Origin: a virus | DNA length: 64,000 bases | Strand: one strand, 5' to 3' | Virus record (IMG/VR): IMGVR_UViG_3300032896_000001 | Span: 41,096-105,095 of that record | Shown here: in pieces, positions 1 through 64,000 of the stretch | Position numbering within the stretch: position 1 is the first letter of the stretch | How the letters are laid out: the number at the start of each line of letters is the position of its first letter | Notes under the pieces: generated by a model | Told to the model about the DNA's origin: nothing | Databases searched by the model: none | Seen by the model: only the letters and a program-made list of their open reading frames with translations | Translations under genes and position numbers: made by a program

Positions 1-1
1 C

Positions 2-931
2 TACGGCTCCGGCAACAGCCAGGGCAACAGCAACAGCGTCGAGACCGGCGGCAGCACCTCCACCAACACCGTCACCGGCACCGTCACCGCCATCCGCGGC
101 GCCGTCTGCTACGACTGGTTCCAGAGCAGCAACGGCACCGTCTGGTACTACTACACGACGACCACCGTCAACTCGGTCACGATGACCAAGGTCATCACCA
201 CCAACCAGGCGCTCCCCACCACCATCCCCGACCTGTCCGCCAACTGGAACGGCGTCGCCGGCGTCCCCACCTACAACGCGGCGGCTGACAACGGCTCCGC
301 GAACGCCGACGACTACGACGGGTTCCTCGCCAGCCTCTCCGGCGACTACTCCTCCACCGGCCAGTGGGTCAAGCCCGGCACCGGCACCGCCAACCCGTCC
401 CAGTGGACCTCCCTCAACGGCGCCGCCCTCACCCTCGGCGGCGGCACCGTCAACGAGATCGAGGAATACCTCTTCCTCACCCTCTGGAACGCCGTCAAGT
501 GCTCGCCCACCGCGATCATGATGAACGCAGCCCAGGCGCAGGAAGTCGCCAACCTCATCCTCGCCAGCGGCAGCGCGACCACCTTCCTCAACACCGACGC
601 CTCGGGCCGCATCAGCGTCACCGCCGGCGGCCGCGTCGGGGAGATCGTCAACGCCCCCGCCGGCGGCGCCACCGTCCCCATCGAGGTCCACGTCTCGCTG
701 CCCCCGGGCACCATCATCGCGAGGACCGACCGGGTGCCCTTCCCGCAGGCCAACATCAGCAACGTCCTCGCGATGCGCTGCCTCCGCGACACCGCCCAGT
801 TCGACTACGGCATCGCGCGAGTCGCCGGGACCAAGGGCGGGGGGCCCCGCAAAGAGTTCGAGATAAGGTCAGTCAGTGCCCTGGCGAACCGCGCGCCGGT
901 AGCCATGGCTGTGCTGTCAAACGTCTCCTAG
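2..931 (+). CDS. Major capsid protein, C-terminal part (5' end outside window)
   Basis: The frame is open from base 2, with no start in the window, to a TAG at 931; about 309 residues are visible. The N-terminal visible part is Gly/Ser/Thr/Asn-rich and the C-terminal part has the look of an HK97-fold coat protein: an LPPGTIIARTD stretch, then PFPQANISN, then a short basic tail. Head-tail connector and tail genes follow at about 5.7 kb, where a capsid gene is expected. The role would be the icosahedral shell subunit. The family call rests on C-terminal sequence character plus gene order; no scaffold or protease gene is visible. Confidence 0.72.
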   Translation, partial: YGSGNSQGNSNSVETGGSTSTNTVTGTVTAIRGAVCYDWFQSSNGTVWYYYTTTTVNSVTMTKVITTNQALPTTIPDLSANWNGVAGVPTYNAAADNGSANADDYDGFLASLSGDYSSTGQWVKPGTGTANPSQWTSLNGAALTLGGGTVNEIEEYLFLTLWNAVKCSPTAIMMNAAQAQEVANLILASGSATTFLNTDASGRISVTAGGRVGEIVNAPAGGATVPIEVHVSLPPGTIIARTDRVPFPQANISNVLAMRCLRDTAQFDYGIARVAGTKGGGPRKEFEIRSVSALANRAPVAMAVLSNVS

Positions 932-1017
932 CTGGGGCGACAAGACAATTCAAGGGTTTTCATCGCACCGTACACGTGTTCTACCTCGGCATGATAGGCT
1001 CTTGGTAGTAATCAGGC

Positions 1018-1049
1018 GGCCCGGTCGGTGAGTCACCACCGGCCGGGCC
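1018..1049 (+). other. Hairpin in the leader of the HNH gene
   Basis: An imperfect GC-rich stem-loop (arms around GGCCCGGTCGGTG and CACCACCGGCCGGGCC) lies between the capsid stop and the HNH start at 1085. It is followed by AAGCCTGCCAACC and then the ribosome site. A hairpin with a similar follow-on (AAGCAAGCCAACC) precedes the HNH gene at 32357, so this may be a leader carried by both mobile endonuclease genes, or a terminator of the capsid transcript. Confidence 0.45.
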
Positions 1050-1084
1050 AAGCCTGCCAACCCGCCATCACCGGGAGACAGACC

Positions 1085-2155
1085 GTGATCAACCCTACGG
1101 AAGAAAACCCTGCTCGCAAGGGCGAGCCGTGCCCTCTCGTGGAGAACGGCAAGATCTGCGGGGAGCCCGTGTTCGCGCGCGGGTGGTGCTCGAAGCACTA
1201 CACGACCGCGAGGCGCTTCGGCGACCCGCTGTTCCCTGTGAAGCGCCGCGGCAAGCAGGGCGGCAAGTGTCTCGCGCCCGAGGGGTGCGACAAGCCGGCC
1301 AAGGCGCACAATCTCTGCGAGAACCACCGCAGGCTGATGGCCAAGTACGGCGAGACGACACCCTCGCGCGAGCGGCGTTTCTGGGCGAAGGTCGACAAGA
1401 GCGGCGGCCCCGACGCCTGCTGGCCTTGGACCGGCTGGTGTCAGAAGAACGGCTACGGCCAGTACGGCTCCACTCGCAACGGCTCGAACCTGGTCCACCG
1501 CATCGCCTACGAGTACCTAGTCGACCCCATCCCGGACGGCCTCGTACTCGACCACCTGTGCCACACGGCCGACCCGCAGTGCGCAGACAACGACGCCTGC
1601 CCGCACCGCAAATGCTGCAACCCGAAACACGGGGAGCCCGTCACCAGGCGCGAGAACATCGCCCGAGGTCGAGGCGGCGACTCGTGGGGCTACGTGCCCG
1701 ATCCCATCCCGGCCCCGGCCGAGAAGCCGATCAACTGCGTCAAGTGCGGCCGCACGGACAAGCCCGTCTACAAGAGCGGCATGTGCCGCCTCTGCTACCG
1801 CAAGCGTCACGAAGACCCCGCTTTCATGCCCCGGGCGGAGCGAACGCTCGAGGTCCGCTTCTGGTCCAAGGTCGACAAGGACGGCCCGCTCCCTTATGAG
1901 CGGCTTGACCTGGGGCCGTGCTGGATCTGGACCGCCGGCATCAATAAGACGACCGGCTATGCCCGATTCGCCGTCAAGCATGGCGAGATGATGGACGGCC
2001 ACCGCCTCTCGTACCTAATGGCCCACGGCTCGATCCCCGAGAAGCACGACGTGCATCACGTGTGCCTCCGGCGGGCCTGCGTTAACCCGGCCCACCTCGA
2101 GGCCGTGACTCGATCTGTCAACCTCGCCGAGCGGAAGAACCGCCGGAGCAGGTAG
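1085..2155 (+). CDS. Double-domain HNH endonuclease (free-standing, homing type)
   Basis: This 356-aa protein has two copies of the actinophage HNH unit. The first runs from FWAKVDKS through CWPWTGW, HRIAYEYL and DHLCHTADPQC to CNPKH. The second runs from FWSKVDKDGP through CWIWTAG, HRLSYLMAHG and DVHHVCLRRACVNPAHL. CxxC-type zinc knuckles precede each unit (residues about 15-60 and 215-240). GTG 1085 is preferred over the in-frame GTG 1028 because GGGAGA lies just upstream of it and the earlier codons fall in the leader hairpin. Such genes are usually mobile and make site-specific breaks; this one sits between capsid and accessory genes. Confidence 0.88.
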   Translation: MINPTEENPARKGEPCPLVENGKICGEPVFARGWCSKHYTTARRFGDPLFPVKRRGKQGGKCLAPEGCDKPAKAHNLCENHRRLMAKYGETTPSRERRFWAKVDKSGGPDACWPWTGWCQKNGYGQYGSTRNGSNLVHRIAYEYLVDPIPDGLVLDHLCHTADPQCADNDACPHRKCCNPKHGEPVTRRENIARGRGGDSWGYVPDPIPAPAEKPINCVKCGRTDKPVYKSGMCRLCYRKRHEDPAFMPRAERTLEVRFWSKVDKDGPLPYERLDLGPCWIWTAGINKTTGYARFAVKHGEMMDGHRLSYLMAHGSIPEKHDVHHVCLRRACVNPAHLEAVTRSVNLAERKNRRSR

Positions 2156-2212
2156 GCGCAGCGGAACGGCCCCGGCGGGACTGCTCCGCGCCGGGGCCGT
2201 TCGCTGTCGGGG

Positions 2213-3106
2213 CTAGGGCAGGTCGGGCTCCTGGCTGTCGTCCCACGGGCCGAATTCCTCCGGCGGGAACATGATCTCCGCGACGTCGGCCGGGGTCATC
2301 CCGAGGTCGCGGGCGACCTTCTTGACGGGCGACGGGTGACCTTCGGGGACCTCGTTCCAGGCGTCCCAGACGTCCTTGAACATCTGCTTCGTGCGAATGA
2401 AGGCGGCCTCTTCCGCGTCCTCGGCCGTTGTGGCGTCGTCGGGGACCGCGAACCGGGCGGCCTCGCGCTCCACGTCCGGGACGTCCTCGGCGGACTCGAG
2501 GACGAGCTCGGCGGCGCGCGTGAGCCGGTTGGCGATCAGGAGCGCCTCCTCGGGCGACAGCATCGCGTACGCCTGCTGGCGGTCGTCCCCGTCGATTCCA
2601 AGCCCGACCATGCCGGGGGTCATCCCGAGGTCGCGGGCGACCTTCTTGACGGGCGACGGGTGACCTTCGGGGACCTCGTTCCAGGCGTCCCAGACGTCCT
2701 TGAACATCTGCTTCGTGCGAATGAAGGCGGCCTCTTCCGCGTCCTCGGCCGTTGTGGCGTCGTCGGGGACCGCGAACCGGGCGGCCTCGCGCTCCACGTC
2801 CGGGACGTCCTCGGCGGACTCGAGGACGAGCTCGGCGGCGCGCGTGAGCCGGTTGGCGATCAGGAGCGCCTCCTCGGGCGACAGCATCGCGTACGCCTGC
2901 TGGCGGTCGTCCCCGTCGATTCCAAGCCCGACCATGCCGGGGTCGTGGCCGGGCGCGCCGCAGTCGTCGCATTCGAAGGCGCCCTCGGGGGCGAAGACGT
3001 GCTCGACGGCGATGCGGTCTCCGCCGCAGTCCCCGAAGACGACTCCGATCGTGCGGGTGCGCATCGGGATGCCCTTGCTGGCGGCTTCGGGTTCGCTCTC
3101 GCTCAC
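2213..3106 (-). CDS. Hypothetical acidic protein with a perfect internal duplication
   Basis: The 297-aa product has no family I recognise. After an N-terminal segment with a CDDCG knuckle (about residues 47-51), a 108-residue block is present twice with identical DNA. Each copy ends in a helix-turn-helix-like stretch, VARDLGMTP, and the second continues into ADVAEIMFPPE. The GTG start overlaps the stop of the upstream RHH-HNH gene by 4 bp, so the two form a leftward pair facing the virion operon. The duplication may be real and recent or an assembly artefact. Confidence 0.7.
   Translation of the reverse strand: MSESEPEAASKGIPMRTRTIGVVFGDCGGDRIAVEHVFAPEGAFECDDCGAPGHDPGMVGLGIDGDDRQQAYAMLSPEEALLIANRLTRAAELVLESAEDVPDVEREAARFAVPDDATTAEDAEEAAFIRTKQMFKDVWDAWNEVPEGHPSPVKKVARDLGMTPGMVGLGIDGDDRQQAYAMLSPEEALLIANRLTRAAELVLESAEDVPDVEREAARFAVPDDATTAEDAEEAAFIRTKQMFKDVWDAWNEVPEGHPSPVKKVARDLGMTPADVAEIMFPPEEFGPWDDSQEPDLP
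2292..2939. repeat. Perfect 324-bp tandem duplication (two copies)
   Basis: Copy 1 is 2292-2615 and copy 2 is 2616-2939. No mismatch was found when the two were read side by side. The unit is exactly 108 codons, so the reading frame of the host gene is preserved and the protein simply carries the block twice. Confidence 0.95.
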
Positions 3107-3477
3107 GGGTTCTCCTTGGGGTCGATGATTCGAAGGTTGGACAGGTCGTTGTTGCGCGGGTCGCCGTCTATGTGGTGGACGACGCGCCCGTCTTGCGGAG
3201 TGATGCCTGCGCGGCGGCGTCCGGCCCGGAGCGCGGCGGCCTTGTCGCGGTACTCTTCCGCCGCCTCCACGTCGGCCAGGAGGGCGTCAAGGCCGGCGAG
3301 CCAGTCGGCGCTGACGAGGACGGCCGTCCCGTCGAGTCGCAGGCGGGCGCTGTCGAGCGCGGCCACGAGGACGTCGTTCATGCCCGCTCCGCGCTGCGCC
3401 GCCGAGACCTTGAGCCAGCGGTGGAGCTCTGGCGGCAGTTTCGCGAGGAACCTAACCCGCTTATCTTCATTACTCAT
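3103..3477 (-). CDS. Ribbon-helix-helix/HNH fusion protein
   Basis: In this 124-aa protein the N-terminus (RVRFLAKLPPELHRWLKVSA, residues 7-26) looks like an Arc/CopG ribbon-helix-helix DNA-binding module, and the C-terminus (VVHHIDGDPRNNDLSNLRII) is the core of a compact HNH nuclease. It is short for a free-standing HNH enzyme; an RHH module could supply DNA targeting. It leads a two-gene leftward cassette (4-bp overlap with the gene ending at 2213) and diverges from the gene at 3507. Confidence 0.72.
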   Translation of the reverse strand: MSNEDKRVRFLAKLPPELHRWLKVSAAQRGAGMNDVLVAALDSARLRLDGTAVLVSADWLAGLDALLADVEAAEEYRDKAAALRAGRRRAGITPQDGRVVHHIDGDPRNNDLSNLRIIDPKENP

Positions 3478-3486
3478 GTAATCAAG

Positions 3487-3499
3487 CTTATCAGATAAG
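3487..3499. promoter_or_regulatory. 13-bp palindrome in the divergent intergenic gap
   Basis: CTTATCAGATAAG is a perfect inverted repeat about a central A, in the AT-rich 29-bp gap between the leftward RHH-HNH gene and the rightward gene at 3507. RHH proteins often bind short palindromes next to their own gene, so autoregulation is possible. The downstream GATAAGGAG part also overlaps the ribosome site of the rightward gene. Confidence 0.4.
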
Positions 3500-3506
3500 G
3501 AGCGCC

Positions 3507-3974
3507 ATGGACCTCTACTCGAAGGTCGGCGCCGACTCTCACGTCGACCCCGTGCACGGCCGGTTCACCCCAGACGAGGAGACCGGCGCGTTCCACTTCC
3601 CCGACGAGGTGTCGGACGCGATCGGCGGGTTCGCCGTCAAAGGGAAGAAGTTGTGGGAGAACGAGACGGAGCGGGCCGACCGGATGCACGGCCTGGACCT
3701 CGCCCGCCGGCGCGATCCCGCGACGATGCTGACGATGCAGGAGGAGAACGTCGCGCTGATGCGGCAGCTGACGCAGCTGACCGCGCAGCTCGCCGCAGTC
3801 CAGATCGGCCAGGCCGCGCCCGCGGCCCCGTCCGAGCCCGCCGTCGCCGCCGAGGCGACCGTCGAGCCCGTGGCCGAGCCTGGGGTCGAATCCGCCCCCG
3901 AGCCGTCGCCTGAGCCGCGCGCAGCCGCCGTGAAGGCCTCCCGCACGCCGAAGGTCGCGGCGAAGCCCGCATAA
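3507..3974 (+). CDS. Hypothetical capsid-proximal protein with coiled coil and Ala/Pro/Glu tail
   Basis: The 155-aa product starts at ATG after AAGGAG. Residues 1-60 are mixed alpha/beta. Residues about 75-100 (MLTMQEENVALMRQLTQL onward) form a heptad-like coiled coil. Residues about 100-155 are a low-complexity Ala/Pro/Glu/Val tail. It lies in the head region between capsid and connector genes, so a head-associated or assembly role is possible. No family is recognised. Confidence 0.75.
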   Translation: MDLYSKVGADSHVDPVHGRFTPDEETGAFHFPDEVSDAIGGFAVKGKKLWENETERADRMHGLDLARRRDPATMLTMQEENVALMRQLTQLTAQLAAVQIGQAAPAAPSEPAVAAEATVEPVAEPGVESAPEPSPEPRAAAVKASRTPKVAAKPA

Positions 3975-4027
3975 CCCCGCAGCACCCCGTTTCCGCCCCC
4001 GCGAGCGCCCGCTCCGGAGGTTTCGTC

Positions 4028-4129
4028 ATGCCCCGCCTCCGCGGCCGGGCAGCCGCCCCAGCCCGACCCGCGCGGCATTCCCCGCGCCAGCCCACCGGAG
4101 GTAAACCATGCCGAACTCAGTGCTCGTGA
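4028..4129 (+). CDS. Possible 33-aa Arg/Pro-rich peptide
   Basis: ATG 4028 follows a strong GGAGG with 7-nt spacing and reads 33 codons, overlapping the start of the next gene by 22 bp. The peptide is basic (MPRLRGRAAAPARPARHS onward). It could be a genuine small gene or a decoy created by duplicated CCGGAGGT ribosome sites, and there is no homology evidence. Confidence 0.3.
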   Translation: MPRLRGRAAAPARPARHSPRQPTGGKPCRTQCS

Positions 4130-4767
4130 CCGGCGGCAACAACGGCCCCCTCGCGACGGAGAACATCAGCACCCCGGCGACGTTCAACGCCGAGATCACC
4201 GCCCTCGGCGGCATCAACACGCAGCAGCTCCCCGCCGGGTACCTCGGCCAGTCGATCAGCTCCGACGTCCTGTCCGCCACGGCGGTGGTCCTGACGACCG
4301 CCTACGGGTACCTCACCCGGGTCGTCGTCCCCGTCGCGGGCGTCACCTCCTACCTGGACGTGATCCTCACCGCGTACGGTTCGCCGACCGGGGCGATCTG
4401 GGGGCTCTACACCGGCTCCGGCGTCAACCCGGTCGCCTGGACGGCGGAGTCCCACGCGAGCATCACCGGCAACGGGCTCACGTCCGTCCCCTGGGTGACG
4501 CCGGCGAGCATCGCGGCGGGGACGTACTACGTGTACCAGTGCTACACGGCCACCACCCCGTCGATGCCGGGCGTCACCGCGACGTCCACCGGGTCCGCCG
4601 GGGCGGCGATCATGAACCCGAACTGCTCGCTGTCCGCCACGGTTCCCACCCTGAACTCGGCCGTCCTGACATCGGGCGCCCCGACGACGATCGGCTCGAC
4701 GACCCAGCTCACCTGGGGCACCTCGTGGGCGTTCGCGGCGACCAAGCTGTGGTACGGGATCCGGTAA
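4108..4767 (+). CDS. Beta-rich structural protein, possibly head decoration or fibre
   Basis: The 219-aa product has an ideal ribosome site (CCGGAGGTAAACC before ATG) and Thr/Ser/Gly/Ala-rich composition with alternating hydrophobic residues, typical of beta-sandwich virion proteins. Stretches such as YLDVILTAYGSP and AIWGLYTGSG resemble the tail-tip modules at 16-19 kb only in general character. Its position in the head region suggests a decoration protein, but this is inference. Confidence 0.72.
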   Translation: MPNSVLVTGGNNGPLATENISTPATFNAEITALGGINTQQLPAGYLGQSISSDVLSATAVVLTTAYGYLTRVVVPVAGVTSYLDVILTAYGSPTGAIWGLYTGSGVNPVAWTAESHASITGNGLTSVPWVTPASIAAGTYYVYQCYTATTPSMPGVTATSTGSAGAAIMNPNCSLSATVPTLNSAVLTSGAPTTIGSTTQLTWGTSWAFAATKLWYGIR

Positions 4768-5205
4768 CCGCCTGCACCGGCAGTCCGGCTTGACGTGCAC
4801 CATGATCCCGCCCGGGGTCCGGTGGCAAGGGCCTGCGGGCTGCGGGATGACGTTGCGGAACGGCGTGAAGACGACCGGCTTGTACCGGGGCGCCTCGCCG
4901 ACCCGCGCGCCCGCAGCGTAGGCCCAGGTCTTCTCCAGACCCGCGCGCCCGCAGTGACCGCAGGTGTCCTCTTCCTCGGTCACCGTCCAGACGGACCAGC
5001 ATTCCCGGCACCGCCACGACTCGCCGACGGCCAGCGTCTCGAGGCGGGGCCGGGATAGGCAGCGGTGGCGGGTGACGGCCTCGTCGCACGTCTTGCACCC
5101 GCTGTCGCCCGTCATCAGCCACCGGTTGCCGAGAGGCGTCCCGCACTCCGGGCAGCACGCCGGGGCCAAGTCGTAGGCGAAGATCCCCGTCTCGTTCTCG
5201 CTCAC
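4117..5205 (-). CDS. Zinc-finger protein; only the 5' part (about 4770-5205) is credible
   Basis: The first 140 or so residues carry four CxxC knuckles (CCPEC, CKTC, CRECW, CGHCG) and look like a real small zinc-binding protein. The frame has no stop until 4117, so as read it would run antisense through nearly all of the gene at 4108-4767. That is implausible. A base error near 4780 may hide the true stop, or the reading changes frame and ends at 4709. The ATG overlaps the stop of the gene upstream (5202-5651) by 4 bp, as expected for a leftward pair. Confidence 0.45.
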   Translation of the reverse strand: MSENETGIFAYDLAPACCPECGTPLGNRWLMTGDSGCKTCDEAVTRHRCLSRPRLETLAVGESWRCRECWSVWTVTEEEDTCGHCGRAGLEKTWAYAAGARVGEAPRYKPVVFTPFRNVIPQPAGPCHRTPGGIMVHVKPDCRCRRLPDPVPQLGRRERPRGAPGELGRRADRRRGARCQDGRVQGGNRGGQRAVRVHDRRPGGPGGRRGDARHRRGGGRVALVHVVRPRRDARRRHPGDGREPVAGDARVGLRRPGDRVDAGAGVEPPDRPGRRTVRGEDHVQVGGDARDGDDDPGEVPVGGRQDHRRGGQDVGADRLAEVPGGELLRVDAAEGGDLGVERRRGADVLRREGAVVAAGHEH

Positions 5206-5651
5206 GGGTGCAACTCCAGCGTGAAGCCGTGTGCCCGGGGCTCTCGCACGAGCATCCCCTGCCCTCCGGTCATGTCCGCGTCGTCGATGTCCGCGCTTCC
5301 GCCCAGCTTCCGGACCAGCGCGGCGACGATGTACGACGAGTCGACGGCCTCGCGCCGCATCTTCCGGTCTGCGCAGTCAAGGCTCTCCAGCGTCGCAGTC
5401 AACTCCTCGCGCAGCCGCATGACCTCCTGCGCCCATTCCAGCAGCGTGTGGGTTTCCAGGTGCGCCCTGACGACCTCTTCGGCCGCCATGGCGCGGTCGC
5501 GGAGGAACCGCCAGATGTCCGCATCCGAGGTGATCGCCTCGCCTGGTGGCGGCGGCGGGCCGGTCCCCTTCCAGGGGCATGCGGCCAGCGGGCACTCGTA
5601 GATCGTCACCGGCATCGTGACCTCAGCCCGCGGCGGCGTGCTCTCGCTCAT
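5202..5651 (-). CDS. Hypothetical protein with helical core
   Basis: The 149-aa product contains one CPLAACPWKG knuckle near residue 20 (zinc-finger-like CxxxxC) followed by a long helical, Glu/Arg-rich segment (about residues 45-105). It is the first gene of a leftward accessory pair inserted in the rightward head operon. No function is assigned. Confidence 0.65.
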   Translation of the reverse strand: MSESTPPRAEVTMPVTIYECPLAACPWKGTGPPPPPGEAITSDADIWRFLRDRAMAAEEVVRAHLETHTLLEWAQEVMRLREELTATLESLDCADRKMRREAVDSSYIVAALVRKLGGSADIDDADMTGGQGMLVREPRAHGFTLELHP

Positions 5652-5691
5652 GCCGTCAATGATGGCGCAAGCCGGGAGGTGGCCTCCTCCC

Positions 5692-6675
5692 GTGCCCTTG
5701 ACTACGCCCTACGTTTCCGTCCAGATGCTGGTTGACGCGCCTACCGGTGTGAGCTGGTCGCTCCTCCCGAAGCCGAAGGCGACTACGGCCCAGAATTACG
5801 CCGAGCTCAATAACTGCCTGTGGCGCGCGACGAGCATGGTGGATACCTACTGCCGGCAGGCGCTCCGCTCCACCCTCGCCGTCGAGTACCTCAACGGCCC
5901 CGGCGTCCCGCGGTGCAACGTCGACCCGAACACCGGCAACGGGGTGCTGCAGACCCGATGGTGGCCGGTCACGGAGATCCTCGCGATCCAGGTTTCCTCC
6001 AGCCGGAACTTCGACAACAACTACACGCCGGTCACCGCAGGGCAGTGGCGCATCCGCCACCCGCTCATCTCGATCGGCGACTCGGCCAGCGCGACGGCCC
6101 CCGACGGCGGCTGGACGATCGACGTCGCCCCCGGGTGGATCACCTGGTCCGCGTGCGGGCGCGGGCCCGTCCCGGGGTCGTGGTCGGGCGGCGGCGGACG
6201 GGGCGGCACGCTGGTGCAGCTCGCCTACTTCAACGGCTGGCCGCACACCTCGCTCACCGGGGACGCCGAGGCGGGCGATACCGAGATCAACGTCGACGAC
6301 GTGACCGGCTGGACGAACGCGTCCGGGTTCGTGTACGACGGCTCCGCGACCGAGGCCATGTCGGGCGCGTCCGTCGCCGCGACGACCCCGGTCACGCTGC
6401 CGTACGACGCCGGCACCGCGCAGGCCGGGCCGGGGACGATCACCCTGTCCTCGCCGCTGAACTTCGGCCACCAGGCGGGGACGGTCGTCTCCGCACTGCC
6501 GGCCGATGTCATCTACGCGACGATCCTCGCCGCGGCGGTGCAGGCGCTCACGGGCGGGACGGACGCGATCACGATCCAGTCGATCGGCGGCGAGCACTCC
6601 TCGCCGCAGCCGACGGCCGACGGGATGACGAAGCAGTACCAGGCGCTCCTGAACGAGTACCGCCGGGTGATGTGA
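5692..6675 (+). CDS. Head-tail connector (gp6-like adaptor)
   Basis: 327 aa from GTG 5692. A longer in-frame ATG at 5617 would overlap the leftward gene, whereas GTG 5692 has GGGAGG 12 nt upstream. The N-terminal third has the adaptor pattern: helices around AELNNCLWRATSMVDTYC, then QTRWWPVTEILAIQVSSS. A beta-rich insertion (about 190-280) and a C-terminal helix (YQALLNEYRRVM) follow. The protein would form the ring joining portal and tail. Gene order (capsid, adaptor, neck, tail) supports it. Confidence 0.78.
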   Translation: MPLTTPYVSVQMLVDAPTGVSWSLLPKPKATTAQNYAELNNCLWRATSMVDTYCRQALRSTLAVEYLNGPGVPRCNVDPNTGNGVLQTRWWPVTEILAIQVSSSRNFDNNYTPVTAGQWRIRHPLISIGDSASATAPDGGWTIDVAPGWITWSACGRGPVPGSWSGGGGRGGTLVQLAYFNGWPHTSLTGDAEAGDTEINVDDVTGWTNASGFVYDGSATEAMSGASVAATTPVTLPYDAGTAQAGPGTITLSSPLNFGHQAGTVVSALPADVIYATILAAAVQALTGGTDAITIQSIGGEHSSPQPTADGMTKQYQALLNEYRRVM

Positions 6676-6684
6676 GGGGGCCGG

Positions 6685-7188
6685 GTGCTCGACAGCGTCC
6701 AGTGTTACGTCCGCGGCATTCTCGACAACCTGCCGATCCCGGTCGCGGGCATCCCGCCTCTGACCGCATGGGTCACGCCCCCGGCGCTCGAGCAGGCGGA
6801 CGGCCCGAGGGCTCACGTGTGGGGCGGCACCGTCCCTGTGAGCAGGCAGACGGCGCCGCGCGGCCAGGGTTTCAAGAAGTTCCCGTGGACGATCGACGTC
6901 TACCTTGTGTACCTCACGACCCCGGACGACGGGCTCGCGTCGGAGCCGTTCCCGAAGATCATCGACGCGGTGATGTGGGCGTTCTTCACGACGACGATGC
7001 CGTTGTTCATCAGCGCCGAGGGCGTCCCGATGGGGCCCAATGCGGTGAACGAGACCGACACGCAGATCCAGAAGATAGGCGAGTCGCCGCGCCTGCAGTA
7101 CCCGCCGGAGAAGATGGTCGGCCCGATGCAGATGCTCTGGTACACCGCGTTGCTGCAGGTCGACGTCGAGGAGGTCGTCCAAGCGTGA
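6685..7188 (+). CDS. Neck protein, probably tail-terminator type
   Basis: The 167-aa product starts at GTG after a GAGGGGG ribosome site, 9 nt past the adaptor gene. The central segment (FPWTIDVYLVYLTTPDD, then KIIDAVMWAFFTTTMP) alternates strand and helix as in small alpha/beta neck and terminator proteins. Its stop overlaps the GTG of the next gene (GTGA). Function is inferred from position between the adaptor and the gp10-like gene; head closure is the alternative. Confidence 0.62.
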   Translation: MLDSVQCYVRGILDNLPIPVAGIPPLTAWVTPPALEQADGPRAHVWGGTVPVSRQTAPRGQGFKKFPWTIDVYLVYLTTPDDGLASEPFPKIIDAVMWAFFTTTMPLFISAEGVPMGPNAVNETDTQIQKIGESPRLQYPPEKMVGPMQMLWYTALLQVDVEEVVQA

Positions 7189-7643
7189 GCATGACCATGA
7201 CGGTCTCCGGCGCGGACCGGTCGCTGAAGTTCGACTGGCAGGCCGCGAGCCGGGCGTGGGCGGCGGACGTCGAGCCGCTCGCGTCGAGGGCGGTGAAGAT
7301 GGCGTCCCCGGTCGGGGCCGGGCCGACCGCGGGGAAGCTGCGGCAGTCGATCGGCTCCCGCCTCGAGCCCTCTCCGTCGCAGATGTGGGTGGTCCTGTTC
7401 GGCACCGTCCCGTACCTGCCGTACGTCATCGGGGGCACGAGGGCTCACCCGATCGCCGCGAGGAACGCGAAGGCGCTGCGCTGGCTCGAGAACCGGGGGC
7501 ACGGGCCGATCGCGTACGCGAAGAGCGTCCAGCACCCCGGGACCAAGGCCAACGACTTCCCCGAGCGGGCCATCTCGCCGCTGACGAGCCTGATCCTGCA
7601 GAGCTTCGCCGACGCCGCGAGGGAGGCCGTCATTGTCGAGTAA
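7185..7643 (+). CDS. HK97 gp10-like neck/tail-component protein
   Basis: 152 aa; GTG 7185 overlaps the previous stop. The pattern of an amphipathic helix with Trp/Ala, a PVGAGPTAGKLRQSI loop and then PYLPYVIGGTRAHPI matches gp10-like proteins, in which a conserved pattern of this kind (Tyr, Gly-Thr, His-Pro) follows the TG-LR segment. It would act at the neck during head-tail joining. Confidence 0.75.
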   Translation: MSMTMTVSGADRSLKFDWQAASRAWAADVEPLASRAVKMASPVGAGPTAGKLRQSIGSRLEPSPSQMWVVLFGTVPYLPYVIGGTRAHPIAARNAKALRWLENRGHGPIAYAKSVQHPGTKANDFPERAISPLTSLILQSFADAAREAVIVE

Positions 7644-7875
7644 CGAACGGGTGCGGCTCCGGTACACCGGAGGCCACCCGACCACGTTCACCCACCACGG
7701 CATCGGCGAGGTAGAACCCGGGGCGGAGTTCGAGGTCCCGGCGGCCGACGCCGGCCGGTACACCCGCAGGGCGGACGTCGAGCCCGTGACGGCCAGCGGC
7801 AAGCGGAAGCCCAAGGGCGCCGCCGCGCAGGCCGACGGCGGCGCGGACGGCGCCGAAGGCGCCGAAGGCGAGTAG
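7633..7875 (+). CDS. Small neck-region protein with Ala/Gly tail
   Basis: 80 aa from TTG 7633, with GGGAGG just upstream inside the previous gene. Residues 1-50 form a compact beta-rich domain (VRLRYTGGHPTTFTHHGIGE, then FEVPAADAGRY). The rest is Lys/Ala/Gly/Asp/Glu low complexity. Similar small proteins commonly sit between gp10-like and major tail genes; the role is unknown. Confidence 0.7.
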   Translation: MSSNERVRLRYTGGHPTTFTHHGIGEVEPGAEFEVPAADAGRYTRRADVEPVTASGKRKPKGAAAQADGGADGAEGAEGE

Positions 7876-7882
7876 CGAGGCG

Positions 7883-8053
7883 CTAGCCGAGGTGCGCGGC
7901 GGACCAGAACGCCATCGGGACGGCCGCCGCCTCCCCGATGAGCAACCCGGTCACGGCGACTGAGATCGACGCCCGCAGCAGCCCCCGCGCGAACAGCGCG
8001 CAGCCGCCGGGGAACAGGACGGCGGCGAGCGCGAGCTCCCACCATCCGCTCAC
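7883..8053 (-). CDS. Small two-helix membrane protein
   Basis: 56 aa from GTG 8053, whose GTGA overlaps the stop of the upstream gene. Two hydrophobic segments (ELALAAVLFPGGCALFA and ISVAVTGLLIGEAAAVPMAF) flank a short basic turn (RGLLRAS), so it is probably a membrane hairpin. It is the last gene of a three-gene leftward cassette inside the tail operon; function unknown. Confidence 0.6.
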   Translation of the reverse strand: MSGWWELALAAVLFPGGCALFARGLLRASISVAVTGLLIGEAAAVPMAFWSAAHLG

Positions 8054-8430
8054 AGCCGTATCACCGCGAAGTCCACCCGCAGGCTGATCGCGCGCTGGAC
8101 CGCAGGCTTCACCAACTCCCCGGCGAGCGTGCGGACCAGCGGCGTGAGGCTGCCGTCGAACCGCATCCGCGGGCACTCCGACAGATGCCACCCGGCAGGC
8201 TCGAGCGCCGCCAGGGCGTCCTCCGCCCTCGCCAGCAGCGCCGCCCGGACCCCCCTAGCGGTGGCCGGCATCTCGTCTGCGGCGATGACGACCGACTCGA
8301 ACTCGTACGGGCCGAACGGCAGATCGATTCGCAGCGCCGGGCGCCTGATGTCCTCGACGTGCAGCCATGGCCTGACCAGCTCGGCAATCGCCGTGATCTC
8401 GCTTGCTCCCGTGATCTCAGGCCAGCTCAC
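8050..8430 (-). CDS. Hypothetical protein
   Basis: 126 aa from GTG 8430 (GTGA overlap with the DUF6221 gene). It shows beta strands (ALRIDLPFGPYEFESVVIAA) followed by a long helix rich in Ala/Arg/Leu and a C-terminal strand (AISLRVDFAVIRL). It sits between a DUF6221 gene and a membrane-protein gene in a leftward cassette. No family is recognised. Confidence 0.62.
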   Translation of the reverse strand: MSWPEITGASEITAIAELVRPWLHVEDIRRPALRIDLPFGPYEFESVVIAADEMPATARGVRAALLARAEDALAALEPAGWHLSECPRMRFDGSLTPLVRTLAGELVKPAVQRAISLRVDFAVIRL

Positions 8431-8801
8431 GGCTTCCACCCCGGCTTGTACTCCGGGTGCTTGTCGTAGGCGGACACGAGCGACATGAGCGTCCGGAACG
8501 CCAGGTTGGCGTGTGGCGCCGGGAACGGCGACCCGTACCGGGCATGGCCGGCGTTGAACCCCGGCTGCCTGCTCATGGCCCGCTCGCAGTCGGCGACGAT
8601 GCGCCGCTTGGCCGCGATCTCGCGCAGCGTGCGGGCAGGGCGGCCGCAGTTGCAGTCAGGGTCACGGCGAGCCGCGTCCGCCATGTCTTCCGCGTACAAG
8701 AGCGCGTCGCACTGCCCCACGTCGTGGACGGCCCATGCTCGCGCCTCTTCCTCGTCGAGCCTCGCCGCGTAGAACGCCGCGATCTCGCCTGTCTCGTCCA
8801 T
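8427..8801 (-). CDS. DUF6221 family protein
   Basis: 124 aa from ATG 8801. The layout matches actinobacterial DUF6221: an N-terminal AAFYAARLDEEEARAWA helix, a short acidic middle, REIAAKRRIVADCE, and a C-terminal LMSLVSAYDKHPEYKPGW. The family is of unknown function and common in actinomycete genomes and phages. It heads a leftward three-gene cassette that splits neck genes from the major tail gene. Confidence 0.8.
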   Translation of the reverse strand: MDETGEIAAFYAARLDEEEARAWAVHDVGQCDALLYAEDMADAARRDPDCNCGRPARTLREIAAKRRIVADCERAMSRQPGFNAGHARYGSPFPAPHANLAFRTLMSLVSAYDKHPEYKPGWKP

Positions 8802-8867
8802 GCCGCCAGCATGCCATTCCCGGCACGCGCCCCGCCCACGCACGCACCAGAGCAAAGGAGGAGCGCC

Positions 8868-9851
8868 GTGGCTTACCCAGCCCTAACAGAGCGCCCAGGA
8901 TCGCTGTCCGCCACCGGCTTCGCGGTGGAGACCGACTTCGGGGAAGCGGTCAGCGCGACCACATTTCTCCCCATGACCAGCAACGGGATGGAGTACGACC
9001 CGGGCTGGTTCTCCCCGACGCTGATGATGGGCGACCGGGACAAGCAGGTTTTCAACCTCGAGGGCGAGGCGAAGAACGTCGGGACGATCGAGGGGCCGCT
9101 GTTCCCCTCGAACGCGATCCCGCTGCTGGTCGCGGCGATCGGCACGGACGCGGTGACGGGCTCGTCGCCGTCGTACACGCACACTTTGAGCCAGGCGAAC
9201 ACGCTCGCGTCGCTGACGGTCGAGAAGAACCTCGGCAACTACCAGAGCCTGCAATTCGCCGGGTGCAGGGTCGGGAAGTTCTCGGTCAAGGCGCCGGTCG
9301 GCAACGACCCGGTGATGATCAGCGCGGACATGTCCGGGCAGTCGGTGGCGATCCTCACCAGCCCGACCGCGATCAGCGTCACGAACGAGCTGCCGTGGGT
9401 GTTCTCCGAGGCGTCGTTCTCCCTCGGCGGGTCGGCCCGCGCGGACATCACGAACGTGACGCTCGACATCGACAACGGGCTGAAGGAGACCTGGACGTAC
9501 TCGGGCGAGCACGGGCCGTCGTTCATCACCCCGGTCAGCCTTCACGTCTCCGGCACCTGCGACGTCGTGTGGACGAGCCTGAACGCGGCGACGTACGGCG
9601 ACTTCACCACGATGCTCGACCAGACCCTCGGGGCGCTGTCGCTCTCGTTCACCCACCCCGGGGGGAGCGGCGCGTCGGTCACGTTCAACTGCCCGCAAGT
9701 CGTCCTGAGCAAGTTTGGGGCAGATCTAAAATTCGACGACGTAATCATGTCGAGCTGGTCCTGGGAGGCGAGCCGCCCGCTAAGCGGCGGCAGCGAGTAC
9801 ACCATCCAGGCGGTCGTGGTGAACTCGGTTTCCACCGCCTACACCGGCTGA
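8868..9851 (+). CDS. Major tail (tube) protein
   Basis: 327 aa from GTG 8868, directed by AAAGGAGG at 7-nt spacing, one of the strongest ribosome sites in the window and as expected for an abundant subunit. It is beta-rich, with a C-terminal Thr/Ser-rich segment. Immediately downstream are a terminator, the two-frame chaperone pair and the tape measure, the canonical order for the tube subunit. Confidence 0.82.
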   Translation: MAYPALTERPGSLSATGFAVETDFGEAVSATTFLPMTSNGMEYDPGWFSPTLMMGDRDKQVFNLEGEAKNVGTIEGPLFPSNAIPLLVAAIGTDAVTGSSPSYTHTLSQANTLASLTVEKNLGNYQSLQFAGCRVGKFSVKAPVGNDPVMISADMSGQSVAILTSPTAISVTNELPWVFSEASFSLGGSARADITNVTLDIDNGLKETWTYSGEHGPSFITPVSLHVSGTCDVVWTSLNAATYGDFTTMLDQTLGALSLSFTHPGGSGASVTFNCPQVVLSKFGADLKFDDVIMSSWSWEASRPLSGGSEYTIQAVVVNSVSTAYTG

Positions 9852-9874
9852 CCTGCGTCTTCCTAGCCATTCTC

Positions 9875-9905
9875 AGCCCCTCGGATAACCGTCCGAGGGC
9901 TTTTT
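9875..9905 (+). terminator. Rho-independent terminator after the major tail gene
   Basis: AGCCCCTCGG / CCGAGGGCT form a stem with one bulged C and a short loop, followed directly by TTTTT. Its position between the tube gene and the chaperone genes would lower expression of downstream genes relative to the tube. Confidence 0.8.
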
Positions 9906-9933
9906 CATTCCCGCACAAGAAAGGCTTTCCCGC

Positions 9934-10434
9934 GTGGGCTTTCTCGCCGCATCCGGTTACGAGGGCACCGAGGAGATAGACCTCGGCAACGGGTACTGGG
10001 TGAAAATCAAAAAGTGCATCAGCCACGCCGAGTACCAGCGGGTCCAGGACCACCTCGGCGGCGGCAAGATGAGCGTGAACATGGACGGGAACCGGTTCGC
10101 GCAGATGGACGTGGGCGCCTCCCAGGTGGAGCTCGTCGCCGCCTCCGTCGTCGACTGGAACCTCGACGACGACAACGGGGAGAAGTGGCCGCTGACCCCG
10201 CCGGCCGCCCTGAAGGCGAGCCTCGCCCGCCTGCCGGCCCCCGCGTTCATGAAGGTCTACAAGGCGTGCGACGAGCTGAACGGCCCCCGCAAGGGGACTG
10301 ATGCCGTCAACTTTCCTGACGAGCCTGTCGGCGGCGATACGGATGGGGACGGCGGGGCCTCCGATATTCCAGAAGTTCCTGATGGAGCGGGAATGGTGGA
10401 CGCAGCTGGGGATGGCGGGCACGCCGCTTTCTGA
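9934..10434 (+). CDS. Tail assembly chaperone, short form
   Basis: 166 aa. The first 120 residues form the conserved-looking domain (start IDLGNGYWVKIKK). The last 40 are Gly/Asp-rich with relaxed third-position GC, unlike the rest, which suggests that only part of this 3' end matters for protein function. It lies immediately upstream of the tape measure, in the place of lambda gpG. The product binds the tape measure during tail assembly and is not in the virion. Confidence 0.72.
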   Translation: MGFLAASGYEGTEEIDLGNGYWVKIKKCISHAEYQRVQDHLGGGKMSVNMDGNRFAQMDVGASQVELVAASVVDWNLDDDNGEKWPLTPPAALKASLARLPAPAFMKVYKACDELNGPRKGTDAVNFPDEPVGGDTDGDGGASDIPEVPDGAGMVDAAGDGGHAAF

Positions 10435-10531
10435 GCGGCCCCACCGGGAAGTCGCCGACTACGAGCTGATCATCGCGATGCTGCGGCGAGACGAGAACGC
10501 CCGCGCCGCGCAGGCGAACAGGCGCAAGTAA
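10280..10531 (+). CDS. Tail assembly chaperone, frameshift extension (T domain)
   Basis: This frame is open from 10280 to 10531 and overlaps the short form. Its content (FLMEREWWTQLGM, then TPLSERPHREVADYELIIAM) looks like the second domain of actinophage chaperones, and its third-position GC is high where that of the short form decays. Joining the two requires a +1 (or -2) shift somewhere in about 10280-10370; GCAAGGGGA at 10289-10297 is a candidate slip site. An independent start for this frame is not apparent. Confidence 0.65.
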   Translation, partial: TAPARGLMPSTFLTSLSAAIRMGTAGPPIFQKFLMEREWWTQLGMAGTPLSERPHREVADYELIIAMLRRDENARAAQANRRK

Positions 10532-10569
10532 GCCGCACCGGCCCCCCTTACCCCGTCTGGCGGTGAGCG

Positions 10570-13500
10570 GTGGCAGGCGCCGAGAGCTTTACCGTGCTTG
10601 CGATCCTCGAGGCCCGTGATGCGGCCAGCGAGATCTTCGCCAAGATCGACGAGTCTCTCGACAAGTTCGGCGAGACCGCGGCGAAGGCGGCGGAGACCGC
10701 CAGGGGCGCGGGCGACAGCATCGACGAGTCGCTGCTCCACACCGCCTCCGGCGCCGACGCCCTGGACCTCGCGACCGCCCGGGTGGTCGCGACCCAGGAG
10801 AAGGCGACGCGGACGGCGGAGGCGCAGGCCGATGCCGAGCGGGCGCTGCTGGAGGCGTACCGGGCCTCGCAAGGGGCGGCGGACGACGATGTCGCCTCGC
10901 AGTACCGGCTCCTGGAGGCCCAGCAGCTGCTGACCGCCAAGTCGAAGGAGAACGCGGCGGCGCAGAAGGACCTGAGCGCCGCGCAGAAACTCCAGGCCGA
11001 CACGGCCGAGGCGGCGGCCGCGAAGAACGACGAGGCGGCCGCCAGCACGACCGCCGTGAAGGACGCCAGCGAGGCCGGCGGGATCAGCCTCGGCACGATG
11101 GGGAAGGTCGCGGGCATCACCGCCCTGGGCCTCGGGGTCGCGGCGGCGGTCATGGTCAAGGCCGCCGGGAACTTCCAGTCCAGCACCACCCACCTGGTCA
11201 CTGACGCGGGCGAGTCCGCGTCGAAGCTCGCCATGGTGCAGGCCGGGATCCTGAACGTGTCGACGGCGACCGGCACCGCGGCCTCCGACGTCACGACCGC
11301 GATGTACCACATCGAGTCCGGCGGGATGCACGCCCAGGAGGGGCTGAACGTCCTGAAGGTCGCCGCGGAGGGCGCGAAGGTCGGCAACGCGGACCTCGGC
11401 ACCGTGTCCCAGACGCTCGTCGGCACCCTGAACGCCTACTACGGCAGCACGATGAACGCGGGCAACGCGACGCAGCGGTCCACGTCGATGATGAACGAGC
11501 TCATCGCGATCGTCGGGTCCGGCGACATGACGATGCAGCAGCTCGCCTCCTCCATCTCCTCTGTCGCGCCGATCGCGTCGAAGGCCGGCATCAGCCTCGC
11601 CCAGGTCGGCGGCGCGATCGCCACGATGACCAGCCAGAACATGTCCGCCAACCAGGCGACGCAGGATCTCGCGCACACCATCAGCGCCCTGCAGAACCCG
11701 TCGTCGATCCAGACGGCGGAGATGGCTCAGCTCGGCCTGAGCTCGACGAAGGTCAGCCAGAACCTCGGCAAGGAAGGGCTCACCGGGACCATCGCCACGC
11801 TGACCGGCGCGATCACATCGCACATGGGACCGGCCGGCACCGTCCTCATGAACGCCTTCAACCAGAGCAAGACCGCCTCGGCGGACGCGAACACGATGCT
11901 GTCGAAGCTGCCCGCCTCGATCCAGTCGGTCGCCAAGGGGTACCTCGACGGGACGGTCAGCTACAACACCTGGTACGCGGCGACGAAGAGCCTGCCGCTG
12001 GTGGCGCGGACGATGGCGGACCAGTTCGCGTCGACCGCCGGGAAGGCCCACGGGTTCAACAGCATCCTGGCCGCCGGGGGCCCCGCGGCGCAGACCTACA
12101 GCGCGGCGCTGTCGAAGATGATGGGCGGCCAGATGGGCCTCAACACGGCCCTGATGCTGTCCGGGAAGAACCAGGGGACTTTCGACAAGAACGCCGCGAC
12201 CGCCGCGAGGGCCGCCGCCGCGGGGGGGTCCGCCGTCCAGAACTGGGCGGCGATCCAGGGGACGTTCAACCAGAAGGTCGACGTCGCGAAGACCGGCATC
12301 GAGAACACCGGCATCGCGATCGGGACCGCCCTGCTGCCCGCCGTGACGTCGGTCCTGTCGGCGATCACCCGGGTCATCATCCCGATCGCGGAGTGGACCG
12401 CCAAGCACCGGACCCTCACCGAGGTCATCTTCGTCTCGGTGACCGCGATCGCCGCCGTGATCGCGGTCATCGCGATAGCGAAGAAGGCGTTCGACGCCGT
12501 GTCCGGCGCGGTGAAGACCGTGCAGGCCACCCTCAAGGCGCTCGGGATCATCTCCAAGGAGACCGCCGACACGCAGGCCGCCTCGGCCGAGTCCGCCGCG
12601 GCGGCGCAGGAGTCGTCGTCGGCGGAGGCCTCGGCGGCGATGACGGCGGACGCCGAGGAGGTCGCGGCCGCCAACGACGAGGCGGCCGCAGAGTCGTCGG
12701 CGTCCTGGCTGACGGCCGCGACCGAGCAGATCGCCACGGCCGCCGGGTGGGTGGCCGAGCAGGCGGTCAAGGTCGCCTCGGTCGTCGCGTCCAACGTGGC
12801 GGCCGCCGCGACGACCGCGGGGGCGTGGGTCGCTGCGGGGGCGCAGCAGGTCGCCGGGGCGGCCGTGTGGGTGGCGCAGACCGTCGCGAAGGTCGCCGTC
12901 ATCGTCGCGAGCAACGTGGCCGGGGCGGCCGTCACCCTGGCGGCGTGGGTCGCGGCGAACGCCGCGATGCTGCTGGGGATCGCCCTGATCGTCGCCGCCG
13001 TCGTCGCGGCGGTCCTGTTGATCGTCAAGTACTGGAAGCAGATCTCGGACGCCGCCAAGGAGGCGTTCGATTTCGTGATCCAGATCGCCGAGACCGTATT
13101 CGACTGGGTGAAGGCGCACTGGCCGCTGCTGCTCGCGATCCTGCTCGGGCCGTTCGCCGTCGCGGCGCTGGAGATCGCCGCCCACTACAAGCAGATCCTC
13201 AAGGCCGTGTCCGACGCGATCGACTGGGTGAAGTCCAACTGGCCGCGCCTGCTGGAAATTCTTACCGAGCCGATCGATTCTGCTGTCACGTGGATAGAAC
13301 AGAGATTCGATCAGATACGGTCCGGGGCGGCGTCCCTCGTCGGCGACCTGGTCCATTTCTTCACCACGCTTCCCTCTCGCATCATCGGCGCCCTCGGCAA
13401 CGTCGGCTCGATGCTGTTCGGCGCCGGCGAGAAGATCATCCAGGGGCTCATCAACGGCATCGAGAACATGGTCGGCTCGGTGGGGTCCGCGATCGGGTCG

Positions 13501-13890
13501 ATCGCCTCGACCATCAAGTCGTTCCTGCCGTTCTCCCCGGCCAAGCGCGGCCCGCTGTCCGGGGCGGGCGACCCGTCGAACTCCGGCAAGTCGATCGCGA
13601 AGAAGCTCGCGCAGGGGATCACCGCCGGGAAGGGCGAGGTCGCCGCGGCCGCGCACGCGCTCGCCGGGTCGGTGACGACCGGGACGTCCGGGGGCATGGG
13701 CGGGCTCGCGCTCAGCGCCGCCGGCGGCGCGGGCGCGGCGGCCGCGGGCGCGGGGGGCGTGAACCTCACCATCGACCTGCGCGGGGCGTCGATCATGAGC
13801 GACAGCGACGTCAACAACCTGGTGCGCAAGCTCGGGCCGGCCGTTGTGAAGGCTCTGAACCAGGCCGGGATCAAGGTGAGGATGCCTTGA
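10570..13890 (+). CDS. Tail tape measure protein
   Basis: 1106 aa from GTG 10570, the longest gene here. Residues 1-170 are coiled-coil rich. About 190-480 contain a TP901-type core (LVTDAGESASKLAMVQAGIL, MYHIESGGMHAQEGLNVLK). Ala/Val-rich hydrophobic and amphipathic segments occupy about 575-860, and a Gly-rich stretch precedes the C-terminus. The protein sets tail length; at roughly 0.15 nm per residue the tail would be about 165 nm, within siphovirus range. It follows the chaperone pair as expected. Confidence 0.92.
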   Translation: MAGAESFTVLAILEARDAASEIFAKIDESLDKFGETAAKAAETARGAGDSIDESLLHTASGADALDLATARVVATQEKATRTAEAQADAERALLEAYRASQGAADDDVASQYRLLEAQQLLTAKSKENAAAQKDLSAAQKLQADTAEAAAAKNDEAAASTTAVKDASEAGGISLGTMGKVAGITALGLGVAAAVMVKAAGNFQSSTTHLVTDAGESASKLAMVQAGILNVSTATGTAASDVTTAMYHIESGGMHAQEGLNVLKVAAEGAKVGNADLGTVSQTLVGTLNAYYGSTMNAGNATQRSTSMMNELIAIVGSGDMTMQQLASSISSVAPIASKAGISLAQVGGAIATMTSQNMSANQATQDLAHTISALQNPSSIQTAEMAQLGLSSTKVSQNLGKEGLTGTIATLTGAITSHMGPAGTVLMNAFNQSKTASADANTMLSKLPASIQSVAKGYLDGTVSYNTWYAATKSLPLVARTMADQFASTAGKAHGFNSILAAGGPAAQTYSAALSKMMGGQMGLNTALMLSGKNQGTFDKNAATAARAAAAGGSAVQNWAAIQGTFNQKVDVAKTGIENTGIAIGTALLPAVTSVLSAITRVIIPIAEWTAKHRTLTEVIFVSVTAIAAVIAVIAIAKKAFDAVSGAVKTVQATLKALGIISKETADTQAASAESAAAAQESSSAEASAAMTADAEEVAAANDEAAAESSASWLTAATEQIATAAGWVAEQAVKVASVVASNVAAAATTAGAWVAAGAQQVAGAAVWVAQTVAKVAVIVASNVAGAAVTLAAWVAANAAMLLGIALIVAAVVAAVLLIVKYWKQISDAAKEAFDFVIQIAETVFDWVKAHWPLLLAILLGPFAVAALEIAAHYKQILKAVSDAIDWVKSNWPRLLEILTEPIDSAVTWIEQRFDQIRSGAASLVGDLVHFFTTLPSRIIGALGNVGSMLFGAGEKIIQGLINGIENMVGSVGSAIGSIASTIKSFLPFSPAKRGPLSGAGDPSNSGKSIAKKLAQGITAGKGEVAAAAHALAGSVTTGTSGGMGGLALSAAGGAGAAAAGAGGVNLTIDLRGASIMSDSDVNNLVRKLGPAVVKALNQAGIKVRMP

Positions 13891-13912
13891 CGCGCAGGGC
13901 GGGGGGGTCTGC

Positions 13913-15295
13913 GTGGTCGCCAGGCCGAACCTGACCCTGACCCTCACCCCTCCGGGCGGCAGCCCGGTCCAGGTTCAGTCGATGCTCGCCTACGAGGGCC
14001 ACAGCAACGACTTCACCATCACGCAGAACTTCGGCCGGCAGGGCGACACCGCGTCGTTCCCGCTGGTCGACGAGTACTCGGGGACGCCGAACCTGGCCTA
14101 TGTCGAGCCGATGACGCTGGTGTCGCTTTACGACGGGAACTGCTCGCAGACGCTGTTCGCCGGGGTCGTCAGCGACCCGAACCTGTCGCCGACGAGCCCG
14201 ACCCGCAACGAGTGGACGCTCAACTGCACCGACTACACCTATTACGCGGACAAAGCGATCGTGCACGGCGTCTACAACGGGCTGACCGCGGACGTGGTGA
14301 TCGTCGACCTGGTGGCGCAGGCGAACTGCGGGATCAGCGCCGCGACGGTCGCGGACGGCGGGTTCGTCGCCCCGGGTCCGGTGCTGCCGAACCTGATCCT
14401 CAACTACGGCAGCCTGAGCGACGCGTGGCGGAAGCTGGCGACCCTCGCCGGGGCGGCGACCCCGTACGGGTGGTACGTCGACCAGAACCGGGCGCTCCAC
14501 TTCTTCGACGCGAGCACGGCGATCGACTCCGGGGTGACGGTCACCACGACGCCGACCGTCGGCGGGTCGACGACCCAGTGCCACATGCTGCTCGACAATA
14601 CGAACAATTACGAGTGGGATGGCACATCATTGCACAATAAGGTACTTGTGCAGGGCGCCACCCAGACGATCTCGCAGCCGACGAGCGGGCCCGCCACGGA
14701 CGTGTGGCTCGCCGACGGCGCGCAGCAGGCATGGCCGCTCCGCTACACCGTCTCCGGCACCCCGTCGCTGACCGTCGGCGGCGTCAGCCAGACCGTGACG
14801 TCGGTGACGCCCGGGACCGCCTCCCCGTCCGGCTGGTCATGCCAGCAGAACGCGTTCGGCCAGTACTTCCTCTGGTCGTCGACCCCGCCCGGCGCCGGGA
14901 ACGTCATCGAATGCTGGTACTCCTACCAGGTGCCCGTCGTCGCCCAGGCCACCGACTACAGCTCCGTCGCCACCTACAACGGGCCGAACGGCGGGGTCTT
15001 CGCCGAGTTCATCTCCGACACGACCCTCACGACCGCGCCGATGGCATTGGCCCGCGCGCAGCAGGAACGGCAGGAGTACGCGTTCGCCGCCGAGAAGTGC
15101 ACCTTCAACACCAGCGAGGACTTCCTCGGCTGGGTGAGGGCCGGCGACACCTTCACCTACGTGAACCAGTTCATCCCCGACTCCGAGCGGTCATGGGCGC
15201 TCGGGGTGAACGACACGTTCATCTGCACCGCGAACACCATCACGTTCGGCACCGGCGGTTATCGCCAAATGCAGCCGACCGGGGTCCGGCTCTGA
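13913..15295 (+). CDS. Baseplate hub / tail-associated protein
   Basis: 460 aa from GTG 13913, directly after the tape measure. The N-terminal part (LTLTLTPPGGSPVQVQSMLA; FAGVVSDPNLSP) and the central segment with NYGSLSDAWRKLATLAG are consistent with a hub protein of the gp27/Tal class, which forms the tip ring around the tail tube exit. The C-terminal third is strand-rich. A distal tail protein role is the alternative; no obvious peptidoglycan hydrolase motif is visible. Confidence 0.68.
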   Translation: MVARPNLTLTLTPPGGSPVQVQSMLAYEGHSNDFTITQNFGRQGDTASFPLVDEYSGTPNLAYVEPMTLVSLYDGNCSQTLFAGVVSDPNLSPTSPTRNEWTLNCTDYTYYADKAIVHGVYNGLTADVVIVDLVAQANCGISAATVADGGFVAPGPVLPNLILNYGSLSDAWRKLATLAGAATPYGWYVDQNRALHFFDASTAIDSGVTVTTTPTVGGSTTQCHMLLDNTNNYEWDGTSLHNKVLVQGATQTISQPTSGPATDVWLADGAQQAWPLRYTVSGTPSLTVGGVSQTVTSVTPGTASPSGWSCQQNAFGQYFLWSSTPPGAGNVIECWYSYQVPVVAQATDYSSVATYNGPNGGVFAEFISDTTLTTAPMALARAQQERQEYAFAAEKCTFNTSEDFLGWVRAGDTFTYVNQFIPDSERSWALGVNDTFICTANTITFGTGGYRQMQPTGVRL

Positions 15296-15390
15296 CGTGA
15301 AGAGCAAGGGCGGGGCTTAACCGGACGTGACCCGGAGGCGCTCCCGCCGCCCAAGCCACGCCTACATGATAACCGGGGGTGGCCTGACCG

Positions 15391-15600
15391 ATGCCCGGCG
15401 TCTTCCGCCCGTCCACACTCGCGGACGTCCTCAACACGATCCAGCAGCAGGCGATCGGCGACACCGACACCAGCGTCTCCGGGGTCGGCTACATCGCGGA
15501 GGCCGACGACCAGATGACCGTGGCCGACTCCGCGACCGCGACGGCCGGGACGAACCCGACGTGGGGAAACGGCGAGTGGGGCTCGGTGGCCTGGTCATGA
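15391..15600 (+). CDS. Small tail-tip protein
   Basis: 69 aa from ATG 15391; a GGGGG ribosome site lies 12 nt upstream. It has a helix (LADVLNTIQQQAIGD) followed by a Ser/Ala/Thr-rich strand region. The stop overlaps the next ATG (ATGA), so the two are translationally coupled. Role unknown. Confidence 0.7.
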   Translation: MPGVFRPSTLADVLNTIQQQAIGDTDTSVSGVGYIAEADDQMTVADSATATAGTNPTWGNGEWGSVAWS

Positions 15601-16118
15601 TCGCCGCCGAGGGCATCCCGCTGAACGGCCGGCTGTCGGTCTCCGTCATCCGCCCGGACGGCACGATCCGCGACCGGCGCGAGGGCCGCAACGTCGTCTG
15701 CGCCGCCGGGTACACCGCGCTCGCGGCGGCGCTCGTGTGGTCCGGGATCCAGGACCAGGCGAACAACCTCGGCGTCACCTCCCCGACCTTCCTGACTCCC
15801 CTGTACGGGGCGGTCGGCAGCGGCTCCGGCACCCCGGCCAACAGCGACACGGCGCTGTTCTCCGAGCTCGGCCGGCAGACGGTCGGGGCGGGGGCGTCGA
15901 GCCCGGCCACGTCGAGCATCCCGGCCGAGGCGACGTTCCTCTTCTACTTCCCGCAGCAGCTCGCGACGTGGACCGTCACCGAGGCGGGGGCGTTCGCCGG
16001 GGGAACCTCCGCGGCGGGGTCGGGGACGCTGCTCGACCACTGGGCGTTCAGCCCGTCCGTCACCGTGCCCACAACCGACACGCTGCTTTTGCAGATCAGT
16101 CTGCTGCTAGGGCCTTGA
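15597..16118 (+). CDS. Tail-tip / fibre-associated protein
   Basis: 173 aa. It begins PLNGRLSVSVIRPDGTIRDR, then GYTALAAALVWSG, with alternating hydrophobic beta strands and a C-terminal TVTEAGAFAGGTS and TVPTTDTLLLQISL. The N-terminal pattern is common in phage fibre-attachment proteins. It opens the array of beta-rich tail genes. Confidence 0.7.
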   Translation: MIAAEGIPLNGRLSVSVIRPDGTIRDRREGRNVVCAAGYTALAAALVWSGIQDQANNLGVTSPTFLTPLYGAVGSGSGTPANSDTALFSELGRQTVGAGASSPATSSIPAEATFLFYFPQQLATWTVTEAGAFAGGTSAAGSGTLLDHWAFSPSVTVPTTDTLLLQISLLLGP

Positions 16119-16199
16119 ATTCGAAAACAGCCGCTCGCAGCGCCATCTTACCGGGCCTGCCGCCCCCGCGCTCGTTCTCGCAGTCACCGGGGGTGAGCG

Positions 16200-16922
16200 T
16201 TGCCCACCCCGGCATGGCTAGGCGCGACCAGCGGATACAACGCGTACGCAGGCCAGATAAACCAATTCTTGGGCGTTCACGCCATTTCGTACATTTATCA
16301 GGGCGTCGAGACCGCCATCGAGCCGACCCTCGGGAGCGGGACCGTGAGCAGCGACGGGCTTTACGTCGCCCAGTCGTTCGCGACCGCCGCGGGCCAGACC
16401 GCGATCGGGTACGTCACGGCGGAGGTCGGGGTCACGGGGTCGCCGGGGCCGCTGGCGGTCAGTGTCCAGGCGAGCTCCGGCGGGGCGCCGTCGGGGACGG
16501 CGCTGGTGACGACGATGCTCCCGGAGGAGCTCGCGGGGACTCCCGCGTCGGTGATGCTCCCGGTGACCGGGCTCACGGCGGCCACGACGTACTGGATCGT
16601 CTTCGCCGCGGCCGGCGACGCGAGCGACTACTTCACCCTTTACAAGAGCAACCAGACCTCCGGCGTTTCCACCAGCGCGAACGGCACGTCGTGGACCGCG
16701 CAGGCTTACGGGATCGTGTACGCCGTGTACGACCAGTCGCCCGTCGCGCCGCTCGCGGGCACATGGGAGGACTCCGGGGCCCGCTGGACGGCCCTGGCCT
16801 ACAACGGGTCCGGGCAGCTGTCGGGGCTGAAGGAGTTCACGACGGGGCAGTCCGCGGCCGGCTACACGGCGTCGTCCCGGGCGCTGTCGTACTCCGGGAC
16901 GCTCCCGGCGGGGGTGGCCTAG
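16200..16922 (+). CDS. Tail adhesin module protein
   Basis: 240 aa from TTG 16200, with GGGGGTGA upstream. The sequence matches, piece by piece, the two ends of the 627-aa Kelch-bearing protein at 17528: GQINQFLGVHAISYIYQG, a strand region ending SGGAPSGTALV, TGLTAATTYWIVF, TWEDSGARWTAL and a closing YSGTLPAGVA. It is therefore the uninterrupted form of a shared jelly-roll-like module, probably carbohydrate or receptor binding. Confidence 0.72.
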   Translation: MPTPAWLGATSGYNAYAGQINQFLGVHAISYIYQGVETAIEPTLGSGTVSSDGLYVAQSFATAAGQTAIGYVTAEVGVTGSPGPLAVSVQASSGGAPSGTALVTTMLPEELAGTPASVMLPVTGLTAATTYWIVFAAAGDASDYFTLYKSNQTSGVSTSANGTSWTAQAYGIVYAVYDQSPVAPLAGTWEDSGARWTALAYNGSGQLSGLKEFTTGQSAAGYTASSRALSYSGTLPAGVA

Positions 16923-17492
16923 ATGGCGAGCACGATCGAGCTGCTGCTGCTCGCCCTGCGGGACTCCCGGCCGCCCGTCGCCTCGTGGACGAGCATCGCG
17001 ACCCACGCCAACGCGAACTCGACGACGCCGCTGCAGCTCACCGACGCGTGGACGATCCCCGCCTACGACGCGCAGCCGGGCACCATCTACGAGGTGGAGT
17101 GCCCGTTCTCCGGGCTGTGGGAGGGCGAGGCGCTCACCTTCGAGATCAGCGTCGACGGGTCGTCCTCGGGGATAGCGGACGTCACGGTCGGCGCCGTGTT
17201 CCTCTCCTCGGCGACCACGTTCGCGGGGACGGTGCGGGCGAAGATCCAGTTCACCGCGACGGGGGCGTCCGGGAACTTCACGGCGTTCATCGACGGGACG
17301 ATGGGCGACCTGGCGGCGAACCGGATCTCCGGGTCCAGCGGGAACACGGTGACGCTCAACGGGCAGGGGCTCACGAACGCCCTGAACACCACCACGTCGC
17401 ACACCATCCAGCTCAGCACGGCATGGGGCGCGGCGGCGACGGGGCAGACGGTCACCGGGCAGGGCAGCACGTACACCCGGAAGGGCCCGTGA
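16923..17492 (+). CDS. Tail fibre-like beta protein
   Basis: 189 aa from ATG 16923, abutting the previous stop. After an N-terminal helix (ELLLLALRDSR) the protein is strand-rich and Thr/Ser/Gly-rich, with an even distribution of small residues, as in fibre shafts. It is co-transcribed with the adhesin genes on either side. Confidence 0.7.
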   Translation: MASTIELLLLALRDSRPPVASWTSIATHANANSTTPLQLTDAWTIPAYDAQPGTIYEVECPFSGLWEGEALTFEISVDGSSSGIADVTVGAVFLSSATTFAGTVRAKIQFTATGASGNFTAFIDGTMGDLAANRISGSSGNTVTLNGQGLTNALNTTTSHTIQLSTAWGAAATGQTVTGQGSTYTRKGP

Positions 17493-17527
17493 CGGCGCCC
17501 CCTGGCCGGGAACCCTAGGCGGCCCCG

Positions 17528-19411
17528 GTGCCCTTCATCGTCGACGAGGGCGGCTCGGACGCGCTCCTCGCCGAGGACGGGAGCAGCCTCCTCGCCGAGA
17601 GCTCCACGCCCGGGCCGGGATGGCAGGCGGCCCGCACGGGCCTGCCCGGCGACGCCAGCGCGGTCAACTACCCCGCCCAGGCCGGCCAGTTCCTCATCAC
17701 CCACGCGATCGCCCCCGTGTACGCCGGGAACCAGATCGTCGCCTCGACGGGCGCGGCCGACTGGTCCGGCGTCCAGTGGGTGAGCCTCGGGGCCTCCGAC
17801 GTCGACCAGCCGTTCACGATGCCGTCCGGGTCGACCGCGGTCGGCCGGGTGACGCTTCCGCTGTCCCCGGCGGGGAACGGCGCCGACGTCACCGTGTCGC
17901 TGTGCGCGGACTCCGGCGGCGCCCCGGGCTCCGTCATCGTCTCGACCCGGGTCCCGGCGGCGCACCTGGCGCAGCTCGCCGCCCCGTCCGGCCTCGGGTC
18001 GGGCGGGCCGCTCGCGACCGCGCAGAGCAACACGATGATGTTCGGCGCCGGGACGACCGCCGCCTGGGCGCAGCCCGCCGTGTCGCTGAACGGCTCCGGG
18101 AACTACGCCGCGCCCGTCACCAGCGGGAACTACACCATCCTGCTCGCCGGGTTCGACGCCACGGCGTCCGCCGCCGTGGCGACCGTGGCGACGATCGCCT
18201 ACCTCGGCGGCGGCGCGATCTCGGGGCCCGTCCCGCAGCCGTCCGTGCCGCAGGCCGCGTTCCAGGCGATGGCCGCCGCCACCGCGGACACGGTCGTCTT
18301 CGCGGGCGGCACCAGCGGCCCCGGCCACTACTTCGCCAGCGTGTGGACCGCGTCGTGGGACCCGTCGACCGGGACGGTCGGGGCGTGGACCGCGCAGACG
18401 TCCCTCCCGGCGGCGGTCGTCTCGGGCGGCATGGCGGCGTCGGGCAGCACCGTCTACGTCGCCGGCGGGAACACCGCCGACACCGCCGCCACGTCGACCG
18501 CCGCGGTCTGGCAGGCCAGCGCCGTCAACGGGCAGATCCAGTCATGGGCGGCGGGCCCGTCGCTGCCGCAGGCGGTCAGCGGCCCCTACGTCGCGGTCGT
18601 GAACGGGTGGCTGGTCGTCGCCGGCGGCGCGAACGCCTCCGGGACGGCCGTCACGTCCGTGTGGTGCTCCCAGATCCAGGCGGACGGCTCCCTCGGGGGC
18701 TGGCAGCCGGGCCCGTCCCTGCCGGCCCCCGCCTACGCCTACTCGCCCGGCTGGAACCTCGCCGTCGCCGGGGACGCGATGTCCGTCGTCGCCGGCAGCA
18801 CGACAGGCGGCGCCACCACCGAAACGCAGACGCTGACCGTGACCGCGGACGGCCCCGCCCCCGCATGGCAGGTCATGCAGGTCTACAACGCAGGCGGCCA
18901 GTGGCAGACCGCGGCCTACCCGGGCGCGGCCGGCGGGTCATGGGAGGTCTTCAACCTCCACCTCGCCACCTACGACACGGTCCCCCTCGTCCCCCTGCCG
19001 ATGATCTCCGTCCCGCTCCCCGCCACCGGCCTCACCTCCGGCGGGACCTACCACATCCTCTGCCACCAGGACGCCGGCGGCGACCTCAACGACTACACGA
19101 CGCTCGGCCTCGACCCGTCCGCGCTCCCCGCCCCGGCGCAGACCCGGCCGAACGCCGGCGGGTCGTGGACCGGGCAGCCCGACGGGTACGCGGTCATCGC
19201 GTCCGTGTGGGACCAGACCCCCGGCGGGCGGATCCTCCACACCTGGGAGGATTCAGGCGCGAGGATCACGACCATGGTCTACGCCGGGGCGGGCGGGCAG
19301 CTCCTCGGCCTCTGCGAGGCGACGGAGTTCGAGGACGGGACGATGCTCGCCGCCGTCACCCAGGTCACCTACACCGGCTCGCTCCCGGCCGGGACCGTGC
19401 AGCTCGCGTAG
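17528..19411 (+). CDS. Kelch-like propeller tail adhesin
   Basis: 627 aa from GTG 17528. Residues about 35-165 and about 440-627 correspond to the beginning and end of the 16200 protein (GQFLITHAIAPVYAGNQ; TGLTSGGTYHILCH; TWEDSGARITTMVY; YTGSLPAGTV). Between them lie Kelch-like blades marked by VVFAGGTSG, VYVAGGNTADT and LVVAGGANASG plus WxxGPSLP turns. A propeller thus appears inserted in the adhesin module; it would display a binding surface at the tail tip. Confidence 0.75.
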   Translation: MPFIVDEGGSDALLAEDGSSLLAESSTPGPGWQAARTGLPGDASAVNYPAQAGQFLITHAIAPVYAGNQIVASTGAADWSGVQWVSLGASDVDQPFTMPSGSTAVGRVTLPLSPAGNGADVTVSLCADSGGAPGSVIVSTRVPAAHLAQLAAPSGLGSGGPLATAQSNTMMFGAGTTAAWAQPAVSLNGSGNYAAPVTSGNYTILLAGFDATASAAVATVATIAYLGGGAISGPVPQPSVPQAAFQAMAAATADTVVFAGGTSGPGHYFASVWTASWDPSTGTVGAWTAQTSLPAAVVSGGMAASGSTVYVAGGNTADTAATSTAAVWQASAVNGQIQSWAAGPSLPQAVSGPYVAVVNGWLVVAGGANASGTAVTSVWCSQIQADGSLGGWQPGPSLPAPAYAYSPGWNLAVAGDAMSVVAGSTTGGATTETQTLTVTADGPAPAWQVMQVYNAGGQWQTAAYPGAAGGSWEVFNLHLATYDTVPLVPLPMISVPLPATGLTSGGTYHILCHQDAGGDLNDYTTLGLDPSALPAPAQTRPNAGGSWTGQPDGYAVIASVWDQTPGGRILHTWEDSGARITTMVYAGAGGQLLGLCEATEFEDGTMLAAVTQVTYTGSLPAGTVQLA

Positions 19412-19432
19412 GCATCTGACCGGCAGGCCGGG

Positions 19433-19520
19433 GAGGGGCGCGCAGCGGCGGTTTCTGCGGCTTCACGCCTCCTCGCCGCCGCCGAAGCGGAGCCGCGTCA
19501 GGCGGCGGGGCGCGCCCCTC
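19433..19520 (+). other. Long-range hairpin in the intergenic spacer
   Basis: GAGGGGCGCGC (19433-19443) pairs perfectly with GCGCGCCCCTC (19510-19520), closing a 66-nt GC-rich loop that can fold into inner hairpins (GCGGCTTC / GAAGCGG). It fills the 176-bp gap between the Kelch gene and the next cluster. A transcription-attenuating or RNA-processing element is possible. Confidence 0.4.
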
Positions 19521-19587
19521 TCCATCGCACGACTCGCCCGCAGGGCCCGGATGCGGACCGCCCGGAGCCGCCGCGAGGGAGGCGGCT

Positions 19588-20034
19588 GTGCAGTGGCTCC
19601 CCATCGCCCACGGGCTGGCCGCAGGCGCCGCGATCATCTCCCAGGGACCCGGGGCGTCCCTCACCCCGGCCGACTCCGCGAGCTCCAGCGTCGTCGGGTA
19701 CGTGCTGGGTTTCGGTCCGCTGGGGATCGTGGCCCTCGCCATGGCGTGGCTGCTCTACAAGGGCTGGCGGCTGGTCCCGCCCGGATTCGAGTCGTCGGTC
19801 CGCGACGCCGCCCGCGCCGACGCCCGCGCGGACCTGATCGCGGAGCGGGACCGGATCCTGACGGAGAAGCAGGCCGTCGAGGACCAGCGGGACGACGCCC
19901 TCACCATCGCCCGCGACCAGATCGCGCCGCTTCTCTCCCAGTTCGTCGGCACGACCTCCGCGCTGGTGCCGCTCCTGCAGGAGATCATCCGCGATTCCCC
20001 GGCCCGGCGCCGCAGAGGAGGCGCCGCCCCGTGA
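19588..20034 (+). CDS. Single-span membrane protein with coiled coil
   Basis: 148 aa from GTG 19588 (GAGGGAGG upstream). Residues 40-57 (VLGFGPLGIVALAMAWLL) form a transmembrane helix, preceded by a weakly hydrophobic start; residues 70-110 are a charged coiled coil (ADLIAERDRILTEKQAVE). Such proteins sit between tail and lysis genes in actinophages, and a holin or lysis-regulator role is possible. Coupled to the next gene by GTGA. Confidence 0.65.
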   Translation: MQWLPIAHGLAAGAAIISQGPGASLTPADSASSSVVGYVLGFGPLGIVALAMAWLLYKGWRLVPPGFESSVRDAARADARADLIAERDRILTEKQAVEDQRDDALTIARDQIAPLLSQFVGTTSALVPLLQEIIRDSPARRRRGGAAP

Positions 20035-20282
20035 CCGAACCCGACGTGAGGGCCAGCGCGGAACGGGTCCGGGCCGAGGCCGCCGCGCTCCCGTCCGCGG
20101 CGGACATCCGCACCCTCGCTGACCGCGCAGTCGCCCTCGGAGGCACCCCCGATATGAGCCTGGACGAGATCCGGACGCTCGCCGACCAGGCCGTCGCGGG
20201 CGCCGAGCAGGTCACCGTGCTCCTGCGGCGGCTGTCGGACCTCCTCTCCGACGCCGCCCCGCCCGCAGGGGGTGGCCTGTGA
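20031..20282 (+). CDS. Small helical protein
   Basis: 83 aa from GTG 20031, overlapping the previous stop. It contains the repeated helical phrase IRTLADRAVA ... IRTLADQAVA, so the protein may be an internal duplication of a short helix. The next gene starts in its stop (GTGA). Function unknown. Confidence 0.65.
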   Translation: MTEPDVRASAERVRAEAAALPSAADIRTLADRAVALGGTPDMSLDEIRTLADQAVAGAEQVTVLLRRLSDLLSDAAPPAGGGL

Positions 20283-20416
20283 GCGACACCGAGGTCCGGG
20301 CCGTCATCGGGGAGCTCGAGCAGCTCATGGAGGCGGTGCGCGGCAACGTCGCCGCCCTCCAGGCCATCCTCACCGACACGCCGGAGGTCACTGGTGACCA
20401 GCCCGCCCCAGCCTGA
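20279..20416 (+). CDS. 45-aa helical peptide
   Basis: GTG 20279 overlaps the previous stop, and the frame ends at 20416, 23 bp into the next gene. The peptide is a single amphipathic helix (VIGELEQLMEAVRGNVAALQ). Its coupling at both ends and helix-favourable composition argue that it is translated. Role unknown. Confidence 0.5.
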   Translation: MSDTEVRAVIGELEQLMEAVRGNVAALQAILTDTPEVTGDQPAPA

Positions 20417-20948
20417 CCCGGACAGCGCGATCGGGACCGCGCAGACGCTCGCCGCCGCCCTCGACGGCATGGCGGAACGCCTCGCCGAGGTCAACGCGAG
20501 CAGCGAGACCCGCGACGCGCGCCTGACGAAGTACGGGCGGGCGAACCGGCATCGCATCTGGGTGACGTACGCGCTCCTCGCCGTCGACGTGGCGCTCACG
20601 ATCATCGTCGCGTTCCTCGCCGTGCAGGCCGGGAACGCGTCGAGCCGGGCCGAGTCCGCGACCGCGCGGGCCGCCGCCGCGACCGCGGCCGAGGCCGCCC
20701 TCCACACCGCGCAGGTCTCCGGGTGCGTCGCGGGCAACCAGGAGCGGTCCGGGGAGCTGGCCTTGTGGACCTACCTGTTCAAGGCGTCCAAGCCGGCGTC
20801 CAAGGCGCAGGCGCAGGCCATCGCGAAGTTCATGGGCCTCGTCGAGTCGACGTTCGCCCCCCGGGATTGCAGTGCTCTGTACTCGCTGACACCACCTAAG
20901 CAGCGGGGATTACAGTCCGGTCGGCATTCCATGCCTTCCCTATCTTGA
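20394..20948 (+). CDS. Single-span membrane protein, C-terminus altered by HNH insertion
   Basis: 184 aa from GTG 20394 after GGAGG. It has an N-terminal helix, a basic stretch (TKYGRANRHRIW), a transmembrane helix (VTYALLAVDVALTIIVAFLA), an Ala-rich stalk and then a Cys-containing domain (CVAGNQERSGELALW ... RDCSALYS). The last 20 or so residues run antisense into the HNH gene at 20896-21243, so the natural C-terminus has probably been replaced at the insertion junction. Lysis-region membrane protein of unknown role. Confidence 0.7.
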   Translation: MTSPPQPDPDSAIGTAQTLAAALDGMAERLAEVNASSETRDARLTKYGRANRHRIWVTYALLAVDVALTIIVAFLAVQAGNASSRAESATARAAAATAAEAALHTAQVSGCVAGNQERSGELALWTYLFKASKPASKAQAQAIAKFMGLVESTFAPRDCSALYSLTPPKQRGLQSGRHSMPSLS

Positions 20949-21243
20949 TGCGGCTGATCGCGGTCTGGCTAACGCCGTAGCGGGCAGCGATGTCAACCTG
21001 CCTCTCGCCTGCGGCCAGGGCGACGTGGATCTGCGCCACTTCCGCTTCGGTTAGCTTCGCAAAGTGGCACGCGCTCCCCCCGGGCCTCATGGTTACGGCG
21101 CGGCCCTGATGCTCTGACCTCGGCCGGGGAACGAGGTGTCGCGGGTTGCAGCACAAGCGGTGGGCGCACATGCCGGGCTTGCAGTCCCCGTCGCGTACGG
21201 CCTGGTTGTGGCAGTCGTGGTCGACTTCCCACCCGGTACCCAA
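20896..21243 (-). CDS. HNH endonuclease, N-terminally truncated, with C-terminal HTH
   Basis: 115 aa from TTG 21243, directly preceded by in-frame stops. It begins inside the HNH motif (EVDHDCHNQ, then CAHRLCCNPRHL) and continues to a C-terminal helix-turn-helix (VDIAARYGVSQTAISRIKIG). Intact homing HNH proteins have about 50-80 more residues before this point, so this is probably a remnant of an insertion between 20394-20948 and 21275. DNA-binding by the HTH could remain. Confidence 0.68.
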   Translation of the reverse strand: MGTGWEVDHDCHNQAVRDGDCKPGMCAHRLCCNPRHLVPRPRSEHQGRAVTMRPGGSACHFAKLTEAEVAQIHVALAAGERQVDIAARYGVSQTAISRIKIGKAWNADRTVIPAA

Positions 21244-21274
21244 ATTCTATCAGTGGCGAAGGGAGCGCAGGCCG

Positions 21275-21823
21275 ATGGCTCTCGATGACCGCGTGGTGGC
21301 CGCGCACGAGCAGGCCGGAGCGCACTATGAGCGCCGCACCCTGCGGGAGGTCGTCGCCTACCCGGAGCATGGTCCCCGCGAGTCGGATCCGCATTACAAG
21401 ATCTTCAACGCGGCAAAGCACCATCTCGTGCATGTCCTCGGCGTGGGCTGCTGGATAGGCGGCGCGACCCTCGCGCAGGTCAAGGCCGGGCTGCCTGACG
21501 GCCACCGCTGCGCGGGCGCGACGCAACTCGAGGCGCACCACGCCGTCGCGGAGTTCTCCGGGCTGAACGAGATCGACTGGCAGAAGGTCGCGAAGGACTT
21601 CCCGCAGGCGGAGCTGCACTCGGACGAGGATTTCCTACGCTTTGCGGAGTCAGAGGGCGGGCTGACCATAGTCTGCGACAAGCATCACAGATTCGCAGGT
21701 ACAGGAATACATTCCGTCACATATCCCGCGTGGCTGCTAGACCGCTATGCGCGCGACGATTGGGAGTTCCTGGCCCCGGCCGAGGCTAAGAAGCCAGACG
21801 CCGCCAAACGGCCCCGGGTCTAG
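21275..21823 (+). CDS. HNH-type nuclease-like protein
   Basis: 182 aa from ATG 21275 (GGGAG upstream). It carries an HNH-like core: ATQLEAHHAVAEFSGLNEID, then TIVCDKHHRFAGTGIHSVTYP with a C..HH pair. The GIH-YP ending is typical of a class of actinophage HNH proteins located near structural or DNA genes; it may process DNA during packaging. Its last 87 bp overlap, on the other strand, the end of the next HNH gene. Confidence 0.68.
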   Translation: MALDDRVVAAHEQAGAHYERRTLREVVAYPEHGPRESDPHYKIFNAAKHHLVHVLGVGCWIGGATLAQVKAGLPDGHRCAGATQLEAHHAVAEFSGLNEIDWQKVAKDFPQAELHSDEDFLRFAESEGGLTIVCDKHHRFAGTGIHSVTYPAWLLDRYARDDWEFLAPAEAKKPDAAKRPRV

Positions 21824-22381
21824 CTCGCGCCCGGCCCGCTTCTCGGCGACGTGAAGCCTGCGATGGGCGCTCAAACTCGGAAGCGCGATGAGGTTGGCCG
21901 GGCAGTTGTCGGCGCGGTCCCTGTTGCGGTGGTGCACCTGCTCCTCGGTCGTCAGCAGTCGCCCTAGGTGCTGCTCGGCGACGAGTCGGTGCTCGTGGAC
22001 GTAGCGGCCACCGTGGACAAGCTTTCCCTGGTAATCGTCCGGCGGGAGAACGCGCACGTAGCCGCCGCCGTCGACGAACCTGCCGCCCTTCCACTTGCCG
22101 GACTTCTCGCGGCGGTTCGGGCTGTCCGCCTGCGCCGCCGAGATGCGTTCGCGGTGAGTCTCGCTGCCGAACAGGCTTGCGTCCGGGTAAAGCCGGAGCA
22201 CCGAATAGCAGCTCTTGCAGAGCCCCTTCGAGAACGGCAGGCGCACCTGCCCGCACCGGGCGCAGGCGACCGGCGTTCCGTTCTCGTACCGCCAGCGGAC
22301 GTAACAGGGCGAGCACATCTTGCGCCCGACGAACGTCCGAGTCTTTCCGCAGCGAACGCACTCCCCAACAGTTCTCGGCAT
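21737..22381 (-). CDS. HNH endonuclease with zinc knuckles
   Basis: 214 aa from ATG 22381. Three N-terminal CxxC knuckles (CVRCGK, CSPCYVRW, CARCGQ and CKSCY) are followed by a central segment and the HNH core EEQVHHRNRDRADNCPANLI with LSAHRRLH. It is probably a mobile homing endonuclease inserted between the lysis-region genes and read against them. Confidence 0.75.
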   Translation of the reverse strand: MPRTVGECVRCGKTRTFVGRKMCSPCYVRWRYENGTPVACARCGQVRLPFSKGLCKSCYSVLRLYPDASLFGSETHRERISAAQADSPNRREKSGKWKGGRFVDGGGYVRVLPPDDYQGKLVHGGRYVHEHRLVAEQHLGRLLTTEEQVHHRNRDRADNCPANLIALPSLSAHRRLHVAEKRAGRELDPGPFGGVWLLSLGRGQELPIVARIAV

Positions 22382-22443
22382 GAAGTTAATTCTACATGAT
22401 CAGTTGGGCGCTGGTATTTCGATGAAGTGATCGGGGTGACTAG

Positions 22444-22852
22444 GTGACCTCCAAGAACCGCGCCTCCCTGCTGACCACGACCGAGCTCTACCACCTCGAC
22501 CAGGGCCTGCCAGGTGATCAGCCGGGCGTTCGGCGGCCAGTGCCCGTACCTCGTCGGCACGGCCGGGGTCGGCGGCGCGGAGTCGTACCGGGACGTTGAT
22601 GTGCGGCTCATGCTCGACGACGCCGAGTTCGCGACGGCGTGCCCGACCCGTGAGCGGTGGGAACTGCTCTGCCTGTCGGTAAGCGCCTACCTCGCCTCGC
22701 GCACCGGGTTGCCGATCGACTTCCAGATTCAGCGGAAGGCCGAGGCGCTCGAGAAGTTCGGCGACTGCCCGCGCAACCCGGTCGGGCTAGTCAGAGGCGG
22801 CCGGGTCTTCGCCGGGGGCGGCGACGGGACGCCCGACTGGGGGTCCTCATGA
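22444..22852 (+). pseudogene. Nucleotidyltransferase-like protein, frame interrupted by one base
   Basis: Starting at GTG 22444 the frame reads SLLTTTELYHLDQ; the frame shifted by one base continues ACQVISRAFGGQCPYLVGTA, RDVDVRLMLDD and GLPIDFQIQR to the stop at 22852. Dropping one G of GGG at 22503-22505 gives a continuous polymerase-beta-type nucleotidyltransferase-like protein. The downstream part alone could start at GTG 22514 (112 aa), so activity cannot be excluded. See findings. Confidence 0.68.
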
Positions 22853-22968
22853 GGGTTCACGTCTCTTCGAAGCCTGGTGCGCCGAGTTTGCGGGAGCTCG
22901 GCGCACCGGATTACCTCCCGCTCCCGGAGGCGGCCGGGCCGGTCGTGCCGCTGAACGCCGGGCCGTGA
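22849..22968 (+). CDS. 39-aa peptide between nucleotidyltransferase-like and membrane genes
   Basis: ATG 22849 overlaps the previous stop (ATGA) and its own stop overlaps the GTG at 22965. The Pro/Leu-rich peptide (PGAPSLRELGAPDYLPLPEA) has no recognised family. The coupling at both ends argues that it is translated. Confidence 0.5.
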   Translation: MRVHVSSKPGAPSLRELGAPDYLPLPEAAGPVVPLNAGP

Positions 22969-23675
22969 CGACTTACTGGTGGGTCGACCGCGCGTTGCCC
23001 GGCATCGTCAACGGCGTCATCATGGCCGCGGCCCTCGCCGTCCTGCACCTGCTCATGCGCCGCTTCATCAGGCGGACGACCAGCGAGCAGACCGCCACGA
23101 TAACCGGCTCCGCGCCGACCAGACCCGGCAGCGTGAAAGAGGCGACGATGACCGAGACCCCCGCAACTGCGACCGCGACCCCGCCGCCGCCACGCAATCA
23201 TGGCGGCCTGTACGCGCACATCCCGCACCCTCACATCGCCGCCCGCGCCGAGGCGGGCCCGGTCAAGATCGCCGACCAGATCCCGCAGGCCGAGGGGAAG
23301 TCCGGCCTCCGCCGCTGGTACACGAGGGGCAACGCGTGGCTCGCGGTCAAGGTGACCGCCGGGGTCGGGTCCATGACGTGCGCCTGGCTCTTCTGCCTTC
23401 TCGCGATCGCCGGGCTGCCGACCGCGCTGCAGCCGGGGAACATCGGGTTCCTGTTCTGGTTCTCGAGCGACCTGCTGCAGCTGACGCTCCTGAGCGTGAT
23501 CATCGTCGGCCAGAACATCCAGGCCAGTGCATCGGACAAGCGCTCCGAGCAGACTTACCGCGACGCCGAGGCGGTCCTCGCGGAGGCGCTGAAGATCCAG
23601 GAGCATCTCGCGGTCCAGGATGACGTGCTGACGAGACTGGCCGCCGCGATGCAGGCGAAGGACGCGGCCTCGTGA
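22965..23675 (+). CDS. Multi-span membrane protein, holin candidate
   Basis: 236 aa from GTG 22965. One hydrophobic helix is at residues 13-31 with a basic exit (RRFIRR), a Pro/Ala-rich linker is at 65-85, and two helices are at about 128-152 and 158-182, followed by QNIQASASDKRSEQTY and a coiled coil. The C-terminal half resembles DUF1003-type two-helix membrane proteins. It looks like a holin-like segment fused to a second membrane domain; it precedes a hydrolase gene. Role inferred. Confidence 0.6.
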   Translation: MTTYWWVDRALPGIVNGVIMAAALAVLHLLMRRFIRRTTSEQTATITGSAPTRPGSVKEATMTETPATATATPPPPRNHGGLYAHIPHPHIAARAEAGPVKIADQIPQAEGKSGLRRWYTRGNAWLAVKVTAGVGSMTCAWLFCLLAIAGLPTALQPGNIGFLFWFSSDLLQLTLLSVIIVGQNIQASASDKRSEQTYRDAEAVLAEALKIQEHLAVQDDVLTRLAAAMQAKDAAS

Positions 23676-24532
23676 GCATCGCGACGGTCCCCGGCTACGA
23701 CGCGACCCACGGCAACATCGGGTCTCTCCCCTCGGGTCAGGCGATGGGCTACGCGACGGGCTCCCCGTGGGTGGTCTGGACGGGCGCCGACTGGGACGCT
23801 CACCCGGGGGCGCTGCGGGTCGACCAGGACCCGGACGCCGCCGACCCGACCGCAGACATCCTCGACGTCGAGAACGGGGCGGCTACCCCCGCTGACGCCC
23901 CGGGCTGGTACCGGAGGGCGCTCGCGGACTACGAGTCGGCTGCGCGCCCGGGCCAGCGACGGCCTGCGGGGTACGCGTCGCTGGACAGCGTCACGAGCCT
24001 CGTCAACGCGTTCATCGCCGGGGGCGTGACCTCGGCCGGGCTGGTGATCGCGGACTACAGCCTCACCGAGGCGGAGGCGGTCGCGCTGGTTGCGAACGCG
24101 TCCGGGCCGTTCCCGGTCGTCGGGGTGCAGTGGCGAGACGCAGGTCTTTATGACTGCGACGTCTTCTCCGTCCCGTGGCTCGAGGCGGTCTCCGGGAAGC
24201 CGGCGCCGTCCCCGCCCCCCGTCACGTACGGCCGCCCCAGGTCCCTGCGGGCGTTCGGCGGGAAGACCTCCGTCCGTCTTGAGTGGGAGCCGCCCGGCAC
24301 CCCCGGCCTTCCCGACCCGGCCGAGTACGCGATCTACATCTACGCCGGGGCGGTGTGCGACCGGTCGACGCTGGTCCCGTCCTACCCGCGCACGGCCCGC
24401 TCGTCGGCGCCGTGGGAAGGCGGGTCGCTGCCGCAGGGCGAGGCGTTCACCGCTCACGTCGTGGCGGCGGGCGCGAACGGCGAGAACGTGCGGCCGTTCA
24501 CGTACTCGACCGCGACTTTCTCGACCGGCTGA
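23672..24532 (+). CDS. GH25-like hydrolase with C-terminal fibronectin III-like domain
   Basis: 286 aa from GTG 23672. Residues 1-175 look like a TIM-barrel muramidase-type fold (VPGYDATHGNIGSLP, ILDVENGAA, SAGLVIADYSLTE, GVQWRDAGLYDCD). DVE is the expected acid strand. Residues about 190-286 (RSLRAFGGKTSVRLEWEPP onward) resemble a fibronectin III domain. It may cleave peptidoglycan as endolysin or as a virion-associated lysin; it lies among membrane and tailspike genes. Confidence 0.65.
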   Translation: MSIATVPGYDATHGNIGSLPSGQAMGYATGSPWVVWTGADWDAHPGALRVDQDPDAADPTADILDVENGAATPADAPGWYRRALADYESAARPGQRRPAGYASLDSVTSLVNAFIAGGVTSAGLVIADYSLTEAEAVALVANASGPFPVVGVQWRDAGLYDCDVFSVPWLEAVSGKPAPSPPPVTYGRPRSLRAFGGKTSVRLEWEPPGTPGLPDPAEYAIYIYAGAVCDRSTLVPSYPRTARSSAPWEGGSLPQGEAFTAHVVAAGANGENVRPFTYSTATFSTG

Positions 24533-24587
24533 CCGTGACCGGCCTCAAGCACCCGCCCGCCGACCCCGAGAGCGGAGGCCGGGCGTC

Positions 24588-25997
24588 GTGACCAACTACG
24601 AGATCACCCAGCTGTCCGCGATCGCGAGCGCTTCGATCCTGCCCGCGGTGATCCTCCCCGTGGTCGACCCGAATGACACGTCGACCGCTCCCGCTGGTGC
24701 CGGCGGGTCGAACAAGCAGATGACCCTGTCGCAGATGCTCCCCGGCTACCTGTGGCCGTCGGGCGACACGACGGGGGCGAAGGACGCGGCGGCGATCAAC
24801 GCGGCGGTGTCCGCGCTGCCGTCGGGCGGCGGGGCGATCACCCTCGCCCCCGGCGCCTGGTACCTGGTCCCCGGGACGGTCACGATCAGCGTCGCCAAGC
24901 CGGTGTGGTTCCTCGCGTACGGAGCGACGTTCAACGCCGTCGGGACGACCTCCGGGCCGCTGTTCAACATCTACGACAGCAGCAGCATCATCCCCCGGAA
25001 CTACTCCGGCGGGGGTTTCCTCGGCGGCACCTTCTACGTCAACGGGACCAACGGGTCCTACGCGCTGCACGTCGGGGACATCTTCCAATGGCAAATCGAC
25101 GTGCGCGTTTTCAACAGCGCGGGGACCGCGGCGAAGGGCGTCTACTTCGATAACCGGTACTACTGGACCGAGGAACTCCGGGGCGTCATCTACACCGAGG
25201 GCTGCGAGGTCGTCTACGACAACTCGGCCGGCTCCGCGGGGACCGCCACCGGGTCGTTCGACCGGAACTCGATCATCCACAACATCAACAACGCGATCGG
25301 CGGGGCGTCGCCCGGCGTGTGCAACGGGGTTGTCCTGCAGGGCGGGGCGGTCATCGGCGACCCCGCGGGGATGATCATCCAGGGGAACATGCTGACGGCC
25401 ACCACCCAGTACGCGGTGCTGCTGTTCACGGGCTCCAACTCGCAGGGGTACTCGGGGATGAACAGCGGGTCCGTCATCTTCGGGGTGGAACTCGACGACA
25501 ACGCGCACACCGCCCCGTACACGATCCAGTTCGGGTCGACGTCGAACCAGTGGTACAACGGCAGCGGGTCGATGGACTTCGCCGCCGCCGCCTACTCATT
25601 CACCGCGAGCAACAAGAACGGGAACTTCACGTTCTACGGCCTGATCAAGGGCGACGCCAACCTCGCGTCCGCGACGAACAACTGGACGACGAGCTTCAAC
25701 TTCCAGGGCGGCATCGCCCTCGGCGACTACAACACCGCGCAGACGATCGCGTCGAACGGGACGATCAGCCCGGCCGGCCCCGGCTACTGGCCCGTCACCA
25801 ACAGCGGGGCGGTCACGGGCGTCATCCTCGCGACGGGCGCCTACTCGGGGCAGCTGCTCGCCATCGGGAACGAGGGAAGCGGCACGATCACGTTCGCCGC
25901 GTCCGGGTCGAACGTCGCGCAGGGGAACACCGCCGTCATCGCCGCGAAGGCATCCCGGACGTTCTACTGGGACACGAACACGAGCCTCTGGTACTAG
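24588..25997 (+). CDS. Right-handed beta-helix tailspike
   Basis: 469 aa from GTG 24588. The N-terminal region contains the pectate-lyase-like entry AAAINAAVSALPSGGGAITL, followed by repeated strand/turn units (VWFLAYGATFNAVG; GGGFLGGTFYVNGT) characteristic of a parallel beta-helix. The C-terminal fifth is a Thr/Ser-rich cap ending FYWDTNTSLWY. Tailspikes of this kind often cleave or bind surface glycans. It is followed by an esterase gene. Confidence 0.72.
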   Translation: MTNYEITQLSAIASASILPAVILPVVDPNDTSTAPAGAGGSNKQMTLSQMLPGYLWPSGDTTGAKDAAAINAAVSALPSGGGAITLAPGAWYLVPGTVTISVAKPVWFLAYGATFNAVGTTSGPLFNIYDSSSIIPRNYSGGGFLGGTFYVNGTNGSYALHVGDIFQWQIDVRVFNSAGTAAKGVYFDNRYYWTEELRGVIYTEGCEVVYDNSAGSAGTATGSFDRNSIIHNINNAIGGASPGVCNGVVLQGGAVIGDPAGMIIQGNMLTATTQYAVLLFTGSNSQGYSGMNSGSVIFGVELDDNAHTAPYTIQFGSTSNQWYNGSGSMDFAAAAYSFTASNKNGNFTFYGLIKGDANLASATNNWTTSFNFQGGIALGDYNTAQTIASNGTISPAGPGYWPVTNSGAVTGVILATGAYSGQLLAIGNEGSGTITFAASGSNVAQGNTAVIAAKASRTFYWDTNTSLWY

Positions 25998-26191
25998 CGC
26001 CTCACGCGGCCCTGGCGAGGGGTTCCCGGGCCGTCGGGGGCGCGTTCCGCCGGGACCGCGCCCGTGCGCCGCCATGAGCGCCGGAACCGGCGGCACTCGC
26101 ACAGCGGGCAGTCGGCCCCCGCCCGGTGGTGGCGGTGGGCATCGCGGTCATGACCGCAGCGGCAGGGGCGCGAGCGCAGCCGGGAACGCAT
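25994..26191 (-). CDS. Small zinc-ribbon protein (CxCGH ... DCxxCxC family)
   Basis: 65 aa from ATG 26191. The centre PCRCGHDRDAHRHHRAGADC, then PLCECRRF, matches the pattern C-x-C-GH ... AH..H.....DC..C.C..F seen again at 38886-39098. The rest is basic. The antisense location between tailspike and esterase genes suggests a small DNA- or RNA-binding accessory protein; function unknown. Confidence 0.6.
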   Translation of the reverse strand: MRSRLRSRPCRCGHDRDAHRHHRAGADCPLCECRRFRRSWRRTGAVPAERAPDGPGTPRQGRVRR

Positions 26192-26246
26192 GCCGCTAAA
26201 TCTACGGGGCCCGCGGGCCTCTCCCTGCTCCCGGAGGTGGCCGCGC

Positions 26247-27371
26247 GTGCCGACGACGATCGCGAGCATCCTCGCCGGCCGGAACGCGGGCCGGGTCGAC
26301 ATCCCCATCCTCGGCGACTCGGTGACCGAGGGCTACGGGGCCAGCGCGTTCACGACCCGGTACGTCGAGCAGCTGAACACGCTGGCCAGGCAGGCGTACC
26401 CGACGACCGCGGGCGGAAGCTCGGGCGGCCTCGGCCTCATCCCCCTGGCGCCGGTGATCTCGATGCTGTTCACGTGGCCGGTCGCGGGGGACACCGCCGG
26501 CGGGGCGATCGACGTCGGGCCGATCCGGTACTCGGTGTGGGAGTCGGCGTCGGAGGGGTCGGCGGCCCGGACCTGGACCGCCCCGGCGGGCACCACGTCG
26601 GTGAGGCTCATGTACTTCGACTCGGCCGCCGCCGGCACGTTCAGCTACCAGGTCGGCGCCGGGGCGGCGACGGACGTCTCCAACAGCGGCGCCGGGGTCG
26701 ACGGGGCGCTCACCGCGCCGATCCCCATCGGCGGCGGGGAAGTCCTCACCATCGCGTGGGTGAGCGGGAACGTGTTCTTGCACGGCATCGTCCACTACGC
26801 GGGCGACGAGGGCAGCGGGATCACGTTCCACGCCTGCGGGCACTCGGGGTCGACTGCGAGCACCGCGTCGTCCGGGTGGATGCAGACGGGCAGCGGCTTC
26901 GACTGGCGCCCGGCGATCGCGAGCCTGATCCCCGCGGCGGGCGCGTTCGGGGTGTTCCTGGGCCTGAACGACGCGAGCGCGTCAGTCGGGGACGAGACCG
27001 CCGCGCAGTTCCAGGCCGACCTGGAGAACATGTACGCCTACCTGCGGGGCAACGCGGCCCTCGCGAGCCTGCCGCTCCTGGCGGTGGTCCCCTACGACGC
27101 CGGGATCACCTACGCCGACGCGGGCGGCTACCCCGCTTACGTCGCGGCGGTCGAGGCGGCGGCGGCGCACGACGGCAACGCGCAGGTCGTCAACCTCGGG
27201 GCGACGATGCCGTCGTACGCCGCCGACCCGGCCTACTACTACAACTCGGTCCACCCCAACGACTCGGGGCACCTGCTGGTCGCGCAGATCATCGAGGGCG
27301 CGCTCGCGCCCCCCGCCCCGCCGTCCCCGGGCGCGTCGGCCGTCCCCGCGTTCCTGACCATGAGCACCTAG
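26247..27371 (+). CDS. SGNH/GDSL esterase in the tail-adhesin cluster
   Basis: 374 aa from GTG 26247, with GGAGG 9 nt upstream. Block I is ILGDSVTEGYGA near residue 23, a GLND block III appears in the latter half, and HPNDSGH (block V) lies near residue 340, so the Ser/Asp/His set is present. The middle contains an inserted beta-rich domain. Virion-associated members typically remove acyl groups from surface polysaccharide; this is inferred from the neighbours. Confidence 0.78.
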   Translation: MPTTIASILAGRNAGRVDIPILGDSVTEGYGASAFTTRYVEQLNTLARQAYPTTAGGSSGGLGLIPLAPVISMLFTWPVAGDTAGGAIDVGPIRYSVWESASEGSAARTWTAPAGTTSVRLMYFDSAAAGTFSYQVGAGAATDVSNSGAGVDGALTAPIPIGGGEVLTIAWVSGNVFLHGIVHYAGDEGSGITFHACGHSGSTASTASSGWMQTGSGFDWRPAIASLIPAAGAFGVFLGLNDASASVGDETAAQFQADLENMYAYLRGNAALASLPLLAVVPYDAGITYADAGGYPAYVAAVEAAAAHDGNAQVVNLGATMPSYAADPAYYYNSVHPNDSGHLLVAQIIEGALAPPAPPSPGASAVPAFLTMST

Positions 27372-27379
27372 GAGGCGCC

Positions 27380-27673
27380 GTGATCATCACCGGCCAGGCG
27401 GCCGCGACCACCGCGGCGGCGGAACTGTGCGCCGTCCCCGAGGGGGCGTGCCTGATCACCTTCACGTCCGACCCGGCGAGCGCCGGCACCGCGTACATCA
27501 TCGGCCTCAGCCCCTCCGGGGGCGGCCAGTCGTCGTCGTCGCAGGGCCTGCCGCTGGCCGCGGGCGGCACCGTCACCACCGCGACGTACGGCACCTCGAA
27601 GGGCACGACGCTGCAGGTCGCCTGCGCGACGGGAACCGCCGTCGTCGGCTACCTGATCAGCACATACAACTGA
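27380..27673 (+). CDS. Small beta-rich tail protein
   Basis: 97 aa from GTG 27380 with GGAGG 5 nt upstream. Residues 1-97 form Ala/Thr/Ser/Gly strands (ELCAVPEGACLITF; AYIIGLSPSGGG). It probably belongs to the adhesin cluster; role unknown. Confidence 0.62.
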   Translation: MIITGQAAATTAAAELCAVPEGACLITFTSDPASAGTAYIIGLSPSGGGQSSSSQGLPLAAGGTVTTATYGTSKGTTLQVACATGTAVVGYLISTYN

Positions 27674-27720
27674 CCCGGGCCGGACGGCGCCGCCCGGGAC
27701 GACAGGAAAGGGGGCCGTTC

Positions 27721-27969
27721 GTGGACGGCGAGACGCGGGACCAATTCCGGGAGCGGATGCGCTCCATCGGGTTCATGGCCGGAGGCCGGACCCGGGACAA
27801 GGTGGCGACGATCACCCGCCCGGAGGACGACCCCGGGGCGGACGCCGGCCAGCGGGCGAAGCAGGTCACCGACGAGCTCGGCACCGTCATCACCGAGTCC
27901 GACAACCGGCAGGACGTCAACATCCACCCGGTGACGCACGTCGCCGAGATCAGCATGCTAGGAGACTGA
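27721..27969 (+). CDS. Small conserved-looking protein
   Basis: 82 aa from GTG 27721. It starts DGETRDQFRERMRSIGFM and ends ESDNRQDVNIHPVTHVAEIS. It is charged, unlike the Thr/Ser-rich neighbours, and may be an assembly or chaperone factor for a fibre; no family is recognised. Confidence 0.62.
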   Translation: MDGETRDQFRERMRSIGFMAGGRTRDKVATITRPEDDPGADAGQRAKQVTDELGTVITESDNRQDVNIHPVTHVAEISMLGD

Positions 27970-27975
27970 TAGCAG

Positions 27976-28515
27976 ATGGCCTGGTCCAGCTCCGGCGAGT
28001 CCGGATTCTTCATCGCCACCATGATCGCCGGGCTGACAGCGGCGACCCAGACCGGCACTCCCACCGCGATCAACATCAACGAGAGCTCGGAGCAGAACCT
28101 GAGCCTCGTCTCCGGGTCGGCGGTCAGCTACACCAACGCGCCGCTCCAGTACGGCGCCGCCGCCCCCGGGTGGACGAACGCCGACGAGGTCACAGGCACC
28201 GGCTGGAGCACCGGCGGCGTCCTGCTCTCAACTGCCACCTCCACCAACGGCGACGTTGTGCCCACCACGACCATCACCGGCTCCGGGCCCTATGTTCTGA
28301 CGTACAGCTGGACGCACGCGCTGAGCGTGGCGAGCACGACGCTGACAGGCATCTACGGGTGCCTGATCTACTTCCCGAACATCACCGCAGGGGTCGCGTC
28401 GAAGCCGGAGATGCTCGCGCTGTACTTCGGCAACACCGCCTACAACACGGTCAACGGCACGTTCGGCATCACCCCGTCCGGGTCGGGCCTCGCCGCCCTC
28501 ACCCTGACCGCGTAG
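27976..28515 (+). CDS. Beta-rich structural protein
   Basis: 179 aa from ATG 27976. Repeated Thr/Ser/Gly/Ala strands run through segments such as NADEVTGTGWSTGG and TYSWTHALSVASTT to a closing LYFGNTAYNTVNG. Likely a fibre or tail-tip subunit by position and composition. Confidence 0.66.
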   Translation: MAWSSSGESGFFIATMIAGLTAATQTGTPTAININESSEQNLSLVSGSAVSYTNAPLQYGAAAPGWTNADEVTGTGWSTGGVLLSTATSTNGDVVPTTTITGSGPYVLTYSWTHALSVASTTLTGIYGCLIYFPNITAGVASKPEMLALYFGNTAYNTVNGTFGITPSGSGLAALTLTA

Positions 28516-28525
28516 GGGGCGGGTC

Positions 28526-29155
28526 ATGGCATCGCAGAACTGGGTGGCGCTCCTCAACCCGGGCATCACGCCGACCGGGCCGGGCGTCACGTTCACGGAG
28601 TCCGCCACCACCGCGGTCCTGTCCCCGCAGCTATCGGGGTCTGCGGCCGATTACGCGGTCGTGAACGCGGCCGGGCAGCCGTATGGCTGGCAGGTCGGCA
28701 CCCTGCTGCGGGTGACGGCCCGCGGGTGGATCACGACCAGCACGACCACGGGCACGCTGACGATCTTCCTGCGCGCGAACAAGGGCAACGCCGGGTCGAC
28801 GTTCGTCACCCTGGCCACGCCGAACGGGATCACGACCGGCGCCACCGCCGTCACCGGCATCCAGTTCAAGCTGGAGGCGATGATCCGGTGCACGGCGGTC
28901 GCCAGCTCCGGGAGCACGCTGAGCACGCAGGGCGAATTGAACCTGTTCAACAACCTCGCGGCGGTGGCCGCCAACCCGATCGCGCTGTCAGCGTCACCGC
29001 CGCCCGGCTTCGCGCTGCCGATGCCGAACATCTCGGGCGAGACGGCGGCGGCCGTCGACACGACCCAGGCGCAGGGCATCGAGCTCGCCGCCACCGGCAC
29101 GGCGGCGTCGGGGACGATCGCGTGCACGCAGTGGCTCGTCGAGCTGCTCGACTAG
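28526..29155 (+). CDS. Beta-rich tail fibre-like protein
   Basis: 209 aa from ATG 28526 (GGGGGCGGG upstream). The composition is that of a virion beta protein, with an LLRVTARGWITT segment and a C-terminal GTIACTQWLVELL strand. It forms part of the adhesin array; specific role unknown. Confidence 0.66.
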   Translation: MASQNWVALLNPGITPTGPGVTFTESATTAVLSPQLSGSAADYAVVNAAGQPYGWQVGTLLRVTARGWITTSTTTGTLTIFLRANKGNAGSTFVTLATPNGITTGATAVTGIQFKLEAMIRCTAVASSGSTLSTQGELNLFNNLAAVAANPIALSASPPPGFALPMPNISGETAAAVDTTQAQGIELAATGTAASGTIACTQWLVELLD

Positions 29156-29183
29156 ACGGGCCGGGGCACTAGGGAGGGTTCGG

Positions 29184-29369
29184 ATGGGTCGCGAGGTTCC
29201 CGCGGTGACGGCCGTCATCAGGATGCAGCCGAGCCCCGTGGAGATCTACGCGTGCGCCGCCCACGTCATGGCCACCATCCGCGAGCTCGGCGGGAAAGAC
29301 CTCGGCCTGCGCCCGGCGGACCCCGGCATCCACGGGTGCAAGGGCTGCTGGGATGACTGGCCGGCCTGA
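29184..29369 (+). CDS. Small protein preceding the repeat adhesin
   Basis: 61 aa from ATG 29184. The helix EIYACAAHVMATIREL, then GCKGCWDD (CxxC) suggests a small metal-binding domain. Its TGATG stop/start overlaps the ATG of the 848-aa repeat protein at 29369, so the pair is translationally coupled. Role unknown. Confidence 0.62.
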   Translation: MGREVPAVTAVIRMQPSPVEIYACAAHVMATIRELGGKDLGLRPADPGIHGCKGCWDDWPA

Positions 29370-31915
29370 TGGCGTCGGTCGTCCAGTCGGCGATCATCAA
29401 CCAGTCCGGCAGCAGCTGGTCGGGGTCGTTCGGCTCTAACGTCACCGCCGGCTCCTCGGTCGTGCTGCTCGCGACCGCCGCGAACAGCACGACCGCCATG
29501 TCGAGCTCCGCGCCGACGTTCAACGGGGCGTCGGTCGCCGGGTCATCCCAGCTGTGGTCGGAGAACTTCGGCGCGAGCAGCATCGCCTACTCCACCGGCT
29601 GGCTGATGCCCAACGTCGCCGGCGGGTCGGCCGCCGTCGGGCTGACCGTGACCAACGGCACCAACTTCGGCAGCGGCGCGACCGGCACGTGGGGCATCGA
29701 GGTGGCCGCGCTCGGCGCGAGCCCGACCACGGTGGCCGCCGCGGCGGCGGGCGGCTCCAGCGCGGCGTTCAGCTCGGGGGCCACCGGCAGCGCCACGGGC
29801 ACGGGCATCGCCGTCGCCTGCTGCGTGGGATTCGGGCAGACCGTCGCGCAGTCGGGCGGCGGCTGGACGAACCTCACCCAGATGTCCAGTGATTTCGGCA
29901 TCTGCGGGTACCAGCTCGTCAGCAGCGGCACCGTCACCTACGCCGGCACGCTGAGCACGGGCAACTGGGCTGTCGGGGCGACGATCATCCTGGCGACGCC
30001 GGCCGCCGCCTCCCAGGCCGTCGCGTACCCGGTGGCGCTCCCGCCGGGCCGCAGCTCGCCGATGGCCTTCCCGTGGACGCCGGCGCCCTTGCCGGTGCAG
30101 CCGCCGTACGGGGTCGGCGCCACCGCCACCACCGCGGTCCTCGCCGGCTCGGCGTCCTTCCCCTCGCCGTCGGTCGAGGCCGACGAGAACCTGACCACCA
30201 CCGTCCTCGCCTGCTCCGCCTCGTTCCCGGCGCCGATGGTGAGCGCGGGCGAGACCGCCACGCCGTCCGTCCTGGCCGGGTCCGCGAGCTTCCCGGCCGC
30301 CACGGTGACTGCGGGCGCCACGATCACGCCCGCGACGCTGTCGGCGTCGGTCGCGTTCCCCGCCGCCGCGGTGACGACCGGCGAGACCGTCACGACCGTC
30401 GTGCTGGCGGCCTCCGCCGGCTTCCCGGCGCCGTCGCTGCGCGCCGACGAGATCCTCACGACGTCCGTGCTCGCCGGCGCGATCGCGCTGCCGCCCCCGG
30501 CGGTCAGCGCCGGCGAGACCGTCACCACGACACTGCTGCCGGGGTCCGCCTCCTTCGCCGCGCCGGCGATCAGCGCCGGCGAGACCGTCACCGCGGCGGT
30601 TCTGGCCGGATCGGCGTCCTTCCCCGCCCCGGGGGTCGGCGCGGGCTCCGGGGCCTCGCCGTCCGCGCTTCCCTGCGCCGTGTCGTTCCCCGCCCCGACG
30701 GTCACCGCGGGCGGCGGAGCCGCCGTCACGCCCGCGGCCCTGGACGGCGCCGCCTCGTTCGCCTCGCCGGGCATCCGCGCCGACGCGAACCTGACCGCCG
30801 CGACCCTGACGTGCGGCGTCGCCTTTCCCGCCGCCGGGCTCCGCGCGGACGTGAACCTGACCAGCGTCCTGCTGGCAGGGTCCGCCGCCTTCCCGGCCGT
30901 CACGATCGGCGCCGGCGAGACAGTCACCCCTTCCCCCATGGACGGCTCGGCAGCGTTCCCGGGGCCTGCGGTCGGCGCGGGCAGCGTCGCCGCCCCCGCC
31001 GCCCTGGCGGCCAGCGCCGCCTTCCCCGCGGCCACGGTGGCAGCAGGGTCGGGCGCCACGGCATCAGCGCTGGCCTGTTCGGCCTCGTTCCCGGCGGCCG
31101 CCGTGTCCGCAGGCTCGGGCGCCGCACCCGCCGCGCTCGCAGGGGCAGCCGCGTTCCCCGCGGGGAGCTTCCGCGCGGACGCGAACCTCACGGCCGCCCT
31201 GCTGCAATGCGCGGCCGCGTTCCCCGTCCCGTCGATCTCCGCCGGGGGCAGCGCCACCGTCGCCCCGGCCGTCCTGGCCGCCGGCTCCGCGTTCCCCGCC
31301 CCGGCGCTCTCCTCGGGCGAGACCGCCGCCGCCGGCCCGCTGACCGCAAGCGCATCATTCCCCGCGCCCGCGCCGGCCGCCGGGTCCGGCGTCGCCCCGG
31401 GCGCGCTGAGCGGCACCGCCGGATTCCCCGCCCCGCAAATCAGCGCAGGCGAGACCGTCACCCCGGCCGCACTCGCCGGCGCCGTGTCGTTCCCCGCCCC
31501 GACTGTCTCAACCGGGTCGGGGGAGACCATCATCCCGGCGCCCCTGGCCGGCTCCGTCTCGTTCCCCGCCGCCGTCACGGGCGCGGGCGCGACGGTCACC
31601 GCCGGCGTCCTGCCCGGCGCCGCGGCGTTCCCTGCGGCCGGGCCGACCGCCGGGACGGTCATCACCCCGGTGGCGCTCAGCGGGACCGCGGGCTTCCCGG
31701 CGACCGCCGTCACCACCGGGTCCGCCGTCATCCCCGCCGCGATGACCGGCTCGGCCGCGTTCCCCCCGCCGGATGTCACCGGCGGGGCGGGCGTCGGGAT
31801 CGTCTTCACGGCACTCGCGTCCCGGCAGCTCTGGTCCGCCGGCCCCGCCCGGCAGCTCTGGTCATCGTCGGCCGCCCGGCAGCTGTGGTCCGCCTCCGCA
31901 TCCCGGAACACCTGA
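29369..31915 (+). CDS. 848-aa tail adhesin with about 25 copies of a 22-residue repeat
   Basis: Residues 1-247 form a beta domain. Residues about 248-805 are tandem 22-23-residue units of the form VLAGSASFPAPxVxAGETVT, and residues 819-848 carry three short RQLWS repeats. The ATG lies in the TGATG of the upstream gene. A solenoid or extended shaft reaching a receptor-binding tip is likely; repeat counts in such proteins may vary and tune reach. The C-terminal 30 residues may be an assembly or exchange module. Confidence 0.8.
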   Translation: MASVVQSAIINQSGSSWSGSFGSNVTAGSSVVLLATAANSTTAMSSSAPTFNGASVAGSSQLWSENFGASSIAYSTGWLMPNVAGGSAAVGLTVTNGTNFGSGATGTWGIEVAALGASPTTVAAAAAGGSSAAFSSGATGSATGTGIAVACCVGFGQTVAQSGGGWTNLTQMSSDFGICGYQLVSSGTVTYAGTLSTGNWAVGATIILATPAAASQAVAYPVALPPGRSSPMAFPWTPAPLPVQPPYGVGATATTAVLAGSASFPSPSVEADENLTTTVLACSASFPAPMVSAGETATPSVLAGSASFPAATVTAGATITPATLSASVAFPAAAVTTGETVTTVVLAASAGFPAPSLRADEILTTSVLAGAIALPPPAVSAGETVTTTLLPGSASFAAPAISAGETVTAAVLAGSASFPAPGVGAGSGASPSALPCAVSFPAPTVTAGGGAAVTPAALDGAASFASPGIRADANLTAATLTCGVAFPAAGLRADVNLTSVLLAGSAAFPAVTIGAGETVTPSPMDGSAAFPGPAVGAGSVAAPAALAASAAFPAATVAAGSGATASALACSASFPAAAVSAGSGAAPAALAGAAAFPAGSFRADANLTAALLQCAAAFPVPSISAGGSATVAPAVLAAGSAFPAPALSSGETAAAGPLTASASFPAPAPAAGSGVAPGALSGTAGFPAPQISAGETVTPAALAGAVSFPAPTVSTGSGETIIPAPLAGSVSFPAAVTGAGATVTAGVLPGAAAFPAAGPTAGTVITPVALSGTAGFPATAVTTGSAVIPAAMTGSAAFPPPDVTGGAGVGIVFTALASRQLWSAGPARQLWSSSAARQLWSASASRNT
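30115..31797. repeat. 66-bp tandem codon repeat array (about 25 units)
   Basis: Degenerate 66-bp units encode the 22-residue repeat FPAPxVxAGETVTPxxLxxSAS (rotated). Units differ at many third positions and at some residues (for example FPAAAVTTGETVTT, FASPGIRADANLTA). The drift shows that the array is old and under protein-level selection; it is not a CRISPR or simple-sequence repeat. Confidence 0.85.
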
Positions 31916-31924
31916 GGAGGCGGC

Positions 31925-32263
31925 GTGCAGACGCTAACCCAGTCGGTGCTGAGCACCCAGTACGTGCAGACGCTGATCGCCGTCACCAGCGTCAGCGGCG
32001 ACTACGACCCGACCACCGACACGATCGCGTGGGCGTTCACCAGCGCGAACGCCTACCCGGCCGTCTCCCCGTCCGCCTGGACCGACGGCGAGTGGATCAC
32101 CTACCCCGGAGACCAGTGGTGGGCTCAGATCCTCGTCGGGCCGGCCGGGGCCGTCACCCTCGCCACCGGGACATGGCAGGCATGGGTAAAGATCAGCGAT
32201 TCACCCGAGGTCCCGGTATTGCAGCCGTTCCTGCTCCAGATCGTGTTATGGCGGAATTCGTGA
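31925..32263 (+). CDS. Small tail protein
   Basis: 112 aa from GTG 31925 (GAGGAGG upstream). Segments such as VLSTQYVQTLIAVTS and TWQAWVKISDSPEVPV are typical of small tail-assembly or fibre-attachment proteins. It is the last gene of the adhesin cluster before the mobile HNH gene. Confidence 0.66.
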   Translation: MQTLTQSVLSTQYVQTLIAVTSVSGDYDPTTDTIAWAFTSANAYPAVSPSAWTDGEWITYPGDQWWAQILVGPAGAVTLATGTWQAWVKISDSPEVPVLQPFLLQIVLWRNS

Positions 32264-32294
32264 CCCGTTGACCGCTAGAATGTACGAATAAGGC

Positions 32295-32324
32295 CCCCGC
32301 GCCTGCGCTAACAGGCGCGAGGGG
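32295..32324 (+). other. Hairpin in the leader of the second HNH gene
   Basis: CCCCGCGCCTG and CAGGCGCGAGGGG pair with a 6-nt loop and one bulge. It is followed by AAGCAAGCCAACC, then the ATG at 32357. The layout resembles that at 1018-1049 before the other HNH gene. Confidence 0.45.
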
Positions 32325-32356
32325 TAAAGCAAGCCAACCTGATCGGACAGGCTGAC

Positions 32357-33103
32357 ATGAGCAAGCGTAAGCCGCTCGAAGAACGGTTCTGGCCTAAGGT
32401 CGACAAGAATGGCCCCGTCCCCGAATACCGGCCCGACCTCGGCCCGTGCTGGGTGTGGACGGCATGCCTCGCTTACGGCTACGGCAAACTCACCGACGGC
32501 GGCAAGCACGGCGTGTCGCTGTCGGCCCACCGAGTCTCCTATGAGCTGCTTGTGGGCACGATTCCCGACGGCCTGGAGTTGGACCACCTGTGCCGCGTCC
32601 GGGCCTGCGTCAACCCCTTCCACCTTGAGCCGGTCACGCGGGCCGAGAATATGCGCCGGGCGATGGAGGCCAAGACCCACTGCGACAAGGGCCACCTGTT
32701 CGATGACGCGAATACGCGCTGGTATAGAGGCGGCCGACGATGCCGCACTTGCGACAGAGCCGCCGCCCGGGTTAAGCGGCAGCGGCCGGCCGTTCCCGGT
32801 ACCAGATCCACGTCGGTCACCGTGAAGCTGAGCGAAGCGGATGCGACGCTGATCGACACTGCCCGCGAGCGCCTGGGACGCCCAGCATGGATGCGCGCCG
32901 CAATGCTCGCGGCGGCCGAGGATGGCGCGAGCGCTCCCGGGAAGCGGGATCGGCAGGTTGAGGCGTTGCGAACCGTCCAGGTTCACATCCCGGCCGCCCC
33001 GGAAGAAATCGAGAAGATCGACGCCGCGCGGGGTGACGTGCTGCGCGGTGTCTGGATTCGCCGGGTCGCGGTCGCCGCAGCCCTCGCTCGTCACGCAGCA
33101 TAG
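32357..33103 (+). CDS. HNH endonuclease with two RHH-like C-terminal modules
   Basis: 248 aa. Residues 1-105 are the HNH unit (FWPKVDKNGPVP, CWVWTACLAYGYG, HRVSYELLVGTIPDGL, DHLCRVRACVNPFHLEPVTR). A zinc knuckle follows (HCDKGHLFDDANTR, CRTCD). Residues about 150-185 (TSVTVKLSEADATLIDTARE) and 205-245 (RTVQVHIPAAPEEIEKIDAA) are two ribbon-helix-helix-like segments. It probably makes and targets its own cuts and resembles the RHH-HNH protein at 3103-3477 in reversed domain order. Confidence 0.82.
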   Translation: MSKRKPLEERFWPKVDKNGPVPEYRPDLGPCWVWTACLAYGYGKLTDGGKHGVSLSAHRVSYELLVGTIPDGLELDHLCRVRACVNPFHLEPVTRAENMRRAMEAKTHCDKGHLFDDANTRWYRGGRRCRTCDRAAARVKRQRPAVPGTRSTSVTVKLSEADATLIDTARERLGRPAWMRAAMLAAAEDGASAPGKRDRQVEALRTVQVHIPAAPEEIEKIDAARGDVLRGVWIRRVAVAAALARHAA

Positions 33104-33123
33104 CCTCGCAAACTCTCAGATCC

Positions 33124-33155
33124 AAAGCCCCCGGCACTTACCTGCCGGGGGCTTT
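33124..33155 (+). terminator. Strong rho-independent terminator
   Basis: AAAGCCCCCGGCA and TGCCGGGGGCTTT form a perfect 13-bp stem with a 6-nt loop, ending in TTT. It follows the HNH stop and lies before the lysin gene; it is bidirectional by symmetry. Confidence 0.85.
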
Positions 33156-33176
33156 CCCATTGCCCAGGAGGCCTCC

Positions 33177-34070
33177 TTGACCACTCCCGCCCGCGTCCCC
33201 GGCAAGCGGGGCAGGCTCCCCGCCAAGCGCCTGGCTATGGGCTACCTGCACTCGTACCTCAAGGCCCCGCTTCCCGCCCCGGCCTACCCGGTCGACGTCC
33301 GCGCGGGCATCCCGGACGGAAATTGGCAGATGCTCGGCAACGGACCCGACCCGACGTGCACGGTCGCGCCCGAGGGCGTCGGCGACTGCACGTTCGCCGG
33401 CCGCCAGCACTACCGCATGGCGAAGGCCGCCCACTACGGCGAGACGGAGACCTGGGAGACCAGCAACGCGCTCGTCGAGGAATACCTCGCCTACGACGAC
33501 GGCCAGGACGGGGGCGCAGTAATCGCGGACCTTCTCCTGTCCTGGTACAAGGCGGGCACGATCCTTGCGTTCGCCCCGGTCGACCACACCGACCCGGCGG
33601 CGGTCGACTCGGCGATGCAGGAGTTCAAGGGCGTCTACGCCGGCGTCAACCTCACCGACGACGCCGACCAGCTGTTCAGCGACGGCCAGCCGTGGACGAC
33701 CGCGAACGGCGAGCAGCCCGACCCGAACGACGGGCACTGCATCGTCAAGGTCTACGCCGACGGCAAGGACTCCGACGGGTGGGTTACGTGGGGCGCCTAC
33801 CAGCAGTCCACCAGCGGGTGGACGAAGGCGTGCCTCACCGAGGCGTGGGCGATCATCACCAGCGAGGATGAGGCGGCCAAGGTCGACATGACCTCCCTCC
33901 TCGCCGACATCGAGGCACTCGGCGGAACCGAGCCCGTGACGCCGACTCCGGCCCCCTCGCCCGCGCCTGTTCCCGGGCCTGACCACAAGAGCCTCCTTGC
34001 CGAGCTCGCAGCCATCGTCCGGGAGGACGCCGCCAAAGCGGTCGCCTGGCTCCACTCCAAGGGCCTCTAA
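33177..34070 (+). CDS. Cysteine-peptidase-like lysin candidate
   Basis: 297 aa from TTG 33177 with AGGAGG 8 nt upstream. A GDCTF Cys (residue 71) and NDGHCIVKV His (187) with VTWGAYQQ are consistent with a papain/C39-type fold. A Pro-rich linker (residues 253-268) and a C-terminal helical domain follow. Endopeptidase lysin is a reasonable proposal, but the residues could also belong to a tail-associated peptidase. Confidence 0.6.
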   Translation: MTTPARVPGKRGRLPAKRLAMGYLHSYLKAPLPAPAYPVDVRAGIPDGNWQMLGNGPDPTCTVAPEGVGDCTFAGRQHYRMAKAAHYGETETWETSNALVEEYLAYDDGQDGGAVIADLLLSWYKAGTILAFAPVDHTDPAAVDSAMQEFKGVYAGVNLTDDADQLFSDGQPWTTANGEQPDPNDGHCIVKVYADGKDSDGWVTWGAYQQSTSGWTKACLTEAWAIITSEDEAAKVDMTSLLADIEALGGTEPVTPTPAPSPAPVPGPDHKSLLAELAAIVREDAAKAVAWLHSKGL

Positions 34071-34092
34071 GCCCCCCAAGCTCTCACCGGCT

Positions 34093-34125
34093 CAAGCCCC
34101 GGCCGTCCGGTCGCGGGCTCTTTTC
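34093..34125 (+). terminator. Probable terminator after the lysin candidate
   Basis: An imperfect GC-rich stem (arms around AAGCCCCGGCC and CGGTCGCGGGCT) is followed by TTTT, in the 75-bp gap before 34146. Confidence 0.5.
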
Positions 34126-34145
34126 ATCCACGGAAAGGCAAGCAA

Positions 34146-34403
34146 ATGACAACTCCCGCTCCCGTCCCCGCCCCGCCCGTCTCCGAGCCGCACGGTTTCG
34201 TGGATTGGCTCCGCGACCACCTGGTCCCCGACTTCAAGGAGATCGAGGCCGACGCCGAGAAGGCCCGCACGGTCATCCCGCTCGTCGAGGCTTACCTCCC
34301 GAAGATCACCGCCGCGGCCGAGGCCGACCCCGCGATCGCCGCCGCGATCGCGCCTCTCGTGAAGGAAGCGACGGAGATCCTGGCGGTGCTCGCCGGGCTG
34401 TAA
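34146..34403 (+). CDS. Small helical protein
   Basis: 85 aa from ATG 34146. After a Pro/Ala N-terminus it has amphipathic helices (FVDWLRDHLVPDFKEIEADA; IPLVEAYLPKITAAAEADPA). It is the last gene of the rightward arm; role unknown. Confidence 0.68.
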   Translation: MTTPAPVPAPPVSEPHGFVDWLRDHLVPDFKEIEADAEKARTVIPLVEAYLPKITAAAEADPAIAAAIAPLVKEATEILAVLAGL

Positions 34404-34452
34404 GCTCTCACGAGAACGGCCGCCGGGTTCACGAAACCAGGACGCCGAAGCG

Positions 34453-34490
34453 AAGCGCCTCGCCGCCCCTAGTGGGTGGCGAGGCGCTTT
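34453..34490 (+). terminator. Terminator closing the rightward arm
   Basis: AAGCGCCTCGCC and GGCGAGGCGCTT form a perfect 12-bp stem with a 13-nt loop, followed by TTTT. It lies between the rightward operon and the leftward gene at 34658, where converging transcripts would meet. Confidence 0.85.
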
Positions 34491-34657
34491 TCGCGTGCCC
34501 GGAAACAACAGCGCCCCGCCTTCCCGTGAAGGGACGGCGGGGCGCTCGACGTGTTCGCCCTGACGGCTGGAGTCTAACCAGCGATCACCCGGAAGCAAGA
34601 GCCAGGCCGCACTATCGCGCGCGCACGCCGGGGCTTGGCGCCAACTATAGCGGGCGC

Positions 34658-36034
34658 TCACGTGGTGCCGAGGTAATTCCCGGCAGCGTCCTTGACGGGC
34701 AGCGCCCCGGCGACGATCCCGCCCGGGACCTCCATGCCCGCCAGGTCCGGTCGCAGGCCCTTCCCGGAGAACGCCCCCGCCCGCCGCAGCAAGGCCGCCC
34801 ATGACGGGTCGGAGATCTCCACCCCATGGACAAGCTCGGGCGTCGGCGTGAACTCCGCGACGGCCCCCGTGGCGCGGGGCGCGGTCCATCCCCGCGTGCC
34901 GGGGTCGACGCCCATTTCCGCGCAGGCGGCCTCGACGTCGGCGCGCGTGCAGCGCGCAGTGCCGTCGATGACGTCCCACGGCATCGGCAGGAACGCCCAC
35001 ACCTTCGTGTCGGGGTCCACGTCGCCGCCGCTCGATCGATGCCACCAGACGAGGTCGGCCGCCATCAGGCGCATAACCTTACCGGGCAGGAACGGCTCGA
35101 GCAGAGCCTCCGCGCCCGACGCGACCGCGCAGTTCAGCCAGCCGGCGCGGGCCGCGTTGTACGCCTGCGCCATCGTGTTCCACGTCGAGGAGTCCATGCC
35201 CCGGCGGACGATCATCGACAGGCGGTTCACGCCCTCCGGCCAAGCCCCCCGGAGCTCGGCCGAGGTCTCCCGCATGACCGACCACCAGCGGCCCGTCAGC
35301 GCGCCCCGCTGCTCATCCGATAGTCGCTCGAGAACTTCGGGCCTCGGGTGCGCCATGGCCAGGATCTCGAAGTCCGCGTCCCGTGATGCGAGGACGTGGC
35401 GGAGCATGATGTCCGCCGCCTGGTCGATCGGGTTCTCCTTCGACGCGAGCGTGAACAGGCGGCGCCTGTTCCGCCGCGAGGCGAGGTAGGCGATGAAGCA
35501 CGCCGACGCCGGGTCGGCCGCGAACCGCCCGGGCGGGATGTCGCAGGTGAATCCGGAGCGGCCGATGAGGATCAGCCGCCGGAGATGCTGGGCGCGCTCC
35601 ATCCGCGCGCACTTGCCCTCGAGGTTCCGCAGGACCCGGATGCGGCGGTTGTAGCCGCGCCGCGACTTGAGCGCGGGAAGCTCAACCCGGTGCTCGGCGA
35701 GAGCCCCGTAAAGGGAGGCGCGGCCCGCCCGGTCGAGGCGGTCGGCCTTCCAGTCGTCGCCCCACTGCCATCCGCCGACGACGTGCCCCATCCCGGCGAT
35801 GAAGCCGCGCACCTGCCCCGGGTCGGCGGGATCGATGCCCTCGCCGCCGAAGCCGAACACCCGGGCCGCCGAGGCGAGCTGAGCCGAGCAGTCGCCCGGC
35901 CGCTCGAAGTCGTCCGGCATCGACGAGTACCGCCACGCCGGCCGGGCGGCGGCGACCCGCTGAAGCTCGTGCTTCAGCCCTGACGGCCACGCCCTGTTCC
36001 CCGCGAGGATGATCCGCGCCACGTCCTCCGGCAT
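34658..36034 (-). CDS. Large hypothetical protein
   Basis: 458 aa from ATG 36034, in a predicted continuous frame. Notable patterns are YNRRIRVLRNLEGKCAR, CDIPPGRFAADPASACF, WWSVMRETSAELRGAW, GKVMRLMAADLVWWH and LPMPWDVIDGTARCTR. I do not recognise the family. A reading starting at ATG 36080 (MGWLEELHGTLDKRG) joins in frame if one G in the run near 36047 is removed, so the true start may be 36080. Confidence 0.72.
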   Translation of the reverse strand: MPEDVARIILAGNRAWPSGLKHELQRVAAARPAWRYSSMPDDFERPGDCSAQLASAARVFGFGGEGIDPADPGQVRGFIAGMGHVVGGWQWGDDWKADRLDRAGRASLYGALAEHRVELPALKSRRGYNRRIRVLRNLEGKCARMERAQHLRRLILIGRSGFTCDIPPGRFAADPASACFIAYLASRRNRRRLFTLASKENPIDQAADIMLRHVLASRDADFEILAMAHPRPEVLERLSDEQRGALTGRWWSVMRETSAELRGAWPEGVNRLSMIVRRGMDSSTWNTMAQAYNAARAGWLNCAVASGAEALLEPFLPGKVMRLMAADLVWWHRSSGGDVDPDTKVWAFLPMPWDVIDGTARCTRADVEAACAEMGVDPGTRGWTAPRATGAVAEFTPTPELVHGVEISDPSWAALLRRAGAFSGKGLRPDLAGMEVPGGIVAGALPVKDAAGNYLGTT

Positions 36035-36180
36035 CGCCCCGCTTGTCGAGGGTGCCGTGCAACTCTTCCAGCCAGCCCATGCCTTCGATTCTCCCTGCCG
36101 TCGCTAACGGTTTTCCGGGTGCGGGACGCTGTGCGCGCCCCTATGCTCTCCACTGCCGCTGTAATTGACGATGCGCTCCC

Positions 36181-36221
36181 CGCCCCCTCGCCAGCCGATG
36201 GTTCCGGCGGGCGAGGGGGCG
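36181..36221 (-). other. Perfect hairpin downstream of the gene at 36239
   Basis: CGCCCCCTCGCC and GGCGAGGGGGCG form a perfect 12-bp stem, without a T-run on either strand. It lies in the 200-bp spacer 36035-36238 and could slow or end leftward transcription. Confidence 0.5.
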
Positions 36222-36238
36222 GCTCTGCGTTTCCGGGG

Positions 36239-36745
36239 TCAGACCTCCATCGCCCTCGGCGCGCCGAGTGAGGTGTCGGAGAGCATCGCGGCGAGTTGGT
36301 CGCCCATGGCCGTCTCGGCGGGCCGGATCTCCCCGCGGCTCACCCGGTCGATCGCCTCCTGCCAGCGGGCGCTCGTGTCGACCGGGTCGACGGCGATCCG
36401 GTCGAGGGCCTCGCGGTGTGCCTCGGGGACCCGGAACCGGAAGGTCAGGTACGTGGCGTCGAGCGTGTCGTCGGCGTCTCGCAGGTACAGGGGATGAGCG
36501 GCGAGCGCCTCGTTGCAGGCGGCGTAGCAGGACTCCGGGGCGTGGGCGGTGCCGTCCTCCGCGCAGCAGCACTCCCGGTACGGGCCCCCGGTGCGGGTGT
36601 AGACCGCGATCACGAGGCCGTAGGCCGTCCGCTCCACCCAAATATCGCGGAAACGCTGAACCACCGGGCTCCCGAGGACGGGCAGCAGCAGCGCCGCCCG
36701 CTCGTCCTGGCGGCCGTCCGCGACCGCTATCTCATACAGGGACAT
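36239..36745 (-). CDS. Hypothetical protein
   Basis: 168 aa from ATG 36745. It contains a Cys-rich stretch (YRECCCAEDGTAH, then CYAACNEAL) and a C-terminal helical part (EAHREALDRIAVDPVD). No family is recognised. It is the second gene from the left end of the central leftward operon. Confidence 0.65.
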   Translation of the reverse strand: MSLYEIAVADGRQDERAALLLPVLGSPVVQRFRDIWVERTAYGLVIAVYTRTGGPYRECCCAEDGTAHAPESCYAACNEALAAHPLYLRDADDTLDATYLTFRFRVPEAHREALDRIAVDPVDTSARWQEAIDRVSRGEIRPAETAMGDQLAAMLSDTSLGAPRAMEV

Positions 36746-36805
36746 CTGCTCGTCCGTTCCTTCGTCGTCGTCTTCGGCCGGAACGCCGGCCGGGTCGGGG
36801 CTGTT

Positions 36806-37006
36806 CTAGTAGTCGCGGCCAATGCAAACGCTCTCAGCGTTGCAGCCGTCAATCCACCGGCAGCCGGCGGGGAAAAAGCAATCGCCGGAGGCCTCGCTTT
36901 CCTCTTCGTCATCGTCGGTCTCGGGGTCGGATTCCGGCTCGGGAGGCGGTGCCGGACGTGGTCTCGGTCCCGGGAGCCCGGGGGGAATCATCGGCGGGCG
37001 CGGCAT
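36806..37006 (-). CDS. Pro/Glu-rich peptide with Cys-containing C-terminus
   Basis: 66 aa from ATG 37006, which starts 3 nt past the stop of the ParB-like gene. The first half is Pro-rich (PPMIPPGLPGPRPRPAPPP), the middle acidic, and the end (GDCFFPAGCRW, then DGCNAESVC) contains four Cys. Function unknown. Confidence 0.5.
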   Translation of the reverse strand: MPRPPMIPPGLPGPRPRPAPPPEPESDPETDDDEEESEASGDCFFPAGCRWIDGCNAESVCIGRDY

Positions 37007-37008
37007 GG

Positions 37009-37896
37009 CTACTTCGGCTCGGGGAAGTTCTTCGGGGTGAGGCCGCCGGCCGGGAGCTTGTACAGGCTGACCGCCGTGTTCCCCGCCCGGTAGTGGTTCC
37101 ACGCGAGGACGAGGAGGAACAGCTGCTCGTGCTCGGTGAGCCGCTCGTCGTTCTCCTTGGCCCGCCAGATCTTCGCGCGGAGGGTGTGGACCGGGTGCCC
37201 GGCGGACAGGTCCGCCCCGTCGAGGAGGCGGGCGAGGAACCATTCGGCCTGCTCCGGGCTCTTCCGGTTGAACAGCAGCCACGCCATGCCGAACACGACC
37301 GGCCGCACGGACCGCATCTTGGGGCGGGCCGACATGGCGAACGACACTGCGTCGCGCAGTTCCGGGTGGGCGTCGAGGTAGCCGCCCATCTCGGCGTGCG
37401 TCGGCTCGCCGTCGCTGCCCCGCTGCCGCACCCGCCCGCCCCGGTCCCAGACGCACGCCGACCGGGCCAGCGCGGCGAGAAGGTTCGCGTTCTGCTCCCC
37501 GGCGAGGGCGAGCACGTCGCCCATTCTCCGCTTCGCCCCGGTGTCGATCGTCTTCTGCGTGTCACGGGGCAGCCCGGTGACGACGAACGTCTCGAACGGG
37601 ACCTCCGCCATGATGCACGCGGTGAGCCGGTGCTGGCCGTCGAGGAGCGTCCCGTCGTCGGCGATCTTCACCGTCTCCCCGTTGACGTCCCACTTCCCCT
37701 CCCTCATGTCGCGGGCGAGCTGCGCGGCGAGGGGGTAGCGGAGTGGCCGGTTGCCGTCGTTGCGGGACAGCCACTCCTTCGCCATGCCCGGCGTCACCGT
37801 CATCAGAGATTGCGCGACCTGCCTGCGGGGGATGCCGCCAACTCGCCCTTCCGGGTCGGGGGCGATGAAGATGGGCGCTGCCGCTGTCGCTGTCAT
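37009..37896 (-). CDS. ParB-like N-terminal domain protein
   Basis: 295 aa from ATG 37896. Residues 30-100 carry a ParB/Srx-like core with the DGQHRLTA box (residues 86-93). The rest is helical. Phage versions are often of unknown target and are sometimes linked to nuclease or NTP-binding activity. It follows the BldC-like gene in the central leftward operon. Confidence 0.78.
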   Translation of the reverse strand: MTATAAAPIFIAPDPEGRVGGIPRRQVAQSLMTVTPGMAKEWLSRNDGNRPLRYPLAAQLARDMREGKWDVNGETVKIADDGTLLDGQHRLTACIMAEVPFETFVVTGLPRDTQKTIDTGAKRRMGDVLALAGEQNANLLAALARSACVWDRGGRVRQRGSDGEPTHAEMGGYLDAHPELRDAVSFAMSARPKMRSVRPVVFGMAWLLFNRKSPEQAEWFLARLLDGADLSAGHPVHTLRAKIWRAKENDERLTEHEQLFLLVLAWNHYRAGNTAVSLYKLPAGGLTPKNFPEPK

Positions 37897-37932
37897 ACTG
37901 GTCTCCTGTTGCTCGATCGGTTCAAATCGGGA

Positions 37933-37968
37933 CCGCGCCCGGTTTCGTTGGCTCTAGGCCGGGCGCGG
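37933..37968 (-). terminator. Perfect 10-bp hairpin between ParB-like and BldC-like genes
   Basis: CCGCGCCCGG and CCGGGCGCGG pair exactly with a 16-nt loop. No T-run follows on the minus strand, so a terminator is possible but not certain. Confidence 0.4.
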
Positions 37969-37997
37969 TAACGCCTGCCTGACGGTTGCCGTCAGCT

Positions 37998-38321
37998 TCA
38001 CTCGCTGCGGGTCAGCGGAATCCCGGCCAGCAGCGAGCGGACCTCGGTCTCCCGGTAACGCCGGTGCCCTCCGAGGGTGCGGATCGACGTCAGCTTCCCG
38101 GCCCTCGCCCACCTGGTGACCGTATTCGGGTCGACACGGAACATCGTGGCCACCTCGGCCGGGGTCAGCAGCGCCTCGGCCTCCGGGACGCGGCGGCCCG
38201 CGTGCGAGGGCGCCGGGGGCTCGTCGAGCAGGTGCGGGGCCTGCCTCCGGATCGTGTCCAGCAGCCTCTCCGGTGTCGTCCTGCCGACGAGCTCAATCGT
38301 CGTCTTGTTCTGCGCGCTCAA
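37998..38321 (-). CDS. BldC/MerR-type regulator
   Basis: 107 aa from TTG 38321, chosen because GGGAAGGG lies just upstream, while the longer ATG at 38444 would add non-conserved residues. The C-terminal half (LLTPAEVATMFRVDPNTVTR, then GHRRYRETEVRSLLAG) is a small winged-helix/MerR-like DNA-binding domain as in BldC, a developmental regulator of actinomycetes. Phage copies probably regulate phage genes, such as excision or early transcription. Confidence 0.82.
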   Translation of the reverse strand: MSAQNKTTIELVGRTTPERLLDTIRRQAPHLLDEPPAPSHAGRRVPEAEALLTPAEVATMFRVDPNTVTRWARAGKLTSIRTLGGHRRYRETEVRSLLAGIPLTRSE

Positions 38322-38386
38322 TTGCGTGCCCTTCCCTTCCTTAAGACTTCCCGTCCGGAGCCGCCGGGCGGACCGGTGAACTTCTG

Positions 38387-38533
38387 TCACCCGAGATGGC
38401 GGATCGCCAGCCGGCAGAGCATGAACAGGCCCGCGGCGGCCCACACGACGGCGATCGGGCCGCCGACGATGAGGACCGGCACGAGCGCGATGGGCATGCG
38501 CTCGAGCCGCGGCGCGCGGTGCCGCCCGCTCAC
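38387..38533 (-). CDS. Small single-span membrane protein
   Basis: 48 aa from GTG 38533 (GTGA overlap with the stop of the upstream gene). A single hydrophobic segment (IALVPVLIVGGPIAVVWAAA) follows a basic N-terminus. Role unknown. Confidence 0.55.
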   Translation of the reverse strand: MSGRHRAPRLERMPIALVPVLIVGGPIAVVWAAAGLFMLCRLAIRHLG

Positions 38534-38889
38534 GACGGCGCTCCCTGCGGGACGGGGCGGAGGGCCGGCCCCGGCTTCGGCATGCTCCGGAGCATCGCGG
38601 CGAGCCTCGCCCGCGCCTTGTGGCCGAGCGCCTTCAGCGTCCGCCTGCGCTTCCGCCGCCGCCAGTTCTTCCACGAGATCCACGCCCAGCCCGCCGCCCC
38701 TGCGGCGTATATCGCGGAGGGGAGCCAGTGCCCGCCCGCCGCGTCAACGGCCGCCGCCAGGCCGAGCGTGACTGCGGCGGCAGCAGCCCACATCGCCGCC
38801 CTGCCGTACCGCCCGCGGCCGACGGCATTGCCGCACAGCCACGCGCTGACGACGCTCAGCAGCCCGATGGCGAAAGCCGGAAGACTCAC
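38530..38889 (-). CDS. Membrane protein with basic C-terminus
   Basis: 119 aa from GTG 38889 (GTGA overlap). Hydrophobic helices lie at residues about 4-21 and 34-50, with a third near 58-75. The end is strongly basic (WKNWRRRKRRRTLKALGHKA), predicted cytosolic. It is coupled to genes on both sides; role unknown. Confidence 0.65.
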   Translation of the reverse strand: MSLPAFAIGLLSVVSAWLCGNAVGRGRYGRAAMWAAAAAVTLGLAAAVDAAGGHWLPSAIYAAGAAGWAWISWKNWRRRKRRRTLKALGHKARARLAAMLRSMPKPGPALRPVPQGAPS

Positions 38890-39098
38890 CCCCGCCCCCT
38901 CGCCGCCGCCCGGAACGCGGGGCACGCCGCCCCGCCGCAGCGCCCGCAGTCCGACCCCGGGCGGTAATGCTCGTGGCACTCGCGGGCGCAGCCGCAGGCG
39001 CACGCCCGGGCCAGGGCGCGCAGCCGCCGCCGGGCCGGCCGCGAGACCCGCCTGGGGGCCGGCCGGGCGCCCGCCGCGCCGCCGCCGATCTTGAGCAT
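38886..39098 (-). CDS. Small zinc-ribbon protein, paralogue of 25994-26191
   Basis: 70 aa from ATG 39098 (AGGAGG upstream). The C-terminal half has CACGCARECHEHYRPGSDC, then GRCGGAACPAF, in the same order as in the protein at 25994-26191. The N-terminus is Gly/Ala/Arg-rich. It belongs to the central leftward operon. Confidence 0.6.
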   Translation of the reverse strand: MLKIGGGAAGARPAPRRVSRPARRRLRALARACACGCARECHEHYRPGSDCGRCGGAACPAFRAAARGRG

Positions 39099-39177
39099 GC
39101 AGTCCTCCTTGGTGGCGCCCCCCGCGCCGTCCGGTTCTCGCGGCCGGGCGGCGCGGGGGGCTGTCGTGCTTGCCGGG

Positions 39178-40170
39178 TCAGCTGGCGGCGGCGCAGGCCC
39201 CGGTGATGTCCCCGGTGTTGGCGTTGAACGCCTGCACCATCGTTTCCTGCACCTTCGGCGAGGTGCAGTTCTCGCTGGTCGCAAGGTAGGTGAACGAGTA
39301 GTCAGGCTGGCTCACCGCGCCCGCCCCGGCGGACGACGCGATCTTCGTGCCGGCCGGGAAGAACGGCGCGTACCAGGCGGCGTCGCCGCTGCCCGACGCG
39401 TACGAGTCGTTCAGGTTGTTCACCGTCGCGGGCACCCCGGAGGAGCTGAGGGAACCCGAGTCGGCGTAGAACTCGAAATCAAACGAGCCGTCGAGCGTCC
39501 CCTGCACGATGCCGTCGATGGCCTTCCCGCCGAGGGGGGAGTTCGCCCCCGCGAGGGTCTGGAAGGTCCCGTCCATCGACGCGGTGCCCGTGTAGTAGTA
39601 GCAGGTCGCGTTGCCGGCGGGGGCGTTGGAGCACTCCGACAGGTCGGCGGCGGCGTGCCGGGTGATGCTGACGTCGAACGCGAAGTCGTCCAGCGCCCAG
39701 ATCCCGCCGTTCGCCAGCGTGAGCGGCTCGGTCCCGCTCGCGCTGTCCGGGTCGTTGCTCACCGAGATGTCGGCGGACGCGGTGACCGGGGCGGCGTTCG
39801 CCCCCGGGGCCCCCGCGGGACCCGCAGGGCCCGCCGGGCCGGTCGCCCCGGTCGCCCCGGTCGCGCCCTTCGGCCCCGTCGCCCCGGTCGCGCCCGCGGC
39901 TCCCCTGGGGCCGGTCACGCCCCAGTAGACGAGGAACGAGCCGGACGGGCAGGTGGTCCCGGACGTGTTCGACTCGAAGACGCGCTCCAGCACCCGGCCG
40001 GAGCCGGTCACGCAGCCGTGCAGGGTCCCCGCGGGGATGGAGACGGCGGCGGCGCTCGCGCCGAGCGCCCCGGTCGCGGCCATCGCGATGCCGCCCCCGG
40101 CCAGCGCGAGGGCGACGGCGCCCCCGCCGACGGCGATCCGCAACGGCATCCGCCTAACAGACTTCAACAT
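39178..40170 (-). CDS. Secreted collagen-like protein
   Basis: 330 aa from ATG 40170 (AGGAG upstream). Residues 1-32 form a Sec signal (basic RRMPLR, hydrophobic core AVALALAGGGIAMAA). A beta-rich block and then a short collagen-like Gly-x-y run (about residues 88-125, including GPKGATGATGATGP and GPAGPAGAPG) follow, and a large C-terminal beta domain with Cys pairs ends the protein. This resembles chromosomal actinomycete surface proteins and looks like a lysogenic-conversion gene. Confidence 0.78.
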   Translation of the reverse strand: MLKSVRRMPLRIAVGGGAVALALAGGGIAMAATGALGASAAAVSIPAGTLHGCVTGSGRVLERVFESNTSGTTCPSGSFLVYWGVTGPRGAAGATGATGPKGATGATGATGPAGPAGPAGAPGANAAPVTASADISVSNDPDSASGTEPLTLANGGIWALDDFAFDVSITRHAAADLSECSNAPAGNATCYYYTGTASMDGTFQTLAGANSPLGGKAIDGIVQGTLDGSFDFEFYADSGSLSSSGVPATVNNLNDSYASGSGDAAWYAPFFPAGTKIASSAGAGAVSQPDYSFTYLATSENCTSPKVQETMVQAFNANTGDITGACAAAS

Positions 40171-40557
40171 GGAACTACTCCTCGGTTTAACGGACCTGCC
40201 CGGGTTATCCCGGGCAGGGGCCTGTGGGGCGGCGAGCCGCCGCTGCGGGGGCCGCGCGCGGACCCGGGGCGGCCGCGCGGCCGCCACCCGGGGTCCGGGG
40301 ACCTCCCCTATCTCGTCCTCCGCGACCCTGAGCGCCTCCCGCTCGCCGGCGCCGAGCAGGCCGAACTGGTCCCCCGCGGCCGGCCTCGCGTGCGCGGGGG
40401 GCCCTGCCGCCGCCGGCGCCGCCTGCGCGGCCGCCATCCCCGCGAGCACCTCGAGGGCGCTGAGCTGATCGCCCGTCGCCGGGCCGGTGCACGGGCGCCC
40501 CCCTAGCCGCCAGTCGTTGGGCAGGGTGTCGTCGTTAGGGATGGTGGGGGTGCTCAC
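40171..40557 (-). CDS. Hypothetical ORF upstream of, and in frame with, the collagen-like gene
   Basis: GTG 40557 overlaps the excisionase-like stop (GTGA). About 90 residues with normal composition (STPTIPNDDTLPNDWRLGG onward) are followed by an Arg/Pro-rich stretch with no stop before ATG 40170. Either a fused 459-aa protein exists or, more likely, this is a small gene whose stop is hidden by a frame error. The 3' boundary is set at the next start only for convenience. Confidence 0.4.
40196..40217 (-). promoter_or_regulatory. Perfect 9-bp hairpin/palindrome before the collagen-like gene
   Basis: CTGCCCGGG, TTAT, CCCGGGCAG. It lies 26 bp upstream of the ATG of the collagen-like gene and could be an operator or a terminator of the upstream leftward transcript. 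Confidence 0.5.
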
Positions 40558-40847
40558 GCGGCGCTCCGCCTTTTCTGCTGCTTGGACCTCGAGGCCGCGG
40601 TCGCGACGGTGCGCGGCGCGGCCGGCTTGTTCAGTCCCCTGGCTATCTCCGCGAGGTTCGCGGGGGAGAACACGATCGACCTGCCGACCCGCGTGCACGG
40701 GAACAGGCCGCTGCGGGCCCTCTTGAGCAGCCAGTAGCCGGTCGTCTTCCCCGAGGGGTCGAGAATGCCCGCCGCCTCGGCGGGCGTGTAGTGAACGGGG
40801 GCGCCGACTGCGGCGAGCTCCTCCGGGGACGGCCGTGCCGTCGTCAT
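40554..40847 (-). CDS. Excisionase-like HTH protein
   Basis: 97 aa from ATG 40847 (ATGA overlap with the XRE gene). YTPAEAAGILDPSGKTTGYW and LFPCTRVGRSIVFSPANLAE make a winged-helix of the Xis/MerR superfamily. The basic C-terminus is consistent with DNA binding. Its position just left of the immunity region and opposite the integrase fits an Xis-type directionality factor. Confidence 0.7.
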   Translation of the reverse strand: MTTARPSPEELAAVGAPVHYTPAEAAGILDPSGKTTGYWLLKRARSGLFPCTRVGRSIVFSPANLAEIARGLNKPAAPRTVATAASRSKQQKRRSAA

Positions 40848-41098
40848 TGCTCCTCCTGCTCTGCCTGCTCTGCCTGCTCGAGTCGAGCGAGCAGGTCCGC
40901 GTACCGGGCTGCGCGCTCGCCGTGCGGCATCTTCCGTCCCGCCTCCCAGTCGGCCACCGTCGGCTGGGTCACGCCCACCGCCTCGGCCACCTCGGCCTGC
41001 GACAGGCGGGATCGCTTCCTGATCTCCCGCACCCGCCCGCTGGCCACGTCCGCGCGCAGGCGCGCCAGCGTCACGGCGCTGTCCGCCGATATCGTCAT
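40844..41098 (-). CDS. Cro-like XRE DNA-binding protein
   Basis: 84 aa from ATG 41098 with GGAAGGA upstream. LSQAEVAEAVGVTQPTVADWEAGRK is a clear helix-turn-helix of the XRE family; a polar tail (EQAEQAEQEEQ) follows. It is transcribed away from the repressor-like gene at 41181 and probably governs the lytic side. Confidence 0.82.
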   Translation of the reverse strand: MTISADSAVTLARLRADVASGRVREIRKRSRLSQAEVAEAVGVTQPTVADWEAGRKMPHGERAARYADLLARLEQAEQAEQEEQ

Positions 41099-41180
41099 AG
41101 GATTCCTTCCGACCACACATGGGGATACTAATCCTATTTCAGGATGCGGCGCGACTACATAGCCATGTAATGTCTGATCC
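41099..41180. promoter_or_regulatory. Divergent immunity operator/promoter region
   Basis: The 82-bp gap between divergent XRE genes holds overlapping inverted repeats: GGAT ACTA ATCC (41123-41134), ATCCT ATTTC AGGAT (41131-41145) and TACAT AGCC ATGTA (41156-41169). AGGAT also appears at 41099-41103. TAGTAT read leftward in this region is a candidate -10 element. It is the natural switch between lysogenic and lytic transcription. Confidence 0.7.
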
Positions 41181-41690
41181 ATGTCATCGGATGACGAGCG
41201 ACTCCGCGGCGAGCGGAAGGCGTTCGGCGAGAACCTCCGCGCCGTCCGCGAGCGCCGCGGCACGGGCCAGCGGGAACTCGCCGCGCGCATGGCCGCGCAG
41301 GGCTACCCGTGGCACCAGAACACGGTCACCAGGGTCGAGGCGGGCGACCGGTCCGTCTCCTTCTACGAGGCGATGGCCCTCGCGGCGCTCCTCGGCGTGA
41401 CGACGGACCGGTTCACCTGGTCGGCCCCGGAGGCGGCCGAGCGGGAGATGGCCGCCGCCGCCGCCGCGCGGCTTCGCGGGGCGTGGCGCGAGCTCGCCCT
41501 CGCGAAGGCGCGGCTCGACGACGCCCGCGACGCCGCGGCGCGCACCGCCGAGCGCGGCGCGAAGTCGGAGTTTCCCCGCGTCGCCGAGGCGGCGCGCGGG
41601 ATCGCCGAGGACATCGAGGACTGCACGGCCGAGCTCGCGCTCGCCGAGGCGGACAGGATCAGGGAGCGCGACGAGAAAGGCGGCGGCTGA
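41181..41690 (+). CDS. XRE-family repressor-like protein
   Basis: 169 aa from ATG 41181. The N-terminal HTH (ENLRAVRERRGTGQRELAAR onward, then NTVTRVEAGDRSVSFYEAMA) is of XRE type. The remainder is a long Ala/Arg/Glu-rich helix, probably for dimerisation. No peptidase domain is present. Its TGATG overlaps the integrase start, so repressor and integrase are translationally coupled. The likely role is the immunity repressor. Confidence 0.75.
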   Translation: MSSDDERLRGERKAFGENLRAVRERRGTGQRELAARMAAQGYPWHQNTVTRVEAGDRSVSFYEAMALAALLGVTTDRFTWSAPEAAEREMAAAAAARLRGAWRELALAKARLDDARDAAARTAERGAKSEFPRVAEAARGIAEDIEDCTAELALAEADRIRERDEKGGG

Positions 41691-43375
41691 TGGCGTACGC
41701 GGAGAGAGTGCCGTCCCCGAGGGGCGACTACTGGCGGGGCCGGTACAGGGATGCGGGCGGGGGCTGGGTGACCGTCCGCGACGAGAACGGCGATGTCATC
41801 CGGTTCGCGCTCAAGCAGGACGCGAAGAACGCCGCCGACGACCGCCAGTCCGACGTCCGCAACGGCCGGGTGGCCAAGCCGGCGTCCGAGATGACCTTCG
41901 CCGACTGGGCCGAGGAATGGTACGGGGGGCTGAACCTCGCCTGGTCGACGATGGCGGGGCGCAGGCGCCACCTAGACGATCACCTCCTCAAGGAGTTCGG
42001 CGCGGTGCGCCTGGCCGACATCACCGAGGCGATGATCGGCGCCTGGGAGATGAAAGAGCGCAAGGAGGGCAAGAAGCCCGCCAGCATCGCGACATGGCGC
42101 GGCACCCTTCACACCTGCCTCGAGGACGCGGTGCCCGAGATCATCAGCCAGAACCCGGCGCGCCGGAAGGGGAACCGCGGCAAGCGGGCGGACAAGGGCA
42201 AGGGCCGCGGGCCGGAGAAGCCGTTCACCGACGCCCTCGGCGTGCTCCTTATATCCGAGCGGATGGCGATCCTCACCGGCCAGGACCAGGAGTTCGTGAT
42301 GAGCCAGGCGTCGTTCTGGGGGGCACTCCGCCTAGGCGAGCTCGTCGGCCTCGAGCGGCGGTACCTCCGGACGGAGGGGCTGCGGGTGGAGTGGCAGCTG
42401 CACCAGCTCGACCTCCAGCAGGCGAGGGAGGGCGAGGCCGACGTCGCGGCGACGATGCGGGCGGAGGCGCCCGGGGGCCTCCTGCGCTGCCCGCCGAAGG
42501 ACAACTCGTTCGGCGACGTGATCCTCGCCCCGTTCATGACGGCGATGCTCGACGGGTTCGCGGCGTCCCGCCCGGCCCGCTCGTGCCCGTGCCACGGTCA
42601 CGCCTACCTGTTCCGGGGGTTCGGCGTCCCGTCCGGCGGCCGGGCGCCCGACGGCTCCGTGACGCTGGCCGACCTGGCCGCGATCGCGGGCGTGTCGCCG
42701 ACCACGGCGCGCAAGGCGCTGACGGGCGCGGCCGGGATATCGGCGGTCGTGCGGAAGCGCGTCGAGGAGACCGCGGCCGCGACCGGCTTCGCGCGCCGCC
42801 GCGCGGCGGCCGACCCGGCGTGGCACTGGCGCCGCAGCGCGTTCGAGGCGCTGGTGTCCGCTGCGGCGACCGGCGAGCTCCCCAAGGCCGGCCGGGGGCT
42901 GCCGAAGCGCCCCGTGCCGCTCGGCGGCGAGTGGCCGGGGACGCGGCTGAGGGGGCCGGGCGCGATCAGCCGGGCGACGCTGCGCTGGGAGCCGGTGGCG
43001 CCGGGCCTGACCCCGCACCTGATGGCGCGCCACTCGATGCGCACGCTGATGGAGGAGAAGCGGATCCCGCACATCATGTCCGAGACCCACCTGCGGCACG
43101 ACATCCCCGGGGTGTCGGGGGCCTACCGCCACGTGACCGACAACATGAGGGAGGAGCTCGCCGCGATGATGACCGCGGAGCACGAGAGGGCCCTCGACGC
43201 CCGGCTCGCGATGTCGCCCCGCTCCCCCGTGGCGGTCCTCGACGCGATGCTTCTCGAGCGCTCGGAGGCCCGGAAAATCCGGGCCGTCTCCAGAATCTCA
43301 CCAGAACATGACAATGCGGTAGTTTCCCTCCCGACCGGTACGCGGCCTGACCTGCGGAGGGATGGTCGTGCGTGA
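41690..43375 (+). CDS. int: Tyrosine integrase with an internal LacI-type HTH
   Basis: 561 aa from ATG 41690. The N-terminal arm-binding and core-binding regions run to about residue 175. The catalytic Arg is in FWGALRLGE (R214), box II is TPHLMARHSMRTLMEE (H443/H448), and RHDIPGVSGAYRHV carries H470 and Tyr479. Between R214 and box II, residues 323-371 (VTLADLAAIAGVSPTTARKA, then GISAVVRKRVEETAAATGF) form a LacI-family HTH. Box II also has one residue more than the usual HxLRHT pattern. It integrates and excises phage DNA. Confidence 0.9.
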   Translation: MAYAERVPSPRGDYWRGRYRDAGGGWVTVRDENGDVIRFALKQDAKNAADDRQSDVRNGRVAKPASEMTFADWAEEWYGGLNLAWSTMAGRRRHLDDHLLKEFGAVRLADITEAMIGAWEMKERKEGKKPASIATWRGTLHTCLEDAVPEIISQNPARRKGNRGKRADKGKGRGPEKPFTDALGVLLISERMAILTGQDQEFVMSQASFWGALRLGELVGLERRYLRTEGLRVEWQLHQLDLQQAREGEADVAATMRAEAPGGLLRCPPKDNSFGDVILAPFMTAMLDGFAASRPARSCPCHGHAYLFRGFGVPSGGRAPDGSVTLADLAAIAGVSPTTARKALTGAAGISAVVRKRVEETAAATGFARRRAAADPAWHWRRSAFEALVSAAATGELPKAGRGLPKRPVPLGGEWPGTRLRGPGAISRATLRWEPVAPGLTPHLMARHSMRTLMEEKRIPHIMSETHLRHDIPGVSGAYRHVTDNMREELAAMMTAEHERALDARLAMSPRSPVAVLDAMLLERSEARKIRAVSRISPEHDNAVVSLPTGTRPDLRRDGRA

Positions 43376-43561
43376 GCTACCGAGCCCCTTCGCCAGTACA
43401 AGGGGGTCCGCGAAAAAATCTCGTGCAGTTGTCGCAGGTGACAACGCTGCGTGTTCGGCCGCCCAGGTAGCGGCTGCGCGTTCCGGGGCGTTCCCGTGCG
43501 CTCCGGGGTTCTCCGGGGCGATGTCGTCCCCAGATCGTCCCCAGAATTGGAGCGCACGCGC
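43376..43561 (+). other. attP candidate region
   Basis: No gene is visible in these 186 bp. They contain the inverted repeat GTTGTC GCAGGT GACAAC (43428-43445), two tandem 11-bp TCGTCCCCAGA units (43524-43545), and three TCCGGGG clusters (43474-43520). Placement directly after the integrase and the arm-type repeats suits a phage attachment site, but the core sequence cannot be identified without the host. Confidence 0.45.
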
Positions 43562-43996
43562 GTGACGCGAGTGACGACGAGCCGCGAGGTGCCCGCGTGC
43601 TGGACATGGCCGGCCCCGACGGCGGAGGCCCTGGAGAAGGTCCGCCGCCGGATGGTCGCCGACGCCGAGCAGGACGGCGTCGGCTGGCGCCCCAGCCCCC
43701 AGGACGTCCGCTGGGAACTGATGGATCAGTGGAAGCGCGGCCGGTGCGCGATATGCGGCCGGCGCACAGGCAGGCTGATCGAGGATCATGATCACGAAAC
43801 CGGGCTGTTCCGGGGCTGGCTATGCCGGGCCTGCAACACCTGCGAAGGGTATGCAGGGGACCGCGAGCCCTTCGCCGCGTACCGTGAGCGGAGCCCGGCC
43901 ATCATCTTTAACCTCAAGTCGCAGTACTCCAACCTCTACGCCTGGGGGTCCTCGACGAACGTCACGCCTCCCGCATCTTCTCCGGGTCAGCGATGA
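43562..43996 (+). CDS. Recombination endonuclease VII-like protein
   Basis: 144 aa from GTG 43562 (GTG 43571 is also possible). The core RCAICGRRTGRLIEDHDHET and GLFRGWLCRACNTCEGYAGD matches endonuclease VII: CxxC, DHDH, and RG.LC..CN. It resolves branched DNA during packaging or homologous recombination. It is the only rightward gene between the integrase and the leftward right arm; the last 35 bp overlap the end of the next gene. Confidence 0.85.
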   Translation: MTRVTTSREVPACWTWPAPTAEALEKVRRRMVADAEQDGVGWRPSPQDVRWELMDQWKRGRCAICGRRTGRLIEDHDHETGLFRGWLCRACNTCEGYAGDREPFAAYRERSPAIIFNLKSQYSNLYAWGSSTNVTPPASSPGQR

Positions 43997-44225
43997 ACGA
44001 CCCCCCGTACGTCGAGTACTCGGCGGTCCAGTAGATCTGGACGACATTGCGCCCGCGGTCGTCGGTCCACCAGGCGCGGACGTCGACCGGGTGCCACTGC
44101 TTGTCGCCGAAGAGGAACTCCCACCCGGTCTCGCTCTCGTCCCGGTGCCAGCCGGTGTCACGGCGGGTCGTGTCGCGGGACAGCGCCACCTCGAGGGCGG
44201 GGGAGTTCCTCGGGCTCGGCGGCAT
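43962..44225 (-). CDS. Hypothetical protein
   Basis: 87 aa from ATG 44225. The fold suggests a small beta domain (GWEFLFGDKQWHPVDVRAWW, then GGSFIADPEKM). It ends inside the 3' end of the endonuclease VII gene and closes the leftward right-arm operon. Role unknown. Confidence 0.65.
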   Translation of the reverse strand: MPPSPRNSPALEVALSRDTTRRDTGWHRDESETGWEFLFGDKQWHPVDVRAWWTDDRGRNVVQIYWTAEYSTYGGSFIADPEKMREA

Positions 44226-44235
44226 GAGAGTAGGT

Positions 44236-44580
44236 CTACCCAGCTAATTGCCAGCCGGTGACAGGTAATTGCGGTGCTGACGCCCGGACGACGCGCCTGG
44301 CAAGGGCGGCAAGCTGCGAGTCCCCGCGCCATGAGTCGTCACCCGGTTCCCACGGCTGCGTGTAGCCGCTGACCGGGGAGCCGGAGTGCGCGTGAACGCC
44401 GGGGCTGCAGATGTTGCGATCGGCCGGCACGCGCCAGCGGTCGCCCTGGTCGGTGTCCTCGTTGTGGCAGCACTCGATCAGGGGGCAGAGGCAGAGCAGG
44501 CCGAGGTGGCGGTCAACGCCTGTTGCGTCGCGGAACCGGCGGTTGTCGATCAGGTCCGACCAGCGATGATGCCCGCTCAC
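44236..44580 (-). CDS. Hypothetical protein with Cys cluster
   Basis: 114 aa from GTG 44580 (GTGA overlap with the previous stop). CLCPLIECCHNEDTDQGDRW contains a probable metal-binding site; the rest is mixed. It is coupled to the gene at 44577. Role unknown. Confidence 0.62.
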   Translation of the reverse strand: MSGHHRWSDLIDNRRFRDATGVDRHLGLLCLCPLIECCHNEDTDQGDRWRVPADRNICSPGVHAHSGSPVSGYTQPWEPGDDSWRGDSQLAALARRVVRASAPQLPVTGWQLAG

Positions 44581-45011
44581 CGCTCGGACTCGTTCTGCTT
44601 GATGTGGTGCGCGGCGGCGATCCACCAGGCGGCGTCGCGGTCACTGGCCGCAGACCGCTCGGCCTCGGTGCAGCAGGCGTCGTAGAGCGCGGCGACGGGC
44701 GGTTCCATGCCCTTGTAGCACGGCTTCTGCGGTCGGAGCCCCCGCTTCCTCGCGGCGAACAGGTGCCCGAGCTCGTACTCGGCGCGCAGCGGCTTCAGGT
44801 CGTCGAGGGTCCTCCGCAGGAGCGGCACGTCGGCGACCATGATCTCCTCGAAGTCGGCGGTCGCCCAGTGGAACAGGTCATTGCACTCGGCGAACAGCCG
44901 CGTCTCGCGGTTCGCGCCCGGGGTCATGTCGACTCGCCAGATGAGCGCGGCCTCGAAGTCCTCGGCCTCGGCGAAGAGGGCGAAGACCTCAGCGGCCTCG
45001 TACGGCGTCAT
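44577..45011 (-). CDS. Hypothetical acidic protein
   Basis: 144 aa from ATG 45011. It begins TPYEAAEVFALFAEAEDFEA and ends with a helical, Ala-rich segment containing CCTEAERSAASDRDAAWW. It is the first gene after the 360-bp noncoding stretch, so a promoter may lie just upstream. No family is recognised. Confidence 0.68.
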   Translation of the reverse strand: MTPYEAAEVFALFAEAEDFEAALIWRVDMTPGANRETRLFAECNDLFHWATADFEEIMVADVPLLRRTLDDLKPLRAEYELGHLFAARKRGLRPQKPCYKGMEPPVAALYDACCTEAERSAASDRDAAWWIAAAHHIKQNESER

Positions 45012-45371
45012 GATCCGAGCGTAGCCCCGGAAAGCGCGGACCCGGCAGCCAAGGGGCCTGCCGGGTCCGGCACTGTCACGGGGCGCGGCGGCGGCTGGCC
45101 AGGTGCCGCCCGCGGCTTCAGGTCACCGCGCCCCGCTGCCCGGGACCTGGCCGCGCCGCGCAGTGGTGCGGCGCGCGGCGTTGTCCGGCGGTTCCCGGGC
45201 CGTTCTTTACGTAGCGCGGCGCCGGGCCAGAGTGATCCGGCCCGGCGCCGCTTCTCCATGGCGGGGAGGCAGGGAGCGAACTGTCTCAGCCGTCGCCGCT
45301 GGCCGGCTCGCCCTACGCCGGCGATCCCGTCCCTGTGCGCCATCCCCTTATTGGGAAGCCCGCAGGTGATC
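45012..45371. other. Noncoding stretch with two perfect hairpins
   Basis: No convincing gene in 360 bp. GGACCCGGCAG (45038-45048) pairs with CTGCCGGGTCC (45058-45068). GCGGCGCCGGGCC (45216-45228) pairs with GGCCCGGCGCCGC (45239-45251), a perfect 13-bp stem with a 10-nt loop. Both could be terminators or structured RNA elements in the leftward transcript; short open frames here look antisense or random. Confidence 0.6.
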
Positions 45372-45689
45372 CTAGCCGACGCGCAGCCGCCCGCATTCGC
45401 GTGCCTCGAACATGACGGTGATCCCCTTGGCCTTCGCCTGCCGTCCGAAGCAGGCGGGGCACAAGATCCCGTGCAGCGACCCGTGGGCCTCCGCGTACAG
45501 GTCGTCGGGCGCTCTCCAGAGCGGGAACTTGCGCCCGCAGTCCTGGCAGTGCTCGCCTATCTCGAACAGCGGGTGGAGGACGAAGTCCGCCCACCACAGG
45601 CGCAGCAGCCCGGCGGGCGACGTCGGCTTGCGGCCGGTCCGGATCGCCCATCGCAGGCGGCCGAGCGCGCCGGGCTTGACCGCGGTCAC
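45372..45689 (-). CDS. Hypothetical zinc-ribbon protein
   Basis: 105 aa from GTG 45689 (GTGA overlap). It has CQDCGRKFPLWRAP, then CPACFGRQAKAKG, two CxxC knuckles forming a probable zinc ribbon, with an N-terminal Trp-rich helical segment (LLRLWWADFVLHPLFEIGEH). Role unknown. Confidence 0.68.
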   Translation of the reverse strand: MTAVKPGALGRLRWAIRTGRKPTSPAGLLRLWWADFVLHPLFEIGEHCQDCGRKFPLWRAPDDLYAEAHGSLHGILCPACFGRQAKAKGITVMFEARECGRLRVG

Positions 45690-45901
45690 CCGGCCGGCTG
45701 GCCGAACCGGTCGAACTCCCCGTTCCTGACCCCGCCGATGAAGGCACGCATCTCGTCCGGCGTGAAGCGCAGGACCGGGCCCTGCGGATCCCGGCTGTTG
45801 CGGACTCCGACGACGCTGCCGCCGAGGTCGGCCACCTCCACGCACGTGCCCGCCCCGGAGTCGCTCAGCGTGCTTTTCACCCACTCGGCCCCGCCGCTCA
45901 C
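45686..45901 (-). CDS. DUF397 protein
   Basis: 71 aa from GTG 45901. The DUF397 signature WVKSTLSDSGAGTCVEVADL, then VRNSRDPQGPVLRFTPDEM and FIGGVRNGEFDRF, is intact. In actinomycetes these small acidic proteins usually sit next to XRE regulators such as WhiJ and modulate them. Two paralogues lie in tandem here, coupled by GTGA. Confidence 0.88.
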   Translation of the reverse strand: MSGGAEWVKSTLSDSGAGTCVEVADLGGSVVGVRNSRDPQGPVLRFTPDEMRAFIGGVRNGEFDRFGQPAG

Positions 45902-46191
45902 CCCGCGCTCGCGAACCGGTCGAACTCGCCGAGACGGACGCCGCCGATGAACGCGTCCCACTCGGCGGGGGTGAAGGACAGCGTGCCGCCTTCGGGGTCC
46001 CTGCTGTTGCGGACGAGGATCGCGCCGGTTTCCAGGCCCGCCACCTCCACGCAGGCGCCGACGGCGACGCTCCGCGAGCTTTTGACCCACGCGACTTCGA
46101 CGCAGTTTCCGTTGGCGAAGCTGAGAGAGCTCTTGATCCACTCCGGGCCCGACTGTTGCATGACGCTGCCTCCGTTGTTCCGATTTGCCAT
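45898..46191 (-). CDS. DUF397 protein with duplicated N-terminal motif
   Basis: 97 aa from ATG 46191. WIKSSLSFANGNCVEVA is followed at once by WVKSSRSVAVGACVEVAGL, so the first DUF397 strand-turn-strand element is present twice. The rest (VRNSRDPEGGTLSFTPAEWD, FIGGVRLGEFDRF) is canonical. Upstream genes encode a 27-aa basic peptide and a 51-aa peptide. It could act with a host or phage XRE regulator. Confidence 0.85.
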   Translation of the reverse strand: MANRNNGGSVMQQSGPEWIKSSLSFANGNCVEVAWVKSSRSVAVGACVEVAGLETGAILVRNSRDPEGGTLSFTPAEWDAFIGGVRLGEFDRFASAG

Positions 46192-46197
46192 CTTTGA

Positions 46198-46281
46198 CTA
46201 CTTATTGTTCCCGAATCGTTTCCCTCTGTACAGGTCGCGGAGCCAGCGGGCGAGGCGCTTCACCGGAGCCACTGCTCCCAT
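46198..46281 (-). CDS. 27-aa basic peptide
   Basis: ATG 46281 with a good GGAGG upstream; the peptide is MGAVAPVKRLARWLRDLYRG plus seven residues ending NNK. GTG 46263, which overlaps the previous stop, is an alternative start. An amphipathic Arg/Leu helix is predicted. It sits directly before the DUF397 pair. Too short for homology assessment by eye. Confidence 0.45.
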   Translation of the reverse strand: MGAVAPVKRLARWLRDLYRGKRFGNNK

Positions 46282-46415
46282 AGATCGGGCCTCCAGATGG
46301 TTGTCGGAGTCGGGTAGCCGGTCATGGTGGGCGCGCAGACGACCGTCACCGTGATCCCCGATGTGCGGGTCACGGATTCGGCGAGCGGCCGGCCCTCGTC
46401 CTGGTTATCCGCCAT
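46260..46415 (-). CDS. 51-aa peptide
   Basis: ATG 46415 overlaps the end of the RHH gene (46405) by 11 bp. The product (MADNQDEGRPLAESVTRTSG onward) ends DLWEQWLR. It sits between the RHH protein and the basic peptide, in the cassette leading to the DUF397 genes. Role unknown. Confidence 0.5.
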   Translation of the reverse strand: MADNQDEGRPLAESVTRTSGITVTVVCAPTMTGYPTPTTIWRPDLWEQWLR

Positions 46416-46623
46416 TGCCGCCGCCCTCCGTTTTCCGCCCGCAGGTCGGGCAGATGCCCAGCACCATCATCGCGCCCCGGCGGAGCACGTCGCTGACCGA
46501 CTCGCCGTTCTCGTCCGCGAGTTGCCGCAGTGCCGTCACCACATCGCCGGGAAGCCGGAAAGAGGTCATCTCGCCGCGCCCCTTTCCCGTCGCCGGGCTC
46601 GCGTCATTCGCAGGCTGGGTCAT
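46405..46623 (-). CDS. Ribbon-helix-helix protein with C-terminal zinc knuckle
   Basis: 72 aa from ATG 46623. MTSFRLPGDVVTALRQLADE, then GESVSDVLRRGAMMVLG, is a CopG/Arc-type RHH module, and CPTCG follows at the C-terminus. It overlaps the next small gene and probably regulates transcription within the right arm or of its own operon. Confidence 0.72.
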   Translation of the reverse strand: MTQPANDASPATGKGRGEMTSFRLPGDVVTALRQLADENGESVSDVLRRGAMMVLGICPTCGRKTEGGGNGG

Positions 46624-46852
46624 CGGCCGCCTCCGGGTCGTCACGAAACGAGCGCCAGTCAACCTCGAGCCACGCCAGTCCCCGGCCCTCGCTGACCTCG
46701 GCCACGACCGCGTCGGCCATGATGCCGTCGAACGGCTCCACCGCGAGTACCTTGTCACCAGCGGCGACGGGGCCGCTGGCCTTCGCAAGGTGCCCGTATG
46801 CACGGCCGTTGCGGTCGCGCTCGTTGAAGTCGACGGGGATTCGGACGGTCAC
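46604..46852 (-). CDS. Hypothetical protein
   Basis: 82 aa from GTG 46852 (GTGA overlap). It is strand-rich (VTVRIPVDFNERDRNGRAYG; GDKVLAVEPFDGIMADAVVA). It could be a small OB-like or SH3-like fold. No family is recognised. Confidence 0.62.
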   Translation of the reverse strand: MTVRIPVDFNERDRNGRAYGHLAKASGPVAAGDKVLAVEPFDGIMADAVVAEVSEGRGLAWLEVDWRSFRDDPEAADDPACE

Positions 46853-47187
46853 GTCCCGGCCTCTTCTCGCCTGAGCCAGTCCACGGCCTTCGCCAGCGCG
46901 TCGCCGGGGCTCACGCCGAGCATGACTCGCCACGTCACCGTCCCCGACCTCCGGAACTGAAGGTGGTACGGCTCAAGGTAGTCGGCCGGCGTGGAGGCGC
47001 GGGCGAGCTCGAACTCCTGCCGGGCTTCGTCGAGCAGCCAGCGGAGGTTCCCGGCGAGCGCCCGCGCCTCGCAGGCCTCCGGGTCGTGAACCCGCTGCGC
47101 CGGCAGGGCGTGAGCCTCGTGGCATCCCCAGCCGTTGATCTCGCAGTCCTCATCGCAGGGCGTGGGGCAGCGGTAGGGATCGGTCAC
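46849..47187 (-). CDS. Hypothetical protein with Cys-rich N-terminus
   Basis: 112 aa from GTG 47187 (GTGA overlap with the HIT gene). CPTPCDEDCEINGWGCHEAH is the N-terminal Cys cluster; then a long helix (RWLLDEARQEFELARAS) and a small domain follow. Role unknown. Confidence 0.64.
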   Translation of the reverse strand: MTDPYRCPTPCDEDCEINGWGCHEAHALPAQRVHDPEACEARALAGNLRWLLDEARQEFELARASTPADYLEPYHLQFRRSGTVTWRVMLGVSPGDALAKAVDWLRREEAGT

Positions 47188-47720
47188 CGTCCCTCCCGTT
47201 GCGCCTTCAGGAGCTCAGCCGGCCGCCACATGCGGTAGACCTCGATCCCATGGGCGGCCATCCACTCGGCCACCTCCTCCTCGCGCCCGTTCGGCAGGTA
47301 TGCGGCGATGTCCCACAGGTCATGATGCTCGGAGTCGGTGAGCCGCATGCGCTCGTCGAGCTCGCCGAACACCGGCTCCTGCCGGTCGTCCTGGCCGGTC
47401 CACGGGAGGGCGTAGCCGTCGTGCTTCAGCCTCGGCAGCAGATGCCAGTGGAGATGGAAAACGGATTGCGTGGCCTCAGGTCCGCGCGAGGTGATCAGGT
47501 TGAGCGCGCCGAGACCATGGCGCCCCGCCCACTCCGACGCGAACCGCACGGCCATCGCGGTCACCATCGGGTCCTCGATCGCGTCGGCGACGTGGACCCT
47601 CGGGACGAACAGCCGGTGGCCCGGGCCGACGGGCTTCAACGGGCGGAACGTCACCGCGAACGCGTCGCCGTCGTCGAACTCGCCGCGCTCGACCCGGCCG
47701 CAGAACACGCAGTCGGTCAT
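47184..47720 (-). CDS. HIT-family (histidine triad) protein
   Basis: 178 aa from ATG 47720. CVFCGRVERGEF, then GHRLFVPRVHV and the triad HLHWH (residues 89-93), define the HIT superfamily, which hydrolyses or transfers nucleotide phosphoramidates. Phage copies may act in nucleotide metabolism or defence against host nucleotide signals. It is coupled to genes on both sides. Confidence 0.88.
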   Translation of the reverse strand: MTDCVFCGRVERGEFDDGDAFAVTFRPLKPVGPGHRLFVPRVHVADAIEDPMVTAMAVRFASEWAGRHGLGALNLITSRGPEATQSVFHLHWHLLPRLKHDGYALPWTGQDDRQEPVFGELDERMRLTDSEHHDLWDIAAYLPNGREEEVAEWMAAHGIEVYRMWRPAELLKAQREGR

Positions 47721-47847
47721 AATGACGCCCCCTTGTTGTCGGTGCTGGTTTCCGCCGCCGCCGGCGCGTACCCTGCCCGCTCGGCGAGGATCCGCGCTCC
47801 GGCGAGAGCAGCGCCCGCAGCAGCGCCGCGTACCGGTCCTCAGCCAT
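47717..47847 (-). pseudogene. Small gene split by a frame shift before the HIT gene
   Basis: ATG 47847 (ATGGCTGA overlap with the previous stop) starts MAEDRYAALLRALL. Its frame misses its stop, but the frame beginning near 47805 reads AGARILAERAGYAPAAAETS, then NKGASL, and ends in an ATGA with the HIT start. The two edges match the overlap style of this operon, so one base is probably missing or extra near 47805. Confidence 0.4.
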
Positions 47848-48232
47848 GATCGGCCTCCGTCCCGGCTGGCGGCAGGATGCGGGCCGTGATCTCCAGCCGC
47901 GTCCCCTCCGGCCAGTCACTTGCGAACGCCATGAACCCGGGGCCGTCGACCTTGCCGGACAGCAGGAGCCAGAACGGCGCGGCCCACATCAAGGGAGACT
48001 CCCACCTTGACGCGTTCGGGCGCGGAACGGCCGTCATGACGCTGGTGATCTCCACCCGCTCCGGGCCGAGCACCTCGCCCGGCCTGGAATGCCGGACGCA
48101 CTTCCACGGCCTCGCCTGCTGGTCCCTGACCGAGGCGGCCTCATCGCGGCGCGTCTCGTGATGGTAGACGATCTTCTCCGGGCAGGGCCGCTCGGCGCAG
48201 AGGATCGTCTGGCGGTAGTCACCCCTCGGCAT
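47840..48232 (-). CDS. Hypothetical protein
   Basis: 130 aa from ATG 48232. The N-terminal half contains CAERPCPEKIVYHHET (possible zinc site) and the C-terminal half is strand-rich, with WPEGTRLEITARILP. Overlaps neighbours by 8 and 14 bp. Role unknown. Confidence 0.65.
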   Translation of the reverse strand: MPRGDYRQTILCAERPCPEKIVYHHETRRDEAASVRDQQARPWKCVRHSRPGEVLGPERVEITSVMTAVPRPNASRWESPLMWAAPFWLLLSGKVDGPGFMAFASDWPEGTRLEITARILPPAGTEADHG

Positions 48233-48419
48233 CGCCGGCCTCCTCCCCGGTCAGCTCGGCGAGCGCCCCCCGGGCGTCCTCCAGATCCTCGGGCGCATCA
48301 GGGTGGGCGCACGCCTCCAGATGCGCGATGAACGCCCGGAGAGCCGAGACCGGATCGGGCCGCCCGTCATCATCGGCGCCGCACACGCACCGGTAGCCGT
48401 GGATCCCGCTGTCAGCCAC
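48219..48419 (-). CDS. Hypothetical small protein
   Basis: 66 aa from GTG 48419 (GTGGCTGA overlap). It has YRCVCGADDDGRPDPVSALR and CAHPDAPEDLEDARGALAEL, a C..C pair and a His/Cys near the helix: a possible zinc site. The C-terminus is acidic. Confidence 0.62.
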   Translation of the reverse strand: MADSGIHGYRCVCGADDDGRPDPVSALRAFIAHLEACAHPDAPEDLEDARGALAELTGEEAGDAEG

Positions 48420-48660
48420 CGTCGGCCGCCTTCCCGGCCAGCTCAACCAGAGCCCGGGCGGCTTCAGCCCTCTCGGTGTAGGCCATCTCGAACCATGCCT
48501 GCTGGCTCATCCGGGGCGTCGGCTCGCCCGCGTGCCACCCCTGCGATCGAATGCTCGTCTTCAGCCGCAGAAGGCCTGCGTCGGTGGTCGCAGGGCCGAC
48601 CATGATACGCCGGCCGTCATCATGGATCGCGGGGACGAACAGCGGCTCCTCAAGCTTCAC
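48412..48660 (-). CDS. Hypothetical small protein
   Basis: 82 aa from GTG 48660 (GTGA overlap). FVPAIHDDGRRIMVGPATTD is strand-rich; MSQQAWFEMAYTERAEAARA is helical. No family is recognised. Confidence 0.62.
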   Translation of the reverse strand: MKLEEPLFVPAIHDDGRRIMVGPATTDAGLLRLKTSIRSQGWHAGEPTPRMSQQAWFEMAYTERAEAARALVELAGKAADGG

Positions 48661-48974
48661 GTCGCGTTTTCCTTTCCGTCTGGGCGGCCCCGGTTGCAGT
48701 CAGGGGCATGGGATGCCCGGATGTCCGCGTCCTGCCGCATCTCGGTGATGAGCTGGTCCCGCAACTGCCCGAGCTGTGCGGTGAGCTGGTCGATAACGTC
48801 TATGGCTTCGCGGGCCGCCCGGATCGCCCCGGCGGACCTTTCGCCAAGCGGCGGAATTGCCTTGCACTCCGGGGACGGTGGCGCCGCGTAGCCGAAGTCG
48901 TGCCAGGCACCCACCTGGAAGTAGATGAGGTCGGCCAGTTCGCTGATGCCGTGCGAGAAATCGGGAGCACTCAC
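48657..48974 (-). CDS. Hypothetical protein
   Basis: 105 aa from GTG 48974 (GTGA overlap). A helix AIDVIDQLTAQLGQLRDQLI suggests a coiled coil, and a C-terminal HAPDCNRGRPDGKEN is polar. The N-terminus (FSHGISELADLIYFQVGAWH) is aromatic-rich. Function unknown. Confidence 0.64.
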   Translation of the reverse strand: MSAPDFSHGISELADLIYFQVGAWHDFGYAAPPSPECKAIPPLGERSAGAIRAAREAIDVIDQLTAQLGQLRDQLITEMRQDADIRASHAPDCNRGRPDGKENAT

Positions 48975-49375
48975 GTGCCGTCGCCTCCCTTCCCGGTCAG
49001 CGCCGCCAGGATCGCCTCGTACTCCGGGCACGGCCAGTCGATGCGCTCCCCGCCAGCTTCATCGACGCAGGTTTCACACACCACCCCGGCCAGCTTGTCG
49101 GCGCAGAGCCACTCGCCGTCGTCGCCCTCGAAATGCCTGTCGCCGTCGTAGTCCTCGCCGTGACCGCAGATCACGTTGCCCTTGTAGTCATGGACGCGCT
49201 CGTACAGCGGGAGGCGTTGGTGGCGCTCAAGCGCCGCGTCAATGGCAGCCAGGAGCCGGGGAACGTCCGCCTGGCTGTCGAGGTATGCGACCGCATCAGA
49301 GGAGAACCCGTCCTTCGTTCTCGCCAGCCGCTCTTTGATGGCCGCCAGTTCGGCGGTCAGCCGGTCGTCAGCCAC
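48971..49375 (-). CDS. Hypothetical protein with zinc-finger-like Cys set
   Basis: 134 aa from GTG 49375 (GTGGCTGA overlap). An N-terminal helix (LTAELAAIKERLARTKDGFS) resembles that of DUF-type actinophage proteins, followed by VICGHGEDYDGD, LCADKLAG and CETCVDEAGG. The N-terminal helix could mediate dimerisation. No family name can be given. Confidence 0.66.
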   Translation of the reverse strand: MADDRLTAELAAIKERLARTKDGFSSDAVAYLDSQADVPRLLAAIDAALERHQRLPLYERVHDYKGNVICGHGEDYDGDRHFEGDDGEWLCADKLAGVVCETCVDEAGGERIDWPCPEYEAILAALTGKGGDGT

Positions 49376-49733
49376 GGCTCACCGCCACGCCGAGCTCGGC
49401 CGCCATCTCCCGCGCCCCGACGCTGCCGGTGACCGGCAAGCCGGGGAACTGCCCGCGCGCCGCGCTCGCGCATCCGGGGCACGGCTTGTGGATGATGCCC
49501 GGGCCGCTGATTCCGCCGCCCCGAGACCAGCCGGGGCCGTCGGCGGCGAACCGGTCGATGCCGCACAGCGTCGGCCCCGGCGTCCCCCTGCGCGTCTCGC
49601 GGACCAGGTGGACGGCGTACCCGTCGTCAGCCGGGCGCCAGTCGAGCAGGCCGCCCCAGGAGAACTGCAGGGTGCACAGGGCGATGATCTCCTCGTCGGC
49701 CCGCACGGCGGCTAGCCTGTCGTCACCGGCCAT
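49368..49733 (-). CDS. Hypothetical protein
   Basis: 121 aa from ATG 49733. It shows strand segments LLDWRPADDGYAVHLV, then CGIDRFAADGPGW and CPGCASAARGQF with a CxxC. It overlaps the upstream gene by 11 bp. Role unknown. Confidence 0.64.
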   Translation of the reverse strand: MAGDDRLAAVRADEEIIALCTLQFSWGGLLDWRPADDGYAVHLVRETRRGTPGPTLCGIDRFAADGPGWSRGGGISGPGIIHKPCPGCASAARGQFPGLPVTGSVGAREMAAELGVAVSRG

Positions 49734-50067
49734 CGGGATACGCTCCGTTCACATGCATCCTCGCGTCGCCGATGACCTGCTCAACGGCGATGCCGACATG
49801 CTGAACGCCCGCGTCGAACCCAGCGGCGTAGGCGTCGCGGTCGGCAGGGACCAGCAAGGTCAGCGTCCGCCCTTCGGCTCGGCGCCACACGTCCCACCAC
49901 GTCGGGTGGGCGTCGCCCGGCATCGGGATGTCCGGGCAGTACCAGTTGCCGACGTTGGCCCGGTTCGACACCCACACTTCCTGGCGGTGGTCGCCCCAGT
50001 CGATAGCCATCACGGAGCCTATTGGGGGTTCCTCGGTGATGCGGGCCGGGCTGGTGTCGTCAGTCAT
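49723..50067 (-). CDS. Hypothetical protein
   Basis: 114 aa from ATG 50067 (ATGACTGA overlap). It contains GSVMAIDWGDHRQEVWVSNR, then WYCPDIPMPGDAHPTWWDVW and a C-terminal helix AGFDAGVQHVGIAVEQVIGD. It is aromatic-rich, possibly an enzyme or binding domain. Not recognised. Confidence 0.66.
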   Translation of the reverse strand: MTDDTSPARITEEPPIGSVMAIDWGDHRQEVWVSNRANVGNWYCPDIPMPGDAHPTWWDVWRRAEGRTLTLLVPADRDAYAAGFDAGVQHVGIAVEQVIGDARMHVNGAYPDGR

Positions 50068-50464
50068 GAATGTCCTCCGGTCCAATAGCGAAGAACGCGA
50101 TCGCCCGGCCGCCGCCCTCCGCGATGTCCTTGCACTTGCCAGCGCAGTCACGGCAGTGCAGCACCAGCACATTGCCTGGGGCGGGAGTGCGGTCCGCGTT
50201 GGTGCGGCCGAGCACCACGAGCACCGTCGCCGGGGCGGCCGTGCACCCGGTGCACGTCAGCGGCGATGGGTTGTGCGGAGTGAAGCCCGGACCGAAACTC
50301 GGGTAGCTGTCGATCTCCCGCTTCAGGTCCTCGGCGAACCCCTGCGGGTTCGCGATAGTCCCGATGGCCATGCCCGGGTTCTTGTCCAGAGGCCGCCAGT
50401 CCCTGATGACGACGCGGATTCCGTCAAGGCCCTGCGCGATCTCGGCGGCGGTCACGTCAGGCAC
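50060..50464 (-). CDS. Hypothetical protein
   Basis: 134 aa from GTG 50464 (GTGCCTGA overlap). A mixed fold with CTGCTAAPATVLVVLG and LHCRDCAGKCKDIAEG, two zinc-knuckle-like elements. The N-terminus VIRDWRPLDKNPGMAIG is strand-rich. Role unknown. Confidence 0.66.
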   Translation of the reverse strand: MPDVTAAEIAQGLDGIRVVIRDWRPLDKNPGMAIGTIANPQGFAEDLKREIDSYPSFGPGFTPHNPSPLTCTGCTAAPATVLVVLGRTNADRTPAPGNVLVLHCRDCAGKCKDIAEGGGRAIAFFAIGPEDIHD

Positions 50465-50708
50465 TGGTCTTCCCTTCCCCGGTCAGCGCGGCGTCAGCGT
50501 CCGGCCCTCCGCCCGTCTCCGCCGGGCGCAGGTTGTAGGTCTGGTAGTCGTCGCAGTAGCCCGGGCACTGGCAGCCGCCGCACGCAAAGCAGTGCCGGTG
50601 AGAGCAGCTGGTGTAGCCCCACTCGTCCTCGCACTCCTCGTCGTGGTCGTGATAGCAAGGCTCGTCGTCGTAATCGTCCGCCTCGCCGGCGAGGTCGTCG
50701 TCAGGCAC
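50457..50708 (-). CDS. Cys/His-rich acidic metal-binding protein
   Basis: 83 aa from GTG 50708 (GTGCCTGA overlap). Over half the sequence is acidic or Cys/His: CYHDHDEECEDEWGY, then CSHRHCFACGGCQCPGYC. It must bind metal, probably zinc. Role unknown. Confidence 0.66.
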   Translation of the reverse strand: MPDDDLAGEADDYDDEPCYHDHDEECEDEWGYTSCSHRHCFACGGCQCPGYCDDYQTYNLRPAETGGGPDADAALTGEGKTSA

Positions 50709-50940
50709 CGGATTCCTCCTTCGGGTACTCGATCAGGAACGCGGGCGTCTGCATGTCCAGCCCGATGAACACGCCGACCACGTTCCGCGCGGCGTCCGGG
50801 TAAGGCGACGGGGCGGCCGACTCGTCCGGGTAGACGCCACGCACGATCACCCTGCGGAACGGGGTGCCGTCCCGCTCGTAAGGAACGCAGTCGAGCACCA
50901 CGTAAGCGGTGTCCCCGCGCTTCAATGCCACGTCAGCCAT
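50701..50940 (-). CDS. Small beta-rich protein
   Basis: 79 aa from ATG 50940 (ATGGCTGA overlap). VALKRGDTAYVVLDCVPYER, then FRRVIVRGVYPDE and GLDMQTPAFLIEY, make an SH3-like or OB-like beta barrel. Role unknown. Confidence 0.66.
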   Translation of the reverse strand: MADVALKRGDTAYVVLDCVPYERDGTPFRRVIVRGVYPDESAAPSPYPDAARNVVGVFIGLDMQTPAFLIEYPKEESGA

Positions 50941-51151
50941 AAAGAACTCCCTTGGCCTCGTCAAGTAGGTTCTTGGCCTGGCTGGCGAGTTTCAGCGCCT
51001 CGCGGGCGGCCTCGGCCTGGGCGGGGGCCAGGGGCGAGTCGATCCCGCGCAGCCAGTCCGTGGCCTTGGACGCCTCATTGCGGGCGGTGTCGAGGTGGCC
51101 GAGCGCGTGGCCGCTGATCTCGGGCCACGTCGGCAGGCTGCCGTCAGCCAT
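50933..51151 (-). CDS. Small helical protein
   Basis: 72 aa from ATG 51151 (ATGGCTGA overlap). Two long amphipathic helices (HLDTARNEASKATDWLRGID and AQAEAAREALKLASQAKNLL) make a helical hairpin. Role unknown. Confidence 0.64.
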   Translation of the reverse strand: MADGSLPTWPEISGHALGHLDTARNEASKATDWLRGIDSPLAPAQAEAAREALKLASQAKNLLDEAKGVLYG

Positions 51152-51554
51152 GGTCCGCCGCCTCTCCGTCCTCGTCCTCCCGGATGCCGAGCCCGGCGAT
51201 GGCTGTCTGCGCGGCCTGCAAAGCGGCGGTCAGGGTGCGCGCCGCGCTCGCCGCATCGGCCAGACGTGCGGCAGCCAGCGCCGCTTGCTCGCGCGGATTA
51301 CGGCCGCGCGCCTCGTAAACGCCGCGGCGGGTCGCCTGTGCCTCCAGAAATCGGCTGATCTGATCGCAGGTCTGCGGGAGCCGCCCGGTCGCCGCGTAGA
51401 TGTCAGCGATGAGGCGGTAGGCGTCGGCGGGGTACTCCATGCCGCGCGTCTCCCTCATCGCGGCGTACACAAGGAACCGGGAGCAGTCATCGAACAGCTG
51501 CCCGACCTCGGCCGTTCGCTCCGGGCTGTGCGGCCCGTCCGGGTTGAGGTCCAT
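51144..51554 (-). CDS. Helical protein
   Basis: 136 aa from ATG 51554 (GGGAA upstream, inside the tiny ORF before it). It is mainly helix: VGQLFDDCSRFLVYAAMRET, PADAYRLIADIYAATGRLPQ and ALAAARLADAASAARTLTAA. No family is recognised. Confidence 0.66.
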   Translation of the reverse strand: MDLNPDGPHSPERTAEVGQLFDDCSRFLVYAAMRETRGMEYPADAYRLIADIYAATGRLPQTCDQISRFLEAQATRRGVYEARGRNPREQAALAAARLADAASAARTLTAALQAAQTAIAGLGIREDEDGEAADHG

Positions 51555-51555
51555 C

Positions 51556-51606
51556 TCAGTTCCCTTCTCCTGCCGTCGTGGTCGTCGCCTCAGCAGCGTC
51601 ACTCAT
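51556..51606 (-). CDS. Possible 16-aa peptide
   Basis: ATG 51606 overlaps the previous stop (ATGAGTGA). The peptide MSDAAEATTTTAGEGN holds the ribosome site of the next gene within its codons. It may exist only to keep ribosomes on the transcript (translational coupling) rather than to make a functional product. Confidence 0.3.
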   Translation of the reverse strand: MSDAAEATTTTAGEGN

Positions 51607-52081
51607 CGTCGCTCCCTCGTACGGTGCCTGGCATTGGGTGGCCTTCGTCCGGAGCGTCCAGGGCGCATCTCTGGCAGGTCGCCGGGTCGCCGGGGATGAA
51701 GTCCGGGTGGCTATGGCCGACCTCGGGTATCGGAGGCTCGAGCCGGACATCGCAGCCCATCGCGAACGCCTCAGCCACGGCGCGCTTGTGCGCGTAACCG
51801 AGGTTGCGCAACCTGAACGGGTCAATCGCGATGAACTCGGCGAGTTGCAGCACGGCCAACTCCGACGACGAGCATCGCGGGTTCTTCGCGATGAATCCTC
51901 CGGTCTTCGACCAGGCGATCACCATGAACGAGCCCGCGGTCCGGACGCATTCCCGGGTGAAGTCGGCGCGCCGCAACCAGTACTCGTGCCACAAGATCAG
52001 CTCGGTCGCGGCGCGCTCCGGGGCGTCCAGTCGCGGCAGTGACGCGCGGAGCCCGGCGGTCCTCTCGAAGTCAGCAGCCAT
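51599..52081 (-). CDS. Hypothetical protein
   Basis: 160 aa from ATG 52081. It shows RTAGLRASLPRLDAPERAAT, then WLRRADFTRECVRTAGSFMV and LQLAEFIAIDPFRLRNLGYA with a C-terminal CQRCALDAPDEG CxxC. Role unknown. Confidence 0.66.
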   Translation of the reverse strand: MAADFERTAGLRASLPRLDAPERAATELILWHEYWLRRADFTRECVRTAGSFMVIAWSKTGGFIAKNPRCSSSELAVLQLAEFIAIDPFRLRNLGYAHKRAVAEAFAMGCDVRLEPPIPEVGHSHPDFIPGDPATCQRCALDAPDEGHPMPGTVRGSDDE

Positions 52082-52337
52082 CGGGGCGCGTCCCCTCGGT
52101 GTCGCGGACCTGCCCGGCCGTGGGCGTTCCCGTGGCGCAGACCTCGCGCCATTCCTCCAACTCGACGATCGGCACCATGCCGTTCTCCCTCAGCGCCGTG
52201 GCGGCCGTCAGCGCCATCCTCGCGTGGAAGTCCGCGGCGAACATCTGCCACCGCTCCACCTCGCTCCCCTCCTTGGCGTTCTTCGCGTTCTCGAACGCCC
52301 GCTCCGCGTCCCGGTAATGCTGCGCACCCGATGCCAT
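52071..52337 (-). CDS. Small helical protein
   Basis: 88 aa from ATG 52337. It contains QHYRDAERAFENAKNAKEGS, then WQMFAADFHARMALTAATAL, two helices with Ala and Tyr/Phe. The pattern resembles other actinophage AEx-A helical proteins. Role unknown. Confidence 0.64.
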   Translation of the reverse strand: MASGAQHYRDAERAFENAKNAKEGSEVERWQMFAADFHARMALTAATALRENGMVPIVELEEWREVCATGTPTAGQVRDTEGTRPDGC

Positions 52338-52391
52338 CAGTTGCCTCCGTCTGCTGCTTCTGTTATGTCGTCAGTGGGTTCATGGCGGCCC

Positions 52392-52919
52392 TCAGAAGGG
52401 CGGCTCGCGATCGAAGCCCCGGACGTAGCGGCGGGACTCGGCAAGCGAGGCGATCGCCGAGCCGCACTCGCACAGCGCCGCCCCGTTGTAGCCGGGCGGA
52501 ATCGGGTCGGGCTCCGCGCTGGACATCGTGTAGAACCAGCCCTTACCACCGCACGCCCCGCACCTGCGGTCAGCGTGCAGCCGCAGCGTGACCTCCGCCG
52601 GGCCGAGACGGAACGTCCACGGCTCGTACGCCTTGACCCTCAGCCGGAACCATGGCTCGGTCAGGCGGTTGAACATGCGCCAGGCGGGCCACACCGCCCT
52701 GGCGCGCAGCGACGGCCCGCAGTCGCATTCGCCGCCGCCGTGGGCCGTCAAACAGTGCTCGGCGTGCTCGGCGTAGTCCCTGGCGATCTCGTAATCCTCG
52801 GGGTCCGGCTCCCGCTCGTAGTCGGGGTCGTCGTAGTCGCGCCAGTCGCCGTCGTCTTCCTCGCCGTCGAACATCGGGTTGCCGCCGTTCTCGGCGGACC
52901 ACTCGTCGGCGGAGGTCAT
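52392..52919 (-). CDS. Acidic protein with DnaJ-like zinc motif
   Basis: 175 aa from ATG 52919 (ATGA overlap). The first 60 residues are strongly acidic, then HCLTAHGGGECDCGPS, a strand region (AWRMFNRLTEPWFRLRV) and CGACGGKGWFYT with CECGSAIASL. The CxxCxGxG element is of DnaJ type but single. Role unknown. Confidence 0.66.
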   Translation of the reverse strand: MTSADEWSAENGGNPMFDGEEDDGDWRDYDDPDYEREPDPEDYEIARDYAEHAEHCLTAHGGGECDCGPSLRARAVWPAWRMFNRLTEPWFRLRVKAYEPWTFRLGPAEVTLRLHADRRCGACGGKGWFYTMSSAEPDPIPPGYNGAALCECGSAIASLAESRRYVRGFDREPPF

Positions 52920-53215
52920 GATGCGGGCCACACGTCATGAACGGGGCATCCGCCCCGGTGGCCGCCGCGCTCCACCAGGCCGGGCGGGCAGATGCAAGTC
53001 GGCGCGGGCCGGTCGGCGACCTCGACGACATCCGCCGGGTTCAGCGTGATCGGCTCGGCGTCGCCGTAGTACATCGAGAAGGCCATCAGCGCGAGTTCGA
53101 TCTCGCCGAGCACCTCAAGGTCGGAACCGTCACCGGTCGCGGCGTCCAGGGCCGTCGCGAGGCGCTTCAGACCGTAGTCGCGGAATCTGGCGGCGTTCCC
53201 GTCCGGCGCGGTCAT
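52916..53215 (-). CDS. Hypothetical protein
   Basis: 99 aa from ATG 53215. It has an N-terminal helix (NAARFRDYGLKRLATALDAA), a central GEIELALMAFSMYYGDAE segment and CICPPGLVERGGHRGGCPVH with a Cys/His cluster. Role unknown. Confidence 0.65.
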   Translation of the reverse strand: MTAPDGNAARFRDYGLKRLATALDAATGDGSDLEVLGEIELALMAFSMYYGDAEPITLNPADVVEVADRPAPTCICPPGLVERGGHRGGCPVHDVWPAS

Positions 53216-53766
53216 GACCTCTCCAGTTCCCGCATCTTCGCGAGTGTCGTCCGGTTCGCGCTGACGAGCGAGAAGTGAGCGGCGGCTACCTCAGTGCCGG
53301 GCACCGACTGGGCTACCGCATAGTCCGAGTTGATGCGGGCGGTCAGGTCCGCCTGGAGCGCCTCCCATCGGCTGTCGGCTGCCGACTTCACCGCCGCGTC
53401 GATCGAAGCCTCGTCGATGGTCCGGGTCAGGCGCCCGGCGATGATCTTGCGAACCTCGCAGTCCTCGGGCCTCGCCGGGTTGCCGTACTCGTCGCGGCAC
53501 CGGTCGCATCCGGTCCACTCGACGACCACGCAGTCCGGGCACTCGCGTCGGCCGTGGATGCTGGCGTGGTGCTGCGGGCACGCCTCGGTGTGCCGGTGCA
53601 GGGCCGTCAGCGAGTGAACCGCGAGTAGTGTTTCCAGGGCGGCGTAAGCGCCCTCGTTCGCCCGGGTCAGGGCGGGCGACGGGGACGCGACAGCCAGGAT
53701 GTGCGTCACCCGGTCGCGGATCTTCCCGACTCTCTCGGCGAGCTTGTCGGGCTCGGCGGCGGTCAT
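53212..53766 (-). CDS. Hypothetical protein with zinc fingers
   Basis: 184 aa from ATG 53766. The helix KLAERVGKIRDRVTHILAVA, then HTEACPQHHASIHGRRECPD, CDRCRDEYGNPARPEDC and a C-terminal helical part. Several Cys/His pairs can bind zinc. Role unknown. Confidence 0.66.
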   Translation of the reverse strand: MTAAEPDKLAERVGKIRDRVTHILAVASPSPALTRANEGAYAALETLLAVHSLTALHRHTEACPQHHASIHGRRECPDCVVVEWTGCDRCRDEYGNPARPEDCEVRKIIAGRLTRTIDEASIDAAVKSAADSRWEALQADLTARINSDYAVAQSVPGTEVAAAHFSLVSANRTTLAKMRELERS

Positions 53767-53945
53767 TGGTTCCCCTCTCCTGCCGCGAAGGCGGCGATCG
53801 CCGCCTGCTGTGCCGCGAGCCAGTCCCGCGCCTTCTGCTTCCGCCCGTACGTCGTCCGGACCTCGTGCGTGGCCCGCCTGCCGGCCGGGGCGCCCCGCCA
53901 CGCGCGGCGGCGCTCCCGGCGCAGGACCCGTGACCCTTCAGGCAT
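53763..53945 (-). CDS. Small basic protein
   Basis: 60 aa from ATG 53945, overlapping the upstream stop by 1-3 bp. Arg-rich (GSRVLRRERRRAWRGAPAGR) with a helical tail (LAAQQAAIAAFAAGEGNQ). Possible nucleic-acid binder. Role unknown. Confidence 0.58.
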   Translation of the reverse strand: MPEGSRVLRRERRRAWRGAPAGRRATHEVRTTYGRKQKARDWLAAQQAAIAAFAAGEGNQ

Positions 53946-54187
53946 CACCGGGAATCCCTCCTCTCTCTTGCCGCGTAGGCGGCGCGGACCGCCCGGTCCC
54001 GCTCGGCGAGCAGCCGGGCGGTGTCCTCCGGGCTCTGCCGCAGCGAGGGCGTCCCGGCCGGGCGGAGCCAGCCCCCGAACATCTCCCGGCACTCTTCGCA
54101 CGGGGTGCCGGGATCATCGGCGGGGACCTGGTTGCGGCAGCCTGGAAGCGGGCAGTCCGCCAGGAGCGGCAGAAGCTCGGCGCTCAT
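53945..54187 (-). CDS. Hypothetical protein with Cys knuckles
   Basis: 80 aa from ATG 54187. CPLPGCRNQVPADDPGTPC, then CREMFGGWLR, make a zinc-ribbon-like core; a C-terminal helix follows (ARLLAERDRAVRAAYAARE). Role unknown. Confidence 0.64.
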   Translation of the reverse strand: MSAELLPLLADCPLPGCRNQVPADDPGTPCEECREMFGGWLRPAGTPSLRQSPEDTARLLAERDRAVRAAYAARERRDSR

Positions 54188-54594
54188 CGCGCATCTCCTC
54201 CTGCTGCCTCCTGCGGGTTTCCCTGGCGCTCCTGCAGTTCCCCGTGCAGCAGGTCATACATCGACGCCACCGCCTCGTCGGCCTCGTGGTCGCCGCAAAA
54301 TACGCCCGCCGGCAGCGCGTCGCAGTCGGCGCAGTCCCCGTCCCGGTACTCGCGGCGGTAGTCTGCGGCGTCCTCCAGGGCGGCGAGCGCGGTCCCGAGC
54401 TGCTCCCGGTCGAGGGCCGGGCCGAGCGCCTTCCGGAGCCCGGCCTCGATCGCCCCCGTTCCCGCGCCGTCGTCCCCCCTGATGCCGAGCAGGGGCAGCA
54501 GCGCCTCCGCCCGGCGGGTCGCGGACCGGTCGCCGTAGACGGCAGCCCGGACAAGAGCGGCGAGATCGGGGATGACGTCGTTCTGGTCGCTCAT
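54184..54594 (-). CDS. Hypothetical protein
   Basis: 136 aa from ATG 54594. It begins with a helical, Ala-rich segment (IPDLAALVRAAVYGDRSATR) and includes DCADCDALPAGVFCGDHEAD, a Cys/His cluster with C..C...C.DH spacing, near the C-terminal helix. Overlaps the next gene by 1 bp. Role unknown. Confidence 0.65.
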   Translation of the reverse strand: MSDQNDVIPDLAALVRAAVYGDRSATRRAEALLPLLGIRGDDGAGTGAIEAGLRKALGPALDREQLGTALAALEDAADYRREYRDGDCADCDALPAGVFCGDHEADEAVASMYDLLHGELQERQGNPQEAAGGDAR

Positions 54595-55151
54595 CAGGAC
54601 TCCACCAGAGGGAGGCCCTCGTTGCCGCATCCCGGCTTGCAGGCGGCCAGGCCGCCGCACTCGTCGCAGGCGACCCCGTGGACGTGACAGGCGACCGGGA
54701 GAACATTCCAGCCGCTGACCGCGCACCCGCACCAAGCCTCCGGGTCGTCGCAGGACAGGAGGGAGTGAAGGCGACGGAGTTGGTCGTAGCCGCCGTGCGC
54801 CCGCATCGCCAACAGCCGCCTGCCGACCTCAACCCAGTCGGCCAGCTCAAGGTTGTGCGGCTCGGACGGGTCGGCGAGGCCGGGGATGCCCGTCAGGTCG
54901 TCGCGCGCCTCCTCGAGATCGTCGTCGTTGATGCAGAAGTCGTCGAAGTCGAGTGTCCGCAGCCGGTAGCGGGCGAGGGCGTTCCAGTAGTCGACGATCC
55001 GGGCCTCAAGCTCACGGACGCCCGCAGGCCGGCAGGTCATCGACGGGGCGACAAACTCATCGAAGTCGCGGAAGACGGTGCGCGCCAGTCCCTCGTGGTC
55101 GTGAACTACGCCCAGCGTGACGTTCCCGTCGGCGTCGTGGATGACGGTCAT
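54594..55151 (-). CDS. Hypothetical protein with Cys-rich end
   Basis: 185 aa from ATG 55151. Strand-rich start (TVIHDADGNVTLGVVHDHEG), helical middle and a C-terminal Cys/His block (WCGCAVSGWNVLPVACHVHG, then CDECGGLAACKPGCG). Probably zinc-binding. Role unknown. Confidence 0.66.
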   Translation of the reverse strand: MTVIHDADGNVTLGVVHDHEGLARTVFRDFDEFVAPSMTCRPAGVRELEARIVDYWNALARYRLRTLDFDDFCINDDDLEEARDDLTGIPGLADPSEPHNLELADWVEVGRRLLAMRAHGGYDQLRRLHSLLSCDDPEAWCGCAVSGWNVLPVACHVHGVACDECGGLAACKPGCGNEGLPLVES

Positions 55152-55165
55152 GGTCGTTCTCCTGT

Positions 55166-55447
55166 TCAGATCTCGCCGCGCCGCTTGCGGCCCAGTGTCT
55201 TGATTCGCTCCTCGGACCGCTCGCAGTCCCCCGCGAGCCAGCAGCCGCCCGGCATGGAGTACGCGACGTACCGGTGCCGGTCGGCGGTGTACTTGTAGAC
55301 GCCGGGGAAACTGGCGGCCTCGGCCATCAGCGCCAGCGCCTCGGACCCGTAGCCCCCGGCGATCAGGTAGGCGAAGGCCTGCTCGTTCGTAAGCCGGTCA
55401 CTGCCGTCGACGGCGTGCGGGTGGGTGGGGATCGTTTCGCCGGTCAT
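55166..55447 (-). CDS. Hypothetical protein
   Basis: 93 aa from ATG 55447. The helix LTNEQAFAYLIAGGYGSEAL is followed by a strand region (GVYKYTADRHRYVAYSMPGG). One nucleotide separates it from the previous gene. No family is recognised. Confidence 0.66.
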   Translation of the reverse strand: MTGETIPTHPHAVDGSDRLTNEQAFAYLIAGGYGSEALALMAEAASFPGVYKYTADRHRYVAYSMPGGCWLAGDCERSEERIKTLGRKRRGEI

Positions 55448-55448
55448 G

Positions 55449-55781
55449 TCAGCACCTCCCGCAAACAACGTCGCGCTGCTCCGCGTGCTCGCCGCGATCG
55501 TGCGCCTGGATTAGCTCCACGTACTGGAGGGCCGACCCGTCGGCCGTGGCGGCGCGGGCGGCCGTCAGCGTCCCGTACCAGTCGCCTTCTGTCCCCGTAG
55601 GCAGGTGCACCGCCATCCACGGGGTGCCCTTGACCTCCAGGCGGTCATACCGCCACATGCCGTCAAGGGAGACGGCCTGCCAGTCCTCCACCCGGCCGGT
55701 GCGGAAAGACGGGAACCGGCGGGTCACCGTCACCGGGGTCAGCGTCCGCCGGGGCTTGCGGGGGCGCGTAGCCGTGGCCAT
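55449..55781 (-). CDS. Hypothetical protein
   Basis: 110 aa from ATG 55781. Basic N-terminus, then VTVTRRFPSFRTGRVEDWQA, WRYDRLEVKGTPWMAVHLPT and a C-terminal ELIQAHDRGEHAEQRDVVCG. Possible small beta domain. Role unknown. Confidence 0.65.
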   Translation of the reverse strand: MATATRPRKPRRTLTPVTVTRRFPSFRTGRVEDWQAVSLDGMWRYDRLEVKGTPWMAVHLPTGTEGDWYGTLTAARAATADGSALQYVELIQAHDRGEHAEQRDVVCGRC

Positions 55782-55782
55782 A

Positions 55783-56196
55783 TCAGGCCGCCGTCGCGTA
55801 GTCGGTGCGCTTCGCGGTCCCGGCGTGGGCCATCGCGGCGCGCAGGGCGCGCCCGGCGAGGCGGTGGTAGCAGCCGGTCTTGCCTTTCTGGCCGGCCTTG
55901 CACCCGCAGTGCCTGACGGTCAGCGGGTGCACCTCGTCGCCGTCGGTGCTGTCGGCGTGGAAGAGGATGCCGTTCTTCGCGGTCTCGCGGACCGGCACGA
56001 TCCCGCCGTCGGCGATGAGCTCGGCTGCGGCGTCGACCTGCGCCGGGGTGTACTCGCCGATGGCGGCCAGGGTGGCGAGGGCCTGGCGGATCTTGCGGGC
56101 GCAGGTCTCGCCGTACGGGCCGCGGGTGGCGGTGAGCTTGCGTCCGCAGGCGAGGCAGCGGTGCTCGGCGGCGGGGGTCTCGGTGGCGTTGCTCAT
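55783..56196 (-). CDS. SWIM-like zinc protein
   Basis: 137 aa from ATG 56196. The N-terminal CLACGRKLTATRGPYGETC resembles a zinc knuckle with a conserved GPYG. The C-terminal CGCKAGQKGKTGCYH fits CxC-x8-CxH of SWIM domains, which bind DNA or protein. It is the first gene left of the divergent promoter at 56197-56260. Confidence 0.74.
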   Translation of the reverse strand: MSNATETPAAEHRCLACGRKLTATRGPYGETCARKIRQALATLAAIGEYTPAQVDAAAELIADGGIVPVRETAKNGILFHADSTDGDEVHPLTVRHCGCKAGQKGKTGCYHRLAGRALRAAMAHAGTAKRTDYATAA

Positions 56197-56260
56197 GTGA
56201 ATAGTATGTGCCAAGACCATTGGCATTGTCAAGACTATTGGCACAGAGTATTCTTCCGGC
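56197..56260. promoter_or_regulatory. Divergent promoter and direct-repeat operator
   Basis: Rightward promoter: TTGTCA (56226-56231), 17 bp, TATTCT (56249-56254). The 14-mers CAAGACCATTGGCA (56212) and CAAGACTATTGGCA (56230) are direct repeats with an 18-bp period. The first unit plus TGCCAA (56209) makes a short palindrome, TGCCAA..TTGGCA. Leftward, TTGACA (revcomp 56228-56233) and TACTAT (revcomp 56201-56206) lie 21 bp apart, which is longer than ideal. Confidence 0.72.
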
Positions 56261-56488
56261 ATGGACACCGAGACTTTGCGATCGCTCGCACGGGCGAACG
56301 ACCGCGACAAGGCGCGTGAGAAACGGTCGCACAACGCGCTCGTCGATGCCATCTGGGAAGCGGCCGATGAAGGATGGGCGCAAGTAGACATCGTGAAGGC
56401 GACCGGACTGACCCGCGAACGAATACGGCAGCTATGCGACCCGCTGTACCGTGAGCGCGCGCTCGAGCGCCGGAAGCAAGAGCAGTGA
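56261..56488 (+). CDS. Small helix-turn-helix regulator
   Basis: 75 aa from ATG 56261. WAQVDIVKATGLTRERIRQL is a helix-turn-helix, flanked by Arg/Lys/Glu-rich helices. It is directly behind the promoter and the direct-repeat operator, so autoregulation is likely. It overlaps the next start by 4 bp. Confidence 0.74.
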   Translation: MDTETLRSLARANDRDKAREKRSHNALVDAIWEAADEGWAQVDIVKATGLTRERIRQLCDPLYRERALERRKQEQ

Positions 56489-56964
56489 GCTGGCCTCCCG
56501 GTCGCACGGCCTTGTATCGTCTCTACGATTCCGCCGACGCGCTGCTTTACATCGGAATCGCCCACGACCCCGGAGTCAGGTGGTCCCGCCATGCATCGAC
56601 CAAGCCGTGGTGGCCGGACGTAGCCCGCAAGGCCGTCGAATGGCATGACGAAAGAGAGATCGCCGAGGCATTGGAGACAGCGGCCATCACCGCCGAGCAC
56701 CCTCGTTACAACGTCGCGAACTCCCCATGGGCGCCGAAGCCCCGCGAGCTCGAAGCGTGCGAGATGACGGTCGGCGAGGCACGGAAAGACCTGACCGACC
56801 TGATTGCGCGGGTCCGGTTGCGCGGAGAGCTGATCACGCTCGTAGACCGCACCCGCGATCGCCGTCCCGCAGCGATGATCGTGCCCACCAAACTCGGAGA
56901 GGCGATCATCGCGGCAGGTGGCCCCGAAGCTGCGCTCAATCTGCTGCGCGACTACGCCGACTAG
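56485..56964 (+). CDS. GIY-YIG nuclease / Phd-like fusion
   Basis: 159 aa. Residues 8-80 hold a GIY-YIG core: ALYRLYDSADALLYIGIAHD, a conserved Arg after PGVRW, and the terminal Asn of PRYNVAN. Residues 92-140 (MTVGEARKDLTDLIARVRLR, then DRRPAAMIVPT) resemble the Phd/YefM antitoxin fold. The combination suggests a nuclease controlled by, or fused to, its own regulator. It is transcribed with the HTH gene. Confidence 0.76.
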   Translation: MSWPPGRTALYRLYDSADALLYIGIAHDPGVRWSRHASTKPWWPDVARKAVEWHDEREIAEALETAAITAEHPRYNVANSPWAPKPRELEACEMTVGEARKDLTDLIARVRLRGELITLVDRTRDRRPAAMIVPTKLGEAIIAAGGPEAALNLLRDYAD

Positions 56965-57242
56965 CCCGCCCACGACCACCACGGCCCCTCGTCGGCGACC
57001 CGTTTCCGGAGCGCCGCCCGCAGCTCGCCGAGCGTCCGAGCGGTGACCTCTTCGCACACTTCCGGCCTCGGCGTCCGCCGGTCCTGAGCAGCCGGGTACA
57101 GGTAAGCGCGCCACCGCCTGGCGCGGCCGTGCGCGCCGCCGCCCTCGTCGAGGCAGAAGCCGACGCACTTCCCGCCAGATCGTATGTCGGCAGCGCCGAT
57201 GTCGTACGCGGGGAAGGCCAGGCGGGCGGGCGGGCCGCTCAT
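56961..57242 (-). CDS. Hypothetical protein
   Basis: 93 aa from ATG 57242 (ATGA overlap). LAFPAYDIGAADIRSGGKCV, GFCLDEGGGAHGR and RARRWRAYLYPAAQDRRTPR; the C-terminal helix ends WWSWAG. Its last 4 bp meet the stop of the GIY-YIG/Phd gene. Role unknown. Confidence 0.65.
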   Translation of the reverse strand: MSGPPARLAFPAYDIGAADIRSGGKCVGFCLDEGGGAHGRARRWRAYLYPAAQDRRTPRPEVCEEVTARTLGELRAALRKRVADEGPWWSWAG

Positions 57243-57454
57243 CGCAGGGCCCCCGCCCATCGCAGGGCCCCCGCCCGCCGCAGACGGGATTCGAGGTTCT
57301 TCAGCCCTCGCCGGTTCGATGGCGTCGAACCGCAGTAGGCCACGATCCTGCCGTCCTTGTCGCGGATCTTCACATGGCCTGAGCGTTTCCCCTTGGCGGC
57401 CGTGAAGCCGTCTTCGCTGCGGAGTCGTTTCAGCAGCGCGTCGATGTCCCTCAC
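57239..57454 (-). CDS. HicA-like small protein
   Basis: 71 aa from GTG 57454 (GTGA overlap). DIDALLKRLRSEDGFTAAKG, then GHVKIRDKDGRIVAYCGSTP, SNRRGLKNLESRLRRAG, matches the layout of HicA-type RNA-binding folds and of the conserved actinophage protein with GH...TPS. The active-site His is present (SGHVKI). No HicB partner is adjacent, so toxicity is doubtful. Confidence 0.68.
   Translation of the reverse strand: MRDIDALLKRLRSEDGFTAAKGKRSGHVKIRDKDGRIVAYCGSTPSNRRGLKNLESRLRRAGALRWAGALR
57240..57275. repeat. 18-bp tandem duplication at a gene junction
   Basis: CATCGCAGGGCCCCCGCC occurs twice in tandem (57240-57257, 57258-57275). It duplicates the start-codon region of the downstream gene, giving a second in-frame ATG (MGGGPAM), and adds six residues to the end of the upstream gene (AGALRWAGALR). 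Confidence 0.9.
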
Positions 57455-57573
57455 GGTCTCCCCGTCTCCCGCCACCAGCGGCAGCCGTCGCATTCGCGGA
57501 CGCCGAAGACGCAGAGCAGCGTCCGCCAGTGCCACGGCCGCCGTGAGCGCGCCGCGTAGCCGGTCTCAGCCAC
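57451..57573 (-). CDS. 40-aa zinc-knuckle peptide
   Basis: GTG 57573 (GTGGCTGA overlap); GTG 57582 is possible. The product has LLCVFGVRECDGCRWW, a C...C..C cluster, and ends RETGRP. Both ends overlap neighbours in the style of the operon, which supports translation. Confidence 0.5.
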   Translation of the reverse strand: MAETGYAARSRRPWHWRTLLCVFGVRECDGCRWWRETGRP

Positions 57574-57853
57574 GTCCGCCACCGAGCCCCCGCCGCAGCT
57601 GGACGGCCATCCACGCGGTCTCCGCGACCTCCCGGAGCGCGTCCTGCACGATCCGCTCGGCCTCCGCCTGCCGGGCCGGCTGCAGGGAGACCAGGTAGCG
57701 CTCCCGCCATTCCTCGCACGCCCGCGCGTACAGCTTGCGGGCGTGGCGGGCACCGAAACGGCAGGCGGCGAGCAGGTCCGCGTCGGAGACCAGTGGGGGC
57801 GGCGCGGCGCGGCGGCGCGTCACGGCGGGCGGCGGCGTGCGCAGCGCGGTCAT
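57566..57853 (-). CDS. Helical protein
   Basis: 95 aa from ATG 57853. A Pro/Arg-rich start is followed by ADLLAACRFGARHARKLYAR and VSLQPARQAEAERIVQDALR; mainly helix. Role unknown. Confidence 0.65.
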   Translation of the reverse strand: MTALRTPPPAVTRRRAAPPPLVSDADLLAACRFGARHARKLYARACEEWRERYLVSLQPARQAEAERIVQDALREVAETAWMAVQLRRGLGGGRG

Positions 57854-58275
57854 CCGGACACCGACCAGACGCTCGCATGATCATCCGGCACGGCGTCCCG
57901 CATCTCGCGCAGCACCCCGAGCAGGCCGTCGTAGCTTCCCCAGCCGTTCGGCGGGTTCATCGCCCGGAAGCGCTCAGGGTCGGCCTCGAGCCCGCCGATG
58001 ATCGCGGCCAGGTACTTCCTGCCGTCCTCGCCGGTCGCGCCGTCGAGCCTGCGCCACCACGCCGGGCCGATGGCGTTGCCGAGCGGGCCGCCGCACTGCT
58101 CGGTTCCCTCGCCGCTGGCAGACTCGTACGCGGCGGCGATCATGCCGTTGATGTTGTGGGTTGTGTTCCACCAGCCGATCTCCGACCGGTCCTGCCGGGG
58201 CTCGGGGAGCTTCTGCCCGCAGTGCTCGCAGTTCGCGACCTCGGCGACGGCGTAGAGGGTGGCGTCCCAGCTCAT
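57850..58275 (-). CDS. Conserved actinophage-type protein
   Basis: 141 aa from ATG 58275. [59 protein letters not shown] and FRAMNPPNGWGSYDGLLGVL give a recurring actinophage family of unknown function with a CxxC knuckle. Overlaps the next gene by 4 bp. Confidence 0.75.
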   Translation of the reverse strand: MSWDATLYAVAEVANCEHCGQKLPEPRQDRSEIGWWNTTHNINGMIAAAYESASGEGTEQCGGPLGNAIGPAWWRRLDGATGEDGRKYLAAIIGGLEADPERFRAMNPPNGWGSYDGLLGVLREMRDAVPDDHASVWSVSG

Positions 58276-58811
58276 GACGGGACGCCCGCCTCGTCGCCGA
58301 GCTCGGCGTTGATCCACGCCAGGAACGCCGTCCAGCGGTCCTCGGGGCTCATGTCGTCGAAGCGCTCGTCGTTGCGGAATGCGATCTCAACCGCCAGCGG
58401 CCGGGCTAGCCCCGCCTCGTGCGCGATAAGGTCGGCGCTCTCCCACCCGCTGTGGTTGCTCTCCTCAAGCGTCGGCAGCGAATCGAACGCCGCGATCGGG
58501 TCCATGCCGCTCTTGACCTTGAGGTGCCAGAGCGGCGCGCCGCCCGCGCAGACCCCTTCGCCCATCTCGGCGATGTCGGCGAGGAGCCAGTCCGGGTCGG
58601 CGCGGCCCTCGGCGCGCTTGGCCGGGTTGACGGTGCACAGCGCGCCCGCGATCAGCCTCGGCTCGGGCAGCGCCAGAAGCGCGGCCCGGAGGTCCCGGAG
58701 CGCCCGCCTGCCCCGCTTGCCCTTCAGCGCCCGCTCGGCGTTGGCCTGCCACAAGGCGGCCTGGTTCGGGAAGTCCTCGCCGTCGTAGTCGTCGTCTTCG
58801 AACCTGCTCAT
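58272..58811 (-). CDS. Conserved actinophage-type protein
   Basis: 179 aa from ATG 58811. [54 protein letters not shown], the middle ([20 protein letters not shown]) and [16 protein letters not shown] mark a recurring family of actinophages. Function unknown. Confidence 0.78.
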
Positions 58812-59248
58812 GCTGCGTCTCCCGTTCTCCGCTCGAACCGGCGGACCGGTATCCCGGCCCGCTCCGCCATGTCCGCGCACCCGGTCGCGCCGGGCGAGCA
58901 GTCCTTCACGAATGCGAGGCAGACGTCCGCCCCGGCCTTAACCATCTCCCGGTTCCGGCGCGGTCCCGCCGCGCGCCCGTGAAGCTCCCAGTCGGCCGGG
59001 TGAGGCTCGACCTCGATGCCGTGGTCGCGGGCGAGCCGGTCGGCCATCGCGTCGGCCCCGGTAGGGCACGCGCCGTGAACGACAAGCCCCCGCCGTCCGT
59101 CACGGAACCCGTCGCCGAGTGCGAGGCCGAGCTCCCATGCGAGCAGCTCGCCGTCATCCCAGTCCCTGCTGCCGGCCACGAGAACCCGGTACGGGGGCTT
59201 GGCGAGAGCGTCTGAGTACGCCTTGTGGAGCGGGTGGGCGTCAGGCAT
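58808..59248 (-). CDS. SLOG-superfamily protein (DUF2493-like)
   Basis: 146 aa from ATG 59248. [40 protein letters not shown], then [20 protein letters not shown] and [20 protein letters not shown], fit the Rossmann-like SLOG/DUF2493 fold that binds nucleotide-related ligands. Such proteins occur in phages and in defence or sensing systems; the ligand is unknown. Confidence 0.8.
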
Positions 59249-59552
59249 CGCGGGCGCCCTCCTTCGGCACGGGGAGCTCATACAGGTGAAAGACGAGTCC
59301 CTCGGCTGTCCGGGGGCAGGTGGCGACCCATTCCGCGCCGTCCGGCAGCCGGTGGCCGGTCCCGAACACCTGGTACGCGCGGGCGATCGCCAGGCCGCCG
59401 TCGGCGTGCTCCGCCCAGAGCTCGACCGAGAACTCGCCGGCGTCACGGGAGACGGCGGCGAACGCGACCGGCGTGTCCCACAGCTCGAGGACGTGCGCCC
59501 GGTCGTCCACGGGGACCGTGTAGCGGAACATGCGGCGGTCGATGTCAGTCAT
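59241..59552 (-). CDS. Small beta-rich protein
   Basis: 103 aa from ATG 59552 (ATGACTGA overlap). [20 protein letters not shown], then [34 protein letters not shown] and GLVFHLYEL, make an actinophage beta-sandwich family of unknown role. Confidence 0.74.
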
Positions 59553-60066
59553 TGCCGACACCGCCTGCGGTGAGCTGCCGGTACTCGTCCGCCTCGTCCC
59601 CGGTGATGGCCCCGGACGCCTCGGCCCGGTCGGTGAGGCTGGCGAGCGCCGCCCGCAGTTCCCCGGCCTCCTTGCGCACGGCCGGGTCGGGCGGCAGTTC
59701 CGCTATCGCGTCGGCGTTCTCGGCGAAGACCACCCGGAGGCCGTCCTGTGCGAAGGCGGCCGTCATCGCCGTTCTCGGGCCTTCCCCGATGGGCTCCCGG
59801 GCCGCGATGACGACGGTGGCGGAAAGAGCCGGCCGCAGGGCGAGAGGGCCGTGCTCGGTCAGGAAGGCGGGCTCGGGTGCGGGCTGCGGGAGCTGGAGCC
59901 TGTCGGCGTCGGCGAGAGCGTCGGCAGCCGCCCGCGCGATCACGTAGGAGGCGTCGCCTCGCTCGCAGGCGTGCCGGACTTCGCGCAGGCCGGCAGACAG
60001 GCGGGCGATGGCGGACAGGTAGAGCGCGGCGCCCGGGTCGAGCGCGGACTCCGGGGCGGCGGTCAC
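59545..60066 (-). CDS. Helical Ala-rich protein
   Basis: 173 aa from GTG 60066 (GTGA overlap). Ala/Asp/Leu-rich helices ([40 protein letters not shown]) and a middle strand segment ([17 protein letters not shown]). Overlaps neighbours by 4-8 bp. Role unknown. Confidence 0.68.
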
Positions 60067-61265
60067 AGCGTCGGCTCGCAACGGTCGTGGTCGCCGTCTT
60101 CCGGGCTGCCGATGTCAACGGACACGCCGTCGGGGTCGCCCAGTTGGGCGCGCAGCCGGGCCACCTCGTCCTTGACGGGAGCGAACAGGCCGTCTGCGTA
60201 CGCCTTGTAGTCGGACTCGCGCGCGGGCTGCAGCTCGTTCCCGGCGCCAGGCTGGAGCAGGTTCCCGTCGGAGTCGATGCGGGCCCGCTCCCGGTAGCCG
60301 TCAACACGGGCCTGCTGGTCGCGGAGCCCCTCGCTGGCGCCCTCGCGCAGATCTTCAGGCCAGAAGTCGGCGAGGATCTCGGCGGCGAGGGAGCGCAGTC
60401 CGTCGCGGTCGGCCTCGGCCGCGTCTCGTCCGGCGCGGGCCTCGTCGCGCTCGCTCTCGCGCTCGGCGACGGCCTCCGAGACGCGCGCCCAGTCGACGCG
60501 CGGACTCGCCTTGACGGCGAGCTCCGGCGCGGGCCTGGTGTCGTGCGTGGTCTCGGACACCGACAGCTCACGGCCGGTCAGGAAGTCCCGGACGGCCAGC
60601 GGCGGTCGCCGGGGACGTGCGGGCGCGGGCGCGGGCTTCGGCTCCCAGGGAACGCTGCCGTCGCAGTCGGGGTGCGGGAAGACTCCCGGCACTACGGTCG
60701 CGGTCGTGCCGCAGTAGCACGTGCGGACCTCGCCCGGCTGCAGGCCGAAGACCCGGCCGATGCCGAGGCGGTCGGCGAGCTCGTAGTTCGCCGCCGGCTG
60801 GCCGCGCACGGCGGCGCTTTCCAGGGACAGCCCGTCGCGGTCGCAGAGCGCCTCGAGGACGTCCCGGAACTGCCCGTCGTCTGCCTCGATCCGGGCGCGG
60901 AGCCGGGTGATCTCGGCGGCCTGGTCGCCGTGCGGGCAGGCTCCCAACTTGAGCACGTCCTGCCCTGCGGCCTCGAGGCGCTCGCGCTGCCCCGGGGGGA
61001 CGTCTTCCCAGGCTTCGAAGTCGCCGACGCTTCGGCCGAAGGCGACCACGGCCGATCCTCGCAGCGACTCGTGGATCGCCTGCCCCGGCGTCATCCCGGT
61101 CTCAGCGGGGGCGTTGCCGCCGGCGACCGCCCGCCAGTACTCCCGTTCCCCTTCGACGAGGAACCGCCAGTCGGCGGCGGCAGCCTCGGCGTCAAGCTTG
61201 TACCGGGCTGCGTAGGCGGCGATAGCGGCTGTGTCGTCCCGCGCTGTCTGCGGTGTGTCGGTCAT
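60063..61265 (-). CDS. Large coiled-coil protein with Cys motif
   Basis: 400 aa from ATG 61265 (AAGGGAA upstream). The N-terminal half is helical (TAAIAAYAARYKLDAEAAAA). A zinc-like VRTCYCGTTATVV with HPDCDGSVPWEPK lies in the middle, followed by a Pro-rich linker and a long charged coiled coil (VAERESERDEARAGRDAAEA). A structural or DNA-associated role is possible; no catalytic motif is seen. Confidence 0.7.
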   Translation of the reverse strand: MTDTPQTARDDTAAIAAYAARYKLDAEAAAADWRFLVEGEREYWRAVAGGNAPAETGMTPGQAIHESLRGSAVVAFGRSVGDFEAWEDVPPGQRERLEAAGQDVLKLGACPHGDQAAEITRLRARIEADDGQFRDVLEALCDRDGLSLESAAVRGQPAANYELADRLGIGRVFGLQPGEVRTCYCGTTATVVPGVFPHPDCDGSVPWEPKPAPAPARPRRPPLAVRDFLTGRELSVSETTHDTRPAPELAVKASPRVDWARVSEAVAERESERDEARAGRDAAEADRDGLRSLAAEILADFWPEDLREGASEGLRDQQARVDGYRERARIDSDGNLLQPGAGNELQPARESDYKAYADGLFAPVKDEVARLRAQLGDPDGVSVDIGSPEDGDHDRCEPTL

Positions 61266-61592
61266 GAGGTGTTCCCTTCGGTGGTGGTTTCTGCGGGGGT
61301 CGCGGGCGGTACGGTGTAGCGGCCCTTGGAATCCGGCTCGCTGATCTCCCCGTCGCGCGCCAGGCAGGTACGCGGCGCGGGCGTAGCCGACGCGGACTTT
61401 CCGCTGAACCATCCCGGCGGTCACGGTCTGGCTGCCGGCCAGCTCGGCGATGTACTCCGCGAGCGATCGCCGGACCTGCTCGGCGGCGTAGGTGTTGCCG
61501 CACTCGCACGGGCCGGGCAGGCCGGGGGCGAACGAGCACTCGTGGCCGACGGCGTGGTGCGTGTCGTCAGCGGTCTGGCCGTGGTCGGTCAT
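61262..61592 (-). pseudogene. FtsK-gamma-like winged-helix protein, split by one base
   Basis: ATG 61592 gives MTDHGQTADDTHHAVGHECS through TAGMVQRKVRVGYARAAYL; the next frame continues LARDGEISEPDSKGRYTVPP and ends NTS, with its TGA overlapping the ATG at 61265 (ATGA). Deleting one C of CC near 61361 restores one protein with an FtsK-gamma-like winged helix. Either a base error or a real mutation. Confidence 0.55.
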
Positions 61593-62017
61593 CGGGTCGC
61601 CTCGCTAACGGCGTCGTCCCACTCGCCTTCGTGCAGCTGCGATGTCGGGCCGCTGCCGTCGTCCTCGCCCTCGCCGCCGTTGCAGGGCCCGTCGCAGCCG
61701 CACTCGTTGCGGTCGGGATCGTCCTCGACGCCGACCCGGCAGTTGCAGCCGGCAGGGCAGCGGGGCCACGCCCGGAGAAGCTTCCGGTTCTCGTCCTCCG
61801 CCTCGTCGCGCTCGCGCTGCATGGCGGCAAGCGCGTCGCGCAGGCGGGCGTTCTCGGCTTCCAGCGGCCCGGCGACTGCCTGCCCTGCGGCCTCGTAGCG
61901 GGCGCGGACCGCTGGCGTGAGGCTCTCGTACGCCTTGTGGTGGCTGCCGCGTCGGCCGGTCTGCTCGTGCATGGTCGCGTGGTGGGCGTCGTAGACGGTC
62001 TGGCCGTGGCCGGTCAT
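61589..62017 (-). CDS. Coiled-coil protein with Cys-rich C-terminus
   Basis: 142 aa from ATG 62017. The start MTGHGQTVYDAHHATMHEQ resembles MTDHGQTADDTHHAVGHE of the next gene downstream, a shared N-terminal tag. A coiled coil (AENARLRDALAAMQRERDEA) and CPAGCNCRVGVEDDP, then CGCDGPCNGGEG, follow. Zinc binding likely; role unknown. Confidence 0.68.
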   Translation of the reverse strand: MTGHGQTVYDAHHATMHEQTGRRGSHHKAYESLTPAVRARYEAAGQAVAGPLEAENARLRDALAAMQRERDEAEDENRKLLRAWPRCPAGCNCRVGVEDDPDRNECGCDGPCNGGEGEDDGSGPTSQLHEGEWDDAVSEATR

Positions 62018-62439
62018 GACGCCTGCCCGAGCGCCGCGCCGAGTTGACGGGCGCAGTCGCGGAGCAGCGCCGCCCGGTTGCCGTGCTCCCCCCGGTTGCC
62101 CCACGGGCCGTGGTCGGCGAGAGCGCTTTCCTCCCTGGCGGCGGCCTCCCAGTTCCCGGCGAGCCGCCCCAGGGCGATCGGGTCGGGCGGCTTCGGACGG
62201 TCAGCGCCGTCAAGCCACCCCTCCCAGAGCACGGCCCCGTCGTCGGTGACGATCGCGTACTCGTCATGGCTTATGTCGGAGCGCTCGGAGTCGGTGTAGT
62301 CGACGATGATCTCGCCGACGAAGGCCGCCCCTGCCTCGCCTTCCTTGACCATGAACAGCGCGTCGCGGATCTGCGGCTCCTGGTAGTCGGCGTCCGCGTC
62401 GATCGTCGTGGCGCCCTGGCTGATGACTTTGATCTTCAT
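62014..62439 (-). CDS. Hypothetical acidic protein
   Basis: 141 aa from ATG 62439 (GAGAGG upstream). Strand-rich start (KIKVISQGATTIDADADYQE), then AAFVGEIIVDYTDSE and TDDGAVLWEGW; helical C-terminus with LLRDCARQLGAAL. No family is recognised. It could be an Ocr-like or inhibitor-type acidic protein, but there is no specific evidence. Confidence 0.66.
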   Translation of the reverse strand: MKIKVISQGATTIDADADYQEPQIRDALFMVKEGEAGAAFVGEIIVDYTDSERSDISHDEYAIVTDDGAVLWEGWLDGADRPKPPDPIALGRLAGNWEAAAREESALADHGPWGNRGEHGNRAALLRDCARQLGAALGQAS

Positions 62440-62488
62440 GGCTTCCTCTCGGTGATGGCTTGGGTTGCGGCCGGCGCTTCCGAGGCGG

Positions 62489-62866
62489 TCACGGGTCGTA
62501 GCTCTCGTGCAGCAGTTCCAGCTCGCTCGTCGCCGTGAGCCTCGCCTGCGGCCCGGTCGCCCGGTTCCGGGAGTCCGTCGCGGCCTGGATGTCGGCGAGG
62601 ACCTTCGCCCTCGCCTCCGGGTCGAGGCTCCCCGGCTCCCTGCGGTCCAGGACGCCCCGGACGTCATCCCATAGCTCCCGGGGGTGAGACGGGGGCGTGT
62701 CGTCGCGGACTGCGATCGCCACCAGGCGGGTCACGATGAGCTTCCACTCGCGTCCCGCCGTCTTGCACGCCAAGATGGCCGTCCATGTCTCCTCCGCAGA
62801 CCAGTCCTCCCGCATGGCGGTCACGAGGGCGAGGAGCTCGCGGGGAGCCTCCCGGATCTCGGTCAT
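62489..62866 (-). CDS. Helical protein following the methyltransferase
   Basis: 125 aa from ATG 62866, overlapping the methyltransferase stop by 4 bp (ATGA). EAPRELLALVTAMREDWSAE, WKLIVTRLVAIAVRDDTPPS, then RAKVLADIQAATDSRNRATG. It could be a partner of the methyltransferase, or unrelated; role unknown. Confidence 0.68.
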   Translation of the reverse strand: MTEIREAPRELLALVTAMREDWSAEETWTAILACKTAGREWKLIVTRLVAIAVRDDTPPSHPRELWDDVRGVLDRREPGSLDPEARAKVLADIQAATDSRNRATGPQARLTATSELELLHESYDP

Positions 62867-63993
62867 GACGCCGCGCCGAGCACATCCGGGAGGTCGAACA
62901 GCGTCGGCGCCGAGGCCTCGTCCGCCGCCGTCTTCACGTAGGCGGCGCCGTCTGCGAAGTAGCGGGCGTTGAGCTCGATCCCGACGCCCCGGCGGCCCAT
63001 CCTGACGGCGCAGTACGGCACGGTCATGAGGCCGCCGAACGGGTCGAGGACGGTGTCGCCCTCGGCCGAGTAGCGGTCGATCAGCCGCTCCACGATGTCG
63101 AACTGGAGCGGGCAGAGGTGGTACTGCTGCCCCTTGTGGTGCTGCATCAGGTTGAGGGTCCGCATCCGGGCGACGTCGGTCCAGACGTCGGGGTGGTGCG
63201 ACGGCGGCTGCAGCAGCATGAACCCGGACGGCAGCCGGCCCTTGTCCTCCAGGTGCTCGCCGAGGCCGACGTGCGCCCGGTAGTCGTAGACGCTGGCGAG
63301 CTGGTGGTCGCGGAACCTCTTGAACATGTCCGAGGCGGACAGGGCGCCGAACTCGTCGGGGAGCAGCGGCCTGTCGCCCGACGACCGCCAGAAGCCGTGC
63401 GCGTCGGTCTGCCAGCGGGCCCGCGAGTAGTCCCGCTTGGCCTTGACGACCGGCTGGTCGGCGTAGCTGGTGGAGCTGTCGGTGGGGGGCTTGCGGAACA
63501 CCAGGACGTACTCGGGGACGCCGGCGCCCATCTTGGTGCCGTCCTTGCACTGCTCGGTCCAGCCGAGCCGGTACGTCTGGTTGTTCTCCCGCACGACGTC
63601 GGTGACGACGGTGATCATCGCCATGAACGCGAACCCGTGCCGCATGTAGTGCTGGATCGCCTCGGCGTGGAACGGCTGCAGGGTCTGGAAGCCGAGCCCG
63701 GTCAGGCCGCCCGGGGCGATCCGGTCCTTGACGTGGACGCAGGCGATCCGCCCGGGCGCGAGGACCCGGTGCAGCTCGGGGGTGAGGAAGTCCATCTGCG
63801 CCCAGAAGTGGGCGTTGTCGTCGGTGTGGCCGAAGTCGTTGTACGACGGCGTGTACTCGTACTGGGTCGCGAACGGGATCGAGGTGACGATGAGCCCGGC
63901 CGAGCCGTCGGGCATCGTCGCGCACTCCTCAACGGAGTCGTTGTTGACCAGCCGGAAGCCGTCGCCCGCGATCTCCCGCCGGCGCACTCCCAT
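62863..63993 (-). CDS. DNA methyltransferase (N4/N6 amino type)
   Basis: 376 aa from ATG 63993; the frame remains open past the window edge, so the start could lie outside. TSIPF at residue 38 takes the place of the DPPY motif, and DPFGGLMTVPYCAVRMGRRG at 317 is the AdoMet-binding FxGxG-type motif, giving beta-class motif order. The central part contains HVKDRIAPGG and RENNQTYRLGWTEQCKDG, a conserved set in phage methylases. No restriction nuclease is adjacent, so protection of phage DNA is likely. Confidence 0.86.
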   Translation of the reverse strand: MGVRRREIAGDGFRLVNNDSVEECATMPDGSAGLIVTSIPFATQYEYTPSYNDFGHTDDNAHFWAQMDFLTPELHRVLAPGRIACVHVKDRIAPGGLTGLGFQTLQPFHAEAIQHYMRHGFAFMAMITVVTDVVRENNQTYRLGWTEQCKDGTKMGAGVPEYVLVFRKPPTDSSTSYADQPVVKAKRDYSRARWQTDAHGFWRSSGDRPLLPDEFGALSASDMFKRFRDHQLASVYDYRAHVGLGEHLEDKGRLPSGFMLLQPPSHHPDVWTDVARMRTLNLMQHHKGQQYHLCPLQFDIVERLIDRYSAEGDTVLDPFGGLMTVPYCAVRMGRRGVGIELNARYFADGAAYVKTAADEASAPTLFDLPDVLGAAS

Positions 63994-64000
63994 CGAGCGG

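What the first reader, a model, noticed from the sequence alone, without database searches (positions are those of the whole stretch)
30115..31905. 848-aa tail adhesin made of about 25 copies of a 22-residue repeat plus three RQLWS repeats
Beyond residue 247 the protein is almost pure 22-residue units (FPAPxVxAGETVT core), then three short RQLWS units at the very end. Divergent codons show protein-level selection, not replication slippage. An extensible shaft with an exchangeable tip would fit a host-range device, and length could vary between related phages.
Basis: seen in the sequence. Interest (0 to 1): 0.72.

Follow-up and report, generated by a model that had tools for sequence, protein, structure and literature searches.

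The report
Phage fibre with 25-repeat shaft
A soil phage of a probably actinobacterial host encodes an 848-residue fibre protein built from 25 copies of a 22-residue unit, and its last residues (a tryptophan every nine positions) together with the small gene that follows turn out to be a conserved, undescribed pair found in dozens of phages and prophages whose shafts are otherwise unrelated.

Summary
ORF 29369-31915 (+) has 25 tandem units (21 of 24 spacings are 22 aa, 3 are 24), then three RQLWS motifs nine residues apart. The array is old and stable. Synonymous codons are randomised between units, and a sister phage has the same 25 units in register with no indel. A distant relative has 35 units, a related N-domain and an unrelated C-terminus.

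The RQLWS end is not a one-off tip. The next gene (31925-32263, "g36", about 105 aa, no confident Pfam, PHROG or NCBIfam match) has homologues in dozens of viral contigs and Actinomycetes-class genomes. It is nearly always immediately preceded by a long ORF ending in tryptophans about nine residues apart: 38 of 42 distinct tails against 36 of 161 control ORFs. The shafts in those ORFs have different repeats (periods 18, 20, 22, 23, 36-38). Several carry lectin (LamG) domains at the N-terminal side.

Best reading: a modular virion fibre with a beta-rich N-terminal domain (probably the binding end), a strand-repeat shaft, and a C-terminal W-nonapeptide dock for g36. Virion location, oligomeric state and fold are not shown; AlphaFold2 models were low confidence.

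The parts
29369..31915 (+). 848-aa repeat fibre protein
   Evidence: full-length relative L004 at 87% identity, same length without indels
29369..29998 (+). N-terminal domain (about residues 1-210), predicted all-beta
   Evidence: 71-95% identical in L005 and L004; aligned at 25% with a domain of the G003 protein (pairwise E 0.13, so weak); AlphaFold2 pLDDT 52, pTM 0.55
29999..30127 (+). proline-rich linker
   Evidence: sequence reading
30128..31795 (+). array of 25 units of 22 (three of 24) residues; core TPAxLAGSASFPAPxVxAGETV
31823..31906 (+). three W-nonapeptides (RQLWS...; W every 9 residues)
   Evidence: same arrangement upstream of g36 homologues elsewhere
31925..32263 (+). g36, 112-aa partner gene starting 10 bp after the fibre stop codon
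   Evidence: no confident Pfam, PHROG or NCBIfam match
28526..29155 (+). 209-aa protein upstream, 97.6% identical in G001, function unknown
27976..28515 (+). 179-aa protein; similar proteins precede the fibre in L004, L005 and G003
   Evidence: alignment only, no significance test
27673..27969 (+). conserved ~90-aa protein (C-terminal part of the called ORF); a look-alike (ITES-NRQDVNIHP) in the same place in G003
   Evidence: by eye
26190..27371 (+). GDSL-esterase-type protein (phrog_15881, tail)
10570..13890 (+). tape measure protein, 71% identical in G001

Best explanation
The ORF encodes a modular virion fibre. Shown: a conserved N-terminal domain; a 25-unit, 22-residue array; a C-terminal run of three W-nonapeptides; a downstream gene, g36, whose homologues almost always follow an ORF with such a W tail although the shaft repeats differ completely. 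Inferred: the array forms an elongated, strand-rich shaft, probably as a homo-oligomer (a trimeric beta-fibre or a beta-solenoid). The W-nonapeptides are a docking or folding site for the g36 protein, which fixes the fibre to the virion (adaptor) or completes its assembly. The N-terminal domain is the outward, sugar-binding-type end, because relatives carry LamG lectin or Gly-rich domains on that side. Host contact and virion position (tail, neck or head) are not shown.
For: Periodicity and unit conservation. Old, in-register array: 25/25 units match their positional counterpart in L004 best. Tape measure, GDSL tail-type and minor-structural context. W tail directly upstream of g36 in 47 of 51 viral loci; 38 of 42 distinct tails against 36 of 161 control ORFs, Fisher p 3e-16, relatedness not corrected; 22 of 26 against 60 of 212 in the first set. 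W-W spacing is 9 in 76 of 131 cases. Gap between fibre stop and g36 is a few bases to tens of bases in most loci. Shaft periods vary (18, 20, 22, 23, 36-38). Laminin_G_3 toward the N-terminus in L137, L138, L151 and (below the Pfam cut-off) L175; Gly_rich_2, with a phrog_863 tail match, in L137. Related phages with different shafts but a conserved g36 and a W tail.
Against: No structure: AlphaFold2 of six units reached pLDDT 48, pTM 0.35, and of the N-domain pLDDT 52, pTM 0.55; Foldseek gave no match at E below 0.09. The window's N-domain matches no known binding domain. G003 keeps the N-domain type and repeats without a W tail or g36, so the dock is not obligatory. Four of 42 distinct tails, including contigs with truncated upstream sequence, do not fit. 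Physical interaction of g36 with the W tail is inferred only from gene linkage.
Confidence: 0.55

Rival explanations
1. Classical polarity: the N-domain attaches to the virion, the shaft projects outward, and the W tail with g36 forms the distal tip. g36 then acts as a tail-fibre assembly chaperone or a tip cap, like Tfa/gp38-type proteins encoded right after the fibre gene.
For: g36 lies immediately downstream of the fibre gene, the usual place of Tfa-type factors (general knowledge). The N-domain is well conserved between close relatives.
Against: No Tfa family match. Classical tips vary and classical anchors are conserved, the reverse of what is seen. Lectin domains of the relatives lie toward the N-terminus.
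Confidence: 0.25
2. A head or neck fibre rather than a tail fibre: it decorates the capsid or connector, for loose attachment to surfaces.
For: In relatives the gene pair lies next to terminase, portal or MuF-like genes; in G003 the repeat gene lies between portal and head protease. Neck fibres encoded away from other structural genes exist (PMC10966104).
Against: In the window it lies after the tape measure and tail-type genes, and in G002 soon after the putative tape measure gene. Gene position alone does not fix virion position.
Confidence: 0.3
3. The 22-residue array is a largely unstructured Ala/Pro/Thr-rich spacer of little functional importance.
For: Low-confidence AlphaFold2 model; relaxed dN/dS of 0.53.
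Against: L5, F11, P12 and G/D19 are near-invariant over 25 units; unit count and register kept between window and L004 with no indel; unit-length changes fall in the same loop.
Confidence: 0.15
4. Artefact: a GC-rich reading frame with accidental periodicity.
For: Long antisense and overlapping frames are also open.
Against: Lowest dN/dS of the six frames and most changes at codon position 3; homologous protein with the same repeat in a distant phage; C-terminal motif recurring in many other phages.
Confidence: 0.02

Closest known systems
G003 protein (IMGVR_UViG_3300047508_000198, 1374 aa)
   Same: Same 22-residue repeat (35 units), weakly similar N-domain, similar small genes upstream
   Different: Extra N-terminal domain, unrelated C-terminus, no W tail, no g36; sits between portal and head protease
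LamG/Gly-rich fibre proteins followed by a g36 homologue (L137, L138, L151, L175 and others)
   Same: N-terminal domain(s), tandem ~18-23-aa repeats, W-nonapeptide tail, g36 directly downstream
   Different: Different N-domains and repeat sequences; most viral-contig relatives have period 18
Siphophage adhesion devices with BppU-type adaptors (TP901-1, T5 p132)
   Same: A small beta-fold adaptor links receptor-binding or fibre proteins to the tail (PMC7291167)
   Different: No sequence match of g36 to any solved adaptor; fold not tested
Tail-fibre assembly proteins (Tfa, T4 gp38)
   Same: Small gene directly after a fibre gene
   Different: No profile match
Beta-repeat viral fibre shafts (triple beta-spiral, beta-solenoid)
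   Same: Short repeats with conserved hydrophobics and Gly/Pro turns, variable loop length
   Different: No sequence or convincing fold match

Membership tests
Phage structural/fibre protein | Encoded in the structural module with tail genes | tested here: met
   Tape measure at 10570 and a GDSL tail-type protein at 26190 on the same strand
Phage structural/fibre protein | Present in virions | not testable with these tools
   needs proteomics or EM
W-nonapeptide fibre + g36 pair (defined here) | Two or more W about nine residues apart at the C-terminus | tested here: met
   RQLWS x3, period 9
W-nonapeptide fibre + g36 pair (defined here) | g36 homologue directly downstream | tested here: met
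   31925-32263; window g36 hmm E 2e-36
Laminin_G_3 lectin fibre | LamG domain N-terminal to the repeats | tested here: not met
   no Pfam match in the window ORF; met in L137, L138 and L151
Tail-fibre assembly (Tfa) for g36 | profile match to a tail-fibre assembly family | tested here: not met
Tail-fibre assembly (Tfa) for g36 | gene directly downstream of the fibre gene | tested here: met
BppU-type adaptor for g36 | BppU-N fold | tested here: inconclusive
Triple beta-spiral / beta-solenoid shaft | characteristic fold | tested here: inconclusive
   pLDDT 48, weak solenoid-like Foldseek hits with E of 0.25 or more; trimer not predictable here

The most novel reading that the evidence does not exclude
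The W-nonapeptides are donor strands: each completes an incomplete Ig-like g36 subunit, so the number of nonapeptides sets how many g36 copies sit on the fibre end. This would be a pilus-like strand-complementation socket used by phages to plug in any shaft. The only hints are the period-9 strand-sized motif, a weak two-domain match of the g36 profile to the Saf pilus subunit SafD/SafA (E 0.0064; each domain alone not significant), and the precedent of a BppA Ig-type domain completed by a BppU extension (PMC7291167).
Probability: 0.12. Interest if true: 0.75.

Novelty: new variant of a known kind. Interest (0 to 1): 0.5.

Why it matters
Repeat-shaft fibres are a known kind. The recurrent W-nonapeptide tail plus g36 gene is not in Pfam, PHROGs or NCBIfam at a useful score, and none of the four g36 queries tried matched any of the 50,697 phage records besides the window's own, which also gave none, yet it recurs in tens of metagenomic phages and actinobacterial prophages. 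If it is a universal socket, it explains how these phages exchange whole shafts and binding domains, and it gives a sequence handle for finding fibres in unannotated actinobacterial phages.

Tried and rejected
tblastn of the whole ORF, the N-domain, the G003 protein and the L137 shaft against phage records gave no match; low-complexity filtering may hide repeats. A relaxed repeat pattern in 84,980 genomes gave 87 stretches; the 80 listed each have a single match, and a profile made from the repeat found no convincing array among the fetched loci, so I treat them as chance. The first RxxW pattern scan was mostly out-of-frame noise but brought in L118. A three-protein alignment of the N-domain found no further relatives. 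The first overlapping self-alignment of repeats fell into trivial register and was replaced by disjoint blocks. Foldseek with low-confidence models is not used as evidence. Recent slippage is rejected by codon randomisation and positional orthology. The idea that the RQLWS end is a unique host-range tip is rejected because it recurs with unrelated shafts.

Full report
What is there. The window is bases 41096-105095 of a 105,095-base virus record. ORF 29369-31915 (+) codes for 848 aa. Lag-22 autocorrelation of its repeat region is 0.42 against a shuffled maximum of 0.20, and the DNA peak is at 66 bp. A dynamic-programming parse gives 25 units, 21 of 24 spacings being 22 aa and three 24 aa; the length changes fall in the loop between the 'VxAG' and 'VTPAxL' stretches. 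Position 5 is L (23/25), 11 is F (24/25), 12 is P (23/25), 19 is G or D (25/25). A reduced-alphabet autocorrelation also peaks at 11, as if each unit held two strand-sized halves. Three RQLWS motifs follow, nine residues apart.

Is it selected and stable? L004 (G001, IMGVR_UViG_3300032898_000006) encodes a protein 87% identical over all 848 residues, the same length without a single indel. Each of the 25 units is closest to its positional counterpart there (25/25), and residues shared between units use the same codon no more often than codon usage predicts (0.533 against 0.515). There is thus no recent duplication or slippage. dN/dS is 0.53 in the array, 0.30 in the N-domain, and 0.06 in the 209-aa neighbour; the annotated frame has the lowest ratio of all six. 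Selection on the array is real but moderate.

Relatives with the same repeat. A DNA pattern for two successive units found only G001 and one more contig, G003. G003 encodes 1374 aa with 35 units, a longer N-terminal part whose second domain aligns to the window N-domain at 25% identity (pairwise E 0.13, so weak), and an unrelated C-terminus. Small genes upstream look alike in both. L005 (G002) keeps the N-domain at about 71% identity, but the ~90 residues left on its contig hold a different, short repeat. So array length and composition do change between more distant relatives.

The C-terminus and g36. The L118/L135 phage has a proline-rich repeat ORF ending RVPWTAGEP-RLTWTAGAG-RPSWTAEPG, followed by a 59%-identical homologue of the window gene 31925-32263, here called g36; its portal is 65.5% identical over 624 aa to that of the window's phage. 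So two related phages share portal, g36 and W tail but not the shaft. I then collected g36 homologues by g36 similarity alone: five viral contigs, five of 394 genomes from an Actinomycetes class, fourteen of 293 from one order, two further genomes from the phylum sample, and 53 viral-contig loci (three are contigs already seen). In the first set 22 of 26 upstream ORFs have at least two W in the last 50 residues, against 60 of 212 other ORFs. In the 53-locus set it is 47 of 51, or 38 of 42 after collapsing similar tails, against 36 of 161 controls (p 3e-16, not corrected for shared ancestry). W-W distance is 9 in 76 of 131 cases. The fibre stop codon lies within a few to tens of bases of g36 in most loci. 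In these fibres the shaft repeat is 18, 20, 22, 23 or 36-38 residues long with unrelated sequence, and several carry Laminin_G_3 or Gly_rich_2 domains toward the N-terminus.

Mechanism. Shown: the modular order N-domain, repeat array, W tail, g36, and the exchange of shafts. Inferred: the W tail docks or folds with g36. The commonest logic of fibres is that the recurrent end sits on the virion and the varied end faces the host; that points to the C-terminus as the anchor, with the N-terminal, often lectin-type domain outward. Precedents for small beta adaptors between tail and binding proteins are BppU and T5 p132 (PMC7291167). The alternative, a Tfa-like chaperone or tip cap with classical polarity, is open; no Tfa profile matches g36. 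Virion position is uncertain: tail-type context in the window, but terminase, portal or MuF neighbours in others, which would fit a neck or head fibre as in phage A-1(L) (PMC10966104).

Structure. AlphaFold2 of six units with thirteen disjoint blocks as alignment gave periodic strands but pLDDT 48 and pTM 0.35; the N-domain gave pLDDT 52, pTM 0.55. Foldseek found nothing significant. Profiles of the repeat and N-domain find no solved relative; g36 has only a weak match to Saf pilus subunits. No fold claim is made.

Limits. Gene calls are mechanical (GC3-based). In one search the L149 tail was picked in a wrong frame by the script; the true tail was put in by hand. Controls are ORFs of the same loci. 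Statistics ignore relatedness. No paper describing the W-nonapeptide/g36 pair was found in five searches of open-access papers; that is not proof of absence.

Noticed in passing
window 2292-2942: Exact tandem duplication of 324 bp (100% identical, 2.0 copies) inside an ORF called on the minus strand; must be very recent or an assembly effect.
   Followed up: no
L179-L184, downstream of g36: Several prophages carry a similar ~235-aa protein (MADDLLVIIPTRGRP...) that looks like a glycosyltransferase, and some an NAD-epimerase-like gene, right after g36; possible sugar modification of the fibre. Read by eye, not scanned.
   Followed up: no
L179 and L181: Two successive fibre + g36 pairs in tandem, each fibre with its own W tail.
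   Followed up: partly
L150 8767-9150: The gene just before the fibre matches PF23140 (Gp80, podophage GP4 fibre I); look-alikes precede the fibre in L179, L180 and L185.
   Followed up: partly
G003 (L017 1-6036, minus strand): Very large (>2000 aa) fused protein with head maturation protease, ParB C-terminal-like and other domains; the 1638-aa neighbour has an Arr-ms (rifampin ADP-ribosyltransferase) domain.
   Followed up: partly
window 33213-34067: Protein after the fibre cassette with weak match to phrog_19005, only 34% identical to its counterpart in G001; looks like a papain/C39-type fold by eye.
   Followed up: no
window 29938-31986 (minus): Long antisense open frame (682 aa) opposite the repeat array, also open in L004; probably a GC-rich coding mirror effect.
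   Followed up: partly

What the first reader, a model, noticed from the sequence alone, without database searches (positions are those of the whole stretch)
42656..42802. LacI-type helix-turn-helix nested inside the integrase catalytic domain
Residues 323-371 of the tyrosine integrase (VTLADLAAIAGVSPTTARKA, then SAVVRKRVEETAAATGF) read like the DNA-binding headpiece of a LacI repressor, located between catalytic Arg214 and the His/Arg box II. A recombinase with an internal HTH could bind arm sites, its own promoter or a host operator, linking integration to regulation. Box II also has one residue more than usual (TPHLMARHS).
Basis: partly seen in the sequence, partly recalled or inferred. Interest (0 to 1): 0.82.

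Follow-up and report, generated by a model that had tools for sequence, protein, structure and literature searches.

The report
Phage integrase containing a repressor DNA-binding domain
A tailed phage of actinobacteria carries a DNA-inserting enzyme with a LacI-repressor-type DNA-binding head built into the middle of its catalytic domain; this fused form is shared by about a hundred examined actinobacterial mobile elements, sits beside tRNA genes like a working integrase, and is labelled as a transcription repressor in at least two public plasmid records.

Summary
Residues 324-367 of the 561-aa tyrosine integrase (window 41690-43375) are a LacI-type headpiece. Pfam LacI scores E=2e-4 (below cut-off) in the window protein, but up to 1e-17 in relatives. 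AlphaFold2 places its three helices between low-confidence linkers; Foldseek aligns them to lac repressor headpieces (51 residues, 1.6-1.8 A). HTH-less relatives show a clean gap here, so it is an inserted domain in a catalytic-domain loop. All 80 best genome loci, two plasmids and 17 of 20 IMG/VR loci carry it. The tree needs two gain/loss events. The HTH is nearly as conserved as the catalytic domain (57% vs 60% identity; linkers 30-41%) and under purifying selection: neither chance nor decay. About 24 loci abut tRNA-Pro(CGG), others Ile/Val/His/Ala, as expected of tRNA integrases. It is not a LacI regulator: no effector domain. Best reading: an extra DNA-contacting module in the recombination complex; its target is unknown. 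My candidate site (TGACCTG) occurs equally near HTH-less relatives, and no LacI-type operator is enriched. The extra box II residue is real, clade-wide and unrelated to the HTH. No paper found in the held library describes this architecture.

The parts
41690..43375 (+). tyrosine integrase with nested LacI-type HTH, 561 aa; start codon overlaps the stop of the upstream Xre gene
   Evidence: fold match to Tn1549 and lambda integrases
41690..41884 (+). N-terminal residues 1-65, three strands and a helix: probable arm-DNA-binding domain (inference from order of secondary structure; no family hit)
41894..42169 (+). core-binding SAM-like domain, residues 69-160 (PF14659 match 69-118)
42329..42331 (+). 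catalytic Arg214
   Evidence: invariant
42497..42499 (+). catalytic Lys270
   Evidence: invariant
42659..42790 (+). inserted LacI-type headpiece, residues 324-367; helices 326-333, 337-345, 352-365
43010..43036 (+). box II TPHLMARHS (His443, Arg447), one residue longer than usual
43124..43126 (+). catalytic Tyr479
   Evidence: invariant
43385..43406 (.). candidate attP core, CCCCTTCGCCAGTACAAGGGGG, imperfect inverted repeat; the counterpart in L089 matches the tRNA-Pro(CGG) anticodon arm
43428..43445 (.). palindrome GTTGTC-GCAGGT-GACAAC, once in the 105-kb record; kept in 3 of 4 clade members
43525..43545 (+). two direct repeats CGTCCCCAGA, 11 bp apart: candidate arm-type sites, with counterparts in relatives
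41181..41690 (+). Xre-type HTH regulator directly upstream of int
40844..41191 (-). second, divergently transcribed Xre-type regulator (start codon not settled)

Best explanation
This is a phage tyrosine integrase of the tRNA-gene-targeting kind into whose catalytic domain a LacI-type headpiece was inserted, probably once, in an ancestor of an actinobacterial integrase clade. The headpiece hangs on two flexible linkers from the loop just before the helix that, by order of elements, corresponds to the one entering the major groove of the core site in Cre. Most likely it acts as an additional DNA-contacting module inside the recombination complex, binding DNA next to the core site and so adding affinity or specificity for the att sites or favouring one direction of recombination. 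Shown: the domain (sequence and predicted fold), its insertion point, its conservation, the tRNA-adjacent placement of relatives. Inferred: that it binds DNA, that this DNA is near the core, and what it does for the reaction.
For: LacI profile match in the window protein and 32 of 35 relatives; the family profile finds CytR and Lac headpieces at 2e-11 to 3e-11. AlphaFold2: HTH helices between linkers of pLDDT <50; Foldseek to lac repressor headpiece 1l1m, TM 0.73 by target, rmsd 1.6. Clean absence in HTH-less relatives. Insert lies between strand AYLF and helix HWRRSAFEA. HTH 57% mean identity among 41 representatives versus 60-61% in the catalytic parts and 41% and 30% in the linkers; positions equivalent to LacI Thr19, Ser21, Asn25 (phosphate contacts, own knowledge) kept in 40, 37 and 35 of 41. 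dN/dS 0.13-0.46 in the window clade. About 24 loci abut tRNA-Pro(CGG) and five abut other tRNAs, with arm-type repeats. Presence on the tree needs two changes, shuffled mean 18.9.
Against: No DNA site specific to HTH-bearing members was found. HTH-less relatives also sit beside tRNA genes, so the HTH is not needed for integration as such. In the window clade two of the three phosphate-contact positions are changed (S to R, N to T or A), so DNA binding there may be altered. Placement relative to DNA rests on the topology of known recombinases, not on a modelled complex.
Confidence: 0.55

Rival explanations
1. The HTH makes the integrase its own repressor or a repressor of neighbouring phage genes: it binds an operator near the int/Xre promoters and couples integration to lysogeny control.
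For: Headpieces of 65-76% identity to that of a Streptomyces member occur in ordinary host LacI regulators; int lies next to two Xre regulators.
Against: No LacI-type palindrome enriched upstream of int in HTH-bearing loci versus shuffled sequence or HTH-less loci; LacI repressors bind as dimers with hinge helix and effector domain (own knowledge), both absent here; the window's int start overlaps the upstream gene, so it is probably co-transcribed with it.
Confidence: 0.2
2. The HTH binds the DNA of a host operator or of the tRNA gene itself (for example the conserved T-arm sequence of attB), acting as a target-search tether.
For: Family members target several different tRNAs while the recognition-helix residues stay mostly T/V-G-N, as expected for one common target; closely similar headpieces exist in host repressors.
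Against: HTH-less relatives also use tRNA genes; no direct evidence; the window clade has different recognition residues (P/A-T-K) and a core that was not found as a host site.
Confidence: 0.14
3. The insert is a structural spacer or protein-protein contact (tetramer or excision-factor interface) that no longer binds DNA.
For: Absence tolerated in four relatives next to or inside the clade; the window clade has lost several canonical contact residues.
Against: DNA-contact positions are conserved across most of the family.
Confidence: 0.1
4. Chance resemblance, or a normal part of the catalytic fold.
For: The window protein alone scores below Pfam's cut-off.
Against: Relatives score to 1e-17, others lack the segment cleanly, and it is predicted as a discrete domain.
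Confidence: 0.01

Closest known systems
Tyrosine integrases of actinobacterial phages and AICEs (pSAM2 kind; PF14659 + PF00589)
   Same: arm-like N-terminus, SAM-like core-binding domain, R-K-H-R-H-Y catalytic set, tRNA-adjacent insertion, arm-type repeats
   Different: carry no LacI-type HTH in the catalytic domain
Tn1549 integrase (PDB 6emy)
   Same: best fold match of the whole model; its catalytic domain also carries an extra element, a beta-hairpin (own knowledge)
   Different: no HTH insert
LacI/GalR repressors (lac repressor headpiece 1l1m, CytR 2l8n, CcpA 1rzr)
   Same: the 44-residue headpiece, in sequence and predicted fold
   Different: no hinge helix, no ligand-binding effector domain; headpiece is internal, not N-terminal
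WP_311301324.1 (Streptomyces plasmid pSITFR-21c) and WP_131103038.1 (Streptomonospora plasmid phiM2)
   Same: same architecture, on circular 103-kb and 90-kb elements with tRNA-Pro-like sequence after int
   Different: named LacI family DNA-binding transcriptional regulator in the records; 39% and 31% identical to the window protein

Membership tests
Tyrosine recombinase / phage integrase | catalytic R, K, H, R, H/W, Y in order | tested here: met
   R214, K270, H443, H470, Y479 invariant and R447 nearly invariant in 35 sequences; box II spacing is one residue longer than usual
Tyrosine recombinase / phage integrase | core-binding domain and recombinase fold | tested here: met
   PF14659 in 30 of 35 and PF00589 in 27 of 35 members, though weak or absent in the window protein itself; predicted fold matches Tn1549 and lambda Int
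Tyrosine recombinase / phage integrase | site-specific recombination activity | not testable with these tools
   indirect only: relatives lie beside tRNA genes
LacI/GalR transcriptional repressor | LacI-type HTH headpiece | tested here: met
LacI/GalR transcriptional repressor | hinge helix followed by ligand-binding effector domain | tested here: not met
   the headpiece is followed directly by catalytic-domain sequence; no effector-domain hit
tRNA-gene-targeting integrases of actinobacterial elements | int gene abutting a tRNA gene when integrated, tRNA-like core in attP | tested here: inconclusive
   met for many relatives; for the window the core candidate occurs once per record and its host target was not found in 397 genomes

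The most novel reading that the evidence does not exclude
The integrase uses a captured host-repressor headpiece to read a second DNA signal (a host operator or a tRNA-internal sequence) and so gates where or when the phage integrates: a recombinase with a built-in transcription-factor head.
Probability: 0.15. Interest if true: 0.85.

Novelty: new variant of a known kind. Interest (0 to 1): 0.62.

Why it matters
Tyrosine integrases of this kind normally have an arm-binding part and a core-binding/catalytic part. A third, modular DNA-reading head inside the catalytic domain would show a natural way of adding specificity to these enzymes, which is an open problem for their use as genome tools. 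It also means that a group of integrases can be hidden in databases under a repressor name, so that elements carrying them may be missed by annotation.

Tried and rejected
(1) HTH binds TGACCTG next to the att site: the motif is in 19 of 41 HTH-bearing and 13 of 25 HTH-less representatives, so it is not tied to the HTH. (2) LacI-type operator TGAANCGNTTCA near int or att: best matches no better than in shuffled sequence. (3) Host attB of the window's core: no exact 18-bp match in 397 genomes of the phylum, two one-mismatch hits in one genome judged chance; one unrelated low-GC viral contig shares the motif, judged chance. The phylum draw held many small genomes, so this is weak. (4) Box II extra residue as part of the same innovation: rejected, since it also occurs in HTH-less L129/L130 and most HTH members have normal spacing. 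(5) Sequenced phage records: no match for the window protein in 50,697 records and only partial matches (at most 42% coverage) for a Streptomyces relative. (6) Papers: no description found. Whether recognition residues track the tRNA target could not be decided: too few independent cases.

Full report
Observation. The integrase reads from ATG 41690 to the stop at 43373-43375 (561 aa). Pfam LacI matches residues 325-367 with E 2.2e-4, 21.4 bits, under the curated cut-off of 27; a profile search of the 105-kb virus record that holds the window finds this as its only LacI hit. phmmer against the PDB also ranks lac repressor headpieces first, weakly, at E 0.018.

Relatives. Two IMG/VR contigs encode proteins 91% and 80% identical. 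Two plasmid records (Streptomyces pSITFR-21c, Streptomonospora phiM2) encode full-length relatives named 'LacI family DNA-binding transcriptional regulator'. In these the LacI match reaches 1.6e-15. A scan of genome contigs finds 244 relatives, 80 kept, in Streptomyces, Actinomadura, Kibdelosporangium, Lentzea and other actinobacteria; a second scan of IMG/VR gives 20 loci. In a 35-member alignment 32 match LacI, best 1.2e-17; three (L102, L103, L104) lack the segment cleanly. A local HMM of the segment finds it in all 80 kept genome loci and in 17 of the 20 IMG/VR loci. The other 164 genome loci were not fetched.

Structure. AlphaFold2 on a 52-row alignment gives mean pLDDT 82.5; helices 326-333, 337-345 and 352-365 form the HTH, and parts of both flanks (312-321, 371-374) are below 50. 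Foldseek against the PDB matches the whole to Tn1549 and lambda integrases, and the insert on its own to lac repressor (1l1m, 51 residues, rmsd 1.6, TM 0.73 by target) and CcpA (1rzr, rmsd 0.8). The family profile finds CytR at 2e-11 and Lac at 3e-11. The insert lies between strand AYLF and helix HWRRSAFEA, which by order corresponds to the major-groove helix J of Cre (own knowledge, inferred from topology).

Evolution. On a tree built without the insert, presence of the HTH among 64 representatives needs two changes (shuffled mean 18.9, 0 of 500 as low). One gain at the base of a 45-member clade (support 97) and one loss in the L126/L127/L129/L130 group would do; two gains are not excluded. 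Mean pairwise identity among 41 HTH representatives is 57% in the HTH, 60-61% in the catalytic parts, 41% and 30% in the linkers. dN/dS in the window clade is 0.13-0.46 in the HTH, like the rest of the protein. The positions that contact phosphates in LacI are kept in most members, but the window clade is among the most divergent (SPTTARKAL against STGTVSNVL). Headpieces 65-76% identical to that of a Streptomyces member occur in ordinary LacI regulators of the same genomes, so a host regulator is a plausible donor.

Setting. Relatives abut tRNA genes: about 24 tRNA-Pro(CGG), two Ile(GAT), one each Val, His, Ala. Downstream of int there are 11-bp-period direct repeats such as TTCTCCCAGATTTCTCCCA; the window has CGTCCCCAGATCGTCCCCAGA at 43525-43545. 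The window's core candidate at 43385-43406 aligns in position with the tRNA-Pro anticodon-arm sequence of L089 and occurs once in each record of the clade, so these records show attP only. The window is a tailed phage: tape measure and minor tail proteins are present. Two Xre-type regulators stand back to back just upstream of int.

Function. The DNA target remains unknown. A conserved TGACCTG next to the att site looked promising but is equally frequent near HTH-less relatives (19/41 against 13/25). LacI-type operators are not enriched near int or att. I therefore commit to an accessory DNA contact in the recombination complex, at about 55%, on the strength of position, conservation, kept DNA-contact residues in most members, and the absence of any dimerising repressor module.

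Box II. The extra residue (HLMARH) is shared by the window clade and, independently, by L129/L130 (HGLARH), which lack the HTH; 123 ORFs have the usual spacing. It lies in a confidently predicted helix, where spacings of three and four both keep the two residues on one face (inference).

Known or new. NCBIfam has no model for this architecture; its hits are to LacI-family headpieces and weak Xer profiles, which may explain the repressor names. Searches of the held literature found no description; the tyrosine recombinase survey PMC8138268 mentions other catalytic-domain inserts but no HTH of this kind in the passages read. Most subscription papers and bioRxiv preprints are not covered, so a prior description cannot be excluded.

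Noticed in passing
L125 and L128 (relatives from the genome search): HTH-less relatives carry a different insert elsewhere in the catalytic domain, zinc-finger-like (CPxC...C...H); L103/L104/L124 carry yet another. This integrase lineage seems to accept inserted segments repeatedly.
   Followed up: partly
L129, L130: A different insert of some 60 residues just before the strand that precedes the HTH site, with no LacI HTH, and box II HGLARH.
   Followed up: partly
downstream of int in many loci, e.g. L010, L139, L143: TGACCTG(C/G) sits between int and the tRNA in actinobacterial integrases of several subfamilies, independent of the HTH; possible excision-factor or host-factor site.
   Followed up: partly
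window 43428-43445: Palindrome with 6-bp arms, GTTGTC-GCAGGT-GACAAC, unique in the 105-kb record, between core candidate and arm repeats.
   Followed up: partly
window 39181-40584 (-): Open frame with collagen-type G-x-x repeats (Pfam Collagen 3.3e-8).
   Followed up: no
window 43451-43996 (+): Recombination endonuclease VII domain (1.8e-14) directly after the att region; its listed start overlaps the arm repeats, so the true start is probably later.
   Followed up: no
window 1028-2155 (+): HNH endonuclease with two matched stretches, possibly an internal duplication.
   Followed up: no
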